From Actinophytocola gossypii (GTDB taxonomy: Bacteria; Actinomycetota; Actinomycetes; Mycobacteriales; Pseudonocardiaceae), in NCBI RefSeq assembly GCF_025165815.1, contig NZ_JAFFZE010000016.1:1-64000 (forward strand): 64,000 nt of DNA, given 5' to 3'. A model generated the notes under the pieces. It did not search any database. It saw only the letters and a list, made by a program, of their open reading frames with translations, and was not told the origin of the DNA. Positions 1-64,000 of this stretch are shown piece by piece; position 1 is the first letter of the stretch, and every line of letters begins with the position of its first letter. The position numbers were made by a program, and so were the translations under genes.

Positions 1-147
1 TAGACCCCACCGGCACAGGCCGCGCCCGATGGACGATGCGCTGGAAACCCGTTCTCAACGCCTTCGCCATCACGTTCGGTGACCGCTGGCCGGGAGCTGA
101 CACCTATTGATCAACAACGCCGGAAACACCGATTATGGGATAGACCC
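1..147 (+). mobile_element. Right end of an IS256-like insertion sequence
   Basis: After the transposase stop, about 37 bases lead to GATTATGGGATAGACCC at 131-147. Its reverse complement starts GGGTCTATCCCATAATC, the style of terminus used by IS256-group elements of actinomycetes. I place the outer end near 147. The left end and the 8-9 bp target duplication lie outside the window, so the boundary is inferred. Confidence 0.55.
3..110 (+). CDS. IS256-family (mutator-type) transposase, C-terminal 35 residues (cut by window edge)
   Basis: The open frame enters from the window edge and ends at TGA 108-110. The visible tail contains RWTMRWKPVLNAFAITFGDR, which resembles the extreme C-terminus of actinobacterial IS256/mutator transposases as I remember them (RWKPALNAFAITF-type endings). 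No catalytic residue is in view, so family assignment rests on this tail and on the inverted-repeat-like sequence that follows. Whether the transposase is intact upstream cannot be judged. Confidence 0.65.
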   Translation, partial: DPTGTGRARWTMRWKPVLNAFAITFGDRWPGADTY

Positions 148-152
148 TCAGG

Positions 153-644
153 GTGGAGCGGCTTCGGGTGGATCATGCGGGCGCGTTGCTCGCGTTCGAG
201 CGGAAGAACCGGGGCTACTTCGCTGCTTCCGTGCCTGATCGGGGAGACGCTTACTTCGCTCGGTTCGAGGAGCGGCATCGGGAGTTGATCGCGGAGCAGG
301 AGGCCGGGGGGATCCACTTTCACCTCGTCGTGGGGGATGGGGGCGAGGTGTTGGGGCGGGTGAATCTGGTCGACGTCGCGGACGGGGCGGCTGAGTTGGG
401 GTTCCGGGTCGCGGAGAAGGTGGCTGGGCGGGGGGTCGCTACGGCGGCGGTACGGGAGGTGTGCGGGCTCGCTGTCGCGGAGTACGGGTTGCGCACCTTG
501 CGTGCGTCGGCGGCGGTGGAGAACGTGGGGTCGCGGGCGGTGTTGGCTCGGGTCGGGTTCGTGCCCACCGGCGAGGAGGTACTGCTCAGCGGGAAGCGGG
601 GGCTTCGGTTCGTACTCTCGTTGCCGGTGGGCGGGTCTCAGTAG
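153..644 (+). CDS. GNAT-family N-acetyltransferase (RimJ-like), start at an IS boundary
   Basis: The 163-residue protein has the GNAT fold of ribosomal-protein/small-molecule N-acetyltransferases: a first helix with LLAFERKNRGYF, the acetyl-CoA pyrophosphate loop around VAGRGVATAAVREV (about residues 93-106) and the closing SRAVLARVGFVPTGE strand-helix. The substrate cannot be told. The only usable start is GTG at 153, six bases beyond the presumed IS end and without a ribosome binding site of its own. Related proteins usually carry a few more residues before the LR..(D)HA segment, so the insertion may have removed the native start. The gene converges on and overlaps the DoxX-like gene by 7 bases. 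Confidence 0.8.
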   Translation: MERLRVDHAGALLAFERKNRGYFAASVPDRGDAYFARFEERHRELIAEQEAGGIHFHLVVGDGGEVLGRVNLVDVADGAAELGFRVAEKVAGRGVATAAVREVCGLAVAEYGLRTLRASAAVENVGSRAVLARVGFVPTGEEVLLSGKRGLRFVLSLPVGGSQ

Positions 645-991
645 GTGGTCAGGGCGAGGGTCAGGCTGGCGGCGGCCAGCAGCCAGTACGTGCCGGGGAA
701 GGCGATGTTGTGGAAGACCCTTGCTCGCACGTGGGCGATCAGGGCGCCGGTGAAGAACAGGGTCAGGCCAACCGCCGCGGCTATGCCCAGTACGCGGATG
801 CCCAGTAGGCCCACCAGCAGGCCCAGCGCACCGGCGGCTTTGAGGGCGGCCAGCATGGGGAGCCACGTTCGGGGGACGTTCACCTCGGCCGAGTTGGCCA
901 GGACGAAACGCGCGCCGCGTAAATCAGCCACGGCGATGGCGGCGTTGGCGATGATGGTCAGCACCGTGACGACCACGTAGGTGGCGAACAC
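638..991 (-). CDS. DoxX-like small integral membrane protein
   Basis: The protein is 117 residues from the GTG at 991, with four predicted membrane helices (about residues 1-24, 35-56, 61-82 and 93-112) and a LRGARFVLAN/VPRTWLPMLAALKAAGALGLLVG core typical of the DoxX-like family. Reading upstream to GTG 1027 adds 12 residues and overlaps the preceding gene, but the 991 start sits four bases after its stop (996) and matches family length. It probably forms a two-gene unit with the ABM-like gene, divergent from the sigma factor. Molecular function is unknown; relatives often neighbour redox or stress genes. Confidence 0.75.
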   Translation of the reverse strand: MFATYVVVTVLTIIANAAIAVADLRGARFVLANSAEVNVPRTWLPMLAALKAAGALGLLVGLLGIRVLGIAAAVGLTLFFTGALIAHVRARVFHNIAFPGTYWLLAAASLTLALTTY

Positions 992-995
992 GCGG

Positions 996-1298
996 TCAGC
1001 CCAGCATGCGGTAGTCGTTGAGGACACGCAGGGGTTTGGGAGCCGGGTCGGTGAGGGACCAGGCGGCCAGCCGCTCGCGGAAACGGGCCGCTCGCGGGAT
1101 GGCCGGCAGGGGGTTCCGCGTGCCGTCGGCCAGGTGCAGGAGTAGTTCGAACTCCGGCTGGTCGGGGTGGCGGGTCGCGAGGTAACGGATGCCGGTGGGT
1201 GACTCCTCGTGGATGGCGGCGAACAGGTCCGCCACCGACTCCTCGACCTCTTTGGCCTGTTCGGGGCGGGTGGTGAAGCGGACGATTGCTAGGGTCAT
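996..1298 (-). CDS. Small ferredoxin-fold (ABM-like) protein
   Basis: This is a 100-residue protein of alternating beta and alpha segments (TLAIVRFTTRPEQAKEVEESV ... GIRYLATRHPDQPEFELLLHL ...) consistent with the dimeric alpha/beta-barrel antibiotic-biosynthesis-monooxygenase superfamily. No cofactor ligand is obvious, so enzymatic activity is unproven. ATG 1298 is chosen because GAGGAG stands 11 bases upstream; longer readings lack this. It is transcribed away from the ECF41-type sigma gene and just ahead of the DoxX-like gene, the kind of divergent neighbourhood in which such sigma factors often have their targets. Confidence 0.65.
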   Translation of the reverse strand: MTLAIVRFTTRPEQAKEVEESVADLFAAIHEESPTGIRYLATRHPDQPEFELLLHLADGTRNPLPAIPRAARFRERLAAWSLTDPAPKPLRVLNDYRMLG

Positions 1299-1374
1299 GG
1301 GAGTGGTTCTCCTCGTGAGTCGATGTGACCGGGTCGCGTCGGTATGACGATTCGCGAGTGGAGAAGGTGACCGG

Positions 1375-2247
1375 ATGAGCACTGACCTGGCCGTGCGGTT
1401 CGAGGCCGATCGGGAGCAACTGCGGGGCGTCGCGTTTCGCATTCTCGGGTCGCTCGACGACGCGGACGACGCGGTTCAGCGGGCCTGGTTGAAGGCCAGC
1501 CGGGACGATCGGCGCGATGTGCGGAACCTGACGGGGTGGCTCACCACGGTGACGGCGCGGGAGTGTCTCGACGTTCTGCGGAGCCGGAAGCGGCGGGGGG
1601 AGGTGGCGCTGGCCGACGACGAGCGCGCGGCCGATCCTGCGCCGTCGGCCGAGGAGGAGGTCGTGCTCGCCGAGTCGGTCGGGCGGGCGATGCTCGTCGT
1701 GTTGGAGCGGCTCGTGCCTGCCGAGCGGGTGGCGTTCGTGCTGCACGACGTGTTCGCGGTGCCGTTCGACGAGATCGGTGCCATCGTGGGGCGGTCACCG
1801 GTGGCGGCGAAGAAGCTCGCCAGCCGCGCGCGGGGGAAGGTGCGTGGCGGCGAGGCGAGCGGGCGGCTCGACGAGCAGCGGCGGCTCGCGGCGGCGTTCC
1901 TGACCGCCGCGCGCGGTGGGGACGTGCGGGGGCTGGCGGCGGTGCTGGCGCCCGACGTCGTTCGGCGGGCCGACGCGGTGGCGGTACCGGCCGGGGTACC
2001 GGGGGAGATTCGGGGCGTGGACGCCGTGGTGGGCGAGACGGTGACGCTCGCGGCGCGGGCCAGGGCGGCCGAGTTGGCGCTGATCGACGGGGGCATCGGC
2101 TTCGTCGTCGCGCCGCGGGGGCGGTTGGTGCTGGCGGTCGTTCTCAGCTATGCGAACGGGCGGATCGGGGGTTACGACGTCGTCGGCGATCCGGATCGGC
2201 TGGCGCGGCTCACGATTCGCCTGCCGGAGGAGGCCGGGAACGCGTGA
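1375..2247 (+). CDS. ECF41-type RNA polymerase sigma factor with C-terminal SnoaL-like domain
   Basis: The 290-residue protein has sigma region 2 (RFEADREQLRGVAFRILGSLDDADDAVQRAWLKA, residues 8-42), region 4 (about residues 105-160, ending SPVAAKKLASRARGKVR), then a C-terminal SnoaL-like cone domain (about 170-290) instead of a partner anti-sigma factor. The domain carries LIDGGIGFVV and ends near GDPDRL, recalling the DGGG and NPDKL signatures of ECF41 regulators, whose C-terminal domain modulates activity in cis. No anti-sigma gene is adjacent. The likely target is its own promoter or the divergent ABM/DoxX pair, though I could not recognise an ECF41 promoter motif between them. Confidence 0.85.
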   Translation: MSTDLAVRFEADREQLRGVAFRILGSLDDADDAVQRAWLKASRDDRRDVRNLTGWLTTVTARECLDVLRSRKRRGEVALADDERAADPAPSAEEEVVLAESVGRAMLVVLERLVPAERVAFVLHDVFAVPFDEIGAIVGRSPVAAKKLASRARGKVRGGEASGRLDEQRRLAAAFLTAARGGDVRGLAAVLAPDVVRRADAVAVPAGVPGEIRGVDAVVGETVTLAARARAAELALIDGGIGFVVAPRGRLVLAVVLSYANGRIGGYDVVGDPDRLARLTIRLPEEAGNA

Positions 2248-2283
2248 TCGCCGCGTTCGGGCGTTGGGCCGAACGCGGCGATC
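2246..2283. terminator. Bidirectional hairpin between convergent genes
   Basis: Perfect 15-base inverted repeat: GATCGCCGCGTTCGG at 2246-2260 pairs with CCGAACGCGGCGATC at 2269-2283 across an 8-base loop. It starts inside the sigma gene stop region and lies before the end of the convergent gene at 2294. There is no U tract, as is common for actinobacterial terminators. Confidence 0.75.
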
Positions 2284-2293
2284 GAACGGGTGA

Positions 2294-2887
2294 TTACAGC
2301 TCGGGGCCCTTGGTGCGGAGGTCGTCGACCTTGGTCATGGCCTGGCGGAGTTCGGTCAGCCACTCCTCGGCGTGTTCGCCGACGAGGCGGACGGCCCACG
2401 CCAGCGCCTCGGAGCGGGACCTGGCGACGCCGGCGTCGACCAGGGTGTCCAGGATCAGGCGCTCCTCCTGGCGGAGGCGGGTCATCACCGGGACCGACAG
2501 TGTCGTGAACAGCTCCTCCGTGTCGCCGACCTTGGCGCCCCACGCGACCTTGCGGCCGTAGCGGTGCTCGGCCTGCCTGGCGATCTCGATGCGCTCCTCG
2601 CGGGTCTCCTCGCGGAAGCGGCTGATCCGGCCCGACTCGGCCGCGGCGCGAGCCGCGTCGTCGGCGAACTCACCCTCCAGGGCCGGCAGTTGGCCGACGA
2701 TGGTGATCTCCTCGCGGTCGACCACCACCATCGGGGGTTCGGTGAACCAGGCCTCTGGCAGGCGGCCGGTGAACCAGGCCGACGCGTCATCCGCCGACGG
2801 GAGATCGGCGCTCCGGCCTCGGCCCTTGCCTCCCGGACCGCCCCAGCCTCGGCCCGGGCCGCCCCAGCGGTGTCCTCGTGGTCCCAT
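2294..2887 (-). CDS. Conserved actinobacterial protein of unknown function
   Basis: The 197-residue protein starts with a Gly/Arg-rich tail (residues 1-25, PRGHRWGGPGRGWGGPGGKG). Next comes an ASAWFTGRLPEAWFTEPPMVVVDREEITIVGQLP segment and a long helical part ending in VMTRLRQEERLILDTLVDAGVARSRSEALAWAVRLVGEHAEEWL. The last part resembles a ribbon-helix-helix-like dimer helix seen in a widespread actinobacterial family that I know only as hypothetical. ATG 2887 is preceded by GGTGGAG at a proper distance, so the ten upstream in-frame residues are left out. No enzymatic motif is visible. Function unknown. Confidence 0.75.
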   Translation of the reverse strand: MGPRGHRWGGPGRGWGGPGGKGRGRSADLPSADDASAWFTGRLPEAWFTEPPMVVVDREEITIVGQLPALEGEFADDAARAAAESGRISRFREETREERIEIARQAEHRYGRKVAWGAKVGDTEELFTTLSVPVMTRLRQEERLILDTLVDAGVARSRSEALAWAVRLVGEHAEEWLTELRQAMTKVDDLRTKGPEL

Positions 2888-2963
2888 CTGAAACTCCACC
2901 CCACATCGTCCGAACATCGCAGCCTCCAGGGGGCTGGATTACATGATTACGTCACTACTGAGG

Positions 2964-5003
<2,040 letters not shown>

Positions 5004-5031
5004 GCCCCCAGCCTCCCAGACGGGCGGCGGG

Positions 5032-5322
5032 CTAGCTCTTCGCGGAGCCGGACTCCCCGTTCTCGGCGGGTTCGGACTTCTCGTCAGGCTCGGGGTCCGG
5101 CTTGTCGAAACTCTCCGGGATGCGCTTGAGGTGCTTGGTCATCGAACGCACCAGGAACGCCACCGCCACGAAGAACAGCAGGATGACCAGCAGGCCGACC
5201 GGTGAGGACTTGCCGAAGTCCTCACCGCGGCCGCCCGGCTCCTCCTCGGTGGGCGGCGGCTGGGCGACCAGGGCCACCGTGTCGGCCACGGCGGCCTGGT
5301 CGAACCCCGGCAACAACGTCAC
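5032..5322 (-). CDS. Small single-pass membrane protein downstream of mca (Rv1083-like)
   Basis: The protein has 96 residues: an N-terminal exported part rich in Pro/Glu ([16 protein letters not shown]), one membrane helix (about residues 41-58, [17 protein letters not shown]) and a charged cytoplasmic tail with HLKRIPESF. The GTG start overlaps the stop of mca by four bases (GTGA), so the two are translationally coupled. The same coupling to mca exists in mycobacteria, but no function has been assigned that I know of. Confidence 0.85.
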
Positions 5323-6200
5323 GCACGCACCTTTTCACTGATGCCCGAGAACAGGTCGTCCTCCGGCAGGGTCGTGTCCACGAGGGACCGCACCAGCTCG
5401 TACTCCTCGTGCGGCCACACGTCCCGCTGCACCTCCAGCGGCACGGCGAACCACCGGCTGTCCGGGTCGATCTGCGTCGCGTGGGCGAGCAGCGCGGCGT
5501 CCCTCTGCTCGAAGTATTCCGCACATTCGATCCGGGTCGTCACGCGGCTCGCGACATCGCCCCGTGAGGAGTCCCAGTTCGCCAGCCACTCGGTGTACGG
5601 CGACTCCATGCCGCGGGCCAGCAGCGCCCCGTGCATGGCCTCGATCTTCGCCCGGGAGAAGCCGTGCGAGTAGTACAGCTTCAGCGGCGTCCACACCTCG
5701 CCGGCCTCCGGGTAGAGGTCCGGGTCGCCCGCGGCGTCGAAGGCCGCCACCGAGACCTCGTGGCAGCGGATGTGGTCGGGGTGCGGATAACCGCCGTTCT
5801 CGTCGTAGGTGATCACGACGTGCGGCTTGAACTCACGCATGGCCCGGACCAGCGGCGGTACCGACTCCTCGAGCGGAACGAGCGCGAAGCAGCCCTCCGG
5901 CAGCGGCGGCGGCGGGTCGCCCTCCGGGAAGCCGGAGTCGACGAAGCCGAGCCACTGGTGCGAGATGCCCAGGATCTCCGCGGCCCGCGCCATCTCCTTG
6001 CGCCGGTACTCGTCCATGTTCTCCAGCACGTCCGGGCGGTCCATCGCGGGGTTGAGGATGCTCCCCCGCTCGCCTCCGGTGCAGGTCACGACCATGACCT
6101 CGTGCCCCTCGGCCACGTACCGCGCCATGGTCGCCGCGCCCTTGCTTGACTCGTCGTCCGGGTGCGCGTGCACCGCCATCAGCCTCAGCTTCTCGCCCAC
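5319..6200 (-). CDS. mca: Mycothiol S-conjugate amidase
   Basis: Mca is a zinc amidase that cleaves mycothiol S-conjugates of electrophiles and drugs, releasing a mercapturic acid for export and GlcN-Ins for recycling. The 293-residue protein has the LmbE-like fold with the metal motif AHPDDE (H13, D16) and H140-P-D-H143, plus [10 protein letters not shown], which separates Mca/MshB from other LmbE proteins. Its long C-terminal part (to residue 293) favours Mca over the deacetylase MshB. GTG 6200 is chosen for GAGAGGA upstream; the open frame runs on to 6677 without conserved sequence. Presence implies a mycothiol-producing actinobacterium. Confidence 0.95.
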
Positions 6201-6326
6201 GATCCCAGTCCTCTCACCCCGGAAAGACCCCGCCGCTCGCTTGTCGGATACTCGACTCGGTTGTACGAACCACGCCTGGCGGGTCCATTGTTCCCGCCGG
6301 GCCCGACAATCCGGATGGAGGCCAGC

Positions 6327-6767
6327 GTGAGCGCGCCTACCGGTACCAAGCTGGAGGACCGGTACGGCACTCGACCGCGCACCACCTCCCGCCGCACCCG
6401 CTGGCTGCTCGGCGCCCTCGCGGTCGCGCTGGGCGTGGCGGTCGCCTGGATCGGCTACGCCAACCTGGGCTCGGCGCCCATCGAGACGCAAGCGTCGACG
6501 TTCGAGAACCTGCCGGACGACGCGATGCGGTTCACCTTCGAGATCAGCCGGGACACGCCCGAGCGCGCGGTGGTGTGCATCGTGCGGGTGCGGGTGCTCG
6601 ACGGGAGCGAGGGCGGCCGCAAGGAGGTCCTGGTTCCGCCGGGAGCGGAGTCCACGCGGGTGACGACCGTCATCCACAGCACGGACGAGCCGGTCACGGC
6701 CGATGTGTTCGGTTGCTCATACCAGGTTCCGCCATACCTGTCCACGGACCTGCCGCCATCAGAGTGA
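6327..6767 (+). CDS. DUF4307 membrane protein (Rv1081c-like)
   Basis: The 146-residue protein has a short Arg-rich cytoplasmic start, one membrane helix (about 27-43, [18 protein letters not shown]) and an extracytoplasmic beta-rich domain ([38 protein letters not shown]...). These features match the DUF4307 family that lies between greA and mca in many actinobacteria. GTG 6327 has GGAGG five bases upstream; the ATG at 6315 is part of that ribosome binding site region. Function unknown; location between a transcription elongation factor and mycothiol detoxification is conserved but unexplained. Confidence 0.85.
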
Positions 6768-6843
6768 ACTAGGAGAGACACGCCACCAAACTGCACAAAT
6801 CGGACATGGCACACCAGGCTTTCGTGATAGCCTGTCGTACCTG

Positions 6844-6870
6844 CACGGCCCCAGCGGGGGCCGTGTTTTT
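6844..6870 (+). terminator. Rho-independent terminator with U tract, upstream of greA
   Basis: CACGGCCCC at 6844-6852 pairs with GGGGCCGTG at 6857-6865, followed by five T residues. It sits 77 bases after the DUF4307 stop and 88 bases before greA, so it either ends DUF4307 transcription or acts as a leader attenuator for greA. The first reading is simpler. Confidence 0.8.
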
Positions 6871-6952
6871 CCGTTCCGGGTGAACGCCGCCGCCCGGGAA
6901 CTACCGGCCCGAATCCGCGGGACCCGGAAGTATTAGCGAGGAGTTGGTGACC

Positions 6953-7441
6953 GTGAGCGACACCCAGGTGACCTGGCTGACCCAGGAGGCCTACAACCGG
7001 CTCAAGCAGGAGCTAGACGAGCTCGTTGACAATCGCCCGGTTATCGCCGCGAAGATCAACGCGAGCCGCGAGGAGGGTGACCTCAAGGAGAACGGGGGGT
7101 ACCACGCGGCCCGCGAGGAGCAGGGACAGGCCGAGGCGCGCATCCGCCACCTGCAGGAACTGCTGCGCAACGCGAAGGTCGGCGAGGCGCCGGCGAACGA
7201 CGGGCTGGCCGAGCCCGGCATGGTGCTCACCATCCGGTACGAGGGTGACGACGAGACCGAGAAGTTCCTGCTGGCGACCCGCGAGGAGGGCGCCGAGGGC
7301 AAGCTGGAGGTCTACTCCCCCGAGTCCCCGCTCGGCAGGGCGCTGATGGGCGCCAAGGAGGGCGACACCCGCTCCTACGAGCTGCCCAACGGCAACACCC
7401 AGAAGGTGACGCTGGTCAAGGCCGTGCCGTACGCGGGCTGA
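6953..7441 (+). CDS. greA: Transcription elongation factor GreA
   Basis: GreA stimulates the RNA cleavage activity of backtracked RNA polymerase through its secondary channel. The 162-residue protein shows the N-terminal antiparallel coiled coil with the acidic tip (about residues 38-52, [20 protein letters not shown]) and the C-terminal FKBP-like domain ([20 protein letters not shown]). Of three possible starts (TTG 6944, GTG 6947, GTG 6953), the last is best spaced from GAGGAG at 6938-6943. Same orientation and neighbours as Rv1080c. Confidence 0.95.
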
Positions 7442-7462
7442 ACCACGATCTTTCGCGGCGTG

Positions 7463-7499
7463 AATGGGCCCATTTCCGCAGGGGAAATGGGCCTCATTT
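7463..7499. terminator. Shared terminator between greA and the Lrp gene
   Basis: GGCCCATTTCC at about 7468-7478 pairs with GGAAATGGGCC at 7483-7493, followed on the + strand by TCATTT. It overlaps the 3' end of the convergent Lrp-type gene and can serve both strands. Confidence 0.75.
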
Positions 7500-7988
7500 C
7501 ATCTGCCGGATCACCCGTTCGAGCAACGGCCGGACCCGTGGCGGGACGGGCGTCGACAACGCGATCGAGGTCGACGTGCGGCGTACCCACCGCACGTCGA
7601 CCACCTCGTCGATGACCCGTTGCAGGTCGGCGTTCGACCGGGCCACCATGCGCACCAGCAGGTCACCCTCGCCGGTGGTCGCGTGCACCTCGCACACCTC
7701 GTCGATCGCGGCGAGCCGCCTGGCCACCTCGGTACGCCTGCCCTGGGCGATCTCCAGCACGGCGAACGCGGTCAACCCGTAGCCGATCGCGGCCAGGTCC
7801 ACGTCCGGCGGGAAGCCGCGCAGCGCTCCCCGCTGCTCCAGGCGGTCCATCCTGGCCTGCACGGTGCCGCGGGCGACCCCGAGCCGCCGGGAACACTCCA
7901 GCACGCCGAGCCGCGGCTCGTCGGACAGCAACAGCAGCAACCTGGCGTCCAGGGCATCCAGCTCACTCACCCGGACAGAATGCCGCAT
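7494..7988 (-). CDS. Lrp/AsnC-family transcriptional regulator divergent from hppD
   Basis: The 164-residue protein has an N-terminal winged-helix DNA-binding domain (about 10-60, LLLLLSDEPRLGVLECSRRLGVARGTVQARMDRLEQRGAL) and a C-terminal RAM effector-binding domain (about 75-150). ATG 7988 is chosen; GTG 7970 is a shorter alternative. Position and divergence from hppD point to control of tyrosine breakdown, with tyrosine or an aromatic keto acid as a plausible effector, which is inference. A 19-base inverted repeat in the shared intergenic region (8013-8031) is a candidate binding site. Confidence 0.85.
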   Translation of the reverse strand: MRHSVRVSELDALDARLLLLLSDEPRLGVLECSRRLGVARGTVQARMDRLEQRGALRGFPPDVDLAAIGYGLTAFAVLEIAQGRRTEVARRLAAIDEVCEVHATTGEGDLLVRMVARSNADLQRVIDEVVDVRWVRRTSTSIALSTPVPPRVRPLLERVIRQMK

Positions 7989-8012
7989 CACGCGCGTACA
8001 TCCCAGCCGTCT

Positions 8013-8031
8013 ACTGGTCAGATTGTCCAGT
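8013..8031. promoter_or_regulatory. Candidate operator for the Lrp-type regulator of hppD
   Basis: ACTGGTCA at 8013-8020 and TGTCCAGT at 8024-8031 form an inverted repeat with a 3-base centre and 7 of 8 paired positions. It lies about 25 bases before the regulator start and 73 bases before hppD, as expected for an Lrp dimer site serving both promoters. Confidence 0.5.
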
Positions 8032-8100
8032 GAACGAGAGGACGGTTGCGCAGACTGCCGGACGGCACCGATCCTGCGAGTACCGCAAGCAGGGAGGTGA

Positions 8101-9291
<1,191 letters not shown>

Positions 9292-9297
9292 ACCACT

Positions 9298-9350
9298 GCC
9301 CTGAAGGTCACCTTCGCGACGCCCAACGTCTCGAAGGTGACCTTCAGGGC
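9298..9350. terminator. Long perfect hairpin between hppD and the alpha/beta hydrolase
   Basis: GCCCTGAAGGTCACCTTCG at 9298-9316 pairs perfectly with CGAAGGTGACCTTCAGGGC at 9332-9350 across a 15-base loop. Each arm is itself nearly palindromic (GAAGGT-C/G-ACCTTC). It lies between convergent genes and is likely a bidirectional terminator. Confidence 0.8.
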
Positions 9351-9352
9351 TT

Positions 9353-10150
9353 TCACGCGTCCAGGAACGCCGGAACGATCGTGAGCAGCAGGTCGGCGCG
9401 CTGCGAGGTGCCGATGTGCGTGGTGCCCGGCAGGACGGCCAGCTGCGACTCGGGCAGGCCGACGATGTCGCCGTTCACGCCGCCGCCGAAGGCGCGGAAC
9501 ATCTCGACCGCGTGCTCGGGGCGGAAGATGTCCGAGTCGCCCACGACGGTCAGCACCGGGCAACCCATCGCGGCGATCGCCGACGCCGGCACGTCGGGCG
9601 TGTTCCGGACCAGGTCCCTGACCTTCTCGGCCAGCGTCCCGAAGCCCTCGGGGTGGGGCGAGAGCCGCAGGTACTCCTCGTGGAACGGGGAGCCGTGCAG
9701 CAGCTCGGGCGACAGCTGGTCCATGGCCTCCAGGTGACCGGGGTGGTAGCCGCCGTTGTCGATCGACGACGACTGCAGCACCAGCTTGCGCACCTTCTCC
9801 GGGTGGGCGAGACCGACGTGCAGCGCGACGGAACCGCCCATGCTGTAACCCCAGACGTCGGCCACCTGGACGTCGAGCTCGTCGAGGAGCGCGGCGACGT
9901 CGTCGGCCAGCTGCTCCATGCGCAGTGGGCGGTCGACGTCGGCGGTGTGGCCGTGGCCCTGCAGCTCGACCGAGATGACCTGGCGGGTGGCGGCCAGCGG
10001 GGCGAGCAGCGCGCCCCACGAGGTGCCGGTGGCGGAGAACGCGCCGTGGATCAGCACGACCGGCGGCCGGCCGTCCGGCTCGCCGTGCGTCTCGTAGTAC
10101 ATCCGCAGGCCGTTGACGTCGGCATAGCTGCTGGTGACGGTGCTGGTCAT
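9353..10150 (-). CDS. Alpha/beta-fold hydrolase
   Basis: The 265-residue protein has the canonical hydrolase layout: oxyanion-hole HGAFSATGTSW (about 35-45), nucleophile elbow G-Y-S103-M-G-G, an acid near VVGDSDIF and a histidine in LPGTTHIGTSQR. Two substitutions in the lid cannot be read for substrate. The start at 10150 (ATG) fits family length. It converges on hppD and shares a terminator with it, but no tyrosine pathway role follows from sequence alone. Confidence 0.85.
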   Translation of the reverse strand: MTSTVTSSYADVNGLRMYYETHGEPDGRPPVVLIHGAFSATGTSWGALLAPLAATRQVISVELQGHGHTADVDRPLRMEQLADDVAALLDELDVQVADVWGYSMGGSVALHVGLAHPEKVRKLVLQSSSIDNGGYHPGHLEAMDQLSPELLHGSPFHEEYLRLSPHPEGFGTLAEKVRDLVRNTPDVPASAIAAMGCPVLTVVGDSDIFRPEHAVEMFRAFGGGVNGDIVGLPESQLAVLPGTTHIGTSQRADLLLTIVPAFLDA

Positions 10151-10288
10151 GGCTTGGCTCCCGGTCGTTCGGTGGTTCCTGGTTCACCGACGCGTCGGAC
10201 GGGCATCCCACGGATCGACAGCGCTCGGCGGGAATTCCGCGAAGCCGGGTATTCTCGAACGCAAGCAGCGTGTGGATGGGGAACAGCG

Positions 10289-10555
10289 ATGGCCGTTGGG
10301 TCTCGAGTCGCGGGAGTGCTCCCGCTAGCCGGTGCGTCGTTGGCCGCCGTGGCACTGGCCGGTGCTGCCGTGTACACCGTCGCGCAGGCGTCGTGCACCG
10401 ACCCAGGCCGCTACGTCCGGCACGACGACGGCACGGTGGAGCTCGTCGGCAGCTGCGTCGACCCGGCGCACCTGCCGAAGAAGCACAAGTACGACCACGA
10501 CCGTGACCAGGAGCCAGTCGAGCCCGCGGTGAACGACCTGGTCAAGGCGCCGTAG
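10289..10555 (+). CDS. Small exported protein of unknown function
   Basis: This is an 88-residue protein with an N-terminal hydrophobic helix (about residues 7-31, VAGVLPLAGASLAAVALAGAAVYTVA) that looks like a signal peptide or anchor. The short extracytoplasmic part has two cysteines (SCTDPGRYVRHDDGTVELVGSCVDPAHLP) that could form a disulfide, and the tail is charged and His/Lys/Asp-rich. A GGGGA motif precedes ATG 10289. It ends four bases before the end of the convergent metB. I do not recognise a family. Confidence 0.65.
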   Translation: MAVGSRVAGVLPLAGASLAAVALAGAAVYTVAQASCTDPGRYVRHDDGTVELVGSCVDPAHLPKKHKYDHDRDQEPVEPAVNDLVKAP

Positions 10556-10559
10556 CGGG

Positions 10560-11717
10560 TCAGCCCAGGGCCTGGAGCAGGTCGCCGACGAGGTCGGTGC
10601 CGTCCTCGATGCCCACCGACAGGCGGACGACGTCGGCCGGCACCTGCAGCGGCGAGCCGGTGGTGCTGGCGTGGGTCATCCGGCCGGGGTGCTCGATGAG
10701 CGACTCGACGCCGCCGAGCGACTCGCCGAGGATGAACAGCTTCGTGTTGGCGGCGACCGCGAGCGCGGCCTCCTCACCGCCCTCGACCGCGAACGAGACC
10801 ATCCCGCCGAACCGGCGCATCTGCTTGGCGGCGACCTCGTGGCCGGGGTGGCCGGGCAGGCCCGGGTAGTACACCTTGCGCACCTTCGGGTGGCCGACCA
10901 GCGCCTCGACCACGCGCTCGGCGTTGTCGCTGTGCCGCTCCATGCGCAGGCCGAGGGTCTTCGCGCCGCGCAGGGTCAGCCAGGCGTCGAACGGGCCGGG
11001 CACCGCGCCGACCGAGTTGCGCAGGAAGCCGAACTGCTCGTGCAGCTCGTCGTCGGAGGTGATCAGCGCGCCGCCGACGACGTCGGAGTGGCCGCCGAGG
11101 TACTTGGTGGTGGAGTGCAGCACGACGTCGGCGCCGAGGCCGAGCGGCGACTGCAGGTAGGGCGTGGCGAACGTGTTGTCGACGACCAGGCGGGCGCCGG
11201 CGACCGCGGCGACCTGGGCCAGCGCGGCGATGTCGGCGATGCCGAGCAGCGGGTTGGTCGGCGTCTCGCACCAGATGACCCTGGTGTTCGGCCGGACCGC
11301 GGCCCGCGCGGCGTCGACGTCGGCGAGGTCGACGGTGGTGTACTCGACGCCCCAGAGCGACAGGACCTTGTCGAGCAGGCGGAACGTGCCGCCGTAGGCG
11401 TCGCCGCCGAGGACGATGTGGTCGCCCGGCCGGGTCATGGCCCGCAGCGCGACGTCCGCGGCGGCCATCCCGGAGGCGAACGCGAGCGCGTGCCGGCCGC
11501 CCTCGAGGGAGGCGAGCGCCTCCTCCAGCGCGGACCGGGTGGGGTTGGCGGTGCGCGAGTACTCGTACCCGCCCTCGCGCAGCCCGCCGACCCCGTCCTG
11601 GGCGAACGTGGAGGTGGCGTAGATCGGCACGATGACCGAACCGGTCCGCGGATCAGGCCGCTGACCAGCGTGGATGGCCCTGGTCTCGAATCCCCATCGA
11701 CTCGTGTCGTCTGCCAT
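10560..11717 (-). CDS. metB: Cystathionine gamma-synthase/lyase (MetB)
   Basis: This is a PLP enzyme of the Cys/Met metabolism family that makes cystathionine from an activated homoserine and cysteine, or cleaves cystathionine. The 385-residue protein has the PLP lysine K205 in LHSTTKYLGGHSD, the RTANPTRSALEEALASLEGG motif and VVDNTFATPYLQSPL. Synthase versus lyase cannot be separated by sequence in this family. ATG 11717 is preferred over an upstream extension. Together with cbs (13.9-15.3 kb) it forms the transsulfuration pair, as Rv1079 and Rv1077 do. Confidence 0.93.
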   Translation of the reverse strand: MADDTSRWGFETRAIHAGQRPDPRTGSVIVPIYATSTFAQDGVGGLREGGYEYSRTANPTRSALEEALASLEGGRHALAFASGMAAADVALRAMTRPGDHIVLGGDAYGGTFRLLDKVLSLWGVEYTTVDLADVDAARAAVRPNTRVIWCETPTNPLLGIADIAALAQVAAVAGARLVVDNTFATPYLQSPLGLGADVVLHSTTKYLGGHSDVVGGALITSDDELHEQFGFLRNSVGAVPGPFDAWLTLRGAKTLGLRMERHSDNAERVVEALVGHPKVRKVYYPGLPGHPGHEVAAKQMRRFGGMVSFAVEGGEEAALAVAANTKLFILGESLGGVESLIEHPGRMTHASTTGSPLQVPADVVRLSVGIEDGTDLVGDLLQALG

Positions 11718-11810
11718 GCGCCCAGGGTACGTGCACCGGCTCAAGCGTTCAGCATGTGGGAAGCAGCGCCGGCGCCCTCCGGTGCCACCTTGTGCTACCG
11801 CGTGGCGCGC

Positions 11811-11823
11811 TGTCATCATGACA
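11811..11823. promoter_or_regulatory. Palindromic operator candidate at the toxin-antitoxin start
   Basis: TGTCATCATGACA is a perfect 13-base palindrome around a central C. It overlaps the first possible ATG (11818) of the antitoxin and lies four bases before ATG 11827, the typical place for an autoregulatory antitoxin site. Confidence 0.5.
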
Positions 11824-11826
11824 AGC

Positions 11827-12096
11827 ATGGCGGTCGAGGATCGGGAGATCACTCAACGGGACCTGCGCAGCAGATCGGCCGAGATCATGGACGCCGTCGA
11901 ACACGGCGGTGAGTTCACCGTGACCCGCAACGGTCACCCGATCGGGCGGCTGGTGCCCATGCCCGCACGCCGCACCGTCACCCGGGAGCAGTTCGCCGCC
12001 TCGTCCGCCAACGCCCCGCTCGTCGATGCCGAACGATTCCGTGCCGACCTCGACGAGGCGGCCGACAACGCCTTCCGCGACCCGTATGAACAGTGA
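11827..12096 (+). CDS. Type II antitoxin, Phd/YefM-like
   Basis: The 89-residue protein has an N-terminal Phd/YefM-type DNA-binding half (ITQRDLRSRSAEIMDAVEHGGEFTVTRNGHPIGRLVPM, residues 7-44) and a C-terminal acidic, probably disordered toxin-neutralising tail (ERFRADLDEAADNAFRDPYEQ). ATG 11827 is taken; ATG 11818 would add MTS. It is followed by an overlapping PIN-domain toxin gene (11-base overlap), so both are made together. It likely represses its own promoter through the palindrome at 11811-11823. Such modules are accessory; this one interrupts the metB-to-cbs block. Confidence 0.88.
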   Translation: MAVEDREITQRDLRSRSAEIMDAVEHGGEFTVTRNGHPIGRLVPMPARRTVTREQFAASSANAPLVDAERFRADLDEAADNAFRDPYEQ

Positions 12097-12520
12097 CCGT
12101 GCGGGCCTCGTCGACACGAACATCCTGATCCTGCGGGCGAGCCTGGACCACACCCGGCTGCCGGACGTGGTGTCGATCAGTGCGGTGTCGCTCGCCGAGC
12201 TGTCCGCGGGCCCGCACCACACGGACGACCCAATGGAGCGGGCCCGTCGGCTCGAGGTGCTGCAACGCGTGGAGTCCGAGTTCGACGCGCTGCCGTTCGA
12301 CGCCAATGCCGCGCGCGCGTTCGGGGTGGTGTCGGCGGCGGTGCTCACCGCCGGGCGGACGACACGTCGGAGACTGGCGGACCTGATGATCGCCAGTGTC
12401 GCGATGGGCAACCGACTGCCGCTGTACACGACCAACCCACGGGACTTCCTGGGACTCGAGGGCTTGTTGGCGATTCGCCCGGTTCCCGTGGTCACCGGCC
12501 CGCTGAGCACGGCCCGCTGA
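12086..12520 (+). CDS. vapC: PIN-domain ribonuclease toxin, VapC-like
   Basis: The 144-residue PIN-domain protein has a complete acidic Mg2+ site: D10 in LVDTNILI, E38 in SLAELS, D99 in LADLMIASVA and the TTNPRDF segment (N117, D120). VapC toxins are endoribonucleases that stop translation by cutting tRNA or rRNA; the target here is unknown. ATG 12086 lies inside the antitoxin gene, so synthesis is coupled. All catalytic positions are present, so the toxin is likely active when not bound by its antitoxin. Confidence 0.9.
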   Translation: MNSDRAGLVDTNILILRASLDHTRLPDVVSISAVSLAELSAGPHHTDDPMERARRLEVLQRVESEFDALPFDANAARAFGVVSAAVLTAGRTTRRRLADLMIASVAMGNRLPLYTTNPRDFLGLEGLLAIRPVPVVTGPLSTAR

Positions 12521-12525
12521 ACGAG

Positions 12526-12560
12526 CGAGACGCCGGCGGGCTGGGCCCACCGGCGTCTCG
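12526..12560. terminator. Hairpin between vapC and the proline-rich gene
   Basis: CGAGACGCCGG at 12526-12536 pairs perfectly with CCGGCGTCTCG at 12550-12560 across 13 bases, six bases after the toxin stop and before the end of the convergent gene. Confidence 0.7.
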
Positions 12561-12577
12561 GGGTCGTGTTGTTCAGC

Positions 12578-13843
12578 TCACCACTGGGGTGGCGGGCCGC
12601 CCTGCTGCGGGGGCTGGCCATAGCCCTGCTGGGGCGGCTGGCCGTACTGGCCCGGCTGCTGGCCGAAGCCCTGCTGGGGCTGACCGAAACCACCGGCCGG
12701 AGGGCCGCCGAAGCCACCCGGACCGCCCGGGCCACCGGGACCGCCGAGGGCGGACTCGGCGCCGAGGAACTTCTTGGTCTGCGGGATGAACGCGAGCGCA
12801 CCGATCGCGCCGACCAGGATGCCGCCGATGAGCGACCACATCGGGGTGGTGAACGGGCTGTCGACGGGCAGGTCGCCGATGCTGATGAGGGAGCCGATGC
12901 CGGCGATCAGCATCAGGCCACCGCCGCCAGCGGCCACCATGCCGGCGAGCTTGTGCTTCAGGAAGATCAGCACACCGGCGCCGATGGCACCGAGCGAGCC
13001 GACGATCGCCATGATCGTCCACAGGTAGAGCATCCCGGGCGACGGGACGCCGGCGGCGTCGAGCTGCGCTTCCGGAATGGAGTCGTAGAGGTCGGAGTAC
13101 TCACCGAGGTCACCGAGGTCGGTGAGCGCGAAGATGGCCACGAGCAGGCCGAGGAGCCCGGCCACGCCGGCGAGGCCCCAGGCGATCATCTGGGTGTTCT
13201 GGCCGGGACCGCCGAACGACGGGCCGGCACCGAGACCCTGCTGCTGGGCGAACCCACCCGGCGGCTGCTGGCCGTAGGGGGCCGGCGGCTGCTGGCCGTA
13301 CGGCACGGGCTGCTGCTGGTTCGGGAACCCGGGGGGCTGGCCGTAGCCGGGCTGCTGCTGACCGAAGCCCTGCGGCTGCTGGCCGTACCCTGGCTGCTGG
13401 CCGAAGCCACCCGGCTGCTGGCCGGGGAAACCGCCGGCGGGCGAGCTGGCGTCGGCGCCGGGCGGCGGGTTGTACGGCGGTTGCTGGGGCGGCATCGAAC
13501 CGGGTGGCACCATCTGGGTGGCTCCTGCGTCCTGGCCCGGCTGGCCGGGCTGCTGCTGACCGAACGACCCCGGCGGCACGACCTGGGTCGCGCCGGCGTC
13601 ACCCGCGGCCGGCGGCTGCTGGCCGGGCTGGATCGCCTGGGTGCGTTCCACGCCGTCGGCGCCGGTCTGGGTGTTCGGGGACGGAGTCTGGCCCGGCTGG
13701 ACGACCTGCGTCGGACCGGGGCTGGCGAGCGCGGGGTTCTGCTGACCCGGCTCCGCCGGTTGCCCGGGCTGCTGCTCGCCTTCCCCCTGCTGCGGTGGCG
13801 GGCCACCCTGCCATGGCTGGTTCGGCGGCTGCGGAGAGCTCAT
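12578..13843 (-). CDS. Proline/glutamine-rich membrane protein (Pra/Rv1078-like)
   Basis: The 421-residue protein has an N-terminal low-complexity half (about 1-220) built from PGQ, GYGQQP and GFGQQQP repeats. A membrane part with about four helices follows (about 223-365, with MIAWGLAGVAGLLGLLVAIFAL and WSLIGGILVGAIGALAFIP), then a second GGPGG/QQGFGQQPGQYGQ tail. Position between metB and cbs equals the mycobacterial proline-rich antigen Pra. ATG 13843 is chosen; an in-frame ATG at 13861 is possible. Role unknown; the repeats suggest surface or protein-protein contacts. Confidence 0.85.
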   Translation of the reverse strand: MSSPQPPNQPWQGGPPPQQGEGEQQPGQPAEPGQQNPALASPGPTQVVQPGQTPSPNTQTGADGVERTQAIQPGQQPPAAGDAGATQVVPPGSFGQQQPGQPGQDAGATQMVPPGSMPPQQPPYNPPPGADASSPAGGFPGQQPGGFGQQPGYGQQPQGFGQQQPGYGQPPGFPNQQQPVPYGQQPPAPYGQQPPGGFAQQQGLGAGPSFGGPGQNTQMIAWGLAGVAGLLGLLVAIFALTDLGDLGEYSDLYDSIPEAQLDAAGVPSPGMLYLWTIMAIVGSLGAIGAGVLIFLKHKLAGMVAAGGGGLMLIAGIGSLISIGDLPVDSPFTTPMWSLIGGILVGAIGALAFIPQTKKFLGAESALGGPGGPGGPGGFGGPPAGGFGQPQQGFGQQPGQYGQPPQQGYGQPPQQGGPPPQW

Positions 13844-13947
13844 CGGGTTCCAACCCCTCATTCGGATCTCTGTCAAGGTGCGTTCGGGGCAACGCTAGCC
13901 CATTGGTGTTACGCCTGCCGCCAACGGTCCGCAACCATCACCGGGGG

Positions 13948-15324
<1,377 letters not shown>

Positions 15325-15441
15325 CTGCACTCCTCGCGTCCGTGACGTGCCCCCCGGCACGCGGCGAGCGTAGCCGTGCGTCGCTACCACGGCACGACCA
15401 GTTCCGCTCAGCGTGTTCGAGTCGACTTCCAACGAGACACT

Positions 15442-15457
15442 AGTGATGTGGGTCACG
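15442..15457. promoter_or_regulatory. CRP-type palindrome core between cbs and the SGNH hydrolase gene
   Basis: AGTGATGTGGGTCACG contains GTGA-N6-TCAC, the core of CRP/FNR-family sites (full consensus TGTGA-N6-TCACA). It lies in the 212-base divergent region, about 118 bases from cbs and 80 from the hydrolase gene. The outer bases do not match, so this is tentative. Confidence 0.3.
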
Positions 15458-15536
15458 CTTCAGAACAGCGGCGTTACGGCTGACCGCCGTAGCAGGAACG
15501 CGATCCGGTGGTTCACTGGAGACGGGAGGAACGGCG

Positions 15537-16361
15537 ATGGCATGGGTACGGGTACTCAAGGCCCTGATGCTCGGCGCCGGCTCGGTCGGTGGACTGTCCG
15601 GTGCGGCGTACGGCCTGCTCAACGGGCAGTCCAAGCGTGCGCGGACGATCATCGGCAAGACCGTCGCGCTGCCGCTCAACGCCGACGGCGTGTACCTGCC
15701 GGACGGCTCCGGCCCGGTCGCCGACGAGCCGGCCGATCCGCTGTCGTTCGCCGTCCTGGGTGACTCGCTCGCGGCGGGTCTCGGCGCCGAGACCGTCGGC
15801 CGGCTGCCCGGCGTCATCCTGGCGAAGGGCCTCGCCGAGGAGTCCGGCCGCCCGGTGCGGCTGGCGACCCACGCCGTCGGCGGCTCACGCACCTCGGACC
15901 TGGAGGTCCAGGTCGACGTCGCGCTGATCCAGCCGCCGGACCTGGTGCTGGTGATCGTCGGCGGCAACGACGTGACGTCCAGGATGCGGGTCGGCACGTC
16001 CGCCGAGGTGCTGGCCGACCAGGTGGCGCGGCTGCGGCGAGCCGGGACGACGGTCGTGGTGGGCACGTGCCCCGACCTGGACATCGTGCAGCCGATCCCG
16101 CAGCCGCTGCGCACGATCGCGTCGCGGTGGGGGCTCGCGCTGGCCAGGGCGCAGCGGCGGCGGCTGGAGCAGCAGGGGGTGCGGACGGTGTCGCTGGCGG
16201 CGCTGGTGTCGCCGGAGTTCCGCCAGCGCCCGGACGAGCTGTTCAGCGACGACCGGTTCCACCCGAACGGGGCCGGGTACGAGCTGGCGGCGAGCGTGAT
16301 GTTGGCGCCGTTGTGTGATGCTGCCGGCTTGCTGGGGGGCAGGGAGCTTACTGGCGCGTAA
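15537..16361 (+). CDS. SGNH/GDSL-family hydrolase (Rv1075c-like)
   Basis: The 274-residue protein has an N-terminal hydrophobic anchor (about 6-28) and an SGNH esterase domain: block I FAVLGDSLAAG (nucleophile S77), block III GGND and block V DDRFHPNGAGY with the Asp-His pair. It is probably an exported or membrane-anchored lipid/ester hydrolase. ATG 15537 is preceded by GGGAGGA. It is divergent from cbs and upstream of the thiolase, as Rv1075c and Rv1074c are. Confidence 0.9.
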   Translation: MAWVRVLKALMLGAGSVGGLSGAAYGLLNGQSKRARTIIGKTVALPLNADGVYLPDGSGPVADEPADPLSFAVLGDSLAAGLGAETVGRLPGVILAKGLAEESGRPVRLATHAVGGSRTSDLEVQVDVALIQPPDLVLVIVGGNDVTSRMRVGTSAEVLADQVARLRRAGTTVVVGTCPDLDIVQPIPQPLRTIASRWGLALARAQRRRLEQQGVRTVSLAALVSPEFRQRPDELFSDDRFHPNGAGYELAASVMLAPLCDAAGLLGGRELTGA

Positions 16362-16396
16362 CCTCCCTGTCAGGCACCGAACAAGGGAGTTGCGCC

Positions 16397-17617
16397 ATGC
16401 CAGATGCGGTCATCGTCTCCGCGGCCCGGTCCCCCATCGGCCGCGCGGGCAAGGGTTCGCTCGTCGACATCCGCCCGGACGACCTCGCCACGCAGATCGT
16501 GCGGGCGGCGTTGGACAAGGTGCCCGCGCTGGACCCGACCGAGATCGACGATCTGATGCTCGGCTGTGGCCTGCCCGGCGGTGAGCAGGGCTTCAACATG
16601 GGCCGGGCGGTGGCCGTCGAGCTGGGCTACGACCACCTGCCCGGCTGCACGGTGACGCGGTACTGCGCGTCGAGCCTGCAGACCACCCGGATGGCGTTCC
16701 ACGCGATCCGGGCGGGCGAGGGTTCGGTGTTCGTGTCGGCCGGGGTGGAGACGGTGTCCCGGTACGAGCGCGGCAGCTCGGACAGCTGGCCGGACACGCG
16801 GAATCCCCTGTTCGCCGACGCGGAGGCGCGTACGGCGGCCGCCGCGGCCGAGGGCGCGAGCGAGTGGCACGACCCGCGCGAGGACGGGTCGGTGCCGGAC
16901 GTGTACATCGCGATGGGGCAGACCGCGGAGAACCTGGCGCTGGCGAAGGGCGTCACGCGGGAGGACATGGACCGGTTCGGCGTGCGGTCGCAGAACCTGG
17001 CCGAGGAGGCGATCAAGCAGGGGTTCTGGGCGCGCGAGATCACGCCGGTGACGCTGCCGGACGGACGCGTGGTGGACACCGACGACGGTCCGCGGCCGGG
17101 GGTGACGTACGAGAAGACGTCGACGCTGCAGCCGGTGTTCCGCCCGGACGGTCGGGTGACGGCCGGGAACTGCTGCCCGCTGAACGACGGTGCGGCGGCG
17201 TTGGTGATCATGAGTTCGGACAAGGCCGCTGCGCTGGGTTTGACCCCGTTGGCGCGGATCGTGTCGACCGGGGTGTCGGGGCTGTCGCCGGAGATCATGG
17301 GTCTGGGGCCGGTGGAGGCCTCCCGGCGGGCGTTGGCTCTGGCGGGGATGACCATCGACGACATCGACCTGGTGGAGATCAACGAGGCGTTCGCGGCACA
17401 GGTCATCCCGTCGTACCGGGACCTGGGCATCGACGAGGACAAACTGAACGTCAACGGCGGCGCGATCGCGGTCGGCCACCCGTTCGGCATGACCGGCGCC
17501 CGAATCGCCACCACCCTGATCAACTCCCTGCAGTGGCACGACAAGCAGTTCGGCCTGGAGACGATGTGCGTCGGCGGCGGCCAGGGCATGGCCATGGTCC
17601 TGGAGCGCCTGAGCTGA
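16397..17617 (+). CDS. Acetyl-CoA C-acyltransferase (thiolase, FadA3-like)
   Basis: The enzyme exchanges acyl and acetyl units between CoA thioesters: beta-oxidation or acetoacetyl-CoA metabolism. The 406-residue protein has C90 (RYCASSLQ) as acyl acceptor, NEAFAAQ, GGAIAVGHPFGMTGAR with the active-site histidine, and the C-terminal CVGGGQGMAMVLE with the second cysteine. Length and motifs are complete. GGGAG precedes ATG 16397. It is likely co-transcribed with the SGNH hydrolase gene 35 bases upstream. By position it corresponds to mycobacterial fadA3. Confidence 0.92.
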   Translation: MPDAVIVSAARSPIGRAGKGSLVDIRPDDLATQIVRAALDKVPALDPTEIDDLMLGCGLPGGEQGFNMGRAVAVELGYDHLPGCTVTRYCASSLQTTRMAFHAIRAGEGSVFVSAGVETVSRYERGSSDSWPDTRNPLFADAEARTAAAAAEGASEWHDPREDGSVPDVYIAMGQTAENLALAKGVTREDMDRFGVRSQNLAEEAIKQGFWAREITPVTLPDGRVVDTDDGPRPGVTYEKTSTLQPVFRPDGRVTAGNCCPLNDGAAALVIMSSDKAAALGLTPLARIVSTGVSGLSPEIMGLGPVEASRRALALAGMTIDDIDLVEINEAFAAQVIPSYRDLGIDEDKLNVNGGAIAVGHPFGMTGARIATTLINSLQWHDKQFGLETMCVGGGQGMAMVLERLS

Positions 17618-17627
17618 CCGGGCGCTA

Positions 17628-18008
17628 GTGGAATCGGTCGAGCCGGGCTACCCGTGCCCGTGCTGTGGTTACACCACGTTCGGCGAACCGCCGGGAAGTT
17701 ACGAGATCTGCCAGGTGTGTTTCTGGGAGGACGACGCGGTCCAGCTTCGTTGGCCCGACTGGAGCGGTGGCGCCAACAAGCCGTCGCTGATCGACGCGCA
17801 GCGGGCCTACGCCGAGCATGGCGCGACGGAGTTCCGGTTCACCGGTCTCGTACGCCGAGGCACCGCGCCCGAACCGATCGATGCCGGCTGGCGCCTCATT
17901 GACCTCGCCGTCGACGACTTCGAGCCGCGAGGTTCCCAGGCGGCGTCCTGGCCCGATGACCGTACGACTCTGTACTGGTGGCGACCGACCTACTGGCGTC
18001 GTAGCTGA
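17628..18008 (+). CDS. CPCC-family cysteine-rich protein
   Basis: The 126-residue protein starts with YPCPCCGYTTFGEPPGSYEICQVCFWEDD, a CPCC plus CxxC zinc-ribbon-like arrangement that defines the CPCC family. A WSGGANKPSLIDAQRAYAEHGATE segment follows, which is also typical. The function of the family is not known to me; such proteins are often found among accessory or polymorphic-toxin-related genes. The GTG start is ten bases after the thiolase stop. Confidence 0.8.
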   Translation: MESVEPGYPCPCCGYTTFGEPPGSYEICQVCFWEDDAVQLRWPDWSGGANKPSLIDAQRAYAEHGATEFRFTGLVRRGTAPEPIDAGWRLIDLAVDDFEPRGSQAASWPDDRTTLYWWRPTYWRRS

Positions 18009-18025
18009 GGATGCGCCGCCAGAGG

Positions 18026-18053
18026 TTGTCCACAGCCGCCCCGGTTGTCCACA
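18026..18053 (+). promoter_or_regulatory. Two consensus DnaA boxes in direct repeat
   Basis: TTGTCCACA occurs at 18026-18034 and again at 18045-18053, on the same strand and 19 bases apart (about two helical turns). Both match the high-GC actinobacterial DnaA box exactly. They lie in a 160-base gap between the CPCC gene and the convergent menJ. No replication gene is near, so this is not the origin. Confidence 0.6.
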
Positions 18054-18168
18054 TGTCGATCTTGTCCCGCCCGCTGAGCCTCACTCCGAACTAGACTGGC
18101 GCTGAGGGGTGCCCCCGGAGAGGGCGGGGGATGCCCTTCACGTGTAGGCGCGCGCGAATTTCAGCAGG

Positions 18169-19461
18169 TCAGACGCTGGGGGCCATGCGGGTGGCGGCGG
18201 TGATCATGCGGTCGAAGGCGTCGCCGTCCTTGGGGTCGTAGAGGCCGGCCAGGAGCTTGAGGACGAGCTTCATCAGGGTGGTGCGGGGTAGGCCGTACTT
18301 GGTGGCTGTGCGCATGACCAGGGGGTTGCCGATCAGGCGGCTGAAGATGTTGCCCAGGCGGTAGTAGCTGCCCAGGGCCTGCTTCATCGCGATCGGGTAG
18401 CCGGCCAGGGCTCGTTCGCGGGACGGGCCTTCGGGGCGGGCGAGCGCCTGGACCACGCACTCCGCCGCCAGCTTCGCCGACTCCATGGCGTAGCCGATGC
18501 CTTCGCCGTTGAAGGGGTTGACCATGCCGCCCGCGTCGCCGACGAGAAGGAGGCCTCGGCTGTAGTGGGGGACGCGGTTGAAGCCCATGGGCAGCGCCGC
18601 GCCGCCGATCTTGCCTTCGGCGTTGTGTTCGCGGAAGCCCCATTCGTCGGGGGTCCCGTCCAGCCACGAGCGCATCAGGGCTCGGTAGTCGGTTTTGCCG
18701 AACGCCTTCGACGTGGAGAGGATGCCCAGGCCGACGTTCACCGTGCCGTCGCCCATGCCGAAGATCCAGCCGTACCCGGGCAGCAGCCTGGGCTCGTCGC
18801 CGGAGCGGTCCCACAGTTCCAGGTGCGACTCCAGGTAGTCGTCCTTCGACCTCGGGGACGCGTAGTACCGGCGTACGGCTACGCCCATGGGGCGGCTTTC
18901 CAACTTCTCCATACCTACCGACAGCGCCAGGCGTGCCGAGACGCCGTCGCAGGCCAGGACGATCGGAGCCCGGTAGGTGACCGGCTCGCGGGACGGGCCG
19001 GCCTTGGCGGTCACGCCTACCACCCGGCCGTCGCGCTCGTCGGTGATCGCGCCGGTGACGTTGGTCTGCTCCAGGAGGCGGGCGCCGGCCCGCTGCGCGG
19101 TCCTGGCCAGCATCTCGTCGAAGTCCTGGCGGGGCCGCACCACGCCGTACGGGGGGAACGTCGCCAGGTCGGGCCAGTCCAACTCCAGGGTCACGCCGCC
19201 GCCGACCACGCGCAGGCCGCGGTTGTGCAGCCAACCCGCCTCCTCGCGGGTGTCCACCCCGAGATCGATCAGCTGCTTCACTCCGCGCGGGGTGAGGCCG
19301 TCGCCGCAGACCTTCTCGCGGGGGAACGTGCTCTTCTCGAGCAGCAGGACGTCCAGTCCGGCGCGGGCGAGGTAGGTGGCGGCGGTGGCCCCGGCCGGAC
19401 CGGCGCCGACGACGATGACCTCGGCGTCCTCCGCTGCCTTGCGTCGGCTTGGTGTTCCCAT
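18169..19461 (-). CDS. menJ: Menaquinone reductase, geranylgeranyl-reductase family (MenJ-like)
   Basis: MenJ saturates an isoprene unit of menaquinone using FAD. The 430-residue protein has the dinucleotide-binding VIVVGAGPAGATAATYLARAG at residues 15-35, the EKSTFPREKVCGDGLTPRG motif of the geranylgeranyl-reductase family, and the LLVGDAGGMVNPFNGEGIGYAMES FAD signature. Menaquinone assignment rather than chlorophyll or archaeal lipid rests on neighbouring menG and the Rv0558-Rv0561c-like order. ATG 19461 has GAGGAG upstream. It is probably repressed by Rex via the site at 19487-19504. The gene points the opposite way to its mycobacterial counterpart relative to menG. Confidence 0.87.
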   Translation of the reverse strand: MGTPSRRKAAEDAEVIVVGAGPAGATAATYLARAGLDVLLLEKSTFPREKVCGDGLTPRGVKQLIDLGVDTREEAGWLHNRGLRVVGGGVTLELDWPDLATFPPYGVVRPRQDFDEMLARTAQRAGARLLEQTNVTGAITDERDGRVVGVTAKAGPSREPVTYRAPIVLACDGVSARLALSVGMEKLESRPMGVAVRRYYASPRSKDDYLESHLELWDRSGDEPRLLPGYGWIFGMGDGTVNVGLGILSTSKAFGKTDYRALMRSWLDGTPDEWGFREHNAEGKIGGAALPMGFNRVPHYSRGLLLVGDAGGMVNPFNGEGIGYAMESAKLAAECVVQALARPEGPSRERALAGYPIAMKQALGSYYRLGNIFSRLIGNPLVMRTATKYGLPRTTLMKLVLKLLAGLYDPKDGDAFDRMITAATRMAPSV

Positions 19462-19486
19462 TCCGGCGGCTCCTCGGGTGGTGGGC

Positions 19487-19504
19487 TTGTGAAAACGTTC
19501 ACGA
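19487..19504. promoter_or_regulatory. Rex operator (ROP-like) overlapping the menJ promoter
   Basis: TTGTGAAAACGTTCACGA matches the Rex site TTGTGAA-N4-TTCACAA at every defined position except one. On the menJ strand a good -10 (TAGAAT, 19507-19512 on the complement) lies three bases before it, so the site would cover the transcription start. A Rex gene is encoded at 58.7 kb. Confidence 0.7.
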
Positions 19505-19600
19505 ACATTCTATCCGCCGTCGGGCAATACCAGTGCGTGACGAAACGGACAGGCCCGATTCGGCGACTCTCAGATGACACCACGCTGCCTGGGGGCCGAC

Positions 19601-20146
19601 ATGGCGACTCCTGAACCGATCCTGCCGAAACCCGGCCCACCCCGGCCGGTCCCCCTGCTCGGACCGACCGCGGCCTCCTCCATCCTGGTCGGCGTCGCCT
19701 CGCTGGCCGCCCTGCTGGACGCATGGGCCACCTGGTACCGGCACGGCGTCGTCGTCGACTACGCCGCGGGCGAGCCGGGTGTCTGGGTGGCCGATCTGAT
19801 GAGCGCGGCCGCCACCAGCCGCACCGCCGGCATCGTCTACCTGCTCGCGCTGGCTTCGGCGGGGGTGGCCCTGCTGGTCTGGGGCTCGCGGCTGCGCGCC
19901 AACGCCCGCCTGCTCGGCCACGACACCCGCCGGCGGTGGCGCACGCTCGCCGTCGCCGGCTGGTTCGGGGTCAGCCTGGTCGGAGTCGGGGCGACGCTCC
20001 TGGTGGACGCCGGCACCGCGGCGGAGCTGTCGACGCTGGGCGTCGTCGACTCGGTGACCGCCGTGGCCCAGCTCGTGGTCGGCGCGCTGGTCATCGTCAT
20101 GATCAGGGTTGAAACGAACCAACGGGGCCGAGCGATGCGAGGGTGA
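19601..20146 (+). CDS. DUF4328-like membrane protein, first of a tandem pair
   Basis: The 181-residue protein has a Pro-rich start and about four membrane helices (residues 21-45, 72-98, 115-135, 150-172). WGSRLRANARLLG recalls the [12 protein letters not shown] motif of the following gene, which makes the two diverged paralogues. Start ATG 19601 follows the divergent menJ promoter region. The pattern fits DUF4328 membrane proteins, which have no assigned function. It lacks the later [12 protein letters not shown] motif of its neighbour. Confidence 0.65.
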   Translation: MATPEPILPKPGPPRPVPLLGPTAASSILVGVASLAALLDAWATWYRHGVVVDYAAGEPGVWVADLMSAAATSRTAGIVYLLALASAGVALLVWGSRLRANARLLGHDTRRRWRTLAVAGWFGVSLVGVGATLLVDAGTAAELSTLGVVDSVTAVAQLVVGALVIVMIRVETNQRGRAMRG

Positions 20147-20170
20147 CGTATCACCGAACCTGGGGGTCCC

Positions 20171-20836
20171 GTGACCACGCACGAACCGGTCCTGCCCGAC
20201 GACACCCTGCTGCTCAAGCCGCTGGGCGGGCTCGCCACCGCGACCTCCGTCCTGGTGGCGACCACCTGTGTGGTGAGCGTGGCCGAGATGTGGTCGTTCT
20301 GGAGCGCCTACCACACCGTCGAGGACTACGTGGCGGGTTTCGGCGGCGTCACCCTCGCCGACGTCGACGCCGCGGACGGCCGGAACCTCGCGATCGGGAT
20401 CGCGCTGCTGCTCGCCACGGTGGCCACCGCGGTCGTCCTGATCGTCTGGCTGTGGCAGGCGCGGCTGAACGCGGAACAGCTCAGGCCGGACGGGCACCGC
20501 ATGCGGCGCGGTTGGACGATCGGCGGGTGGTTCTGCCCGGTCGTCAACCTGTGGTTCCCGTTCCGGATCGTCACCGACATCTGGTCGGCGAGCGTGCCGC
20601 CGGGCACGGTCGCGCGGGGCCGGCCGGTGGCCCGGTGGTGGACGGCCTGGATCGCCACCCTGATCGCGGTGGCGATCGTGCGCCAGGACGCGCGCTACGC
20701 CAGCACCGTCGAGGCGCTCGAGAGCGTCGCCGTCGCCAACACGGTCGCCACCGTCGCGCAGTGCCTCGCGGGGGTGTTCCTGATCGCCGTGGTGCGACAG
20801 GTCAGCTCGTGGCAGGCGGTGCCTCGGCGGGTTTGA
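20171..20836 (+). CDS. DUF4328 membrane protein, second of a tandem pair
   Basis: The 221-residue protein has four to five membrane helices. It contains the DUF4328 landmarks [12 protein letters not shown] (about 94-105), [19 protein letters not shown] (about 122-140) and WWTAW. GTG 20171 follows the first paralogue by 24 bases. Its 3' end overlaps that of the convergent menG by 35 bases. No role is known; small polar loops and conserved Trp/Arg suggest a structural or sensory membrane protein. Confidence 0.75.
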
Positions 20837-21512
20837 CCGCGCGGTGCAGCGCCACGACGCCGAACGTCAGGTTGAGCCATTCGACGTCGCCCCAGCCCGC
20901 TTCGGCGATCAGCTGGGCGAGGGTGCGCTGGTCGTGCCAGTCGTGCATGGACTCGGAAAGGTAGGCGTAGGCGTCGCGGTTGGACGAGAACGGCCGGGTG
21001 ATCAACGGCAGCAGCCGCAGTACGACGTTGTGGTGCAGCCAGCGGATCGGCCGCCACGGCGGCTGGGAGACCTCGCAGACCACCAGTCGCCCGCCCGGCC
21101 GCACCACCCGGTGCATCTCCCGCAGCGCGTCGACCGTCGGACTCATGTTGCGCAGGCCGAACGACACCGTGACCGCGTCGAACGCGTCGTCGGCGAACGG
21201 CAGGTGGAACGCGTCGGCGGCGACCTTCGGCACGTTCCGGTGCGCGCCGCTGACGAGCATGCCGAGCGAGAAGTCGGCGGCGACGCACCAGGCGCCGGAG
21301 CGGGCGTACTCGGCGGTGGACACCGCCGTGCCGGCGGCCAGGTCGAGGACGCGCTCGCGCGGCGACGCGTCCAGCACCCGGCGCGTCAGCCAGCGCCAGC
21401 GGCGATCGAACCCGAGCGTCATCACCGAGTTCGTCCGGTCGTAGCCTCTCGCCACACCGTCGAACATCTCGGCCACGTCGCGAGGGTCCTTGTCCAGCCC
21501 GGCACGAGACAT
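20802..21512 (-). CDS. menG: Demethylmenaquinone methyltransferase
   Basis: The last core step of menaquinone synthesis: SAM-dependent C-methylation of demethylmenaquinone. The 236-residue protein has the UbiE/MenG class I methyltransferase fold with [17 protein letters not shown] (residues 24-40), SAM loop [23 protein letters not shown] and the [19 protein letters not shown] signature. It lies 23 bases downstream of mgtA on the same strand, so the two are probably one transcript. The convergent DUF4328 gene overlaps its end. Corresponds to Rv0558. Confidence 0.94.
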
Positions 21513-21535
21513 GTCCAGACCCTACGACACCCGGA

Positions 21536-22657
21536 TCAAGCGGCCAGCAGCGCGCCGCTCACCTGGTCGTAGTGGCCGAGCAACTCGTCGCAGACGGCCG
21601 GCCAGGTGCGGGTGCGCACGGAGGCGCGGGCCGCGGCACCGATCCGCCCGCGCAGGGCGCGGTCGGCCAGCAGCGACACGGTGGACCGGAGCTCGCCGGC
21701 GAACCGCTCGTCGTCGTGCGGTTCGAGCAGGAAGCCGGTACGGCCGGACTCGACCAGGTCACGCGGACCGCCCGCGTCCGGCGCGAGCACCGGCAGGCCG
21801 GAGGCCATCGCCTCCTGCGCGGCCTGGCAGAAGGTCTCGTGCGGGCCGGTGTGCACGAACACGTCGAGGCTGGCGTAGGCGGCGGCCAGCTCCGCGCCGG
21901 TGCGGAAGCCGAGGAACGCCGCGTCCGGCAGCAGGCGGCGCAGCGTCGGCTCCTCCGGGCCGTCGCCGACCACGACGACCCGCACGCCGGGCAGGCCGTG
22001 CAGCGTGGCGAGCCGGTGCACCTGCTTCTCCGGCGCGAGGCGGCCCACGTAACCGACCAGCAGCTCGCCGCGCGGGGCGAGGCCGGCGCGCAGTGCGGGG
22101 TCGGCGTGCCGGGGCGCGAAGCGGTCGGTGTCGACGCCCCGCGCCCAGTGGTACACGCGGGGCACGCCGTGCTCGGTGAGCGCGCGGACGGAGGCGAGCG
22201 ACGGCGCGAGCGTGCGGTCCGCGGCGCTGTGCAGGCGGCGGATCCAGCGCCAGGCGGCACGGGCGCCGTGTTTGAGCCCGTAGGCGGCGGCGAACCCGGC
22301 GACGTCGGTCTGGTAGACCGCGACCGCCGGGACGCCGAGCCGTCTGGCCGAGCGCAGGCCGGCGGCGCCCAGCACGAACGGCGACGCGAGGTGCACGACG
22401 TCCGGCCCGAACTCGGCCAGGGCGGCGTGCACCTTCGGCGACGGGACGCCGATCGGCAACGTGCTGATGACGGGCAGGTCGACGGCGCGGACCCGGCGGA
22501 CGGGGGCGTGCAGGTACCGGTCGGGTCCCGCGGTGCCCGGCGCGACCACGAGGGTGTCGTGGCCGCGCCCGTGCAGGTGTTCGACGACGCGGAGAACCGA
22601 GTTCGTCACGCCGTTGACCTGCGGCAGGAAACTCTCTGTGACGATGGCGACGCGCAC
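21536..22657 (-). CDS. mgtA: GDP-mannose-dependent alpha-mannosyltransferase MgtA-like
   Basis: This is a GT4-family glycosyltransferase, 373 residues, with an N-terminal acceptor Rossmann domain (ESFLPQVNGVTNSVLRVVEHLHGRGHD, residues 8-34) and a C-terminal donor domain with GYVGRLAPEKQVHRL and EAMASGLPVLAPDAGGPRDLV (EX7E-like motif). MgtA enzymes add mannose to glucuronosyl-diacylglycerol, precursor of lipomannan-like glycolipids; Rv0557, next to menH/menG, is the mycobacterial one. The donor and acceptor here are inferred from that synteny. Confidence 0.85.
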   Translation of the reverse strand: MRVAIVTESFLPQVNGVTNSVLRVVEHLHGRGHDTLVVAPGTAGPDRYLHAPVRRVRAVDLPVISTLPIGVPSPKVHAALAEFGPDVVHLASPFVLGAAGLRSARRLGVPAVAVYQTDVAGFAAAYGLKHGARAAWRWIRRLHSAADRTLAPSLASVRALTEHGVPRVYHWARGVDTDRFAPRHADPALRAGLAPRGELLVGYVGRLAPEKQVHRLATLHGLPGVRVVVVGDGPEEPTLRRLLPDAAFLGFRTGAELAAAYASLDVFVHTGPHETFCQAAQEAMASGLPVLAPDAGGPRDLVESGRTGFLLEPHDDERFAGELRSTVSLLADRALRGRIGAAARASVRTRTWPAVCDELLGHYDQVSGALLAA

Positions 22658-22740
22658 GTCGATGACCGTCGCAACCCGCGCTGCCGACGGGAGAACGCCG
22701 ACGTGGCCACGGGGCTAACGTTGCCGGAACGCTTGTGCCG

Positions 22741-23211
22741 TCAGTCCGCGAACGAGAGTTCGCCCCGCTCGTACGGCGGCGTCAGCAGCGCCAACAGCTC
22801 CGGCGGCCACACGTCGTCGCGGTCGTTGACCACGAGCGTGCCCGCGCGGCGAAGGAGCCAGATCGTCTGGTGGTCCTGGTGCAGCACGGCATCGTCCGCG
22901 AGGTGCGTCAACAGACCCGACACCAGGCGCACGATGTCGGCCCGTTGGCGGTCGACGTCACCGGTCTTGCCGGGTTCGAAGACCGCCATCACCGTCGGCT
23001 TGATCCCGAGGTCGGTGACGACGACGTTCCAGGGCTTCGGGTCGACCTCGACGACCCGGAGCCAGACACCGGCGGCGGTCACCCCGCCGGCCAGTGCGGA
23101 GTCGGCCGGGACCGGGGATTCCAGCGTGTTCGACGAGACGCTGTGCAGTGTCCGCGCGACCTCCGCCGCCGACAGGGTGGTCGCCAGCTCGAGGTGGTAG
23201 GAGATGGACAT
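22741..23211 (-). CDS. SitI3-like immunity protein
   Basis: The 156-residue protein begins with the tract MSISYHLELATTLSAAEVAR, followed by GVWLRVVEVDPKPWNVVVTDLGIKPTVMAVFEPGKTGDVDRQRADIVRLVSGLL and DAVLHQDHQTIWLLRRAGTLVVNDRDDVWPP. I recognise this as the SitI3 family, named for an immunity factor of Myxococcus kin discrimination. It directly follows the toxin gene (16 bases), the normal position of the cognate immunity gene. Cytoplasmic (no signal), as needed to neutralise a nuclease. Exact partner specificity is inferred from position. Confidence 0.75.
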   Translation of the reverse strand: MSISYHLELATTLSAAEVARTLHSVSSNTLESPVPADSALAGGVTAAGVWLRVVEVDPKPWNVVVTDLGIKPTVMAVFEPGKTGDVDRQRADIVRLVSGLLTHLADDAVLHQDHQTIWLLRRAGTLVVNDRDDVWPPELLALLTPPYERGELSFAD

Positions 23212-23226
23212 GATCAGGTTCCCTCG

Positions 23227-24213
23227 TCACGGGTAGAGGCGGCGGACATCGCCGTGTTCGTCGATCATCAGCACCTCGTGCAGGCCGTCGATCGGGTAGT
23301 CCCGCAGCTGCTGGTACAGCGCACCGTGATCGGCGTTGGAGTCCGTCATGTTCAGGGTGATCCGGTCGGCCTGACCGGCGACCACCTTTCCTTCGATCCT
23401 CGACGCGATGTTGCGTACGTTGTCGGTGGTCGGCGCGATGTTGTCGAAGTACTTCCCTTCGACCCGGTAGTCGGGATTCTTGCCAGTCGAAGTGGTCGGC
23501 GGATTCTGTTCGACATCGTATCCGTCCTTGGCGAGGATCTCGGCCGTCCGGTTCTCCAGTTCGAGCGCCCGCTTGTTCTCCGGCATCTCCTTGGGCGGGA
23601 TGGTGGTCGGCGTACCACCCGGTTCCGCGTTCTCGTCCGGCGCGCCCGACGGTTGGGTGAGCCCGCGGGCGAAGTCACCCCACCGGCCGAGGTTCTCGCC
23701 CAACTCCTCGCCGAACTCCCCCCACTCATCTTCCGGCGGGGCGGCGGCCCGGATGCGCTGCGCCGCCGCCGGCAGCACGGTGCTCAACTGGCCGGCCAGC
23801 TGGGTGGCGATCTGTGTCCGGACCTGTTCGCCGATCGCGGGTGGCAACTGGTACGTGGAGGCGTACAGCGGCAGGGTCCGGTGCACGCCGTCGGCGATCG
23901 TGACCTTGGCGTTCCGGTCCTCCGCGACGAACATGGCGGCATAGTCGGCCATTCCCCGCATGGCGTCGGCCATTGGGCCGATCTGCCGTCCCGCGCTGGT
24001 CACGTCGGCGTGGAACGTGGCGCCCACGTCGTCCGTCCACGCCTCCAGCACCGGGCGGGTGTCGAAGTCCCCAACCGCGTCGAGGTGCCCGGCGCCCTGC
24101 CGCCAGCCCACCTCGAGACCGCCCAACAGGTCCGCTCGGCTGTCCGGCCAGCCGACAGCGGGTTTGATCCGCGCCCACAGTCCCAGTGAGTCGGCTGGTT
24201 CGGCTACGACCAC
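23227..24213 (-). CDS. Polymorphic toxin with C-terminal CdiA-CT-type tRNase domain
   Basis: The 328-residue protein has three parts. Residues 1-160 form a helical region with GWPDSRADLLGGLEVGWRQGAGHLDAV, similar to type VII-exported toxin headers. A Pro/Glu/Gly-rich linker spans about 160-215. The toxin domain, residues 218-328, opens with ELENRTAEILAKDGYDVEQN and contains GKNPDYRVEGKYFDNIAPTTDNVRNI, EGKVVAGQADRITLNM and LHEVLMIDEHGDVRRLYP. The domain matches the CdiA C-terminal tRNA-nuclease family (D249 and following charged residues likely catalytic). GTG 24213 overlaps the ESX-like gene by ten bases. There is no CdiB or FHA repeat, so delivery is more likely by a type VII system encoded elsewhere. 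Confidence 0.8.
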   Translation of the reverse strand: MVVAEPADSLGLWARIKPAVGWPDSRADLLGGLEVGWRQGAGHLDAVGDFDTRPVLEAWTDDVGATFHADVTSAGRQIGPMADAMRGMADYAAMFVAEDRNAKVTIADGVHRTLPLYASTYQLPPAIGEQVRTQIATQLAGQLSTVLPAAAQRIRAAAPPEDEWGEFGEELGENLGRWGDFARGLTQPSGAPDENAEPGGTPTTIPPKEMPENKRALELENRTAEILAKDGYDVEQNPPTTSTGKNPDYRVEGKYFDNIAPTTDNVRNIASRIEGKVVAGQADRITLNMTDSNADHGALYQQLRDYPIDGLHEVLMIDEHGDVRRLYP

Positions 24214-24542
24214 CGAGCCACCCCGCCGGAGGACACCTGGTTGAGCGCGGCCGCGCTGGCCTCGTCGGCGGTGCGGTACTCCGCGACGCACCGCTGGCCC
24301 GCGGCACTCATCGCCCGGTACACCTCGGGCACCCGATCCAGCGCCGCCACCAGCGAGTCGGTCCGCGTGCGGTAACCCGCGACGAACGCCGCGGCCAACA
24401 CGTCCGTGCCGATGCCCGCCTCAGCGGCGGTGATGTCGCCTTTCGCGCTCGCCCACCCGGTGGCGAACGTGTCGGCGACGGTCGCCATGCCGTCCATGAA
24501 CCGGGACGTGGTGTCCGTGTTCATCTCCATGAATCCGGTCAC
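24204..24542 (-). CDS. ESX/EspC-like small helical protein, probable type VII secretion partner
   Basis: The 112-residue protein is almost wholly helical, with FATGWASAKGDI (a GW/WxG-like turn about residue 30), repeated Ala-rich amphipathic helices and GYRTRTDSLVAALDRVPEVYRAMSAAGQRCVAEYRTADEASAAAL. It fits the size and style of WXG100/EspC-like substrates that pair with type VII effectors. GTG 24542 has a strong AAAGGAG. It is the first gene of a three-gene unit with toxin and immunity gene. No ESX core component is in the window. Confidence 0.65.
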   Translation of the reverse strand: MTGFMEMNTDTTSRFMDGMATVADTFATGWASAKGDITAAEAGIGTDVLAAAFVAGYRTRTDSLVAALDRVPEVYRAMSAAGQRCVAEYRTADEASAAALNQVSSGGVARWS

Positions 24543-24625
24543 GACCGCTCCTTTCCGCGCCCAACGGAATTCTCGTGTCGGCAGCGGCGCGGGGCGGTCA
24601 GGTTGTCCAGTTCATGCCACGGGTG

Positions 24626-25687
24626 TCAGGCGTCGTAGTCGACGGCGATCGTGGGTGAGCGGGGCAGGGCCTGGCAGGTGAGCACGAAACCCTCGTCCAG
24701 CTCGTGCTGTTCGAGGGCGTAGTTGCGGCGCATCTCGACCTCGCCCTCGGTCAGTTTGGCGCGGCAGGTGCCGCAGACGCCGCCCTTGCAGGCGAACGGC
24801 AGGTCGGCGCGGACCCGTTGGGCGGCGTCGAGGATCGGGGTGTCGGCGGGCAGGGTCAGCGTGGTCTCCCGGCCGTCGAGCACGATCGTGACGTCGGCGG
24901 CGGGGCCGTCGACCCCGGTCTCCTCGACGCGCCGGACCTCCGGCGGCGGTTCGTCCACATAGAACAGTTCGCGGTGCACCCGGTTCGGCGGCACGCCGTG
25001 CGCGTCGAGGGCGCGGCCGGCGTCGGTGAGCATGCCGTAGGGGCCGCACAGCCACCAGTGGTCCACATCGGACGTCGGGATCACGGTGCCCAGCAACGTG
25101 GTCAGGCGTTCCTCGTCGAGGCGGCCGGAGAACAGGGCCACGTCGCGGGGTTCCCGGGACAGCACGTGCACCAGCTGCAGGCGTGCCGGGTGGCGGTCCT
25201 TGAGGTCGGCCAGCTCGTCGCCGAACATCACCGTGTCGGTGCGGCGGTTCCCGTACAGCAGGGTGACCCGGGTGTCCTCATCGGACTCCAGGAGCGCGGT
25301 CATGATGGACAGCACCGGGGTGATCCCGGAGCCGGCGGCGACGAACGCGTGGTGGCCCCCGTGGTCGGCGGGGTCGGGGGTGAAGCGGCCCTGTGGGGGC
25401 ATGACGTCCAGCAGGTCGCCGGGGCGCAGGCGGTCGACCAGGCGGGTGGAGAACAGCCCGTCCTCGACCCGGCGGACGCCGATCCTGGGGGCGGCCGACG
25501 GCGAGGCGCAGATGGAGTACGAGCGGCGTTCCTCGACGCCGTCGACCTCCTGGCGCAGGGTCAGGTACTGGCCGGCGCGGAAGGCGAACTCCGACGCCAG
25601 TTCGGGCGGGACGGCGAAGGTCACCGCGACCGCGTCCGCGCACAGCCGGTCCACCCTGGCGACCGGGAGCTGGTGGAACGTCGGCAT
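24626..25687 (-). CDS. paaE: Phenylacetyl-CoA epoxidase, reductase subunit PaaE
   Basis: PaaE passes electrons from NADPH to the PaaABC epoxidase. The 353-residue protein has an FAD domain (RSYSICASP, about 55-63), an NAD(P) domain (GSGITPVLSIMTALL; WLCGPYGM) and a C-terminal plant-type [2Fe-2S] ferredoxin domain with CKGGVCGTCRAKL and a distal LTCQA cysteine. It is the last gene of paaABCDE and begins one base after paaD ends. Confidence 0.95.
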   Translation of the reverse strand: MPTFHQLPVARVDRLCADAVAVTFAVPPELASEFAFRAGQYLTLRQEVDGVEERRSYSICASPSAAPRIGVRRVEDGLFSTRLVDRLRPGDLLDVMPPQGRFTPDPADHGGHHAFVAAGSGITPVLSIMTALLESDEDTRVTLLYGNRRTDTVMFGDELADLKDRHPARLQLVHVLSREPRDVALFSGRLDEERLTTLLGTVIPTSDVDHWWLCGPYGMLTDAGRALDAHGVPPNRVHRELFYVDEPPPEVRRVEETGVDGPAADVTIVLDGRETTLTLPADTPILDAAQRVRADLPFACKGGVCGTCRAKLTEGEVEMRRNYALEQHELDEGFVLTCQALPRSPTIAVDYDA

Positions 25688-26266
25688 CTACAGCTCCTTG
25701 ACGTGCTCGAACGGCTCCCGGCAGGACTCGCAGCGGCGCAGCGCCTTGCACGCGGTCGCGGCGAACCGGGACAGCTCGACGGTGTCGGCCGAACCGCAGT
25801 GCGGGCAGTGCACCCGGCTGGGCGGCGGGGTCAGGTTCAGCGGGACCGGGCCGGCCGGGCGCGGGCCGATCCGGGCGGGCGGGGCGATGCCGTGCTCGGC
25901 GAGCGTGCGGCGGCCGGCGTCGCTGATCCAGTCGGTGGTCCAGGCGGGGGCGAGCACGGTGCGGACCTCGACGTCGGGGTAGCCGGCGTCGCGGAGGCTG
26001 GCGCGCAGGTCACGGCGCATCTCGTCGAGGGCGGGGCAGCCGGAGTAGGTGGGGGTGATGGTGACCACGACCCGGTCGTCGTGCTCGGTGACGTCGCGGA
26101 GGACGCCGAGGTCGGCGAGGGTGAGCACGGGCAGCTCGGGGTCGAGGACGCTCTCGGCGACCTCGCGGGCGGAACGGGAGGGTACGACTCGCGCGACGGG
26201 AGCGTACGACTCGCGGGACGGGAGGGTACGACTCGCGGGACGGGAGGGTGGGACTCGCGGGGTCAC
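25688..26266 (-). CDS. paaD: Phenylacetate degradation protein PaaD (MIP18/SufT-like), repeat-derived N-terminus
   Basis: PaaD helps mature the iron centre of the epoxidase. The 192-residue reading has a DUF59/MIP18 domain (about 32-125, VLDPELPVLTLADLGVLRDV ... YSGCPALDEM) and a C-terminal zinc ribbon (CPHCGSAD ... CESCREPFEH). GTG 26266 overlaps the paaC stop by four bases. Residues 2-30, however, are translated from four 22-base tandem repeats at 26175-26262. As 22 is not a multiple of three the peptide shifts frame each unit (PSRPASRTLPSRESYAPVAR), so this tail is unlikely to be an ancestral part of PaaD. Confidence 0.88.
   Translation of the reverse strand: MTPRVPPSRPASRTLPSRESYAPVARVVPSRSAREVAESVLDPELPVLTLADLGVLRDVTEHDDRVVVTITPTYSGCPALDEMRRDLRASLRDAGYPDVEVRTVLAPAWTTDWISDAGRRTLAEHGIAPPARIGPRPAGPVPLNLTPPPSRVHCPHCGSADTVELSRFAATACKALRRCESCREPFEHVKEL
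26175..26262. repeat. Four tandem copies of a 22-base repeat at the paaC/paaD junction
   Basis: Units run 26175-26196, 26197-26218, 26219-26240 and 26241-26262 with no gap. Each begins CGGGAG[GC]GT[AG][CG]GACTCGCG and ends in four bases CGA/GGA/GGA/GGG-like. Copies differ at only one to four positions. The array ends at the base before the paaC stop codon (26263-26265) and codes for the first residues of PaaD. Confidence 0.95.
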
Positions 26267-27159
26267 CAGGTGGCTCCGGGGAGGGAGCGGGCGAGGTGCT
26301 GCATCTCGGCCAGGAGGTAGCCGAGGGCCTCCGTGTGGGCGCCGTCGCGGCCGGTGCGGCCGGCCACGGGGGACATGGGTGGGACGGTGGGGCGCGGGAG
26401 GGTGGCGGCGGTGAGGACGGTGTCCAGGACGTCGTCGAACTCGGGGCGGGCGGTGGCCGGGTCGACGGCGATGGCGGGGAGGGACTGTTCGACGGGGTGG
26501 GGGGTGAACAGTTCGTCGACCAGGGGCCAGATCTGGTCGAGGGCGGCGATCATCCGGGTGCGGGAGTGGTCGGTGCCGCCGGCCAGGCGGAGGGTCCACT
26601 GGGCGGCGTGGTCGCGGTGGTAGGCGAGTTCCTTGACGCCCTTGGCGGCGATGGCGGCGAGGACCGGGTCGGCCGAGTGGGCGAGCTGGGTGAAGACGGC
26701 GAGGCGCCAGGTGGAGAAGACGAGGAGCCGGGCGATGGTGGTGGCGAAGTCGCCGCCGGGGCCGGGGCCGCAGTCGAGTTCGACCAGGCGGACGTTGCGG
26801 AACTCGTGCTCGTCGCGGAGGTAGGCGAGGGTGTCCTCGTCGCGGCCGGCGCCCTCGACCTCGCCGGCGCGGGTCAGCAGCAGGCGGGCCTGGCCGAGCA
26901 GGTCGAGCGCGATGTTGGCCAGGGCGACGTCCTCCTCCAGCTCGGGTGCGCGGGAGCACCACTCGGTGAGGCGCTGGGACAGGATCAGGGCGTCGTCGGC
27001 GAGCATCAGGCAATAAGTCGACAAGTCGACGGCGGACGTGTCGGCCGGCACCGCGCGGTCGACCCCGGCCAGCGGGTCGTCGAAGCCGGTGCCGAACGCC
27101 CAGTGCTGGTCGTCCCCGGCCCCGTCGGTGATCGCGTCGTACGCGTTGTCGAAACTCAC
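26263..27159 (-). CDS. paaC: Phenylacetyl-CoA epoxidase subunit PaaC
   Basis: PaaC is the non-catalytic ferritin-like partner that holds PaaA in the epoxidase core. The 298-residue protein shows the helical bundle with CSRAPELEEDVALANIALDLLGQARLLL (about 68-96) and VKELAYHRDHAAQWTLRLAGGTDHSR. The GTG start and its ribosome binding site (GAGGGGG) are part of a dispersed repeat (27157-27217). It overlaps paaD at its 3' end by four bases. Confidence 0.94.
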   Translation of the reverse strand: MSFDNAYDAITDGAGDDQHWAFGTGFDDPLAGVDRAVPADTSAVDLSTYCLMLADDALILSQRLTEWCSRAPELEEDVALANIALDLLGQARLLLTRAGEVEGAGRDEDTLAYLRDEHEFRNVRLVELDCGPGPGGDFATTIARLLVFSTWRLAVFTQLAHSADPVLAAIAAKGVKELAYHRDHAAQWTLRLAGGTDHSRTRMIAALDQIWPLVDELFTPHPVEQSLPAIAVDPATARPEFDDVLDTVLTAATLPRPTVPPMSPVAGRTGRDGAHTEALGYLLAEMQHLARSLPGATW

Positions 27160-27217
27160 GTCGCCCCCTCGCAGGCTCGGTCGCCTGTATCCATTGGTTC
27201 GCTCGCAAGCTCGCTCA
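27157..27217 (-). repeat. Intercistronic repeat A, copy 1 (paaB stop to paaC start)
   Basis: On the coding strand the element opens TGAGCGAGCTTGCGAGCGAA, the TGA being the paaB stop codon, and closes with GACCGAGCCTGCGAGGGGGC then GACGTGAG, where GTG is the paaC start. The same two blocks in the same order stand between rex and hemA (58648-58723). Confidence 0.9.
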
Positions 27218-27508
27218 CAGGTGCGGCACGTCCTCGGGGATCTCGTAGAACGTCGGGTGGCGGTAGACCTTGTCGCCGGCCGGGGCGAAGAACGGGTCCT
27301 TCTCGTCCGGGGAGGACGCGGTGATCGCGGACGCCGGCACCACCCAGATGCTGACGCCCTCGTTGCGCCTGGTGTACAGGTCCCGCGCGTTCCGCAGGGC
27401 CATCTCGTCGTCGGGTGCGTGCAGCGAGCCGACGTGCACGTGGTTGAGGCCGCGCTTGCCTCGGACGAACACCTCGTACAGGGGCCAGGCCGACCTGGGG
27501 GTACTCAT
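27215..27508 (-). CDS. paaB: Phenylacetyl-CoA epoxidase subunit PaaB
   Basis: A 97-residue small subunit that bridges PaaAC heterodimers. The sequence has the family landmarks WPLYEVFVRGKRGLNHVHVGSLHAPD (residues 8-33), ARDLYTRRNEG and VYRHPTFYEIP. ATG 27508 follows GGGGAGGCGGA, which belongs to a second dispersed repeat (27514-27582). The stop codon is the first codon of repeat A. Confidence 0.95.
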   Translation of the reverse strand: MSTPRSAWPLYEVFVRGKRGLNHVHVGSLHAPDDEMALRNARDLYTRRNEGVSIWVVPASAITASSPDEKDPFFAPAGDKVYRHPTFYEIPEDVPHL

Positions 27509-27513
27509 CGTTC

Positions 27514-27582
27514 CGCCTCCCCGGACTTGTCCCTGTTGGTCGCGTTGGGAATCTTGTGTTCGGCCCGGTCACGTACTTGTGG
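27514..27582 (-). repeat. Intercistronic repeat B, copy 1 (upstream of paaB)
   Basis: On the coding strand: CCACAAGTACGTGACCGGGC, then CGAA, a variable 12-base segment, AACGCGACCAACAGGGACAA and finally CGGGGAGGCG, the ribosome binding site region of paaB. A second copy lies at 53139-53208, with 23 of 24 matches in the first block and a different 12-base middle. Confidence 0.88.
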
Positions 27583-27638
27583 CTGGGTTGCGTCACGTTC
27601 CCCTGAGGTGACGGTCAGGGAGGTCGACAGCAGGGGCT

Positions 27639-28577
27639 TCAAGCGATCGCCTCCCTGTCGGTCTGCCGGTGGGCGTACGCGGCGGCGGCCTCGCGGACCC
27701 AGGCGCCGTCGTCGTGGGCGGCTCGGCGGTGCTCGATCCGCTGTCGGCTGCACGGGCCGTTGCCGCCGACGACCTGCCAGAACTCCGTCCAGTCGATCTC
27801 GCCGAAGTCGTGGTGGCCGCGGTCGGCGTTCCAGCGCAGCTCCGGGTCGGGCAGGGTGACGCCCAGGGCGTCGGCCTGCGGGACCGTCATGTCGACGAAC
27901 TTCTGCCGCAGCTCGTCGTTGGTGTGCCGCTTGATGCGCCACGCCATCGACTGCGCGGTGTTCGAGGACTCCGCGTCCGGCGGGCCGAACATCATCAGCG
28001 ACGGCCACCACCAGCGGTCCACCGCGTCCTGGACCATCCGGCGCTGCGCCTCGGTACCGCGCATCATCGTCATCAGCAGCTCGTATCCCTGCCGCTGGTG
28101 GAACGACTCCTCCTTGCAGATCCGGATCATCGCCCGCGCGTACGGCCCGTACGACGTGCGGCACAGCGGCACCTGGTTGACGATCGCCGCGCCGTCCACC
28201 AGCCAGCCGATCACGCCGACGTCGGCGAAGTTCAGCGTCGGGTAGTTGAAGATCGACGAGTACTTCTGCCGGCCCTCGACGAGCTTGCGGGTCAGGTCCT
28301 CGCGGTCGGCGCCGAGGGTCTCGGTCGCCGCGTACAGGTACAGCCCGTGCCCGGCCTCGTCCTGCACCTTCGCCAGCAGGATCGCCTTGCGCCGCAGCGA
28401 GGGCGCGCGGCTGATCCAGTTCGCCTCCGGCTGCATGCCGATGATCTCGGAGTGCGCGTGCTGGGCGATCTGGCGGATGAGCGTCTTCCGGTAGCCGTCG
28501 GGCATCCAGTCCCTCGGCTCGATGCGCTGCTCCGCGCCGACGACACGGTCGAACTCGCGCTCCAGTTCAGCGTCCAC
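27639..28577 (-). CDS. paaA: Phenylacetyl-CoA epoxidase catalytic subunit PaaA
   Basis: PaaA carries the di-iron site that makes ring-1,2-epoxyphenylacetyl-CoA from phenylacetyl-CoA and O2. The 312-residue protein has the iron-ligand motifs SEIIGMQPE (E44) and [12 protein letters not shown] (E74, H77), and downstream [14 protein letters not shown] with a second E..H pair. GTG 28577 begins the operon paaABCDE. No PaaK ligase, PaaG, PaaZ or TetR-type PaaR gene is adjacent, so the rest of the pathway must lie elsewhere. Confidence 0.95.
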
Positions 28578-28618
28578 GACCTGATGTTACATCTGCGAGC
28601 ACGATTTTCGGAAAGCTG

Positions 28619-29050
28619 TTATATCCGTCGGCGCAGCGCCCAGATCGCCGGTACCAGCACCGCCCACACGCCCAGGACGGTCAGCCCGACCGGCAGCAGC
28701 GTGACCACGGCCCCCCGGCCGGCCACCCGCACCAGCTCCGGATCGTCCTGCCGGTACTCGACCTCGACCACGTCGCCGACGTCGAGCCCGGCCGGGTACA
28801 GCACGCCGACCTGCGGGATCTGCTCGGCGCCGTCCGGGGTGTAGAAGCGGATCAGCGTGCGGGCGAACGTGTCGTCGAGCACCTCGGCGTTGGTGAGCAC
28901 CATGCTCTCGTCGATCGCGATGTCCTCGGTCCACGCGGCGACCACGAGCACCACGCCGAGGAAGGTGACGATCCCGCCGAGGGCGAGCAGCGCCCGCGCG
29001 GCGACCCGACGGGTCAGCCGCCATCGGGCGTCGGTCCCCTGCTTCACCAC
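28619..29050 (-). CDS. DUF3592-like membrane protein
   Basis: The 143-residue protein has membrane helices near both ends (about residues 19-42 and 114-138) and an extracytoplasmic beta-rich loop with RFYTPDGAEQIPQVGVLYPAGLDVGDVVEVEYRQDDPELVRVAG. The VGDVVEVEYRQDDPELVRV segment is the hallmark of DUF3592. No function known. It lies between paaA and the divergent M6 protease gene. Confidence 0.75.
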   Translation of the reverse strand: MVKQGTDARWRLTRRVAARALLALGGIVTFLGVVLVVAAWTEDIAIDESMVLTNAEVLDDTFARTLIRFYTPDGAEQIPQVGVLYPAGLDVGDVVEVEYRQDDPELVRVAGRGAVVTLLPVGLTVLGVWAVLVPAIWALRRRI

Positions 29051-29240
29051 GCGCCGAGCCTATCCGGCTGACGCTGAGTGGCCGGGTGCGCACGCCCACC
29101 TGGAGCAACACTACTGCGTTAGCCCGCTTGGATTACTTCTTTCGTCGGGTCCCAGGGAATTGCACTTTCCGTAATATCTCGCTGGCGCTGAGGCCCCCTA
29201 CCGGGTGGTTTGCGCTTTCGCGAGATCGATGGAGGACGTG

Positions 29241-31628
29241 TTGCAACGAAGAATTCTCGTCGGCCTGACGAGCGCCGCCGTGGTGGCGTCCGGGCTGGCG
29301 ACCCTCGGTCCGGCCGCCCAGGCGGCACCCTCGCCCGGCGCTCCGCCCGCCCAGGCGAGCGCGCACACCAACGGAATCGACGACCTGCCGAGCAAGACGG
29401 AGCAGAAGCGGCGGGCACTGCGCCAGGAGGCACTGGCCGACGTGCTGTCCGGCGAGCGCGAGGCGATCAAGCGCGGGGACAGCACCGTGGTGAAGATGGG
29501 CACCAAGCCCGGCCCGGAGACCGGGAAGCGCGGCGCGAACGGCACCGTCGACCAGTACGTCGAGCTGGCCCGGGAGAAGACGGACAACATCTTCGTCGTG
29601 CTCGCGGAGTTCGGCGACCAGCGGCACCCCGACTACCCCGACCAGGACACCGACCCGAACACGCCCGGCCCGGTGAGCTTCGATGGTCCGACGCACAACG
29701 AGATCCCGGAGCCGGACCGCTCGGTCGACAACTCCACGATCTGGCAGGAGAACTACGACCGGCAGCACTACCAGGACCTGTACTTCTCCGACGACCCGAA
29801 CGTCGACTCGCTCGCCAACTACTACGAGAAGCAGTCCTCCGGCCGCTACTCGGTGCAGGGCACGGTGTCGGACTGGGTCGAGGTCGAGTACAACCAGGCG
29901 CGTTACGGCCGGTCCAACGGCTACCCGTGCACCGGCAACGTCTGCAGCAACGCGTACCACCTGGTCAAGGACGGCGTGAACGCCTGGTACGACCAGCAGA
30001 TCGCGGCCGGTAAGACGCCGGAGCAGATCAAGACCGAACTCGCCCGCTACGACGTGTGGGACCGCACCGACCACGACGGCGACGGGAACTTCGACGAGCC
30101 GGACGGCTACCTCGACCACTTCCAGATCGTGCACGCCGGCGGCGACCAGTCCAACGGCGACCCGATCTACGGCGAGGACGCGCTGTGGGCCCACCGCGCG
30201 TTCGCGTTCAGCGGCACCACCTCCGGTCCGGACGGCAACCTGCAGGGCGGCACCGAGATCGGCGACACCGGCCTCTGGGTCGGCGACTACACGATGCAGC
30301 CGGAGAACGGCGGCATCGGCGTGTTCGCCCACGAGTACGGCCACGACCTCGGCCTGCCGGACCTGTACGACTACTCGGGCGGCGGCTCGAACCACGTCAA
30401 CTGGTGGTCGCTGATGGCCCAGCAGCGGGTCTCCGGCCCGGGCGAGGTGCTGGGCTCGCGGGTCAACGACATGGACCCGTGGTCGAAGCTGCAGCTGGGC
30501 TGGCTGGACTACGAGGTCGTGGTCGCCGGACAGCAGCGGACGCTGGAGCTGGGTCCGCACGAGTACAACTCGACCAAGCCGCAGGGCGTCGTGGTGGTGC
30601 TGCCGGACAAGGAGGTCGAGTCCGAGCACGGGGCGCCGGCGGCCGGCGAGTACCAGTGGTGGTCGACCAAGGGCGACGACCTGGACACCACGATGACCAG
30701 GACCGTCGACCTGACCGGCGCGTCCACCGCGTCACTCGATCTCCGGACGCGGTACCAGATCGAGCAGGACTTCGACTACCTGTACGTGCAGGCGTCCACC
30801 GACGGCGGGGACACCTGGACGTCGCTGGACGGCACCGTCGACGGCGCGGCGTTCCCGCGTGACGGCGACGGGCAGCCGGCGCTGACCGGGACGTCGGAGG
30901 ACCAGTGGGTCGACCTGAGCGTTCCGCTCGACCAGTTCGCCGGGTCGGAGATCCAGCTGCGGTTCCGGTACATCACCGACGGGGCCCTGGTGCAGAACGG
31001 CTTCTTCGCCGACGAGCTCGTCGTGTCGGCCGACGGCCAGCCGATCTTCACCGACGGCGCCGAGGACGGCGCGAACGGCTGGACGCTGAACGGTTTCCGG
31101 CCGACGAAGGCGGTGGAGACCGAGCTGTTCGACAACTTCTACATCGCGTCGAACCGGACCTACGAGTCCTACGGTCAGTACATGGAGACCGGCCCGTACA
31201 ACTTCGGGTTCCCGGACCGGCCGGACTGGGTCGAGCACTTCCCGTACGAGACCGGTCTGCACGTCTGGTACTGGGACACGTCGCAGTCGGACAACAACAC
31301 CAGCCAGCACCCCGGTGAGGGTCTCGCGCTCCCGGTCGACGCCCACCCGGCGCCGATCCACAACCTGGAGGGCGAGATGTGGCGGGAGCGGATCGCGGGT
31401 TACGACGCGCCGTTCTCGCTGTCCAAGGCGGAGTCGTTCACGCTGCACGTGAACGGCAAGCCGAGCTACATCCGCGGCCAGGCCGCGGTGCCGAAGTTCG
31501 ACGACACCAGGAAGTACTGGTACGCCGAGCAGCCGTTCTCGGGCGTGAAGCTCCCGGCGACGGGGACGACGATCAAGGTGCAGAAGCAGCAGGGCACCTC
31601 GATGAAGATCCGCATCGGCAGCAAGTAG
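29241..31628 (+). CDS. Secreted M6-family metalloprotease (immune inhibitor A-like)
   Basis: An extracellular zinc endopeptidase. From TTG 29241 the protein has 795 residues. It has a Sec signal peptide (1-26, cleavage near AAQAA), a propeptide, then the M6 catalytic domain with H364-E-Y-G-H368-DLGLPDLYD and the following MAQQ segment. C-terminal beta-sandwich domains (about 480-660) include STDGGDTWTSLDG and QLRFRYITDGALVQNGFFADEL, typical of immune inhibitor A proteins that degrade host or competitor proteins. GGAGG at 29231-29235 fits TTG 29241 best; ATG 29229 and GTG 29238 are in frame but too near or before it. Confidence 0.92.
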   Translation: MQRRILVGLTSAAVVASGLATLGPAAQAAPSPGAPPAQASAHTNGIDDLPSKTEQKRRALRQEALADVLSGEREAIKRGDSTVVKMGTKPGPETGKRGANGTVDQYVELAREKTDNIFVVLAEFGDQRHPDYPDQDTDPNTPGPVSFDGPTHNEIPEPDRSVDNSTIWQENYDRQHYQDLYFSDDPNVDSLANYYEKQSSGRYSVQGTVSDWVEVEYNQARYGRSNGYPCTGNVCSNAYHLVKDGVNAWYDQQIAAGKTPEQIKTELARYDVWDRTDHDGDGNFDEPDGYLDHFQIVHAGGDQSNGDPIYGEDALWAHRAFAFSGTTSGPDGNLQGGTEIGDTGLWVGDYTMQPENGGIGVFAHEYGHDLGLPDLYDYSGGGSNHVNWWSLMAQQRVSGPGEVLGSRVNDMDPWSKLQLGWLDYEVVVAGQQRTLELGPHEYNSTKPQGVVVVLPDKEVESEHGAPAAGEYQWWSTKGDDLDTTMTRTVDLTGASTASLDLRTRYQIEQDFDYLYVQASTDGGDTWTSLDGTVDGAAFPRDGDGQPALTGTSEDQWVDLSVPLDQFAGSEIQLRFRYITDGALVQNGFFADELVVSADGQPIFTDGAEDGANGWTLNGFRPTKAVETELFDNFYIASNRTYESYGQYMETGPYNFGFPDRPDWVEHFPYETGLHVWYWDTSQSDNNTSQHPGEGLALPVDAHPAPIHNLEGEMWRERIAGYDAPFSLSKAESFTLHVNGKPSYIRGQAAVPKFDDTRKYWYAEQPFSGVKLPATGTTIKVQKQQGTSMKIRIGSK

Positions 31629-31632
31629 TCCA

Positions 31633-31677
31633 CGAGAACGAGGCGGGCCTCTTCCCCTGAGGCCCGCCTCGTTCTCG
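31633..31677. terminator. Perfect 19-base hairpin after the M6 protease gene
   Basis: CGAGAACGAGGCGGGCCTC at 31633-31651 pairs fully with GAGGCCCGCCTCGTTCTCG at 31659-31677 over a 7-base loop. It starts four bases after the protease stop and ends one base before the convergent gene's stop, serving both. Confidence 0.88.
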
Positions 31678-32232
31678 TCATGGCCGCCAGGCGGGGTCGC
31701 GGCCGATGAAGGCCATCAGCCGGTCCTGCGCCGGGGCGTCGTCGGCGACCGGCACGGCCGGGCCGAACTGCCCGCTGTCGCGCAGCATCCGCTCCGCCGG
31801 CACCATGGCCGCCAGCCCGGCGGCGCAGCGCTCCTGGTCCAGGTCGGGCTCGCGGCCGAGAGCCTTGGCGAGGTCCCAGGAGTGCAGCCAGACGTCGTCG
31901 GTGTAGAACTGGTCGATCGCCTCGTCGACCGGCTTGTCGCCGGTGTGCGGGTTGCTCAGCACCCGCCCGGCCGGGTCGTCGAGGATCGCCTGGATGTCGG
32001 TGACGTGCTGCTTCCAGGCGCCGACCGGGTCGGCCCCGACGTCCAGCGCCGGCAGCTCGATCCCGGCGCCCTGGAGGAAGCCCCGGGGCCACTCGACCAG
32101 GTGCCGCACGATGTCGACGGCCGTCCAGTCCGCGACCGGGCTGGGCCGGGACCAGTCGCCGGGCGAGGCGGACTCGACCAGTTCGGTGAACCGGGCCGCG
32201 TCGCGGGCGTGCCGCTCGGCGGGCGCCGTCAT
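31678..32232 (-). CDS. TIGR03086-type DinB-like (mycothiol-dependent enzyme superfamily) protein
   Basis: The 184-residue protein is a four-helix DinB-type fold: RFTELVESASPGDWSRPSPVADWTAVDIVRHLVEWP at the start, with a metal-binding histidine in DIVRHLV. The VDEAIDQFYTDDVWLHSWDLAKALG segment follows, where H in WLHSWDL is the second ligand. The family is related to mycothiol-dependent maleylpyruvate isomerases, but substrates are mostly unknown. ATG 32232 overlaps the SRPBCC gene by four bases, so this is the third gene of the ArsR operon. Confidence 0.85.
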   Translation of the reverse strand: MTAPAERHARDAARFTELVESASPGDWSRPSPVADWTAVDIVRHLVEWPRGFLQGAGIELPALDVGADPVGAWKQHVTDIQAILDDPAGRVLSNPHTGDKPVDEAIDQFYTDDVWLHSWDLAKALGREPDLDQERCAAGLAAMVPAERMLRDSGQFGPAVPVADDAPAQDRLMAFIGRDPAWRP

Positions 32233-32714
32233 CGCTTCTCGAGCAGTTCGTCGAGCTTCTCGTAGCCCTCGTTGACCCCGACGTCCATGCCGCTGGACAG
32301 CATGGCGTCCCGGGTCTCGAAGTCCGCGACCACGCTCAGCGTGCGCAGCCGGGTGCGGCCGCCGTCGAGCTCCTCGAAGGTCAGCGTCTCCAGCGCGACG
32401 CCGTCGGGCTGGCCCTCGTAGGTGAAGGTCCAGACGATCCGCTCGTTCCGCCGGACCTCGTGGAAGCTGCCGAAGAAGGAGGCGATCTCCTCGCCGTCGC
32501 GGTCGTTGGCGAAGGCCCACGCGCCGCCCGTGCTGGGCTCCCACCTGGTGATCCGGGTGGTGAGCGAGCGCGGGCCGATCCACTTGGCGTAGAGCTCGGG
32601 GTCGACGTGGGCGCGGAACACCTGCTCCGGGCTGGCGTCGAACTCCCGGACGATCTCGATCGTCGGCACCTTCTCGTCGGCGGCGATGGTGGTCTCGTGC
32701 CTGGTCATGGTCAT
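32229..32714 (-). CDS. SRPBCC/AHSA1-family protein
   Basis: The 161-residue protein has a START-like ligand-binding fold: VREFDASPEQVFRAHVDPELYAKWIGP (about 23-49), GGAWAFANDRDGEEIASFFGSFHEV, and a C-terminal long helix DAMLSSGMDVGVNEGYEKLDELL. Such AHSA1 proteins bind hydrophobic ligands and are very often coupled to ArsR-type repressors in actinobacteria. ATG 32714 overlaps the stop of the ArsR gene (ATGA). Ligand unknown. Confidence 0.9.
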   Translation of the reverse strand: MTMTRHETTIAADEKVPTIEIVREFDASPEQVFRAHVDPELYAKWIGPRSLTTRITRWEPSTGGAWAFANDRDGEEIASFFGSFHEVRRNERIVWTFTYEGQPDGVALETLTFEELDGGRTRLRTLSVVADFETRDAMLSSGMDVGVNEGYEKLDELLEKR

Positions 32715-33070
32715 GACGCGTCCTTCCGGGGCTGTTTCTGCTGGTTCTCGTCGGCGAGCAGGGCGTCGAGGCGCCGGTAGCGCTCCTCGACCTGCTGGCG
32801 GTACCGCTCGATCCACTTCGTCATCAGGTCGAACACCTCCGCGTCCAGGTGGACCGGTCGGCGCTGGGCGTCCTTGCTACGGGTGACCAGGCCGGCTTCC
32901 TCGAGCACCTTCACGTGCTTGGAGACCGCCTGGAGGCTCATGTCGTACGGCTCGGCCAGCTCGCCCACGGTCGCGTCCGAGGTGGCCAGTCGGGCCACCA
33001 GGTCGCGCCGGGTCGGGTCGGCCAGTGCCGCGAACGCTCGGTTCAGCCGTTCGGTGCTGTCCTCCACCAC
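32711..33070 (-). CDS. ArsR/SmtB-family transcriptional repressor
   Basis: The 119-residue winged-helix regulator has RAFAALADPTRRDLVARLATSDATVGELAEPYDMSLQAVSKHVKVLEEAGLV (residues 11-61), the standard ArsR DNA-binding core. The metal-site cysteines of ArsR/SmtB sensors are absent, so it does not sense metal in the classic way. It is the first gene of a three-gene operon with SRPBCC and DinB-like genes. Two identical inverted repeats TCAAC-N6-GTTGA upstream (33077-33092, 33123-33138) are its likely operators. Confidence 0.92.
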   Translation of the reverse strand: MVEDSTERLNRAFAALADPTRRDLVARLATSDATVGELAEPYDMSLQAVSKHVKVLEEAGLVTRSKDAQRRPVHLDAEVFDLMTKWIERYRQQVEERYRRLDALLADENQQKQPRKDAS

Positions 33071-33075
33071 TCTTC

Positions 33076-33138
33076 CTCAACTTGTCGGTTGAGTATGAAG
33101 GTAGACCGCGCCACCGGCGTTGTCAACCAGATGGTTGA
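33076..33138. promoter_or_regulatory. Two TCAAC-N6-GTTGA operators for the ArsR-type repressor
   Basis: CTCAACTTGTCGGTTGAG at 33076-33093 and TCAACCAGATGGTTGA at 33123-33138 share arms and spacing while the 6-base centres differ, which points to selection on the arms. The centres are 46 bases apart. The first lies six bases upstream of the regulator's GTG start. Confidence 0.7.
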
Positions 33139-33211
33139 GCGAGGGTGGGAGCGTCCCCAACACCGCCCCTACCATCACTGGCCGCTGGCGTTGGGAGCGA
33201 TCGTGGGCGCG

Positions 33212-34888
33212 TCAGTGGAGGGTGGCGGTGACCTCGGTGCGGAGGCGGGCGTGGAGGTCGCGGAGGGGGGCGCGGGTGGTCCGGACCTCGACGACGCGCG
33301 GACCCCGGGCGGGGCGGAGCGCGGCACGGAAGGCCTCGCGGTCGGGGGCGAGTGTGTGTGGGATGCCGTAGCCGGCGCACAGGGCGGCCAGGTCGGCCTG
33401 GTGGGGGGTGCCGAAGACGCGTTCGAAGCTTTCCTGGTGTTCGGCGGCGCCCTGTTCCAGCAGGGAGAAGATGCCGCCACCCGCGTCGTTGTTGACGATG
33501 ACCGTCAGGTCCGGGCGGGGTTCCTGGGGACCGAGGAGTAGGGCGTTGACGTCGTGCAGGAACGTCACGTCGCCGATCAGGGCGTAGGTGGGGCGGGCGG
33601 TCGCCAGGGCGATCCCGGCGGCGGTCGACGTGTTGCCGTCGATGCCGGCCACGCCCCGGTTGGCGAACACCGCCACGTCGGAGCGGGGCTCGGCCACCAG
33701 GTCCACGTCGCGGATGGGGTTGGACGAGCCGAGGAACAGGTTCGTGCCGGTGGGGATGGTGGCCAGGACGTCCGCGGCCAGGTGCAGGCCGGTTGGCCAC
33801 TCCTGTTCGTCGAGGAGCTTGTCCACGGCGGTGTGGGCGTTGGTGTCGGCGTGGCGCCAGGCCGGCAACCAGTCCGGGTCCACGTCGGCGACGTGGGGCA
33901 TGTCGTCGAGGTCGAGCCAGGTGCGGACCTGGACGGCCAGGTGTTGGGGATCCGTCCACGCCGGCGCGTCGTCGATGACGTAGGTCGGGGCCTGGGTCCG
34001 CACGCGGCCGATCGCGCGGGACAGCGTCGGGCGGCCGACGACCACCACCGCGTCGGGGCGCAGGGTGTCGGGGAGATCGGCGGACAGGAGCAGGGTCCCT
34101 CGGCGGAGGACGTTCGCGCCGCCGGACAGGGCGGCCGCGTGGGCCGGGGGTTCGGCCACGGCCGGCCAGCCGGCGATGGCGGCGACCGCCGCGGCGGCCC
34201 GGGCGCGGGCGGGGCTCCCGCTGCCGAGGACCATGAGGGTGCGGGCGGGCAGGGGGAAGTCGACGCGGCTGACCGGCGTGGCGGCTGGGGCCACGGTGGT
34301 CCAGGACCGGCCGTCGGGGCGGCCGTCGAGGGAGTCCGGCCAGTGGGGTTCGAAAGTGGGGACCAGGGGCTCGCGGAACGGGACGTTGACCTGGACCGGG
34401 CCACCCTGTTCGGCGTGCGCGACGGCTCGGCAGACGAGGGCGCGCCACACCGCCTGTTGGCCGGGGCGGCGTTCGGCCACCGGGAACTCGACGGCGCCGG
34501 CGGCGGGGCCGAACAGGGCGCGCTGGTCGACGGTCTGATTGGCGCCGGTGCCGTGCAGCTCGGGCGGGCGGTCCGCGGTCAGCAGCAGGAGGGGCACGCG
34601 GGCGTGGCTCGCCTCCAGGACGGCGGGGTGCAGGTTCGCCACGGCGGTGCCGGAGGTGCAGGTCAGGGCCACCGGGCGGGCGCTACCCGTCGCGAGGCCC
34701 AGGGCCAGGAACGCCGCCGCCCGCTCGTCGACGCGGACGTGCAGGGTGACGCGGCCGGACCTGGCCGCCTCGAACAGCGCCATCGACAGCGGGGCGTTGC
34801 GGGAGCCGGGGCACACCACGACGTGCTCCACGCCGCACCGCACCAGCTCGTCGGTGATCACCGAGGCCTGCGCGGTGGACGGGTTCAT
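33212..34888 (-). CDS. menD: SEPHCHC synthase MenD
   Basis: A thiamine-diphosphate enzyme that adds the succinyl semialdehyde unit of 2-oxoglutarate to isochorismate. The 558-residue protein has the pyrimidine-binding domain (VVVCPGSRNAPLSMAL, DERAAAFLALGLATGSARPV, TCTSGTAVANLHPAVLEAS) and the C-terminal pyrophosphate domain (FANRGVAGIDGNTSTAAG, ALIGDVTFLHDVNALL, VNNDAGGGIFSLLEQG). ATG 34888 overlaps the stop of the upstream gene by four bases. Corresponds to Rv0555. Confidence 0.96.
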   Translation of the reverse strand: MNPSTAQASVITDELVRCGVEHVVVCPGSRNAPLSMALFEAARSGRVTLHVRVDERAAAFLALGLATGSARPVALTCTSGTAVANLHPAVLEASHARVPLLLLTADRPPELHGTGANQTVDQRALFGPAAGAVEFPVAERRPGQQAVWRALVCRAVAHAEQGGPVQVNVPFREPLVPTFEPHWPDSLDGRPDGRSWTTVAPAATPVSRVDFPLPARTLMVLGSGSPARARAAAAVAAIAGWPAVAEPPAHAAALSGGANVLRRGTLLLSADLPDTLRPDAVVVVGRPTLSRAIGRVRTQAPTYVIDDAPAWTDPQHLAVQVRTWLDLDDMPHVADVDPDWLPAWRHADTNAHTAVDKLLDEQEWPTGLHLAADVLATIPTGTNLFLGSSNPIRDVDLVAEPRSDVAVFANRGVAGIDGNTSTAAGIALATARPTYALIGDVTFLHDVNALLLGPQEPRPDLTVIVNNDAGGGIFSLLEQGAAEHQESFERVFGTPHQADLAALCAGYGIPHTLAPDREAFRAALRPARGPRVVEVRTTRAPLRDLHARLRTEVTATLH

Positions 34889-36189
34889 CCCCACCACCAG
34901 CCCTGCAGGACCCGGGCCCGCAGCGCGGCGACCGCCAGCTCGCGACCCACCTCGTTGAGGCCGACCGGGCGCTCCACGTCGTCGGTCAGCAGGGCGCCGA
35001 CCACCCGCAGGTCCCACAGGGCCTCCACCCGCAGGCGCAGCACGTCCTCCCGCGACGGCGGCGGGTCGACGGCGTACTCCGCCAGCACGACGCCGAGCCT
35101 GCGGTCGATCGCCGCGCGGTCGACGCGGTTCTCCAGCAGGAGCATGGTCAGCACCGTCTCCAGCACGTGCTGGCGGTGCGGCGGGTCCGCGTACCCGATG
35201 AACGTCGTGGCCAGCGCCTCGAACAGGGTGCGGTCGTCCGCAAGCGCGTCCTCGCCGACGTGGGTCAGGCGCAGGCGGCCGTCCTCGTGGTCGACGAGCT
35301 CGCAGCGGTAGGCCAGGTCGCGGAGCTGGCCCACCGGCGGCCAGTGCGACTCGCTGCGGCCGCTGCCGGGGAACGTGCGCGCGCACGGCATCGCCTCGAC
35401 CAGGCTGGCCACCAGGTCCGTCGGCAGGTAGCCGGCCCTGGTCAGCTTCGCGCCCGGACCGGCGCAGCTCTCCAGCAGCAGGCGCAGCGGGGCGAGCGCG
35501 GGGGCCGTGTCGAGTTCGGTGCGCGGCGGGGTGGCCACGTCGGGCTCGGTGCGCACGAGCTGCTCGCGCAGTGCCTGGCTGGGGGTCTGGCGGGACCAGT
35601 ACCGCATCCGTTCGGCGACCATCGCCTGGACGACCGTGCGGGCGCCGTCGTCGGCGATCCGGCTGCCCAGCAGGTCGAGGGCGAGCACCAGGCGCAGGGT
35701 GTCGGTCGCGGGGGTGGCCAGCGGGATCTGCCCCTCGGCGATGGCGGTCTCCAGCGCGCGGGCGATCGCGTCGAACGCGGCCGCCTCGTACGGGCCCGGC
35801 TCGGGCAGCCAGGCGATGTCCAGCTCCTCGGGCGGCAGCACGCCTGAGTCGTCCATCGCGTTGATCGCCAGCTCCGCGCAGCGCTCCCGGTCGCCGGCCG
35901 CGGCCAGCACCCGCTCCGTCCAGCGGCCCCGGCAGATCGCCGCGTACCGGGGCTCGCCGGTGAGGTCGAAGAACTCCGCGAACGCCGCCGCCACCGGGCG
36001 CCCGTCGGGCGGGTCGCCGGCACGCACCATCCTGGGCAGGATCAGCCACAGGTACCGCTGCACGTCGAACTGCGAGGCCCGGTAGCCGGTGTCGCCACCG
36101 GACAGCCCGTGCCACGCCTCGCTCACCCGGCGACCGGAGGCCAGGTCCCGGCCGCACAGGAGATCCAGCGCGGTGTCGACGTCGTGCAC
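34885..36189 (-). CDS. Protein of unknown function coupled to menD
   Basis: The 434-residue protein is soluble and largely helical, with no signal peptide. One part (about residues 240-320) reads GAKLTRAGYLPTDLVASLVEAM ... PPVGQLRDLAYRCELVDHEDGRLRLTHVGEDALADD. This resembles the winged-helix-like C-terminal module in actinobacterial hypothetical proteins and some pRiA4b ORF-3-type proteins. The rest matches nothing I recognise. The four-base overlap with menD means the genes are co-translated, but a role in menaquinone synthesis is only suggested by that. Confidence 0.7.
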   Translation of the reverse strand: MHDVDTALDLLCGRDLASGRRVSEAWHGLSGGDTGYRASQFDVQRYLWLILPRMVRAGDPPDGRPVAAAFAEFFDLTGEPRYAAICRGRWTERVLAAAGDRERCAELAINAMDDSGVLPPEELDIAWLPEPGPYEAAAFDAIARALETAIAEGQIPLATPATDTLRLVLALDLLGSRIADDGARTVVQAMVAERMRYWSRQTPSQALREQLVRTEPDVATPPRTELDTAPALAPLRLLLESCAGPGAKLTRAGYLPTDLVASLVEAMPCARTFPGSGRSESHWPPVGQLRDLAYRCELVDHEDGRLRLTHVGEDALADDRTLFEALATTFIGYADPPHRQHVLETVLTMLLLENRVDRAAIDRRLGVVLAEYAVDPPPSREDVLRLRVEALWDLRVVGALLTDDVERPVGLNEVGRELAVAALRARVLQGWWWG

Positions 36190-36263
36190 TGGGTCAGCTT
36201 GACACGGCGGTCCGACGGCGCGCGATTCACCGGGCGCTTCGGCGGGCCCATATGCTCGCCTGC

Positions 36264-37175
36264 GTGGCAGAACACCCCGTGTCCGAGCTGTTCGATCCCG
36301 CGGCCTGGCGGGAGGTCGATGGCTTCGACTTCACCGACATCACCTACCACCGAGCGGTCGACACCGGAGCCGTGCGGATCGCGTTCGACCGGCCGGAGGT
36401 ACGCAACGCGTTCCGCCCGCACACCGTCGACGAGCTGTACCGGGCGCTCGACCACGCCCGGATGACCCCGGACGTCGGCTGCGTGCTGATCACCGGGAAC
36501 GGCCCGTCGCCCCGGGACGGCGGCTGGGCGTTCTGTTCGGGCGGTGACCAGCGGATCCGCGGCCGGACCGGGTACCAGTACGCGTCCGGCGAGACCGCGT
36601 CGACGGTGGACCCCGCGCGGGCGGGCCGGCTGCACATCCTGGAGTGCCAGCGGCTGATCCGGTTCATGCCGAAGGTCGTGATCGCGGTGGTGCCGGGGTG
36701 GGCGGCCGGTGGCGGGCACAGCCTGCACGTCGTCTGCGACCTGACGCTGGCCAGCGAGGAGCACGCGCGGTTCAAGCAGACCGACGCGGACGTCGGCAGC
36801 TTCGACGGCGGGTTCGGCTCGGCCTACCTGGCGCGTCAGGTGGGGCAGAAGTTCGCCAGGGAGATCTTCTTCCTGGGGCGGGCGTACACCGCCGCCGACA
36901 TGCACCGGATGGGCGCGGTGAACGCCGTCGTGCCGCACGCGGAGCTGGAGGCGACCGCGCTGGAGTGGGCGCGGGAGGTCAACGGGAAGTCACCGACCGC
37001 GCAGCGGATGCTGAAGTACGCGTTCAACCTGATCGACGACGGGCTGGTCGGCCAGCAGCTGTTCGCCGGGGAGAGCACGCGGCTGGCGTACATGACCGAC
37101 GAGGCGGTGGAGGGCCGGGACGCCTTCCTGGAGAAGCGGGACCCGGACTGGTCGCCGTTCCCCTACTACTACTGA
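36264..37175 (+). CDS. menB: 1,4-dihydroxy-2-naphthoyl-CoA synthase MenB
   Basis: MenB closes the naphthoquinone ring from o-succinylbenzoyl-CoA. The 303-residue crotonase-fold protein has FDRPEVRNAFRPHTVDELYRAL, GWAFCSGGDQRIRGRTGYQYA, the PGWAAGGGHSLHVVCDLTLAS oxyanion loop, TDADVGSFDGGFGSAYLARQVG with the catalytic Asp/Ser region, and the C-terminal FPYYY. The C-terminal tyrosines are diagnostic for MenB. GTG 36264 is the likely start; GTG 36279 is an alternative. It is divergent from the menD pair and upstream of a small membrane protein and menE. Confidence 0.95.
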   Translation: MAEHPVSELFDPAAWREVDGFDFTDITYHRAVDTGAVRIAFDRPEVRNAFRPHTVDELYRALDHARMTPDVGCVLITGNGPSPRDGGWAFCSGGDQRIRGRTGYQYASGETASTVDPARAGRLHILECQRLIRFMPKVVIAVVPGWAAGGGHSLHVVCDLTLASEEHARFKQTDADVGSFDGGFGSAYLARQVGQKFAREIFFLGRAYTAADMHRMGAVNAVVPHAELEATALEWAREVNGKSPTAQRMLKYAFNLIDDGLVGQQLFAGESTRLAYMTDEAVEGRDAFLEKRDPDWSPFPYYY

Positions 37176-37185
37176 GGAGCCGGAC

Positions 37186-37329
37186 ATGGCCATCACGATC
37201 GCGATCCTGGTCGCGCTGCTGGTCGGGGTGGTGTTCGGGTTCGGACTCGGGCGCCGGCAGGGGGTCACCGAGGGCCGCCGGTCGGCGCTGCGCGACCTGC
37301 GCCGGGGCGAGCTGCCGGACGAGCACTGA
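37186..37329 (+). CDS. 47-residue single-pass membrane protein
   Basis: A short gene between menB and menE: ATG 37186 with GAGGAG (its first bases overlap the menB stop codon) and TGA at 37327-37329. It encodes one membrane helix (residues 2-22, AITIAILVALLVGVVFGFGLG) and an Arg-rich cytoplasmic tail (RRQGVTEGRRSALRDLRRGE). The strong ribosome binding site, placement and amphipathic tail support a real gene. It could anchor or stabilise membrane-associated menaquinone enzymes, which is speculation. Confidence 0.65.
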   Translation: MAITIAILVALLVGVVFGFGLGRRQGVTEGRRSALRDLRRGELPDEH

Positions 37330-37428
37330 CCCGCGTCTCCTTCGATGGACGCGTCCGGATCGAGCGGACGTCGGCCAGGGTCGAGCCGTTCTGGGCGCTC
37401 GGCGAGCGCGGGCCGCGCTGAGGCGACA

Positions 37429-38553
37429 ATGACCGGCGTGCGTGTGGTGGAGCTTGCCGGTCCGGGTGACGTCGCCGAGTTGACGGCGGCGGTGCGGGCC
37501 GCGCTCGACGGGTCGGGGCCGGCGGTGTTGCCGGTGTCGGCCGGGGATCCCCGGCGGGGTGAGCTGGTGGCGCGGCTGGCGCCGGAGCGGCCGGTGGCGC
37601 CGGGGACGGCGTTGGTGGTGGCGACGTCCGGGTCGACCGGGGTGGCGAAGGGCGTGCTGCTGTCGGCTCGTGCGCTGACGGCCTCGGCGACGGCCACGCA
37701 CGCGCGGCTGGGCGGGCCGGGGCGGTGGTTGCTGACGTTGCCGGGGCAGCACATCGCCGGGGTGCAGGTGATCGTGCGGGCGTTGCTCGCCGGCGCGGAG
37801 CCGGTGGTGGCGCACACGTTTGCCGAGGGCGCGGACCAGCTGTTCCGGCTTCCCGGGCCGCACTACACCGCGCTGGTACCGACCCAGCTGGCGCGGATGG
37901 TCGACGAGCCGGACACGCTGCGCCGGTTCGACGCGGTGCTGCTCGGCGGCGCGGTCACTCCGGCCCGGCTGCTCGACCGGGCCCGGGACGCGGGCATCCG
38001 GGTGGTGACCACGTACGGCATGTCGGAGACCGCGGGCGGCTGCGTGTACGACGGGCTCCCGCTGGACGGTGTCGGCGTGCGGATCGCGGACGGCCTGGTC
38101 GAGCTGTCCGGGCCGACGCTGGCGGACGGCTACCGGCTCGACCCGGCGGCGACCGAGGCGGCCTTCGCGGGCGGCTGGTTCCGCACGGCCGACCTGGGGA
38201 CGCTGCACGAGGGCAGGCTGACCGTGCACGGGCGGGCGGACTTCGTGATCAACACCGGCGGGGTGAAGGTGGTGCCGGCCGCGGTCGAGGACGTGCTGAC
38301 CGCACAGCCGGGGGTGGCCGAGGCATGCGTGGTCGACCTGCCGGACCAGGAGTGGGGGCAGTTGGTCGCCGCGGCCGTGGTGCCGGCCGATCCGGCCGCG
38401 CCGCCGCCGGTGTCGGCGCTGCGGGACGCTGTGCGGGCGGCGCTCGGCGGCCCGTCGGTGCCCAAGCTGGTGCGGTTCGCCGACGCGTTGCCGCTGCGTG
38501 GGCCGGGGAAGGTGGACCGGGCAGGGGTGCGGGCGGCACTGCGCAAGGGGTGA
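37429..38553 (+). CDS. menE: o-Succinylbenzoate-CoA ligase MenE
   Basis: MenE activates o-succinylbenzoate with ATP and CoA. The 374-residue ANL-superfamily protein is short for the family, as actinobacterial MenE are. It has the P-loop VVATSGSTGVAKGVLLS (about 63-79), TTYGMSETAGGCVYDG, GWFRTADLG, the hinge GRADFVINTGGVKV and the C-terminal catalytic lysine in GPGKVDRAGVR. ATG 37429 is assigned on length; ribosome binding site weak (GAGGCG). Order menB-menE agrees with the menaquinone role. Confidence 0.93.
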   Translation: MTGVRVVELAGPGDVAELTAAVRAALDGSGPAVLPVSAGDPRRGELVARLAPERPVAPGTALVVATSGSTGVAKGVLLSARALTASATATHARLGGPGRWLLTLPGQHIAGVQVIVRALLAGAEPVVAHTFAEGADQLFRLPGPHYTALVPTQLARMVDEPDTLRRFDAVLLGGAVTPARLLDRARDAGIRVVTTYGMSETAGGCVYDGLPLDGVGVRIADGLVELSGPTLADGYRLDPAATEAAFAGGWFRTADLGTLHEGRLTVHGRADFVINTGGVKVVPAAVEDVLTAQPGVAEACVVDLPDQEWGQLVAAAVVPADPAAPPPVSALRDAVRAALGGPSVPKLVRFADALPLRGPGKVDRAGVRAALRKG

Positions 38554-38632
38554 AACCCGATCGGGGGAAATCGGACGGCGGGCGGCCACGCCGCGTTGAC
38601 ATCCGGACACCCGGCGCCTTGCCTTGACCGGC

Positions 38633-39793
38633 ATGAAGCCAGTCCTGGTCATGATCCTGACCGCTTGGCTACTCGGCCCGGCGGCGACGTCGGCACCGGC
38701 GGCCGCCGAGGGTGGCCTGCGGGTCGACCTCGACCGCGAGTCCGCGTCGACCAACGTCGTGGCGACCGACGAGCTGCGGCTGAGCGCGGCGGCCAACCGG
38801 ATGGAGTCGCTGCGCACCGGGTTCGCGGTGTACCGGCTGCCAGTCACCCGCCCGGCGAACACGTTCGAGGCAACGGTGGACAGCACGGTGCCACCGGACG
38901 CCCGCCTCGCCGTCGACGTACGCGCCCGGCACGACGGGCAGTGGTCCGAGTGGACCGAGATCCGCCCCGACGCGCCCACGACGCTCCCGGCCGCCTCCGG
39001 CACCGTCGAGGTCCGGGTGATGCTGATCGCCCCGGACGGAACGGCGTCCCCGGTGCTGCGGTCGCTGACCGTCACCCCGTCGCGGACGGCGGCCGCGCCG
39101 GCCAGGGCGGCCGGCCCGGTCTCGTACCGGGTGTTCGCCACCCGCGAGGGCCTGGTCGGCGGCACCACGGCGAACGGGCACGTGATCACCCGGCGGGACC
39201 ACTTCGTGGCGCTGCCGTCGCGCCGTGGCCTGTCGCGGGACCGGTCCGGCGAGTACAGCGTGCGGGTGTGCGCGGCGAACGGCCGGTGCGAGTGGGCGCC
39301 GGTGTGGGACGTCGGCCCGTGGAACACCCGCGACGACTACTGGAACGAGCGCCGCGAGCAGTGGCGCGGCCTGCCGAGGGGGCTGCCGCAGGCGCAGGCG
39401 GCGTACCAGAACGGGCACAACGGCGGGAAGGACCAGTTCGGCCGGCAGGTGGCCAACCCGGCGGGGATCGACCTGGCCGACGGCACGTTCTGGGACGGGC
39501 TGCGGCTGCGGAACAACGCGTGGGTGACGGTGACCTACCTGTGGACCGGTGGCGGCCCGGCGGGTCGGGTCGACACGCACGGCACGCCGCTGAACGTGCG
39601 CGAGCGCCCGACCAGGCACTCCCCGAACGTCGGGTTCGCGGCGGAGTACGCGCGGGTCGGGATCCAGTGCTCGGTGCGCGGTGACCACGCGGAGGGCACC
39701 CAGGGCCGGACGAACGTCTGGTACCGCCTGGCCCCGGGGAAGTTCGTGTCCGCCGCGTGGGTCGCGGGTGCCGCCGGGGTGCGCGCCTGCTGA
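38633..39793 (+). CDS. Secreted protein with C-terminal SH3-like domain
   Basis: The 386-residue protein has a Sec signal peptide (1-24, ...LLGPAATSAPAAA). A beta-rich N-terminal domain with SEWTEIRPDAP follows. The middle part, YRVFATREGLVGGTTANGHVI ... EYSVRVCAANGRCEWAPVWDVGPWNTRDDYWN ... NGHNGGKDQFGRQVANPAGIDLADGTFWDGL, is widespread in secreted actinomycete proteins. It ends in a bacterial SH3-like tail (HGTPLNVRERPTRHSPNVG). Probably binds or acts on the cell wall; no catalytic residue can be named. It separates menE from menA and is not a menaquinone gene. Confidence 0.85.
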   Translation: MKPVLVMILTAWLLGPAATSAPAAAEGGLRVDLDRESASTNVVATDELRLSAAANRMESLRTGFAVYRLPVTRPANTFEATVDSTVPPDARLAVDVRARHDGQWSEWTEIRPDAPTTLPAASGTVEVRVMLIAPDGTASPVLRSLTVTPSRTAAAPARAAGPVSYRVFATREGLVGGTTANGHVITRRDHFVALPSRRGLSRDRSGEYSVRVCAANGRCEWAPVWDVGPWNTRDDYWNERREQWRGLPRGLPQAQAAYQNGHNGGKDQFGRQVANPAGIDLADGTFWDGLRLRNNAWVTVTYLWTGGGPAGRVDTHGTPLNVRERPTRHSPNVGFAAEYARVGIQCSVRGDHAEGTQGRTNVWYRLAPGKFVSAAWVAGAAGVRAC

Positions 39794-39823
39794 TCGGCTC
39801 GGCTGATCGGCGATGATGGGCGC

Positions 39824-40699
39824 ATGGTCGCCACCGCCGCCCAGTGGGTACAGGGAGCTCGGGTCCGCACGCTGCCGAACTCGGTGGCGCCGGTGATCGT
39901 CGGCGCGGGGGCGGCGGGGGCGGTCGAGCGGTTCAACTGGTGGGCGTCGCTGCTCGCGCTGGTGGTGGCGCTGGCGTTGCAGGTGGGGGTGAACTACGCC
40001 AACGACTACTCCGACGGCGTACGCGGAACGGACGCCGAGCGGGTCGGCCCGCTGCGCCTGGTCGGTTCCGGGCTGGTCACGCCGTCGGCGGTGAAGCGAG
40101 CGGCGTTCACGTGCTTCGCCGTGGCGTGCGCGGCGGGTCTGGTGCTGGTGGCGCTGACCGGCCTGTGGTGGATGGTGGCCATCGGGGCGGTGTCGGTGGC
40201 CGGGGCGTGGTTCTACACCGGCGGGTCGAGGCCGTACGGCTACTCGGGCTGGGGCGAGGCCGCGGTGTTCGTGTTCTTCGGCCTGGTTGCGGTGCTGGGG
40301 ACGCAGTACGTGCAGGCGGAACGGGTGACGTGGCTCGGGGTCGCCGGGGCGGTGGCGCTCGGCGCGTTCTCCGCCGCCGTACTGGTGGCGAACAACCTCC
40401 GCGACGTCCCCACCGACCGCACGACGGGCAAGCGCACCCTGGCGGTCCGCCTCGGCGAGGAACGGACGCGGGTGCTGTACGTGGCGCTGGTGAGCGTGCC
40501 GTTCGCGGTGGCGGCCCTGGCCGCGGTGGCGACGCCGTGGGTCCTGGTGACCCTGGCGGCGGCGGTACTGGTGGCGCCGGGGGTACGCATCGTGCTCGCC
40601 GGCCGGGAAGGACCGGCCCTGATCCCGGTGATCCAGTCCACCGGCCTGGCCATGCTGGCCTGGGCACTCCTCGCCGGCACCACCTTCTGGCTCGGGTGA
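39824..40699 (+). CDS. menA: 1,4-dihydroxy-2-naphthoate polyprenyltransferase MenA
   Basis: MenA prenylates dihydroxynaphthoate in the membrane to demethylmenaquinone. The 291-residue UbiA-fold protein has eight to nine membrane helices and both Asp-rich Mg2+-diphosphate motifs: [14 protein letters not shown] (about 58-71) and [22 protein letters not shown] (about 190-211). ATG 39824 is supported by the [17 protein letters not shown] start of the family. It is the third menaquinone gene on this strand after menB and menE. Confidence 0.95.
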
Positions 40700-40708
40700 C
40701 CGCTTTGC

Positions 40709-41800
40709 TCAGGCGGGCCAGGAGCCGGTGGTGAGGAAGTCTGCCACGCTGGTTCGGTGGGGGGTCAGGTCGAGGTTGTTGGTGGCGAGCCAGGTGTCGT
40801 CGTAGTAGGTGTTGCCGTAGCGGTCGCCCGCGTCGCAGAGGAGGGTGACGACGCTGCCGGAGCGGCCCGCCGCTCGTAGTTCGGCCACGAGTTGGAACGC
40901 GCCCCAGAGGTTCGTGCCGGTGGAGCCGCCGACGCGGCGGTTGAGGATCGGTTCCACGGCGTGGATGGTGGCCAGGGACGCCGCATCCGGCACCTTGATC
41001 ATGCGGTCGATGACCTGGCCGATGAAGGACGGCTCCACCCTCGGCCTGCCGATGCCTTCGATGCGGGAGCCATGGCACGCGGTCAGCTCGGGCTCCGAGT
41101 CGCGCCAGGCGTCGAAGAAGACGGAGTGTTCGGGGTCGACGACCGCCAGCCTGGTGCGGAGTTGGCGGTAGCGGATGTACCGGCCGACGGTCGCGCTGGT
41201 GCCGCCGGTGCCGGCGCCGACGACCACCCACTCGGGCTCCGGATGCGGTTCCAGGGCCATCTGCTCGAAGATCGACTCGGCGATGTTGTTGTTGCCGCGC
41301 CAGTCGGTCGCGCGTTCGGCGTGGGTGAACTGGTCCATGAAGTGGCCGTTCAGCTCGTCGGCCAGGCGGTGGGACTCGGCGTAGAGGCGGCTCGGCTCGT
41401 CGACGAAGTGGCAGCGGCCGCCCTGGCGTTCGATGAGGTCGACCTTTTCCGCACTCGTCGTTCTGGGCATCACGGCGATGAACGGGAGGCCGAGCATTCT
41501 GGCGAAGTAGGCCTCGGAGACCGCGGTCGAACCGGAGGACGCCTCGATGACGGGGGTGCCTTCGACGATCCAGCCGTTGCACAGCGCGTACAGGAACAAG
41601 GACCTGGCCAGGCGATGTTTCAACGAACCGGTGGGGTGCGTCGACTCGTCCTTGAGGTACAGGTGAACGTTCCACTCTGGCGGCAGCGGGAACGGGATCA
41701 GGTGCGTGTCCGCACTCCGGTTGGCGTCCGCCTCGATGACGCGGACGGCCTCGTTCACCCACGTCCTGGTCTTCTCGCAGCACCGGTCTACGGCGGACAT
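40709..41800 (-). CDS. cds1: PLP-dependent cysteine synthase-family protein, Cds1-like
   Basis: The 363-residue fold-type II PLP protein has the lysine K61 in [34 protein letters not shown] and [18 protein letters not shown]. It is distinct from CysK/CysM: sequence style ([36 protein letters not shown]) agrees with the mycobacterial Rv3684/Cds1 group, reported to be a cysteine desulfhydrase releasing H2S. Assignment to that group is from memory; a biosynthetic role is not excluded. Its ATG shares one base with the stop of the DUF4229 gene. Confidence 0.75.
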
Positions 41801-42069
41801 CAGTCCTCGTGCTCCTCGCCGCGCAGTTGGGCGCGCAGCCGGTCGCGTTCGGCGTCCCGGGTCTCGCCGCGTTTGGCCAGGCCGGTGGTGACGCGGCGGT
41901 TGAGGTCGCGGAACAGCAGCAGGCCGAGCGGGAAGCCGACCACGACCGCCACCGCCAGGCTCACCAGCAACGGCACCTTGAACGCCATCAGCACCAGCGC
42001 GACCACCACCACCAGGCCGATCCGCACCAGCGTGTACAGCGCCAGGTCGCGCCGCAGCTCACTCGTCAT
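41800..42069 (-). CDS. DUF4229 membrane protein (Rv0531-like)
   Basis: An 89-residue protein with two membrane helices (about 12-31 and 34-50) and a charged C-terminus ([19 protein letters not shown]). ATG 42069 lies nine bases after GGAGG; ATG 42075 is the alternative. Matches DUF4229, a family encoded near menA and cytochrome c maturation genes in actinobacteria. Function unknown. It overlaps the Lrp gene end upstream and cds1 downstream. Confidence 0.8.
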
Positions 42070-42535
42070 CCCCATTCACCTCCGCGTCCGCCTCGGACGT
42101 GTTCGGCCGGCCCTCGAACCGGGTCGACAGCACCAGCGTCGTCCTGGTGCGCGCGACGCCGCCGATACGCCGGAGGCCGCCCAGGGTGTGCTCGAGGTCG
42201 TCGACCGTCGCCACCCGCACCTTGACCACGAACGACTCGTCGCCGGCCACCCGATAGCACGACTCGACCTCCGGCAGCTGCGCGAGCGCCGCGGCCACGT
42301 CCTCGTCGTCGGCCACGTCGGTCGAGTGGATCCCGATCAGCGCGGTGACCCCGAGACCGACCGACGACGGGTTCACCACCGCGTGGTACCCGGTGATCAC
42401 TCCGGTGGCCTCGAGCTTGCCGACCCGCTCGTGCACCGCCGACGCGGACAGGCCGATCTGGCGCCCAAGCTCGGCGTAGGTCGCCCGGCCGTTCTCGCGC
42501 AGCGCCGCGATGATCCTGCGATCGACGATGTCCAC
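42059..42535 (-). CDS. Lrp/AsnC-family transcriptional regulator
   Basis: The 158-residue protein has an N-terminal winged helix (VDRRIIAALRENGRATYAELGRQIGLSASAVHERVGKLEATGVI, residues 4-47) and a RAM domain (IGIHSTDVADDEDVAAALAQLPEVESCYRVAGDESFVVKVRV). Start GTG 42535. It heads a transcript with DUF4229 and cds1, and is divergent from bldC. Linkage to a cysteine-metabolising enzyme suggests amino-acid sensing. Confidence 0.9.
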   Translation of the reverse strand: MDIVDRRIIAALRENGRATYAELGRQIGLSASAVHERVGKLEATGVITGYHAVVNPSSVGLGVTALIGIHSTDVADDEDVAAALAQLPEVESCYRVAGDESFVVKVRVATVDDLEHTLGGLRRIGGVARTRTTLVLSTRFEGRPNTSEADAEVNGDDE

Positions 42536-42683
42536 GACCGCGAGCCTATCGGCCGGCCCGGGACGCCCGAACCAGCCGTTTTGTCCCTTACTACCTCTTT
42601 ACCATCAGACAACCGTTCGAGTACCCGACGGGCGAGATGACACGATTGCTCCCGTCCGGTTCCTGCACGACAGAGGAGGACTC

Positions 42684-42899
42684 GTGACCGCAGCACACGT
42701 CGGCGAACGACTGCTGACCCCTGGCGAGGTCGCGGCGCTGTTCCGCGTCGACCCGAAGACCGTCACCCGCTGGGCCACGGCGGGACGCATCGGCTCCATC
42801 CGCACTCCGGGCGGTCACCGGCGCTTCCGCGAGTCCGAGGTGAAGACCCTGCTCGCCGAGCTGACCACCGAGGCCACCAAGGGCGACGGGCCGGCATAA
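42684..42899 (+). CDS. bldC: BldC-like MerR-family DNA-binding regulator
   Basis: A 71-residue protein consisting of a single MerR-type winged-helix DNA-binding domain: LLTPGEVAALFRVDPKTVTRWATAGRIGSIRTPGGHRRFRESEVKTLLAEL (residues 10-60). It lacks the dimerisation helix and effector domain of MerR proteins, as BldC of Streptomyces does. BldC binds direct repeats cooperatively and controls the timing of development. GTG 42684 has AGAGGAGGA. A near-identical gene is present even in non-sporulating mycobacteria (Rv0500A). Confidence 0.93.
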   Translation: MTAAHVGERLLTPGEVAALFRVDPKTVTRWATAGRIGSIRTPGGHRRFRESEVKTLLAELTTEATKGDGPA

Positions 42900-42990
42900 C
42901 GCGACTCACAGTCACCACCCGCACCCTGGCCCCCCGCAAACGGGACAAACGGGTTAATCTCGGTGGAGAGAACTCCCGGGAGGTGGCACG

Positions 42991-43230
42991 ATGCTCTACC
43001 TGCTCGCCGCGATCGGTGCGATCTGCGTCGCCGTGCTGTTGTGGCGGGCGTTCGTGTCGAACTCCGTCGAGCAGGGCGAACGCCGTCCGGTTCGACCGAT
43101 TCGACCAATGCGCCCCGCCCGTCCGGCCCGTCGGGCACCCATCGCGCCCGACGACGACCCGGACTTCCTGCGCAAGCTCGGTGAGCGCAAGCCGCCGGCC
43201 GACCCGGACGGCAAGCAGCCGCCGGCCTAA
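42991..43230 (+). CDS. Small Arg/Pro-rich membrane protein
   Basis: A 79-residue protein with one N-terminal membrane helix (residues 2-20, LYLLAAIGAICVAVLLWRA) and a basic Arg-Pro repeat region ([20 protein letters not shown]). GGGAGGTGG precedes ATG 42991. Its last four bases overlap the end of the convergent ATPase gene. No family recognised. Confidence 0.65.
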   Translation: MLYLLAAIGAICVAVLLWRAFVSNSVEQGERRPVRPIRPMRPARPARRAPIAPDDDPDFLRKLGERKPPADPDGKQPPA

Positions 43231-44828
43231 CGCATGTAGGTGAACTCGCTGGGGAACGCGTCCGCCACGGTCGCGGCCAGCTCCAGCAGCGCGAGCCGGG
43301 TCGGCGCGGCCAGCCGGTCGAGCTCGATCTCCGCGCCCTCCTCGAGGTGCGGGTCGAACGGGATCCGGCACACCGCCCGGCAACGCGCGCCGAAGTGCTG
43401 CGCGAGCTTGTCCAGGTCGACCGACCCGGAGCCGGGACGCACCGAGTTGATCACCGCCACCGAGCGGGACACCAGGTCGCGGTAGCCGTGCACGTCCAGC
43501 CAGTCGAGCGTGGCCGACGCGCTGCGGGCGCCGTCCACCGACCCGGACGAGACGATGACCAGCGAGTCGGCGATGTCCAGCACGCCCTTCATCGCCGAGT
43601 GCATCAGGCCGGTGCCGCAGTCGGTGAGCACGATGTTGTAGAAGTGCTCGAGCAGCGCGACCGTGCGGCGGTAGTCGTCCTCGCTGAACGCCTCGGACAC
43701 CGCCGGGTCCTGCTCGCTGGCCAGCACCTCGAGCCGGCTGGGGCCCTGTGAGGTGTAGGCGCGGATGTCGCTGTACCGGTGGATCCGGTCGGCGTCGCGC
43801 AGCAGGTGCCGGACGGTCGCGGTGGTTTCCAGCGGGATCTTCTGGCTGAGCGTGCCCCGGTCGGGGTTGGCGTCCACGGCGATGACGCGGTCGCCGCGCA
43901 GGGACGAGAACGTGGAGCCGAGCGTGGTCGTCGTGGTGGTCTTGCCGACGCCGCCCTTGAGGCTCAGCATGGCGATCTTGTAGCAGCCGCGCAGGGGCTG
44001 GTTGACCCGCCCGATCAGCTCGCGGCGGTGCACGTCGGCCGGGCTCTCGCCGACGTTGATCAGGTGCCCGGAGGCCACGTAGACGGCCTTGCGCCAGCCG
44101 GACTGGGGGCGGCGCTTGGCCTGCTTGATCAGCTTGGCCGAGGACAGCTCGTCGGACTTGCCATGACGGGGCTGTTGGGGTTGCTGCGGCTGCTGGTACT
44201 GCTGCTGGGGGTACTGCTGCTGGCCGTAGCCGGGCGGCGGGACCGGCTGCGGACCGGAGGGCGTGGCCTCGGCGTAGCCGGGCTGGACCGGCTGCGGGCC
44301 GGACGGGGTGACCTCGGCGTAGCGCGGGCCGGACGTCGAGGGGTCGCCGTACTGGGGGCCGCCCTGGTGCGGGCCGGAGGCCGAGGGGTCACCGTACGGG
44401 TGGGAGCCGGAAGCGGCGGGGTCGCCGTACTGGGGGCCGCCCTGGTGCGGGCCGGAGGCCGACGGGTCGCCGTACTGAGGGCCACTCTGGTGCGGGCCGG
44501 AGGCCGCAGGGTCACCGTACGGGTGCGGGCCGGAGGCGGCGGGGTCGCCGTACGGGTGCGGGCCGGAGGCGTTCGGGTCGGCGTACGGCTGGGGGCCGGA
44601 CGGGGTCGGGTCGGTGTACTGCGGCTGCGGGTGCCCCTGGGTCGGTCCCGGCTGGGCCGGGTCGGGATGCCGGGCCGAGTCCGTGCGCACGTCCTCGTCC
44701 AGGTGTGACCGTGGGCCGAAGTCCTGCTGGTCCGACCCGCCTTCGGCGCGAGCCCGCTGACCGGGCGGCAACCAGGAGAAGTCCTGGCCCACTCCAGCCG
44801 TGTCCGGCTCGCCTTCGCGCCCACTCAC
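43227..44828 (-). CDS. MinD/ParA-like ATPase with repeat-rich N-terminus (Rv0530/EspI-like)
   Basis: The 533-residue protein has two parts. The N-terminal 230 residues are disordered and made of repeats such as YGDPAASGPH and YGDPSASGPHQGGPQ, then PQQ-rich. The C-terminal half is a MinD/SIMIBI ATPase with deviant Walker A LKGGVGKTTTTTTLGSTF, VDANPDRGTL, DCGTGLMHSAMKG and DSLVIVSSGSVDGARSA. This layout occurs in type VII-associated EspI proteins and in Rv0530; the position between ccsB and DUF4229 agrees with Rv0530. GTG 44828 has AGGGAGGA. Function unknown; could position a membrane complex. Confidence 0.8.
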   Translation of the reverse strand: MSGREGEPDTAGVGQDFSWLPPGQRARAEGGSDQQDFGPRSHLDEDVRTDSARHPDPAQPGPTQGHPQPQYTDPTPSGPQPYADPNASGPHPYGDPAASGPHPYGDPAASGPHQSGPQYGDPSASGPHQGGPQYGDPAASGSHPYGDPSASGPHQGGPQYGDPSTSGPRYAEVTPSGPQPVQPGYAEATPSGPQPVPPPGYGQQQYPQQQYQQPQQPQQPRHGKSDELSSAKLIKQAKRRPQSGWRKAVYVASGHLINVGESPADVHRRELIGRVNQPLRGCYKIAMLSLKGGVGKTTTTTTLGSTFSSLRGDRVIAVDANPDRGTLSQKIPLETTATVRHLLRDADRIHRYSDIRAYTSQGPSRLEVLASEQDPAVSEAFSEDDYRRTVALLEHFYNIVLTDCGTGLMHSAMKGVLDIADSLVIVSSGSVDGARSASATLDWLDVHGYRDLVSRSVAVINSVRPGSGSVDLDKLAQHFGARCRAVCRIPFDPHLEEGAEIELDRLAAPTRLALLELAATVADAFPSEFTYMR

Positions 44829-44975
44829 CGCTGGGTTCCTCCCTGAAAAGACTGCCCGAGACCGCCTCCGGACGCGACGGTAGTCGCAGGGCGGAGACAG
44901 CGTCGACACCGGGGGCCACCGGTGTTCGCACCAGCAACCGTGCCGGGTCGGCCGGGCCGGCCTCTCAGCGGATCC

Positions 44976-45722
44976 CTACTTGCCGACCAGGTCGGCCATC
45001 GGGTCGTCGATCATCGTCATGGCCGGGCGGTCGCCCGCGCTGAGCAGCCCGGTGACCGGGGACAGCACGTCGCCGACGGTGTCGGTGACCGGGTCGAGGA
45101 TGCCGCCGACGGTGTCGGTCACCGGGGTCACGATCTGCTCGACCGGGCCGGGCCGCGGCTCCGGCGCGGGCTCCGGGGCGGGCGGCGGCGGCGTGGGCTG
45201 GGGTGCCGGCTGCGGTGCGGGAGCGGGGGCCGGGGCGGGCGCGGGCTGGGGTGCGGGGGTGGTGATGTCACCGCCGCTGCCGCCGCTGCCGCCGTGAGCG
45301 CCGCTGGGCGCCTGGCGGTCGGGAGCCGGGGTGACCGAGCCGACCGGCTTCGGCGCCGGCTTCTCGGCGGGCTTGCGCTTGTCGGAGTCGGCTTCCCGGT
45401 CGGGCGGGGCGACGGCGGCCGGGCCGCCGATGTCGTTCGGGTTGTTGCCGGGCGACGCGGGGGCGTGCTCCGGCGCGGCGTGGTCGGTGGCGAGTGGCAC
45501 GCCGTTGTTCAGGCCGAGCGCGCCGGCCGCGAACGTGCCGGCGACGAGCAGCGCGCCGGCGGCGACCCCGAAGGTCCACTTGCGGCCGGTGCCGGTCTCG
45601 TCGACCTCGTCGGCCGGATCGGCGTAGGTCCGGGGAACCCCTAACGGGTGCTCGCGACGTAACCGTCGCTCAGCCGGAACGCGATCGTGACCACCATAAG
45701 CAGCTGCGTAACTCAATTGCAC
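44976..45722 (-). CDS. Proline-rich single-pass membrane protein
   Basis: The 248-residue protein has a cytoplasmic start (1-48), one membrane helix (about 50-70, FGVAAGALLVAGTFAAGALGL) and a long extracytoplasmic part with a Pro/Ala low-complexity stretch (PAPAPAPAPQPAPQPTPPPPAPEPAPEP). A C-terminal repeat follows (VTDTVGGILDPVTDTVGDVLSPVTGLL). GTG 45722 directly abuts GGAGG; TTG 45716 would be better spaced, so the start may be six bases further in. No function can be given. Confidence 0.65.
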   Translation of the reverse strand: MQLSYAAAYGGHDRVPAERRLRREHPLGVPRTYADPADEVDETGTGRKWTFGVAAGALLVAGTFAAGALGLNNGVPLATDHAAPEHAPASPGNNPNDIGGPAAVAPPDREADSDKRKPAEKPAPKPVGSVTPAPDRQAPSGAHGGSGGSGGDITTPAPQPAPAPAPAPAPQPAPQPTPPPPAPEPAPEPRPGPVEQIVTPVTDTVGGILDPVTDTVGDVLSPVTGLLSAGDRPAMTMIDDPMADLVGK

Positions 45723-45817
45723 CCTCCTGGCCTGTAAGCCTCACCCACAAGGGTGATCTTGGCGAACCCCGGTGGCGGAGAGTACTGATCCTTTGGCGGC
45801 TTGTCCAACCGGACTGG

Positions 45818-46777
45818 TCAGCCGTTCGCGTAGGAGTGCAGGCCCGCGACGACCAGGTTGATGAAGAACAGGTTGAACACCATCACGGCGGCGCCGAGGA
45901 TGTTGATCGCCGCCGCGCGGCCGCCGCGCCAGCCGGCGGTGGCCCGCGAGTGCAGGTAGGCGGCGTAGACGATCCAGGCGACGAACGCCACGACCTCCTT
46001 GGGGTCCCAGCCCCAGAACCGGCCCCAGGCCGACTCGGCCCAGATGGCGCCGAAGATCACCCCGGCGGTGTAGATCGGGAACGCGAACACCGTGGTGCGG
46101 TAGGCGACCTGGTCGAGCACGTCGGCGGCGGGCAGCCGGCCGGCCCACTCCGGCTTGCGCACCTTGATCAGGTACAGCACCGACACCACCCCGGGCACCA
46201 GCACCATCCCGCTGCCCAGCGCGATCGAGACGACGTGGATCACCAGCCAGTACGACTGCAGGGCCGGCTGCACGGGAGCGGCCTCGGTGTAGAGGACAAC
46301 GCCGCCCAGGAACATCAGCACGATCACCGGCAGCAGCACCCACACCGACAGGTGCTGGATCGCGAACCGGCGCAGGATCACCAGCCAGGTGATCACCGCG
46401 GCCAGGCACAGCGTCGCGCCGTACTCGTACATGTTGCTCCACGGCACCCGCCCGGTGGCGAACCCGCGCAGCACCAGCGCGGCGACGTGCAGGCCGACGC
46501 CGAGCACGGTCAGCGCGACCGCCATCCGCCCGAACCGGCGAGCCCGCTCGGCCCGCCCGGACGTGGCAGGTTCCGGCCGCTCCGGCGGCTCCGGCGGCTC
46601 GACCGGGGCGCCGGCGCCGACGAGCTCCCGCGTCCGCTCCGTCCGCTCCGCCTGCCGGGTGCCGTGCCGGCCGAACGCCTGGTCGACCAGGGAGAACAGC
46701 ATCGCGAGCACGTACACGCCGACCGCGGAGCCGTAGCACCAGTCGCTGTAGGTGGAGAGCGTCTCGTCGACCGGCAT
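45818..46777 (-). CDS. ccsB: Cytochrome c biogenesis protein CcsB/CcsA-type heme transporter-ligase subunit
   Basis: The 319-residue polytopic protein has the tryptophan-rich WGRFWGWDPKE motif (about residues 250-260) and surrounding histidines that bind heme in System II cytochrome c synthases. With ResB it exports heme and joins it to apocytochrome c outside the membrane. There are about eight membrane helices and a Pro/Glu-rich cytoplasmic loop (about 55-75). ATG 46777 shares one base with the resB stop (TGATG). Confidence 0.94.
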   Translation of the reverse strand: MPVDETLSTYSDWCYGSAVGVYVLAMLFSLVDQAFGRHGTRQAERTERTRELVGAGAPVEPPEPPERPEPATSGRAERARRFGRMAVALTVLGVGLHVAALVLRGFATGRVPWSNMYEYGATLCLAAVITWLVILRRFAIQHLSVWVLLPVIVLMFLGGVVLYTEAAPVQPALQSYWLVIHVVSIALGSGMVLVPGVVSVLYLIKVRKPEWAGRLPAADVLDQVAYRTTVFAFPIYTAGVIFGAIWAESAWGRFWGWDPKEVVAFVAWIVYAAYLHSRATAGWRGGRAAAINILGAAVMVFNLFFINLVVAGLHSYANG

Positions 46778-48354
46778 CAGGTCTCCCTCCCTGCGGGGAC
46801 GCGCTCGGCGTCCTCCGGTTCCGGCTCCAGCAGGTCGTCGGCGATCCGGCCGAACTCCTCGCCGTAGCCGGCCTGGTCGGTGCGGGCGAGGCCACCGAGC
46901 ACGACCACGGTACGACCGGTGCCGTCGTCATCGGTAATCGGGGTCGCGCGCACCCAGACCCGCCTGCGCTTGATCGTCAGCGACGTGACCAGCCCCAGGA
47001 CCAGCGCGACCGCGAACCCGAGCACCCACACCTGGGTCGGGTCGTGCGAGACCTGGAGGTAGGCGAACCGCTCGACGCCGTCGAAGTGGACCACGGTGCC
47101 GTCGTCGAGCCGGATCTCCTCGCCGGGGCGCAGGTTCTCCCGCGCCACCCGCTCCAGCCTGCCCTGGTCGACCATCCGCTGGTCGATCTCGAAGATGGAC
47201 TGGCCGCGGCCGGAGTTCGTGCCGAGGTCGCCGCGCATCACGTCGACCGCCACGGCCGGGTCGCGGGCCTCCGGGAACGCGGAGGCGAGCACGTTGCCCT
47301 GCAGCACGGCCGTCGGCGCGAACAGGCCGGTGACCGCGATCTGCTTCTCCCGCCGCTCGGCCGGGTCGGTGATGCCGGGCGGGTCGAACTTGGTCGCGCC
47401 CTCGGAGAGGTAGGTCTGCAGGTCGACCGGGCGCCACTGGATGGTCTGGGTGCGCTGCTCGCCGTTCGGGAAGGTGACGGTGAAGGTGGGTGCGTAGCCG
47501 TTGCCGAGCAGGTAGACCCGGTCGCCCGCGATGCGCAGCGGGTCGTTCACCTCGAGCGCGTAGGGCCGCCAGGTGCCGGTTTCGAGGTCCTCGCCGGTCT
47601 GGTACTCGATGTCGGCGCGGAAGTAGTCGGCCGCCCCGGACGGGAGGAAGTTCGCGGTGAAGTCGTTGACCCGGACGCAGAACTGGGTGAGATCGGTGCC
47701 GTCGACGCGCAGGCCGGGCTGGAAGCTGTCGTAGGCGTAGGTACCGGAGTTGCAGAACTCGGAACCGTCGGCGAGAACGATGACCTGGCCCTCGTACTGG
47801 TACATCTTGCCGAGCGCGAGCGCCCCGATCAGGCCGAGCATGGCGAAGTGGAACACCAGGTTGCCGGTCTCGCGCAGGTAGCCGCGCTCGGCGCTGATGC
47901 TGCGGGCGCCGTCGTCCTCCTCGCGCTCCGTCAGCCGCCAGCCCCGCAGCCGGCGGCGGGCGCCGGCCATGACCTCGGTGACGCCGGCGTCGGTGCGGCC
48001 CTCGCGGTGGTGCGGCAGCCGGGCGAGGTTGCGCGGGGTGAGCACCGGCTTGCCGCGCAGGGCCTTGGCGTACTCGAAGGTGCGCGGGACGAGGCAGCCG
48101 ATCAGCGAGACGAACAGCAGCAGGTAGATCGCGGAGAACCAGACGCTGGCGTAGACGTCGAAGAAGCCGAGCCGGTCGAGCAGGCGGCCCCACCAGCCGT
48201 TGGCGGCGATGTAGTCCTCGACCGCGCCGGCGTTGAGGTCGCGCTGCGGCAGCAGTGCCCCGGGCATCGCGGCGAGCGCGAGCAGGAACAGCAGGATGAG
48301 CGCGGTGCGCATCGAGGTGAGCCCGCGCCAGGTGTTGCGGAGGAACGCGATCAC
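46777..48354 (-). CDS. resB: Cytochrome c biogenesis protein ResB
   Basis: The 525-residue protein has membrane helices near residues 14-32, 68-88, 166-184 and 455-475 around a large extracytoplasmic domain. ETGNLVFHFAMLGL holds the conserved His that takes part in heme handling. ResB is the partner of CcsA/CcsB in System II. GTG 48354 overlaps the ccdA stop by four bases. The chain ccdA-resB-ccsB equals Rv0527-Rv0528-Rv0529. Confidence 0.94.
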   Translation of the reverse strand: MIAFLRNTWRGLTSMRTALILLFLLALAAMPGALLPQRDLNAGAVEDYIAANGWWGRLLDRLGFFDVYASVWFSAIYLLLFVSLIGCLVPRTFEYAKALRGKPVLTPRNLARLPHHREGRTDAGVTEVMAGARRRLRGWRLTEREEDDGARSISAERGYLRETGNLVFHFAMLGLIGALALGKMYQYEGQVIVLADGSEFCNSGTYAYDSFQPGLRVDGTDLTQFCVRVNDFTANFLPSGAADYFRADIEYQTGEDLETGTWRPYALEVNDPLRIAGDRVYLLGNGYAPTFTVTFPNGEQRTQTIQWRPVDLQTYLSEGATKFDPPGITDPAERREKQIAVTGLFAPTAVLQGNVLASAFPEARDPAVAVDVMRGDLGTNSGRGQSIFEIDQRMVDQGRLERVARENLRPGEEIRLDDGTVVHFDGVERFAYLQVSHDPTQVWVLGFAVALVLGLVTSLTIKRRRVWVRATPITDDDGTGRTVVVLGGLARTDQAGYGEEFGRIADDLLEPEPEDAERVPAGRET

Positions 48355-49169
48355 AGCGGGAGCTCCGTGTCCCTGATGAAGGTGATGCGCAGCCAGGACG
48401 TGAGCTCGCCCCACAGCCCGGTGACCAGGAGCACGCCGACGACGAACAGGAGGACTCCTCCGACGAGTTGGATGGTGCGGCTGTTGCGGCGCAGCCAACC
48501 GCTGGTGCGGACCGTCCACCTGGCACCGAGCGCGATGACCAGGAACGGCAGCCCGAGGCCGACGCAGTAGACGAGGGTCAGTGCGTACCCGCGGACCGCG
48601 GTGCCGCCGCTGCCGAGGGCCATGGCCATCACGCTGGAGAGCGTCGGCCCGAGGCAGGGCGTCCAGCCGAGCCCGAACACCGCGCCGAGCAGCGGCGCGC
48701 CGGCGAGCCCGAGGCGCGGTACCCGGTGGACCCGCACGTCCCGCTGCAGCCACGGCACGAGCCCGACGAACACCAGCGCCATGCCGATGGTGACCACGCC
48801 GCCGATGCGCTGGAGCAGGTCCTGGTTGACGAACAGGGCGTCGGCCAGCCAGACGATGCTGCCGATCGTCCCGACGAACACGACGGTGAACCCGAGCACG
48901 AACAGCCCGACCGCGCCGACGACCCGCCACCGGGTGACCGGCTTCTCGGTGACCGGCTTCTCGGCGACTGTGGTGGTCGCCCCGGTCCCGTCCTTCGCGG
49001 GCACCGTCACCGGCGGCGCGTCCGCACCGACGAGCGCGGCGAGGTAGGCCAGATAACCCGGCACCAACGGCACCACACACGGCGAGGCGAACGAGATGAT
49101 CCCGGCGAGCAGCGCGACCCCCGCGGCCAGCAGCAGCGGCCCGTCGTAGGCGAGGGCGGAGGGGTCCAC
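48351..49169 (-). CDS. ccdA: Thiol:disulfide electron transporter CcdA
   Basis: CcdA carries reducing equivalents across the membrane to keep the CXXCH cysteines of apocytochrome c reduced. The 272-residue protein has six membrane helices with redox cysteines C31 (SFASPCVVPLVPGY) and C172 (GWTPCLGP). An insertion of about 30 residues rich in Thr/Lys (about 51-80) lies between helices 1 and 2. Start GTG 49169. Its neighbour tlpA-like gene supplies the extracellular partner. Confidence 0.95.
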   Translation of the reverse strand: MDPSALAYDGPLLLAAGVALLAGIISFASPCVVPLVPGYLAYLAALVGADAPPVTVPAKDGTGATTTVAEKPVTEKPVTRWRVVGAVGLFVLGFTVVFVGTIGSIVWLADALFVNQDLLQRIGGVVTIGMALVFVGLVPWLQRDVRVHRVPRLGLAGAPLLGAVFGLGWTPCLGPTLSSVMAMALGSGGTAVRGYALTLVYCVGLGLPFLVIALGARWTVRTSGWLRRNSRTIQLVGGVLLFVVGVLLVTGLWGELTSWLRITFIRDTELPL

Positions 49170-49232
49170 GCGCTCAGGGTAGGCACCGCCCCCGACGCCC
49201 CGACCGGCACCTCCCCGCCGACGTGGCGCGCG

Positions 49233-49811
49233 CTACCCGTTCTTCTCGGCGAGCAGGCGGTCGACGACCGGGAGCAGGTCCTCGGCGAGGAGGCTCTGGA
49301 GGTACACGGCGGCGACGCGGTGCTGGGAGTCCAGGACGATCGTGGACGGGACGATCGAGCGGGGGTAGCCCTTGAGGGCGAACAGGGACCGGCCGGCGAA
49401 GTCGTAGATCGACGGGTAGGTCAGGCCGGTGTCGCGGACGAAGTCCTGCGGAGCGGTGCGGTTCCCGTCGCGGACGTCGATGCCGAGGACGGTGACGCCC
49501 TGGTCCTTCCTGAGCTCGTAGACCTCCTGCAGCTCGGGGGCCTCGACCCGGCACGGCGAGCACCACGAGCCCCAGATGTTGAGCACCACGACGTCGCCGG
49601 CGAAGTCGGACACCGAGATCCGCTCGCCCTCGTTCATCAGGTCCTCGCCGGACATCTCGGGGATCTGTTGGCGCTCGTCGGGTTCGTAGAAGATCTCCGT
49701 CTGGCCGCCCGGCGAGACGAACTGGAACTCGGCGCCGCCGACGCCGGCGTCGGCTCCGGAGGTGCACGCGCTGACGACGAGCAGCACCGCGGCGAGCAGC
49801 AGGGCCCTCAT
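49233..49811 (-). CDS. TlpA/ResA-like thioredoxin lipoprotein
   Basis: The 192-residue protein has a lipoprotein signal (LLVVSAC, lipidated C16) and a thioredoxin-like domain with W-C84-S-P-C87 in NIWGSWCSPCRVEAPELQ, plus GYPRSIVPSTIVLD with the cis-proline region. It takes electrons from CcdA and reduces apocytochrome c outside the membrane. ATG 49811 overlaps the stop of the phosphatase gene. Corresponds to Rv0526. Confidence 0.93.
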   Translation of the reverse strand: MRALLLAAVLLVVSACTSGADAGVGGAEFQFVSPGGQTEIFYEPDERQQIPEMSGEDLMNEGERISVSDFAGDVVVLNIWGSWCSPCRVEAPELQEVYELRKDQGVTVLGIDVRDGNRTAPQDFVRDTGLTYPSIYDFAGRSLFALKGYPRSIVPSTIVLDSQHRVAAVYLQSLLAEDLLPVVDRLLAEKNG

Positions 49812-50440
49812 GCGCCGGTCACCTTCGGGCTGGACGCGCCGGCCGGCTCGGAGTAGCGGATCGCGATCAGGCGCTCGCCCTCGAACATCAGGCTGGTGAT
49901 CGACGCCAGCGAGCATTGGCGCCGCCTCGGGTCGTGCCAGAGGCGTTTGCCCTCCAGGAACCGGCGCAGGGTCCAGATCGGCAGCTGGTGCGACACGCAC
50001 ACCGCCTCCCGGCCCTCGGCGCGGTGCCGCGCCCGGTGCACCGCACCCAGCATCCGGTGCGCGATCCGCAGGTACGGCTCGCCCCAGGACGGCAGGAACG
50101 GGTTGTGCAGCTGGGGCCAGTGCCTCGGCGAGCGCAGCGCCCCGTCGCCGACCGCGACGCGCTGGCCCTCGAACTTGTTGTCCGCCTCGATCAGCTGGTC
50201 GTCGGTGGCCAGGGTGAGCCGGTGCGAGTCGGTGATCGGGCCGGCGGTCTGCTGGGCCCGCTCCAGCGGGGACGCCACCACGTGGGCGACGTCGTTGCCG
50301 GACAGGTGCTCGGCCACGATCAGCGCCTGCCGCCTGCCCAGTTCGGACAACCCGAACCCGGGCAGCCTGCCGTACAGGATCCCCGTCGGGTTCTCCACCT
50401 CCCCGTGCCGCACCATGTGCACGGTCGTGCGCTCGCTCAC
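49808..50440 (-). CDS. Histidine phosphatase-family protein (Rv0525-like)
   Basis: The 210-residue protein has the phosphoglycerate mutase-like signature [12 protein letters not shown] (RHG with catalytic His), [10 protein letters not shown] and the second histidine in [11 protein letters not shown]. Substrate unknown; members are phosphatases for small molecules. The start GTG overlaps hemL by four bases and the end overlaps the thioredoxin gene by four. The gene is locked into the heme/cytochrome c chain. Confidence 0.88.
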
Positions 50441-51744
50441 ATCTCCCCCTCGGCCGCGGCCGCGGCGGCCGCGGGTAACGCCGCACCGATGATCTCGAAC
50501 GCCTCGTCGTCCATGGCCGCGTTGACGAACCACGCCTCGAACGCGCTCGGCGGGGCGTACACGCCTCGGGCCAGCAGGGCGTGGAAGAACGCGGGGTACC
50601 GGTCGGTCGCGGACGCCTTGGCGGCGGCGTAGTCGCGGACCGGGTCGGCGGCGAAGAACACCGACAGCAGGTTGCCGGCGAACTGCACCCGGTGCTCGAC
50701 GCCGGCCGCCGACAGCGCCGAGGTCAGCAGCGCCCCGACGCGGGTCGAGTTCGCGTTCAGGGCGGTGTAGACGTCGGTGGTGGCCGCGCGCAGCGACGCC
50801 AGGCCGGCGGCGACCGCCACCGGGTTCCCGGACAGCGTCCCCGCCTGGTACACCGGGCCGGCCGGGGCGAGCGCGGCCATCACGTCGGCCCGGCCGCCGA
50901 ACGCCGCCGCGGGCAGGCCGCCGGACATGACCTTGCCGAACGTGTACAGGTCACCGGCGACCGCGTCGATGCCGTACCAGCCGGCGGCCGACACCCGGAA
51001 GCCGGTCATCACCTCGTCCATCACCAGCAGCGCGCCGTGCTCGTCGCACAGTGCCCGCAGGCCCTCGTTGAACCCGGGCTCGGGCGGCACCGCGCCCATG
51101 TTGCCGGCCGCGGCCTCGGTGATCACCGCGGCGATCTCGGCGCCCTCGGCGGCGAACACCTCGCGCACGGCCGCCAGGTCGTTGTACGGGAGCACCACCG
51201 TGTCGGCGGCGGACGCGCCGGTCACGCCGGGGGTGGTGGGCAGGCCGAGCGTGGCCACCCCGGAGCCGGCGTCGGCGAGCAGGGCGTCCACGTGGCCGTG
51301 GTAGCAGCCGGCGAACTTGACGACCTTGCGCCGGCCGGTGAACCCGCGGGCCAGCCGGATCGCGCTCATCGTGGCCTCGGTGCCCGAGTTGACCAGCCGC
51401 ACCTGGGCGACCGGGGCGACCCGGCCGATCAGCTCCTCGGCCAGCTCGATCTCGCCCTGGGTGGGGGTGCCGAACGACAGGCCGGCCGATGCCGCCGAGC
51501 GCACCGCCTCGACCACGGCCGGGTGCGCGTGCCCGAGGATCATCGGGCCCCACGAGGAGACCAGGTCGACGTACCTCGTGCCGTCGGCGTCCCACAGGTA
51601 CGGGCCGTCGCCGCGGACCATGAACCTCGGGGTGCCGCCGACCGCCTGGAACGCGCGCACCGGGGAGTTCACCCCGCCCGGAATCACCGCCCGCGCCCGG
51701 TCGAACAGTTCCGCCGAGCGCCGTGCGGACGTCACCTCAACCAC
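50437..51744 (-). CDS. hemL: Glutamate-1-semialdehyde 2,1-aminomutase
   Basis: The enzyme turns glutamate-1-semialdehyde into 5-aminolevulinate, the step after HemA. The 435-residue PLP class III aminotransferase has [13 protein letters not shown] (about 20-32), [30 protein letters not shown] with the PLP lysine, [10 protein letters not shown], and [16 protein letters not shown] 51744 is taken. It is first in the tightly overlapping unit hemL-phosphatase-tlpA with ccdA-resB-ccsB behind. Confidence 0.95.
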
Positions 51745-52084
51745 GAGCCACCTTCGCCGATCGTCTCGGTCGCGGCCTGGTCCGGACCGCGAGCACCACC
51801 TGCCGCACCGCGTCCACCAGCAGCAGCGCGGCGAGCGCGCCGAGGCCGATGGCGGCGGCCAGCCAGTTGCCTGAGGTCCGCTCCGAGGTCAGCTCGGTGC
51901 CGTCGCGCGCCACGGTGACGATCGTCGCGAACCCGTTCGGCCACGCCCACCACACCGCGGCGGCGACCAGTCCGGCCGCGGCGAGCAGCTCGGCGAGCGC
52001 GACGGCGGCGCGGGCCGGGCGGTGCAACCTGGCCGGCTCGGTCGGCGGCGGCGCGACCAGCTCTTCTGCGGGCGGTGCGGTCAC
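51737..52084 (-). CDS. Two-helix membrane protein of unknown function
   Basis: A 115-residue protein with a Pro-rich start, two membrane helices (about 24-48 and 74-97) and a short extracytoplasmic loop between ([15 protein letters not shown]). The last eight bases overlap the hemL start. No family known to me. Confidence 0.65.
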
Positions 52085-52097
52085 GGATCCAAGCCTC

Positions 52098-52667
52098 TCA
52101 TGCCCGGAAGCCGCGCCGGGCGAGGCGACGCTTCTTGTGCTCGACGAAGTACCGGGTGGACTCCGGGCGGAACATGTAGATCACCGCCGTGACCGCGAAC
52201 GCGACCTCCGCGAGGCTCCAGATCAGCTCGAGCGCGGCGCCGCTGGCGGCCATCGCGTTGAGGAAGCCGACCACGCCGACGAACGCGAGCACGGTGATCA
52301 GGATCCTGGCCCAGTTGCGGCCGGCGCGCATCTTCAGCGCGAACAGCAGCGACAGGCCGAGGAACACGAGGATGCCGAGCACCATGGCGACCCGGAACGT
52401 GCCGACCGCCTGCGCCACCTCGGCGTCGCCGTCCGGCAGGCCGGCGCCGGAGAGCATGTCGCGGACCAGCAGCGCGAGACCCTCGCTGTCGAACAGCACG
52501 GTGACCACCGTGGCGATGGCGCCGATCGCGGCGCCGGCGAGGCTGGCCTGGAAGGCGGTGTCGATCGCCTTCGGCCGGGGGATCTCGGCGGACTCGTCGT
52601 CCCGCACCGGGGGCGCCGGTTCCAGGTGGCCGTCTTCGTGGGGGTTCGACACACCTCCATTGAACAT
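52098..52667 (-). CDS. Four-helix membrane protein of unknown function
   Basis: A 189-residue protein with an acidic cytoplasmic start (SNPHEDGHLEPAPPVRDDESAEIPRP), helices at about 42-62, 88-112, 121-141 and 146-166, and a basic end (YFVEHKKRRLARRGF). ATG 52667 is used; GTG 52652, close behind GGAGG, is an alternative. Small conserved membrane proteins at this place occur downstream of hemB in actinobacteria (Rv0513/Rv0514 region). Confidence 0.65.
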   Translation of the reverse strand: MFNGGVSNPHEDGHLEPAPPVRDDESAEIPRPKAIDTAFQASLAGAAIGAIATVVTVLFDSEGLALLVRDMLSGAGLPDGDAEVAQAVGTFRVAMVLGILVFLGLSLLFALKMRAGRNWARILITVLAFVGVVGFLNAMAASGAALELIWSLAEVAFAVTAVIYMFRPESTRYFVEHKKRRLARRGFRA

Positions 52668-52680
52668 GACGCCGATCCGT

Positions 52681-53133
52681 TCAGGTGGGGTCGGGTTCGA
52701 CCAGCCGGCGCAGGGCGTCGCGCAGGCCGTCGTCGTCACGTGCCCAGGCCAGGGCCACCGATCCGTCGGTGAGGCGGACCGGGACGGCCTCGGTCTTGCG
52801 CGGCACGGTCCAGCCGCCGCCGAGGACCTTCGCACCGGCCGGGGTGCCGACGTCGGTGACCGCGGCGATCTCGGCCACCCGCACGTGCTCGCGGCCCTGG
52901 GTGAGGGTGCCGGTGGTGAGCCGCACCAGGTAGACCCTGCGGCGGGCGGACACCCACACGGCGGCGCCGCCGCCGAACACGGCGGCCACCACGATCCACG
53001 GCAGCCAGTTCACCGGGCCGGTCGGCGCCTCCAGCACGACGCCGACGGCCGCGAACAGCGGGCCCCACAGCACCGGCCACCAGCTGGAGCCCGCCTCGGC
53101 GAACAGGACCGGCTCGTCCGGCTCCCCGGTCAC
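52681..53133 (-). CDS. PH-like/DUF membrane protein in the heme gene cluster
   Basis: A 150-residue protein with two helices (about 17-36 and 42-61) and a C-terminal beta-rich domain (RRVYLVRLTTGTLTQGREHVRVAEIAAVTDV ... AVPVRLTDGSVALAWARDD) similar to bacterial PH-like folds. GTG 53133 is preceded by GGGGAGGCGG, which ends repeat B copy 2. Function unknown. Confidence 0.65.
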   Translation of the reverse strand: MTGEPDEPVLFAEAGSSWWPVLWGPLFAAVGVVLEAPTGPVNWLPWIVVAAVFGGGAAVWVSARRRVYLVRLTTGTLTQGREHVRVAEIAAVTDVGTPAGAKVLGGGWTVPRKTEAVPVRLTDGSVALAWARDDDGLRDALRRLVEPDPT

Positions 53134-53138
53134 AGTCC

Positions 53139-53208
53139 CGCCTCCCCGGAATTCATCCCTGTTGGTCGCGTTCGGCCCGGTGGCTTCGGCCTGGTCACGT
53201 ACTTGTGG
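53139..53208 (-). repeat. Intercistronic repeat B, copy 2
   Basis: The coding strand opens CCACAAGTACGTGACCAGGC, then CGAA, a 12-base variable segment, AACGCGACCAACAGGGATGA and CGGGGAGGCG. The last block is the ribosome binding site of the next gene. Same layout as 27514-27582. Confidence 0.88.
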
Positions 53209-53234
53209 TCAAGTGCGGTCCGAAGGTGGGTGTC

Positions 53235-53813
53235 TTACCTGAACTGCTGCCGTGGCGGGTAGTAGGTGCGGGCCGCCGGCAGGTGGTACAGGGCGACGCC
53301 GATCGCGGTGACCAGGGCGGCGAGCTGGCCGAACAGGGTCGGCACCAGCAGGTAGTGGAAGAGCACGACCATCACGGTCGCGATCGTCACGAACATCCTG
53401 GCGCGGCGCTGGCCCTCGCGGGCCTTCCAGCCGAACAGGGCCTGGAACGCGCCGAAGATCACGTTGATGATGATCAGCGTCCAGAGCGCGTTGGTGACGA
53501 TCTGCTCGGCCTCGACGCGGGTCAGCTCCCCGTCCAGCTCCAGCTGGTTCTCGACCAGGACATCCCGGTTGACCAGCAGGTAGATCGCGCCGAGTACACC
53601 GATCACGACGCCGATGACGACCAGGTAGAAGCCCCAGCGGACGACGCCGGGCGGCGGGTTGCCGGTGGTCTCCGCCGCCGCCTCGCGGGCGGTGGGCATG
53701 ATCGGCTTCTTGGCGGGGCGGGCCGCCGGCCGCTTGGCCGCCGGCTTCTCCGGTGTCTTCTCCACCGGGGGCTCCGGGGCCTCGTCGGGGTCCGAATTGC
53801 CTGGCTTGGTCAC
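53235..53813 (-). CDS. Membrane protein downstream of hemB (Rv0513-like)
   Basis: The 192-residue protein has a Lys/Pro/Ala-rich cytoplasmic tail (1-55, KTPEKPAAKRPAARPAKKP) and four membrane helices (about 58-80, 105-125, 140-155, 158-176). The histidine/arginine-containing end reads YHLPAARTYYPPRQQF. Start 53813, 22 bases after hemB. Its place directly after hemB is conserved in mycobacteria but the role is unknown. Confidence 0.75.
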   Translation of the reverse strand: MTKPGNSDPDEAPEPPVEKTPEKPAAKRPAARPAKKPIMPTAREAAAETTGNPPPGVVRWGFYLVVIGVVIGVLGAIYLLVNRDVLVENQLELDGELTRVEAEQIVTNALWTLIIINVIFGAFQALFGWKAREGQRRARMFVTIATVMVVLFHYLLVPTLFGQLAALVTAIGVALYHLPAARTYYPPRQQFR

Positions 53814-53835
53814 GGCGCGCAGGTTACCCGCGCGG

Positions 53836-54807
53836 TCACCGCAGCCAGCGGGCGGCCTCGACGGCCCAGTAGGTCAGCACTATGTCCGCGCCGGCGCGGC
53901 GCAGCGAGGTCAGCGTCTCCAGCACGGCCGAGCGCCGGTCGAGCCAGCCGTTGGCCGCGGCGGCCTCGACCATCGCGTACTCGCCGGAGATCTGGTAGGC
54001 CGCGACCGGGACGTCGCTGATGTCGGCGACCGCGCGGATCACGTCGAGGTAGAGCATCCCGGGCTTGACCATCACCAGGTCGGCGCCCTCGTCGAGGTCC
54101 AGCCGCACCTCGCGCAGCGCCTCCCGGACGTTGCCGGAGTCCTGCTGGTAGGTCTTGCGGTCGCCGGTGAGCTGGGACTCGACGGCGTCGCGGAACGGGC
54201 CGTAGAACGCCGAGGAGTACTTCGCCGAGTACGCCAGCACGCCGACGTCGGAGCGGCCGTGCCGGTCGAGCGCCTCGCGGATCGCGCCGACCTGGCCGTC
54301 CATCATCCCGCTCGGGCCGAGCAGGTGGGCGCCCGCCTCGGCCTGCGCGAGCGCCATCTCGCCGTAGACCCGCAGGGTGGCGTCGTTGTCGACGTTGCCG
54401 TCGGCGTCCAGCAGCCCGCAGTGGCCGTGGTCGGTGAACTCGTCCAGGCACAGGTCCGACATCAGCACGGTCTCGTCGCCGAGCTCGTGCCGCAGGTCGC
54501 GCAGGGCCACGTTGAGCACGCCGTCCGGGTCGAGCCCGCCGGAGCCGGTGGCGTCCCGGGTCTCCGGCACGCCGAACAGCATCAGCCCGCCGACCCCGGC
54601 CTGCACCGCCTCGACGGCGGCCTTGCGCAGGCTGTCCCGGGTGTGCTGGACGACGCCCGGCATGGTCGCGATCGGCGTCGGCTCGGTCGCGCCCTCCTTG
54701 ACGAACATCGGCAGCACCAGCTGGTTCGGCCGGACCGTGGTCTCGGCGACCAGCCGGCGCATCGCCGGGGTCGTGCGCAGCCGGCGGGGCCGGTGGCTGG
54801 GAAACAT
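53836..54807 (-). CDS. hemB: Delta-aminolevulinic acid dehydratase (porphobilinogen synthase)
   Basis: HemB joins two 5-aminolevulinates to porphobilinogen. The 323-residue TIM-barrel protein has Schiff-base lysines K196 ([18 protein letters not shown]) and K248 ([12 protein letters not shown]), and the metal site [14 protein letters not shown] (C120, H128, C130). Last of hemA-hemC-hemD-hemB. Confidence 0.96.
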
Positions 54808-54816
54808 GCGCGCCTC

Positions 54817-56361
54817 CTAGCGGCGGGCTCGCTTCGTCTTGCGGGGCGGCGGCAGCGCACCCTCCGCGCGGAGGCGGGCGGCGTGCTCGGCCAGGGCGTC
54901 CACCAGGGTCGGGATCTGGGGGTTCTCCGGCTGGACGTCGACGCGGAGGCCGAACTCGCGGGCGGTCTCCGCGGTCTTCGGGCCGATGCAGGCGACCAGC
55001 GTGCGGGTGTGCGGCTTGCCGGCGATGCCGACCAGGTTCCGCACGGTGGACGACGAGGTGAAGCACACCGCGTCGAAGCCACCCGTCTTGATCATCTCTC
55101 GGGTCTCGGCGGGCGGCGGCGCGGCACGCACCGTCCGGTACGCGGTCACGTCGTCGATCTCCCAGCCGCGCTCGCGCAGGCCGGCGGCCAGGGTCTCGGT
55201 GGCGATGTCGGCGCGCGGCAGCAGCACCCGGTCCACCGGGTCGAGGATGTCGTCGTAGGGCGGGAACACCTCGAGCAGGCCCTCGCTGGACTGCTCCCCG
55301 GTCGGCACCAGCTCGGGGATGATCCCGAACGAGCGCACCTTCTCCGCGGTCGACTCGCCGACGCAGGCGATCTTCACGCCGGAGAACGCGCGGGCGTCCA
55401 GGCCGAACTCGGCGAACTTCTCCCACACCGCGCGCACGGCGTTGGTCGAGGTGAACACCAGCCACTGGTACCGCCCGTCGACCAGGCCCTTCACCGAGCG
55501 CTCCATCTGCGCCGGGCTGCGCGGCGGCTCGACGGAGATCGTCGGCACCTCGGACGGGATCGCGCCGTGCAGCCGCAGCCGCTCGCTCATCTCCCCCGCC
55601 TGGTCCTTGGTGCGCGGCACCAGCACCCGCCACCCGTACAGGGCGCGGGACTCCCACCAGGACAGCTTGGTCCGCCCCGACACCGCCTGGCCGACGGTGA
55701 CCACCAGGTTGCCGGCGATCTCCCCGGCGTCCTGCGCCAGCGAGGCCAGCGTGGTGTCCAGGGTGCGCTGGCCGGAGCCGGTGCCGTCCGCGGTGACCGC
55801 GACCGGGGTCTGCGCCGCGAGCCCGTGCTCGACCAGGGCCGAGGCGGCCTCGGCGAGGTGGCTGGAGCTGGCCAGCATGACGATCGGGCCGGGGGTGCGC
55901 GCCAGACCGGCCCAGTCGACCTCGCCGCGCACGTCGACCACGGCGTGCGCGGCGCCGAGCGCGATGCCGGCGTAGGCGGGCACCGCGGTCGCGGCCGGCA
56001 CGCCGGGCACCACGTCGAACGCGGCGCTGGTGCGGGCCACCGCCTGCGCCTCGGCGACCAGCGCGGAGTGGGTCAGCGGGTCGCCGGAGACCAGGCGGAG
56101 CACGACGCGGCCCGCCTTGGCCTCGGTCACCAGGTCCTTCGCCACGTCGGCCGGGTCGCCGACGGCCGGGCGGACCTCTGGCTCGCCCTCGACGCCGCTG
56201 CCGGCGAGCTCCAGCACGCCGGCCGGCACGTCGGGGTCGGTCACCACGAGCTCGGCCCTGGCGAGCAGTTCCCTGGCGCGGACGGTGAGCAGCCCCGGGT
56301 CACCCGGACCGGAGCCGACGAACGCGATACGACCCGAGCTGTTTCGGGTACGGGTGGTCAT
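54817..56361 (-). CDS. hemD: Fused uroporphyrinogen-III methyltransferase / uroporphyrinogen-III synthase
   Basis: The 514-residue fusion has an N-terminal tetrapyrrole methylase-like domain (about 9-250; VGSGPGDPGLLTVRARELL, ASSSHLAEAASALV) and a C-terminal HemD domain (about 262-490; VLVPRTKDQAGEMSERL, FTSTNAVRAVWE, CFTSSSTVRNLVG). Such CobA-HemD fusions are normal in actinobacteria (Rv0511). The methylase half keeps the GxGPGD loop but has DPLTHSALVAEAQ in place of the more usual DPF-FGRG-EE pattern, so its methylase activity may be lost. ATG 56361 has AGGAAG upstream. Confidence 0.93.
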   Translation of the reverse strand: MTTRTRNSSGRIAFVGSGPGDPGLLTVRARELLARAELVVTDPDVPAGVLELAGSGVEGEPEVRPAVGDPADVAKDLVTEAKAGRVVLRLVSGDPLTHSALVAEAQAVARTSAAFDVVPGVPAATAVPAYAGIALGAAHAVVDVRGEVDWAGLARTPGPIVMLASSSHLAEAASALVEHGLAAQTPVAVTADGTGSGQRTLDTTLASLAQDAGEIAGNLVVTVGQAVSGRTKLSWWESRALYGWRVLVPRTKDQAGEMSERLRLHGAIPSEVPTISVEPPRSPAQMERSVKGLVDGRYQWLVFTSTNAVRAVWEKFAEFGLDARAFSGVKIACVGESTAEKVRSFGIIPELVPTGEQSSEGLLEVFPPYDDILDPVDRVLLPRADIATETLAAGLRERGWEIDDVTAYRTVRAAPPPAETREMIKTGGFDAVCFTSSSTVRNLVGIAGKPHTRTLVACIGPKTAETAREFGLRVDVQPENPQIPTLVDALAEHAARLRAEGALPPPRKTKRARR

Positions 56362-56383
56362 CTCTTGGCCACTTCCTATCGGA

Positions 56384-57349
56384 CTACTGCTCGGGGCCGG
56401 ACAGCACGCCGGCTCCGAGCTCGAGCAGCTCGGCGGCCACGGCACGCCCCAGCTGCTCACCTTCGGTCAGGTCACCGGTGGCCGAGGCCCGGAGCAGGTC
56501 GACGGCGGTCCCCGAGAGGTCGCCGTCGGCGGTCCAGTTCGCGGCCGCGACCCCGCGCAACGACAGGCGCTGTACCACCCGGTCGTCACTGTCGAGGTCC
56601 TCGACCACGTCGGCCAGTGCGCCAACCGGGGCATTGCAGCCGGCCTCGAGCGCGGCCAGCAAGGCGCGCTCGGCGGCCACCGCGACCCGGGTGGCTTCGT
56701 CGTCCACGACGGACTGCAGGAGGTGCTCGGTGTCGACGTCGTCGACGCGGCACTCCACCGCGAGGGCACCCTGCGCGGGGGCCGGCAGGACCTGGATCGG
56801 GTCGAGTACCTCGGTGATCTCGCCCAGCCTGCCGAGCCGGGCTAGCCCGGCCCTGGCGAGCACGACCGCGTCGAGCTCGCCATCGGTCACCTTGCGGATG
56901 CGGGTGTCCACGTTGCCGCGGATCGGCACGATTTCGAGTCCCAGGCCCAGGGCCTGGAGCTGCGCGACCCGGCGCGGGGCGCCGGTGCCGACGCGGGAAC
57001 CGGGCGGCAGCTCGCCGAGCGTCAGCCCGTCCCTGGCCACCAGCGCGTCCCGGGGGTCGACGCGCGGCGGCACCGCGGCGAGCGACAGTCTCGGGTCGGG
57101 CTTGGTCGGCAGGTCCTTGTAGGAGTGCACGGCCACGTCGACCGTGCCGTCGGCGAGCGCGTCGCGCAGCGCCGAGGTGAACACGCCGATGCCGATCTCG
57201 GCGATCGGCGCGGACGAGCGGTCACCGGGGGTCTCCACCGTGACCAGCTCGACCTTGACGTCGTCCGACTCGAGTTGTTCGGCCACCGTGGCGGTCTGGG
57301 CGAGGGCGAGCGTGCTGCCCCTGGTGCCGATGCGGATCGTGCGGGTCAC
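56384..57349 (-). CDS. hemC: Hydroxymethylbilane synthase (porphobilinogen deaminase)
   Basis: HemC polymerises four porphobilinogens on a dipyrromethane cofactor. The 321-residue protein has [13 protein letters not shown] (about 6-18), [24 protein letters not shown] and the cofactor-binding C238 in [14 protein letters not shown] 57349 overlaps the hemA stop by four bases. Confidence 0.96.
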
Positions 57350-58650
57350 CGGTGTTCACCGTCCGTCGTGTTCGTGATCGCCGCCGGCGCCGTCGGGTCG
57401 AGCCCGAACAGCTCGCGGAGCGCCTCGGCGTACTCGGCGCCGCCGGGGCCGGAGGCCAGCTCCTTGACCCGCACGGTCGGCGTGTGCAGCAGCTTGTCGA
57501 CTACCCGGCGCACGGTCTGGGCAACCTCGCCGCGTACCCGGGCGTCCACGTCGGGCAGCCGCGAGTCCAGGCGCAGCAGCTCGGCGTCGACCACCTCGGC
57601 GGCCCGGCGGCGCAGCGCGGTGACGGTCGGGGTGACCTCGGCGGAGCGCTGGGTGGCGAGGTAGCCGCGGACCTCCTCGGCGACGATCTCGCCGGCGCGG
57701 CGGGTGTCCAGCCCGGCAGGCGAGTCGGCCAGCCGGCGCTGCAGGTGCTCCAGGTCGACGATCGTGACCAGGTCGAGGTCGCCGATCGCGGCGTCGACGT
57801 CGCGGGGCAGGCCGAGGTCGCAGACGACCAGCGGCCGGGTGCGCGGGCGGACCGCGTCCAGCTCGACGACGGTGCCGGTGGCGCCGGTGCAGGCGACGAC
57901 GAGGTCGGCGGCGGCGACGTGGTCGGCCAGGTCGCCGAGGCCGACCGAGGTGGCCGGGACACCGGCCGCGCGCTGGAGTTCGGCGAGCCGCGCGCCGGTG
58001 GCCTCGGTGCGGTTGGCGACGACGATCTCCCCGATGCCGGCGCGGCGCAGCGCGGCGGCGGCGAGCCCGCCCATCGAGCCGGCGCCGACGAGCAGCGCGG
58101 TGCGGCCGGCGAGCCCGTCGAGCAGCCGGTCGGCGTCGGCGAGCGCCTCGGAGACAACGGAGCCGCCCGCGGCGTCCAGGCCGGTCTCGGCGTGCACCCG
58201 CTTGCCGACCCGCAGCGCGCGCTGGACCAGCTCGTGCATGGTGCGGCCGACGGTGCCGGCCTCGCGGGCGGTGCCGTAGGCGTTGCGGACCTGGCCGAGG
58301 ATCTGCGACTCGCCGACGACCATGGAGTCCAGCCCGGCGGTGACCGAGAACAGGTGCTCGACCGCGGCGGCCGCGTAGTGCACGTAGAGGTGCTCGTACA
58401 GCTCGGCGGTGTCCAGCCCGGAGTGCCGGCCGAGCACGTCGACGATGTCCGCGAGGCCGCCGTGGAAGGCCTGCACGACCGCGTAGACCTCGACCCGGTT
58501 GCAGGTGCTGACCAGGGTGGCCTCGACGACGTTGGACCGGTGCATCAGCTCGTCGAGGATCTTGCCGACCTCGTTGGCCGGCACGGTGGCGCGTTCCAGC
58601 ACGCGCAGGTCCGCCGACTGGTGCGAGAGCCCCACGGCTATGACACTCAC
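57346..58650 (-). CDS. hemA: Glutamyl-tRNA reductase
   Basis: HemA reduces glutamyl-tRNA to glutamate-1-semialdehyde, the committed and regulated step of heme synthesis. The 434-residue protein has the catalytic C50 ([13 protein letters not shown]), [18 protein letters not shown], the NADPH loop [20 protein letters not shown] and the C-terminal dimerisation helices. Start codon GTG and ribosome binding site GAGGGGG come from repeat A copy 2. Regulation by Rex through the upstream site is likely. Confidence 0.96.
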
Positions 58651-58723
58651 GACGCCCCCTCGCAGGCTCGGTCGCGCCGGTCGCGGTCGCCCTGTGACAT
58701 GGATTCGCTCGCAAGCTCGCTCA
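58648..58723 (-). repeat. Intercistronic repeat A, copy 2 (rex stop to hemA start)
   Basis: The coding strand opens TGAGCGAGCTTGCGAGCGAA with TGA as the rex stop and closes GACCGAGCCTGCGAGGGGGC then GTCGTGAG with GTG as the hemA start. Compared with copy 1 it holds about 16 extra bases in the middle (CG-rich, GGCGACCGCGACCGGCGC-like). Confidence 0.9.
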
Positions 58724-59539
58724 TCTGCGGACCACCACCCCGTTCGGCGCGTTCCCGTTGACCCGTTGGGCCGGGGTGGCGTCGGCGTCCGGGGCGTGGT
58801 CGGCGCGGCGGGCGACGTGGAAGGACAGGATCTGCAGCTCCACCGCGAGGTCGACCTTGCGCACCTCGACCGTCTCCGGGACCTGGAGCACGACCGGGGC
58901 GAAGTTCAGGATGCACTCGACGCCGGCCTGCACGAGCCGGTCGCACACGGCCTGCGCGGCCGGCGGCGGGGTGGCGATGACGCCGATCGTCACCTCGCGC
59001 GCGGCGCAGACCTTCGGGATGTCGTCGATGTGGTCGACCGGGATCCCCCCGACGGGCACGCCCATCAGGTCGGGGTCGACGTCGAACAGCGCGGTCACCG
59101 GGAAGCCCCTGCCTGGGAATCCGCCGTAGTTTGCCAGTGCGTGTCCGAGGTTACCGATGCCGACGACGGCCACGCTCTGTTCACGGGTGAGTCCGAGCAC
59201 ACGCTCGATCTGGTCGACCAGCACCTCGACCTCGTAGCCGACGCCGCGGGTGCCGTACGAGCCGATGTAGGACAGGTCCTTGCGCAGCTTCGCCGAGTTG
59301 ACGCCGGCCGCGCCGGACAGCTCCTCGCTGGACACGCTGGCGACGCCCTGCTCCCGCATTCCGGAGAGAACCCGCAGGTAGACGGCGAGCCGGGCGACGG
59401 CGGCCTCGGGGATGGCCCGGGCGCGGTCCCGCAGTCCGTTGCCGTTGATGGTCGGCATCGGAGTGGTGATCTCGGCCGCGTTCTCGGCAGGCGCGCGGGG
59501 TGTTCTACCGGCTGCGTCGGACTGGCCACGCTGCGCCAC
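58721..59539 (-). CDS. rex: Redox-sensing transcriptional repressor Rex
   Basis: Rex reads the NADH/NAD+ ratio and represses respiratory genes when NADH is low. The 272-residue protein has an N-terminal winged helix ([55 protein letters not shown] split over about 41-95) and a Rossmann domain with [19 protein letters not shown] (about 120-138). The C-terminus is longer than in Streptomyces. GTG 59539 has AAGGAG seven bases upstream. A Rex-type operator at 59591-59608 implies autoregulation, and it shares its transcript with hemA. Confidence 0.96.
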
Positions 59540-59590
59540 GCTGACACTCCTTGAAAGACTCGCCCCTGGGATGCGCCTAACGGTAGCCGC

Positions 59591-59608
59591 TTGTGAACGC
59601 AGGCACAA
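59591..59608. promoter_or_regulatory. Rex operator upstream of rex-hem
   Basis: On the rex strand TTGTGCCTGCGTTCACAA has the ends TTGTG and TTCACAA of the Rex site; the right half matches the consensus fully, the left half loses two A residues. It lies about 52 bases before the rex start. Confidence 0.6.
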
Positions 59609-59686
59609 AGTCGCCGGTTAGGGGCCTTTCCTGGCACGTCCACCCCCTGTCTACTACGGCCGGCTCGCATCCGGGTGGAGGGGGTC

Positions 59687-61222
59687 TTACCGGCTGGTGA
59701 CGGTGATCGTGTGCCACCCGCTGGCGCCGTTCGGAGCGGGCGGGGCGAACGCGTCGGTCTGGGTCTCGCCGTTCCGGTCGGTGGCGCGCACCGCGATCCG
59801 GTGCTCGCCGGGCGGCAGGTCCACGGTGGCGCGCCACATCCGCCAGGTGTTCCGGCCGACCTCGGCGGCGAGCCGGGCGTCCCGCCAGTCGCCGCCGGAA
59901 TCGACGTCCACCGCGACCTCGACGCGGTCGATGCCGACGGCCGGGGCCCAGGCGACACCGGCGACGGTGACCGTGGTGCCGGTGGTGTCGCCGTCGCGTG
60001 GGGTGTCGATCCGGGACTGGGTCTTCACCGGGCCGAGGGCCGACCAGCCGCGCGGGATCCAGTAGCCCTGCTCGGCGGCGAACGTGGTCAGCTCCAGCTC
60101 GGTGAGCCATTTGGTGGCCGAGACGTACCCGTACAGGCCGGGCACCACCAGGCGCGCGGGGAAGCCGTGCTCGACCGGCAGCGGCTCGCCGTTCATGCCG
60201 ATCGCCAGCAGCGCGCCGCGCTCGGGGTCGAGGACGGCGTCGACCGGGCTGCCGGCGGTGAAGCCGTCGACGCTGGTGGACAGCAACTGGTCGGCCTCGG
60301 GGCGTACGCCGGCCTCCAGGAGCACGTCGCGCAGCGGGACGCCGATGAAGTTCGCGGTGGAGACCAGGGAGCCGCCGACCTCGTTGGACACGCAGGCCAT
60401 CGTGATCGTGCGCTCGACCAGGGGCCGCTCGCGGATGGCGGCGAAGTCGAGCTCCAGCTCGCGGTCGACCAGGCCGTGCACGCGCAGCGACCAGCCGTCG
60501 GCGGTCACCCGGGGGACGGTCAGCGCGGTGTCGATGCGGTAGAAGTCGCGGTTGTCGGTGAGGAAGCTCACCGTGCCGGGGAAGTCCGCGCCGGCCGGGA
60601 TCGGCGGCGCGGGCTCGGCGACCCGCAGCCGGCCGACCGCGCGCCGGGACGCCTCAACGTCGACCCGCGAGCCGAACGCCTGGCCGACGCCGCCGAGCAC
60701 GCCGGCGCCGACCGCGACGCCGGCGGACAGCCGCAGGAAGTCGCGCCGGCCGGTGCTGGTGACCGGGTCGGCGCGCTTGTGCAGGAGGTTGAAGGTGCCG
60801 ACGCCGGCCAGCAGGCTCGCCGCCGGCGCGAGGATGCCGAGCTGGCCGAGGTCGGGGCGGGTGAGCACGGCGACGAACCCGACGACGCCGAGCGCGCCGG
60901 CGACCAGCAGGCCGGGCCATGGCCTGGTCCGGGAGAGCAGGCCGGCGGCGACCGCGCAGCCCAGGATCACGAGCGTGACGCCGAGGAACAGGACGAGCTT
61001 GTCGGCGGTGCCGAAGGTGTCCTTGGCCCACTCGGTGACCGGGTGCGGGCTCAGGTCGCGCACCCAGTTCCCGACCGCGAGGAACGGCGAGGCGGGCGGG
61101 CCGACGAACCCGGCGACCAGGTGCCCGGCGGCGAGCGCGGCCCCGAGCGAGACCAGCGCGACGGCGATCGCGCGACCGCGGCTCATCCGAGCCGTTCCGG
61201 TGTCGAGTTGCACGCTCTCCAC
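59687..61222 (-). CDS. Membrane-anchored molybdopterin oxidoreductase (sulfite oxidase-like) with internal Tat motif
   Basis: The 511-residue protein has four N-terminal helices (about 17-40, 76-97, 103-121, 128-147), then T-G-R159-R160-D-F-L-R with a fifth helix (166-182). This suggests late Tat export of a large C-terminal domain. That domain is a sulfite oxidase-type Mo-cofactor fold (LRVHGLVDRELELDFAAIRER, molybdenum ligand cysteine in ITMACVSNEVGG, GFPARLVVPGLYGYVSATKWLTELEL), followed by an Ig-like dimerisation domain (TVAGVAWAPAVGIDRVEVAVD). Substrate unknown. ATG 61186 is the alternative start. Confidence 0.88.
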   Translation of the reverse strand: MESVQLDTGTARMSRGRAIAVALVSLGAALAAGHLVAGFVGPPASPFLAVGNWVRDLSPHPVTEWAKDTFGTADKLVLFLGVTLVILGCAVAAGLLSRTRPWPGLLVAGALGVVGFVAVLTRPDLGQLGILAPAASLLAGVGTFNLLHKRADPVTSTGRRDFLRLSAGVAVGAGVLGGVGQAFGSRVDVEASRRAVGRLRVAEPAPPIPAGADFPGTVSFLTDNRDFYRIDTALTVPRVTADGWSLRVHGLVDRELELDFAAIRERPLVERTITMACVSNEVGGSLVSTANFIGVPLRDVLLEAGVRPEADQLLSTSVDGFTAGSPVDAVLDPERGALLAIGMNGEPLPVEHGFPARLVVPGLYGYVSATKWLTELELTTFAAEQGYWIPRGWSALGPVKTQSRIDTPRDGDTTGTTVTVAGVAWAPAVGIDRVEVAVDVDSGGDWRDARLAAEVGRNTWRMWRATVDLPPGEHRIAVRATDRNGETQTDAFAPPAPNGASGWHTITVTSR

Positions 61223-61272
61223 GGTCGTCCCGCGCGGTGGGCGGCGGCAACCGGATCGGGCTTACGGATCGG

Positions 61273-61524
61273 TTACCGGGCCAGGGCGGCGCGGAACCGG
61301 TCCTCCTCGACACGCCAGTACCCGTGCTGGGCGCCGTCGATCAGGATGACCGGGACGTAGTCGCCGTACTCGGCACGCAGCTCCGGGTCGCCGTCCACGT
61401 CGGTGGTGGTCCACTCGACGCCCAGCTCGCCGCAGATCCGCGCCACGTCGGCCTCCGCGGCCTCGCACAGATGGCATCCCTGCCGGGTGATGACGGTCAC
61501 TGTCACATTGGTCGCTTCGCTCAT
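61273..61524 (-). CDS. Glutaredoxin-family protein (Rv0508-like)
   Basis: An 83-residue thioredoxin-fold protein with C-H-L-C in TRQGCHLCEAAEADV and the cis-proline YVPVILIDG. Equivalent in place to Rv0508, just before hemA in mycobacteria. Here rex and the molybdoenzyme gene lie between. Its role in heme synthesis is not established. ATG 61524. Confidence 0.9.
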   Translation of the reverse strand: MSEATNVTVTVITRQGCHLCEAAEADVARICGELGVEWTTTDVDGDPELRAEYGDYVPVILIDGAQHGYWRVEEDRFRAALAR

Positions 61525-61636
61525 CCGCTAAGCCGCCGTCTTCCCTCGTCACGTGCTCGGCGCTGACGCGCCTGCGCGCGCTCCTCAGTCCAGACGGCGC
61601 ACGCTCCTTCGCTCTCGCTCCACCACGTGCCCGACG
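61525..61636 (-). other. 112-base intergenic spacer with two CACGTG palindromes
   Basis: Between the acyl-CoA ligase stop and the glutaredoxin start. It holds CACGTG at 61550-61555 and 61625-61630 and GC-rich self-complementary stretches (GCGCGCAGGCGCG). No ribosome binding site is obvious for an extra gene. I suspect it is another family of intercistronic element, but only one copy is in the window. Confidence 0.35.
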
Positions 61637-63157
61637 TTACCCGCGCAGGCTGGCCCGGCGGACCTTGCCCGTGACCCCGTACGGGAGGGCGTCGACGAAC
61701 TCGACCGCGCTCGGCACCTTGAACCTGGCCAGCCGCTCGGCGCAGTGCTCGCGGACCGCGTCCTCGGTCAGGGACGCGCCGGGGGCGAGCACGATCACGG
61801 CCTTCACCAGCTCGCCGGTCCGCTCGTCCGGCACGCCGACCGCGGCCGACTCGGCCACCTCGGGCAGCTCGCCGAGGACCCGCTCCACCTCGTTCGGGTA
61901 CACGTTGAAGCCGTTCACGATGATCAGGTCGTTGGCCCGGTCGACCAGGTGCAGGTCGCCGTCGGCGTCGAGGTAGCCGACGTCGCCGGTGGTGAACCAG
62001 CCGTCGGCGTCCGGGCCGTGCGCGCCGTCCGGCCAGTACCCGCTGAACAGGTTCGGGCCGCGTGCGGCGACCCGGCCGGTCTCGGACGCGGCGTCGTCGT
62101 CGAACCAGCCCGGCTCGTCCTCCTCCGGCGCGGCGCCGACCGGGCGGCCGTCCGAGTCGACCAGGACCAGCTCGACGCCGGGCAGCGGGCGTCCGACCGA
62201 CCCCGGCTTGGCGAGGCCGCCGACCAGCGTGGAGGTCAGCACCGGCCCGGTCTCGGCGAGCCCGTAGCCCTCGAACACGTGCAGGCCGGTGGCGCGCTGG
62301 ATCGCGGTGAGCACCGGGGGCGGCAGCGGCGCGGCACCCGAGGTCAGCAGCCGAACGGTGGACAGCGCCTCGGCGAGCCGGTCGGCCGGCACCTCGGCGA
62401 ACGCCTGGTACATCGCGGGCACGCCGACCAGTGCGGTCACCCGGTACCCGGCGCACGCGTCCAGGGCGGGCTCGACGCCGAAGGTCTCCATCAGCACCGC
62501 GGTCGCGCCGGCCGCGGCGACCTGCAGCAGGCCGGGGCCGAGGCCGTAGGCGTGGAACAGCGGCACCACCAGCAGCACCCGGTCGGTCGCGGTGACCGGC
62601 GCCGGGCGCAGCGCAGCGCACTGCTCCACGTTGGACAGCAGCGCGCGGTGGGACAGCATCACCCCGCGCGGTGAGCCGGCGGTGCCGGAGGTGTAGCAGA
62701 GCACGGCGACGTCCTCGCCGCCGCGCGGTGCGTCGGCGGTCGGCTCGACCTCGGGCACGGCGTCCAGGTCGGGCGGGGCGAGGATGGTGCCCGTGTCGTA
62801 CGCGCCCGTGTCGGCGCCCGCTCCGACGAGGACCGAGGCGCCGCTGTCGGTGAGCACCCTGGTCAGCTCGGCCGGCGGCAAGTGCGTGCCGACCGGCACC
62901 GCGACCCCGCCCGCGCGCAGCACGCCGAACAGCGCGACGGCGAACTCCGGCCCGTTGGGCAGCACGATCGCGACCCGGTCGCCCGGCACCAGGCCGGTTT
63001 CGAGCAGGGTGCCGGCGAACGCGGTGACCGCGGTGTCCACGTGCCGCCAGGTCAGCGACCGTCCGGTCGGCTGGTCGACGAGCGCCGCGTGCCGAGGCAC
63101 GCGCGCGGCCGCCTCGGTGACCAGATCGGCGACGTTGGCCCTCGACGCGTCAACCAC
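61637..63157 (-). CDS. Acyl-CoA synthetase/AMP-dependent ligase
   Basis: The 506-residue ANL ligase has the P-loop YTSGTAGSPRGVMLSH (about 165-180), the adenine-binding GYGLAETGPV, TGDVGYLDADGDLHLVDRANDLIIVNGFNVYPNEVE and the C-terminal lysine in GVTGKVRRASLRG. It ligates a carboxylic acid (probably long-chain or aromatic) to CoA; substrate cannot be told. GTG 63157 has GGAGG eight bases upstream; longer readings toward 63373 look non-coding. Divergent from bldN. Confidence 0.9.
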   Translation of the reverse strand: MVDASRANVADLVTEAAARVPRHAALVDQPTGRSLTWRHVDTAVTAFAGTLLETGLVPGDRVAIVLPNGPEFAVALFGVLRAGGVAVPVGTHLPPAELTRVLTDSGASVLVGAGADTGAYDTGTILAPPDLDAVPEVEPTADAPRGGEDVAVLCYTSGTAGSPRGVMLSHRALLSNVEQCAALRPAPVTATDRVLLVVPLFHAYGLGPGLLQVAAAGATAVLMETFGVEPALDACAGYRVTALVGVPAMYQAFAEVPADRLAEALSTVRLLTSGAAPLPPPVLTAIQRATGLHVFEGYGLAETGPVLTSTLVGGLAKPGSVGRPLPGVELVLVDSDGRPVGAAPEEDEPGWFDDDAASETGRVAARGPNLFSGYWPDGAHGPDADGWFTTGDVGYLDADGDLHLVDRANDLIIVNGFNVYPNEVERVLGELPEVAESAAVGVPDERTGELVKAVIVLAPGASLTEDAVREHCAERLARFKVPSAVEFVDALPYGVTGKVRRASLRG

Positions 63158-63326
63158 AGGGGGGACCTCCGCATCCACTCGCCCGGATCCCGTAACTTCC
63201 CGCAGTGTGGCACGACTCACTGTCGTCAGGGTCGAGACCCCGGGAGGCCGGCGAGCGGAACCGTTACCTACTACGAAGTAACAAGACGTATGCTCTTCGA
63301 GGCTCCGGTAGCGAGGGAGAAGGTCG

Positions 63327-63932
63327 ATGCCGTCCGTGCGCCCAGTTCCACGGGACGCGGTGGAGGCTGACATCTCCAGCCAGGACCCGGGCCGCTCATG
63401 GGACCTCGTGCACGCCGCCCAGGACGGCGACCGGGGTGCGTTCGCCCAGCTCTACGACCAGTACGTGGACGTGGTGTTCCGGTACGTCCTGTTCCGGGTC
63501 GGCAACCGGGAGCTGGCCGAGGACGTCACCAGCGAGACGTTCCTGCGCGCGCTGCGCCGGATCACCTCGATCACCTACCAGGGCCGCGACGTCGGCGCGT
63601 GGTTCGTCACGATCGCCCGCAACCTGGTGCTCGACCACGTGAAGTCGAGCCGGTTCCGGTTGGAGGTCGCCACCGCCGAGGTCGACGACTCGCAGCGGGT
63701 CGAGGCGGGGCCGGAGCAGCAGGTGCTGGCCCACCTGACCCGGTCGGCGCTGCTGGAGTGCGTCGGCCAGCTCGGCGACGACCAGCGGGAGTGCATCGTG
63801 CTGCGGTTCCTGCAGGGCCTGTCGGTGGCCGAGACGGCGCGGGTGATGGAGCGCGGCGAGGGCGCGGTGAAGGCGTTGCAGCACCGGGCGGTGCGCCGGC
63901 TGGCCCAGCTGCTGCCGACGGAGCTGCGATGA
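63327..63932 (+). CDS. bldN: ECF sigma factor, BldN-like
   Basis: The 201-residue ECF sigma has region 2 (AFAQLYDQYVDVVFRYVLFRVGNRELAEDVTSETFLRALRRI, about 38-79) and region 4 (QLGDDQRECIVLRFLQGLSVAETARVMERGEGAVKALQHRAVRRLAQLLP, about 147-196). QGRDVGAWFVTIARNLVLDHVKSSRFRLEVATAEV is close to Streptomyces BldN, which turns on chaplin and rodlin genes during aerial growth. In S. coelicolor bldN lies near rex-hemA, as here. The N-terminus has a short extension but lacks the long BldN prosequence. Confidence 0.85.
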   Translation: MPSVRPVPRDAVEADISSQDPGRSWDLVHAAQDGDRGAFAQLYDQYVDVVFRYVLFRVGNRELAEDVTSETFLRALRRITSITYQGRDVGAWFVTIARNLVLDHVKSSRFRLEVATAEVDDSQRVEAGPEQQVLAHLTRSALLECVGQLGDDQRECIVLRFLQGLSVAETARVMERGEGAVKALQHRAVRRLAQLLPTELR

Positions 63933-64000
63933 GGCGGAAATCCAGGCGTGCGGCCGTAACCCGGGTGCGGGCGGCTCGTTCACAACACGAGATCCGGGAT
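63929..64000 (+). CDS. Partial gene directly after bldN, candidate anti-sigma factor
   Basis: ATG 63929 overlaps the bldN stop (ATGA). The first 24 residues (MRRKSRRAAVTRVRAARSQH...) are very basic and continue past the window edge. In Streptomyces the gene after bldN encodes its anti-sigma RsbN. Position alone supports this here; the visible part has no membrane helix or zinc motif. Confidence 0.45.
   Translation, partial: MRRKSRRAAVTRVRAARSQHEIRD

Follow-up and report, generated by a model that had tools for sequence, protein, structure and literature searches.

A small, probably mobile MIRU-like element at stop/start codon overlaps in Actinophytocola gossypii and other actinobacteria

Mycobacterial interspersed repetitive units (MIRUs) reportedly go back to Supply et al. 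in 1997. The non-autonomous elements of the REP/RAYT and IS200/IS605 types form hairpins, insert 3' of a tetranucleotide and use guide pairing with the target, and Rickettsia palindromic elements insert inside coding sequences. For MIRUs, an excerpt of a 2025 review describes the same mode of action as we propose here (PMC12548453). The length of a tandem repeat before M. tuberculosis fpg1 was reported to influence expression, according to an excerpt of that study (PMC2734929).

The window, a stretch of 64,000 nt from Actinophytocola gossypii, holds two copies of one element, which run from RTGA to RTGA at positions 27156-27218 and 58647-58724 of the minus strand. The first-pass annotation had noted two shared sequence blocks at the paaB/paaC and rex/hemA junctions; both blocks were recovered at both junctions, on the minus strand and with one more base at each end. 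It was also correct that in both copies the first TGA is the stop codon of the upstream gene and the last GTG the start codon of the next. NCBIfam identified the genes concerned as Rex, glutamyl-tRNA reductase HemA, PaaB, PaaC and PaaA. The full unit measures 74 nt, and the paaB/paaC copy has a 15-nt in-frame deletion. Each unit is an open reading frame that shares an RTGA with both neighbour genes, which the first-pass annotation had not noticed. We therefore read the unit as a micro-ORF that is probably coupled to its neighbours; in mycobacteria, elements of this kind are known as MIRU. The features are as follows.

58647..58724, minus strand: rex/hemA copy of the element, including both RTGA ends and the micro-ORF (core match and scan; site empty in three congeners)
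58721..58724, minus strand: left ATGA, shared by the rex stop TGA and the start codon ATG of the micro-ORF; interpreted as the original target (three congeners have the bare ATGA overlap)
58703..58724, minus strand: 5' hairpin RTGAGCGAGCTTGCGAGCGAAY of the rex/hemA copy, R1-Y22 being A-T (covariation)
58653..58675, minus strand: 3' hairpin of the rex/hemA copy with a GAGC..GCGA core and a Shine-Dalgarno (SD)-like GAGGGGG in the 3' arm (arm covariation; SD role inferred)
58647..58650, minus strand: right GTGA, shared by the micro-ORF stop and the start codon GTG of hemA; interpreted as the element's own contribution (hemA begins with ATG in the three congeners whose site is empty)
27156..27218, minus strand: element at the paaB/paaC junction with the 15-nt in-frame deletion; micro-ORF peptide VSELASEPMDTGDRACEGAT, then stop (core match and scan; empty in one congener)
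27197..27218, minus strand: 5' hairpin of the paaB/paaC copy, R1 = G and Y22 = C (sequence, covariation)
27162..27183, minus strand: 3' hairpin core and SD-like GAGGGGG of the paaB/paaC copy (scan; covariation)
57346..58650, minus strand: hemA, glutamyl-tRNA reductase, downstream gene (NCBIfam)
58721..59608, minus strand: rex, redox-sensing repressor, upstream gene, start uncertain (NCBIfam)
26263..27159, minus strand: paaC, downstream gene (NCBIfam)
27215..27565, minus strand: paaB, upstream gene, start uncertain (NCBIfam)

The 19-mer GAGCGAGCTTGCGAGCGAA, searched in the window with up to 3 mismatches, gave 2 matches, both exact, while 0.03 were expected in shuffles. GACCGAGCCTGCGAGG also had 2 exact matches in the window; with up to 3 mismatches it gave 8 against 3.4 expected in shuffles, so that only its exact matches were taken as meaningful. 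A scan of the window that allowed for degenerate copies yielded no third copy. The genome as a whole contains far more than the two copies: 14 units at 9 sites were detected with the core at up to 2 mismatches, namely five head-to-tail 74-nt copies on contig C16, two on C47 and seven singles. With the 3' block at up to 2 mismatches 21 matches were obtained and 3 with a reversed-pattern control. The 3'-block matches beyond the 14 units comprised two remnants, four chance-looking matches and one variant copy whose 5' hairpin has GGA in each arm. At C1:121336 (L027) a 3' half of the element was seen a few bases after the palindrome TGTTTCACGTGAAACA, which resembles a parS site.

All 9 sites end in RTGA at a downstream ORF of at least 120 codons, stop included (two of them open to the end of the stretch), and at 7 of the 9 the left TGA terminates a long upstream frame; the two sites where it does not are on C7 and C49. 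Hence the copies are not equally frequent outside such junctions. The exact placement between two cistrons that had been supposed applies to these seven sites, while some copies lie at start codons without an upstream overlap.

In the family, the core was present at up to 1 mismatch in 91 of 297 sampled genomes from 23 of 46 genera, with 0 for the reversed-pattern control; the maximum in one genome was 95 core matches, sub-repeats included. The exact core occurred in at least 120 stretches of named genomes. Carriers among the 80 stretches listed were many Pseudonocardiaceae, Actinoplanes and relatives, Nocardia, Rhodococcus, Geodermatophilus, Blastococcus and Trebonia, besides two mycobacteria with the 5' part only and a few apparent chance matches outside actinobacteria. 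RT precedes 130 of 139 cores in the listed named-genome stretches and thus yields RTG. Chance or an assembly artefact as the origin of the repeat has a negligible probability, had nothing in its favour, and is refuted by the shuffle expectation in the window, the count of 0 for the reversed-pattern control in the listed rows of the family scan and the presence of the element in independent named assemblies. Searches of plasmids, phages and viral contigs gave no match, and five loci with copies had 0 matches to Rfam families above the gathering score. Literature searches, of which part of the results was covered, turned up no published description of the element in these genera. A second version with the same 5' hairpin and another 3' end, GCTGCCGACGAAGGAGGC[AG]GCGTGA, was observed in Kutzneria G142 (L228, L248, L256) and at L355.

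Orthologous junctions of related genomes were then compared. At rex/hemA, three of five congeners (G066, G094, G115) have an ATGA overlap without insert and start hemA with ATG; two (G031, G132) are occupied. The paaB/paaC junction lacks an insert in G115 and carries the element in G031 and G094; a scar-like stretch of 14 nt stands there in G066 and about 30 nt of other sequence in G132. At the C11 site we found an empty junction in G094, a copy in G031, no overlap in G115 and no match in two congeners. The site of the C16 array, examined in 4 congeners, is empty in G132, carries a truncated gene-fused copy in G094, lacks the overlap in G031 and shows a GTGA overlap behind a different-looking upstream gene in G115. 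Two occupied junctions of Kutzneria lie before genes that we take to be pyrF and ruvB. The pyrF-like junction is empty in G126, G109, G019 and G087, bears a different copy in G057 and had no match in G157. The ruvA/ruvB-like one is empty in G109, G126, G057, G087 and G157 and contains a decayed copy in G019. Both frames were computed at 14 of the 15 empty sites and revealed a 4-nt RTGA overlap with at least 292 open codons upstream and a downstream ORF of at least 252 codons; the fifteenth, ruvB in G157, was read from the sequence. Thus the proposal of the first-pass annotation, a dispersed element inserted exactly between stop and start, largely holds, the empty orthologous sites being 4-nt RTGA overlaps. 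A role in mRNA processing, also raised there, found no support.

The same comparison bears on the possibility of a domesticated regulatory element, whose hairpins and SD sequence would tune the downstream gene by attenuation or reinitiation control and which would be kept for regulation, not as selfish DNA that is tolerated. The copies in core operons, rex/hemA here and before the pyrF- and ruvB-like genes in Kutzneria, would agree with this, as would the effect of upstream repeat length that the excerpt on M. tuberculosis fpg1 reports (PMC2734929). Yet occupied and empty sites differ between congeners, decayed copies exist, and the operons looked at are without an obvious common function. We regard a regulatory role as the reason for retention as rather unlikely.

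Since at rex/hemA, pyrF and ruvB the left end carries the ATGA of the empty site, as opposed to GTGA on the right, the left RTGA was read as the target. At 3 of 4 informative sites it looks as if the right RTGA, i.e. the new start codon, comes with the element. The fourth, C11, contradicts the rule, as the empty relative has GTGA and the copy ATGA on the left and GTGA on the right; perhaps an apparent remnant of an older copy at this site is the cause. For paaB/paaC the overlap reads ATGA in the empty relative, and the window copy has GTGA at both ends. A simple target-site duplication is disfavoured: left and right R differ in many copies (39 of 145 single sites), and at three junctions it is the left end that agrees with the empty site, although C11 does not conform. 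Of the translation signals that the element had been thought to replace, the downstream start codon and the SD-like GAGGGG appear to be its own, whereas the left RTGA seems mostly to belong to the target.

The left RTG opens a frame that runs to the right RTGA, and 93 of 99 short ORFs among the listed named copies end in RTGA. For a test of frame conservation 151 units were delimited by the hairpins alone, ignoring the frame. The distance from left to right was 2 mod 3 in 136, 0 in 12 and 1 in 3 units; a distance of 2 mod 3 results in the 4-nt overlap. Units of 74 and 77 nt dominate, and the frame counts are thus not independent; without these founder lengths the numbers were 17, 12 and 3 of 32 for 2, 0 and 1 mod 3. 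Tandem spacings were distributed 22, 13 and 3 of 38 in the same order, the 78-nt arrays of Kutzneria being fused in frame. In Kutzneria G142 (L237, L241, L247, L255, L257, L262) the internal copies mostly end in GCGCATGAG, measure 78 nt and are fused in frame, and the gene-adjacent copies mostly end in GCAGTGAG, measure 77 nt and have the stop/start overlap. A 30-nt sub-repeat of the 5' hairpin (GAGCGAGCGTGCGAGCGAAC...) was seen expanding in tandem, in frame, within one unit at L132 and at C4:9056 of G132 (L044).

Among the 112 listed named copies, the end coincides with the start of an ORF of at least 50 codons in 80 and does not in 8; the other 24 lack a short ORF, being truncated or continuing in frame into the next unit or gene. 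An overlap with an upstream stop was found in 83 of the 112, compared with 846 of 1921 control RTGAG sites, a modest enrichment in GC-rich DNA. This junction count excluded 8 named loci (outside actinobacteria or without the element) and sites near stretch ends.

An open frame would also be expected if the unit were a conserved small protein gene, spread as such for its peptide product of 25 amino acids. The micro-ORF frame was indeed open in 151 of 151 units, with stops in 34 and 32 units for the other two frames, and the N-terminus MSELASE[SP] is constant, a constancy that the search core partly imposes. Yet the ratio of nonsynonymous to synonymous changes was at or above the random expectation in 4 of 4 sets: 6.3 vs 3.3 expected for the Actinophytocola copies, 6.8 vs 3.0 for Kutzneria, 2.9 vs 2.9 for all 77-nt units and 4.4 vs 3.5 for all 74-nt units. 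Third codon positions were the least variable in all four sets, and the hairpin arms covary as pairs regardless of codons. Conservation at the level of the peptide was rejected on these grounds, and a small protein gene appears very improbable. What is conserved according to the aligned copies is the predicted hairpin structure, not the peptide.

The hairpin that had been suggested from inner inverted parts is supported by covariation, although the arms would pair partly via G.A mismatches. The 5' part can pair as R1-Y22, T-A, G.A, A.G, G-C, C-G, G.A, A.G, G-C and C-G around TT. R1, a base of the start codon, and Y22 covary (88 A-T, 48 G-C, 11 A-C and 8 G-T, leaving out non-RTG and non-Y rows), and they do so inside single genomes, one of Kutzneria (25 A-T, 13 G-C, 1 A-C and 2 G-T; n = 41) and G132 (20 A-T, 19 G-C, 5 A-C and 2 G-T, a further 9 of 55 being not RTG or not Y). 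Among covarying pairs R1-Y22 ranked first for 77-nt units and third for 74-nt units. Across the 145 single sites the identity of Y22 goes with that of the left R, irrespective of the right one.

The 3' part contains the core GAGC..GCGA; its arms vary from copy to copy, and the changes are compensatory. Arm pairing amounted to 127 of 171 in Actinophytocola (shuffles 83.6 ± 5.4; reached by 0 of 2000), 881 of 1302 over all loci (682 ± 12.5) and, with a looser pattern, 188 of 405 in Kutzneria (161 ± 6.5). Arms of GGA-type 3' hairpins showed no clear excess with 73 of 100 against 68.9 ± 1.4, a value reached by 111 of 2000 shuffles. The covariation and arm-pairing counts take only copies that fit a length or pattern. 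The change from GA to GGA was symmetric in 18 copies (16 in the 3' and 2 in the 5' hairpin); 6 were one-sided or unequal, and 385 were unchanged. Minimum free energies of single sequences were no better than those of shuffles (z from -1.1 to +1.9). A middle hairpin sought with a generic pattern was discarded, as 119 of 265 pairs did not exceed the 114.8 of shuffles.

The covariation of R1 with Y22 within one genome, not followed by the right R, would fit a Y1 transposase that acts in trans on an element of the IS200/IS605 or REP/RAYT type, with GAAY as a guide that pairs with the target RTGA. The hairpins are in line with such a mobiliser, and so is insertion 3' of a tetranucleotide which then forms the left end, as is the match of the left RTGA with the empty site, the right one differing, at rex/hemA, pyrF and ruvB. 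On the other hand, PF01797 (Y1_Tnp) was found in 1 of 10 element-bearing genomes tested, compared with 5 of 12 without a core match; the genome of the window is among the nine in which it was absent. Moreover, the ruvB copy combines A with C22 on an A target; R1-Y22 pairing is therefore not strictly required for insertion. A Y1/RAYT mobiliser thus is quite unlikely.

Taken together, the comparisons demonstrate, as far as DNA sequence can tell, insertion at stop/start RTGA overlaps and conservation of frame and fold. We favor the view, with a probability of about 0.82, that the units are small non-autonomous mobile elements of the MIRU type which enter RTGA overlaps and keep coupling via a micro-ORF. 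The element would enter directly 3' of an RTGA where stop and start codons overlap. The left RTGA would stay the stop of the upstream gene and at the same time open a micro-ORF, about 25 codons long, that spans the element; the right RTGA would end the micro-ORF and serve as the new downstream start codon, preceded at a distance of a few bases by GAGG(GG). After finishing the upstream gene, a ribosome may re-initiate on the micro-ORF, unfold the 3' hairpin that contains the SD-like sequence and so reach the downstream gene. Translation seems to pass through the element and the operon to be still readable. Because coupling would outlive the insertion, the cost would be low and the element could be tolerated even in core operons. 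Either selection or the insertion process would keep the open frame and the hairpins at both ends, but not the peptide.

More tentatively, and with odds that we put below even, the units may belong to a class of mobile elements that is found throughout the phylum and is specialised for sites of translational coupling; MIRU would be its mycobacterial branch. In such a class an internal GAAY guide would pair with RTGA, the start codon would lie in a hairpin of alternating G.A and G-C pairs, and an enzyme other than a known Y1 transposase would act.

The data suggest that what passed for a peculiarity of mycobacteria has relatives with the same anatomy in several families of actinobacteria. They provide what studies of MIRU need, namely numerous copies, sites without the insert and a fold that covariation supports, and make it testable how an insertion enters an operon without polarity and which enzyme moves MIRU-like DNA. 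Truncated elements were also seen fused in frame to the downstream gene, giving proteins with the N-terminus MSELASE[SP]... (L094, L112, L118, L128, L130, L164 and others). As a warning for annotation, some actinobacterial proteins that begin with MSELASE[SP] may carry an N-terminus derived from the element.

How does the element compare with the known systems? Rickettsia palindromic elements are likewise palindromic repeats that keep reading frames open, but they insert within coding sequences and the present element at stop/start overlaps. With REP/RAYT and IS200/IS605 elements it shares the hairpins, the insertion 3' of a tetranucleotide and a possible guide pairing with the target; it differs in being bound to start codons, in carrying an ORF and in the absence of Y1 from 9 of 10 carriers tested.

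The closest likeness is to MIRU. As in the excerpted review (PMC12548453), the units are short, dispersed and tandem and lie at start codons, have an internal ORF that overlaps the next gene by 4 nt, and are presumed to be mobile. Units of about 40-100 bp define MIRU, and those found here are mostly 74 or 77 nt with tandem arrays of five and two; the ORF with a 4-nt overlap to the next gene is present in sequence at 9 of 9 sites of the genome, and the empty orthologous sites document insertion at start codons and coupling sites. The MIRU-type motif GATGCAGAGCGNAGCGATGAG, derived in part from an excerpt on an M. intracellulare repeat primer (PMC10117815), had 0 matches in the genome of the window. 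MIRU-type units occurred in 15 of 298 genomes of the order, all of one genus. Thirty fetched loci contained 33 units, 21 with NTGA on both sides within reach and 12 without. The frame was open in 20 of the 21 delimited mycobacterial units; the distance was 2 mod 3 in 14 of the 21 and 50-53 nt in 16 of the 21. At L311, L318 and L322, inferred to be Mycobacterium, a MIRU-type unit stands just before a gene starting MIEEALFDAEEKME, presumably frr, in three genomes; possibly this is an old shared insertion.

The fetched mycobacterial units and the present element have in common the GAGC-NNN-GCGA hairpin core, the NTGA ends and a 3' end of the GAGGAG type. They differ in length (mostly 50-53 nt, 16 of the 21 delimited units, against 74-77 nt) and in the 5' sequence, and the present element has two hairpins with the start codon inside the first. 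Thus it resembles MIRU, to judge from a likeness in sequence that is limited to the hairpin core motif, the NTGA ends and the 3' end.
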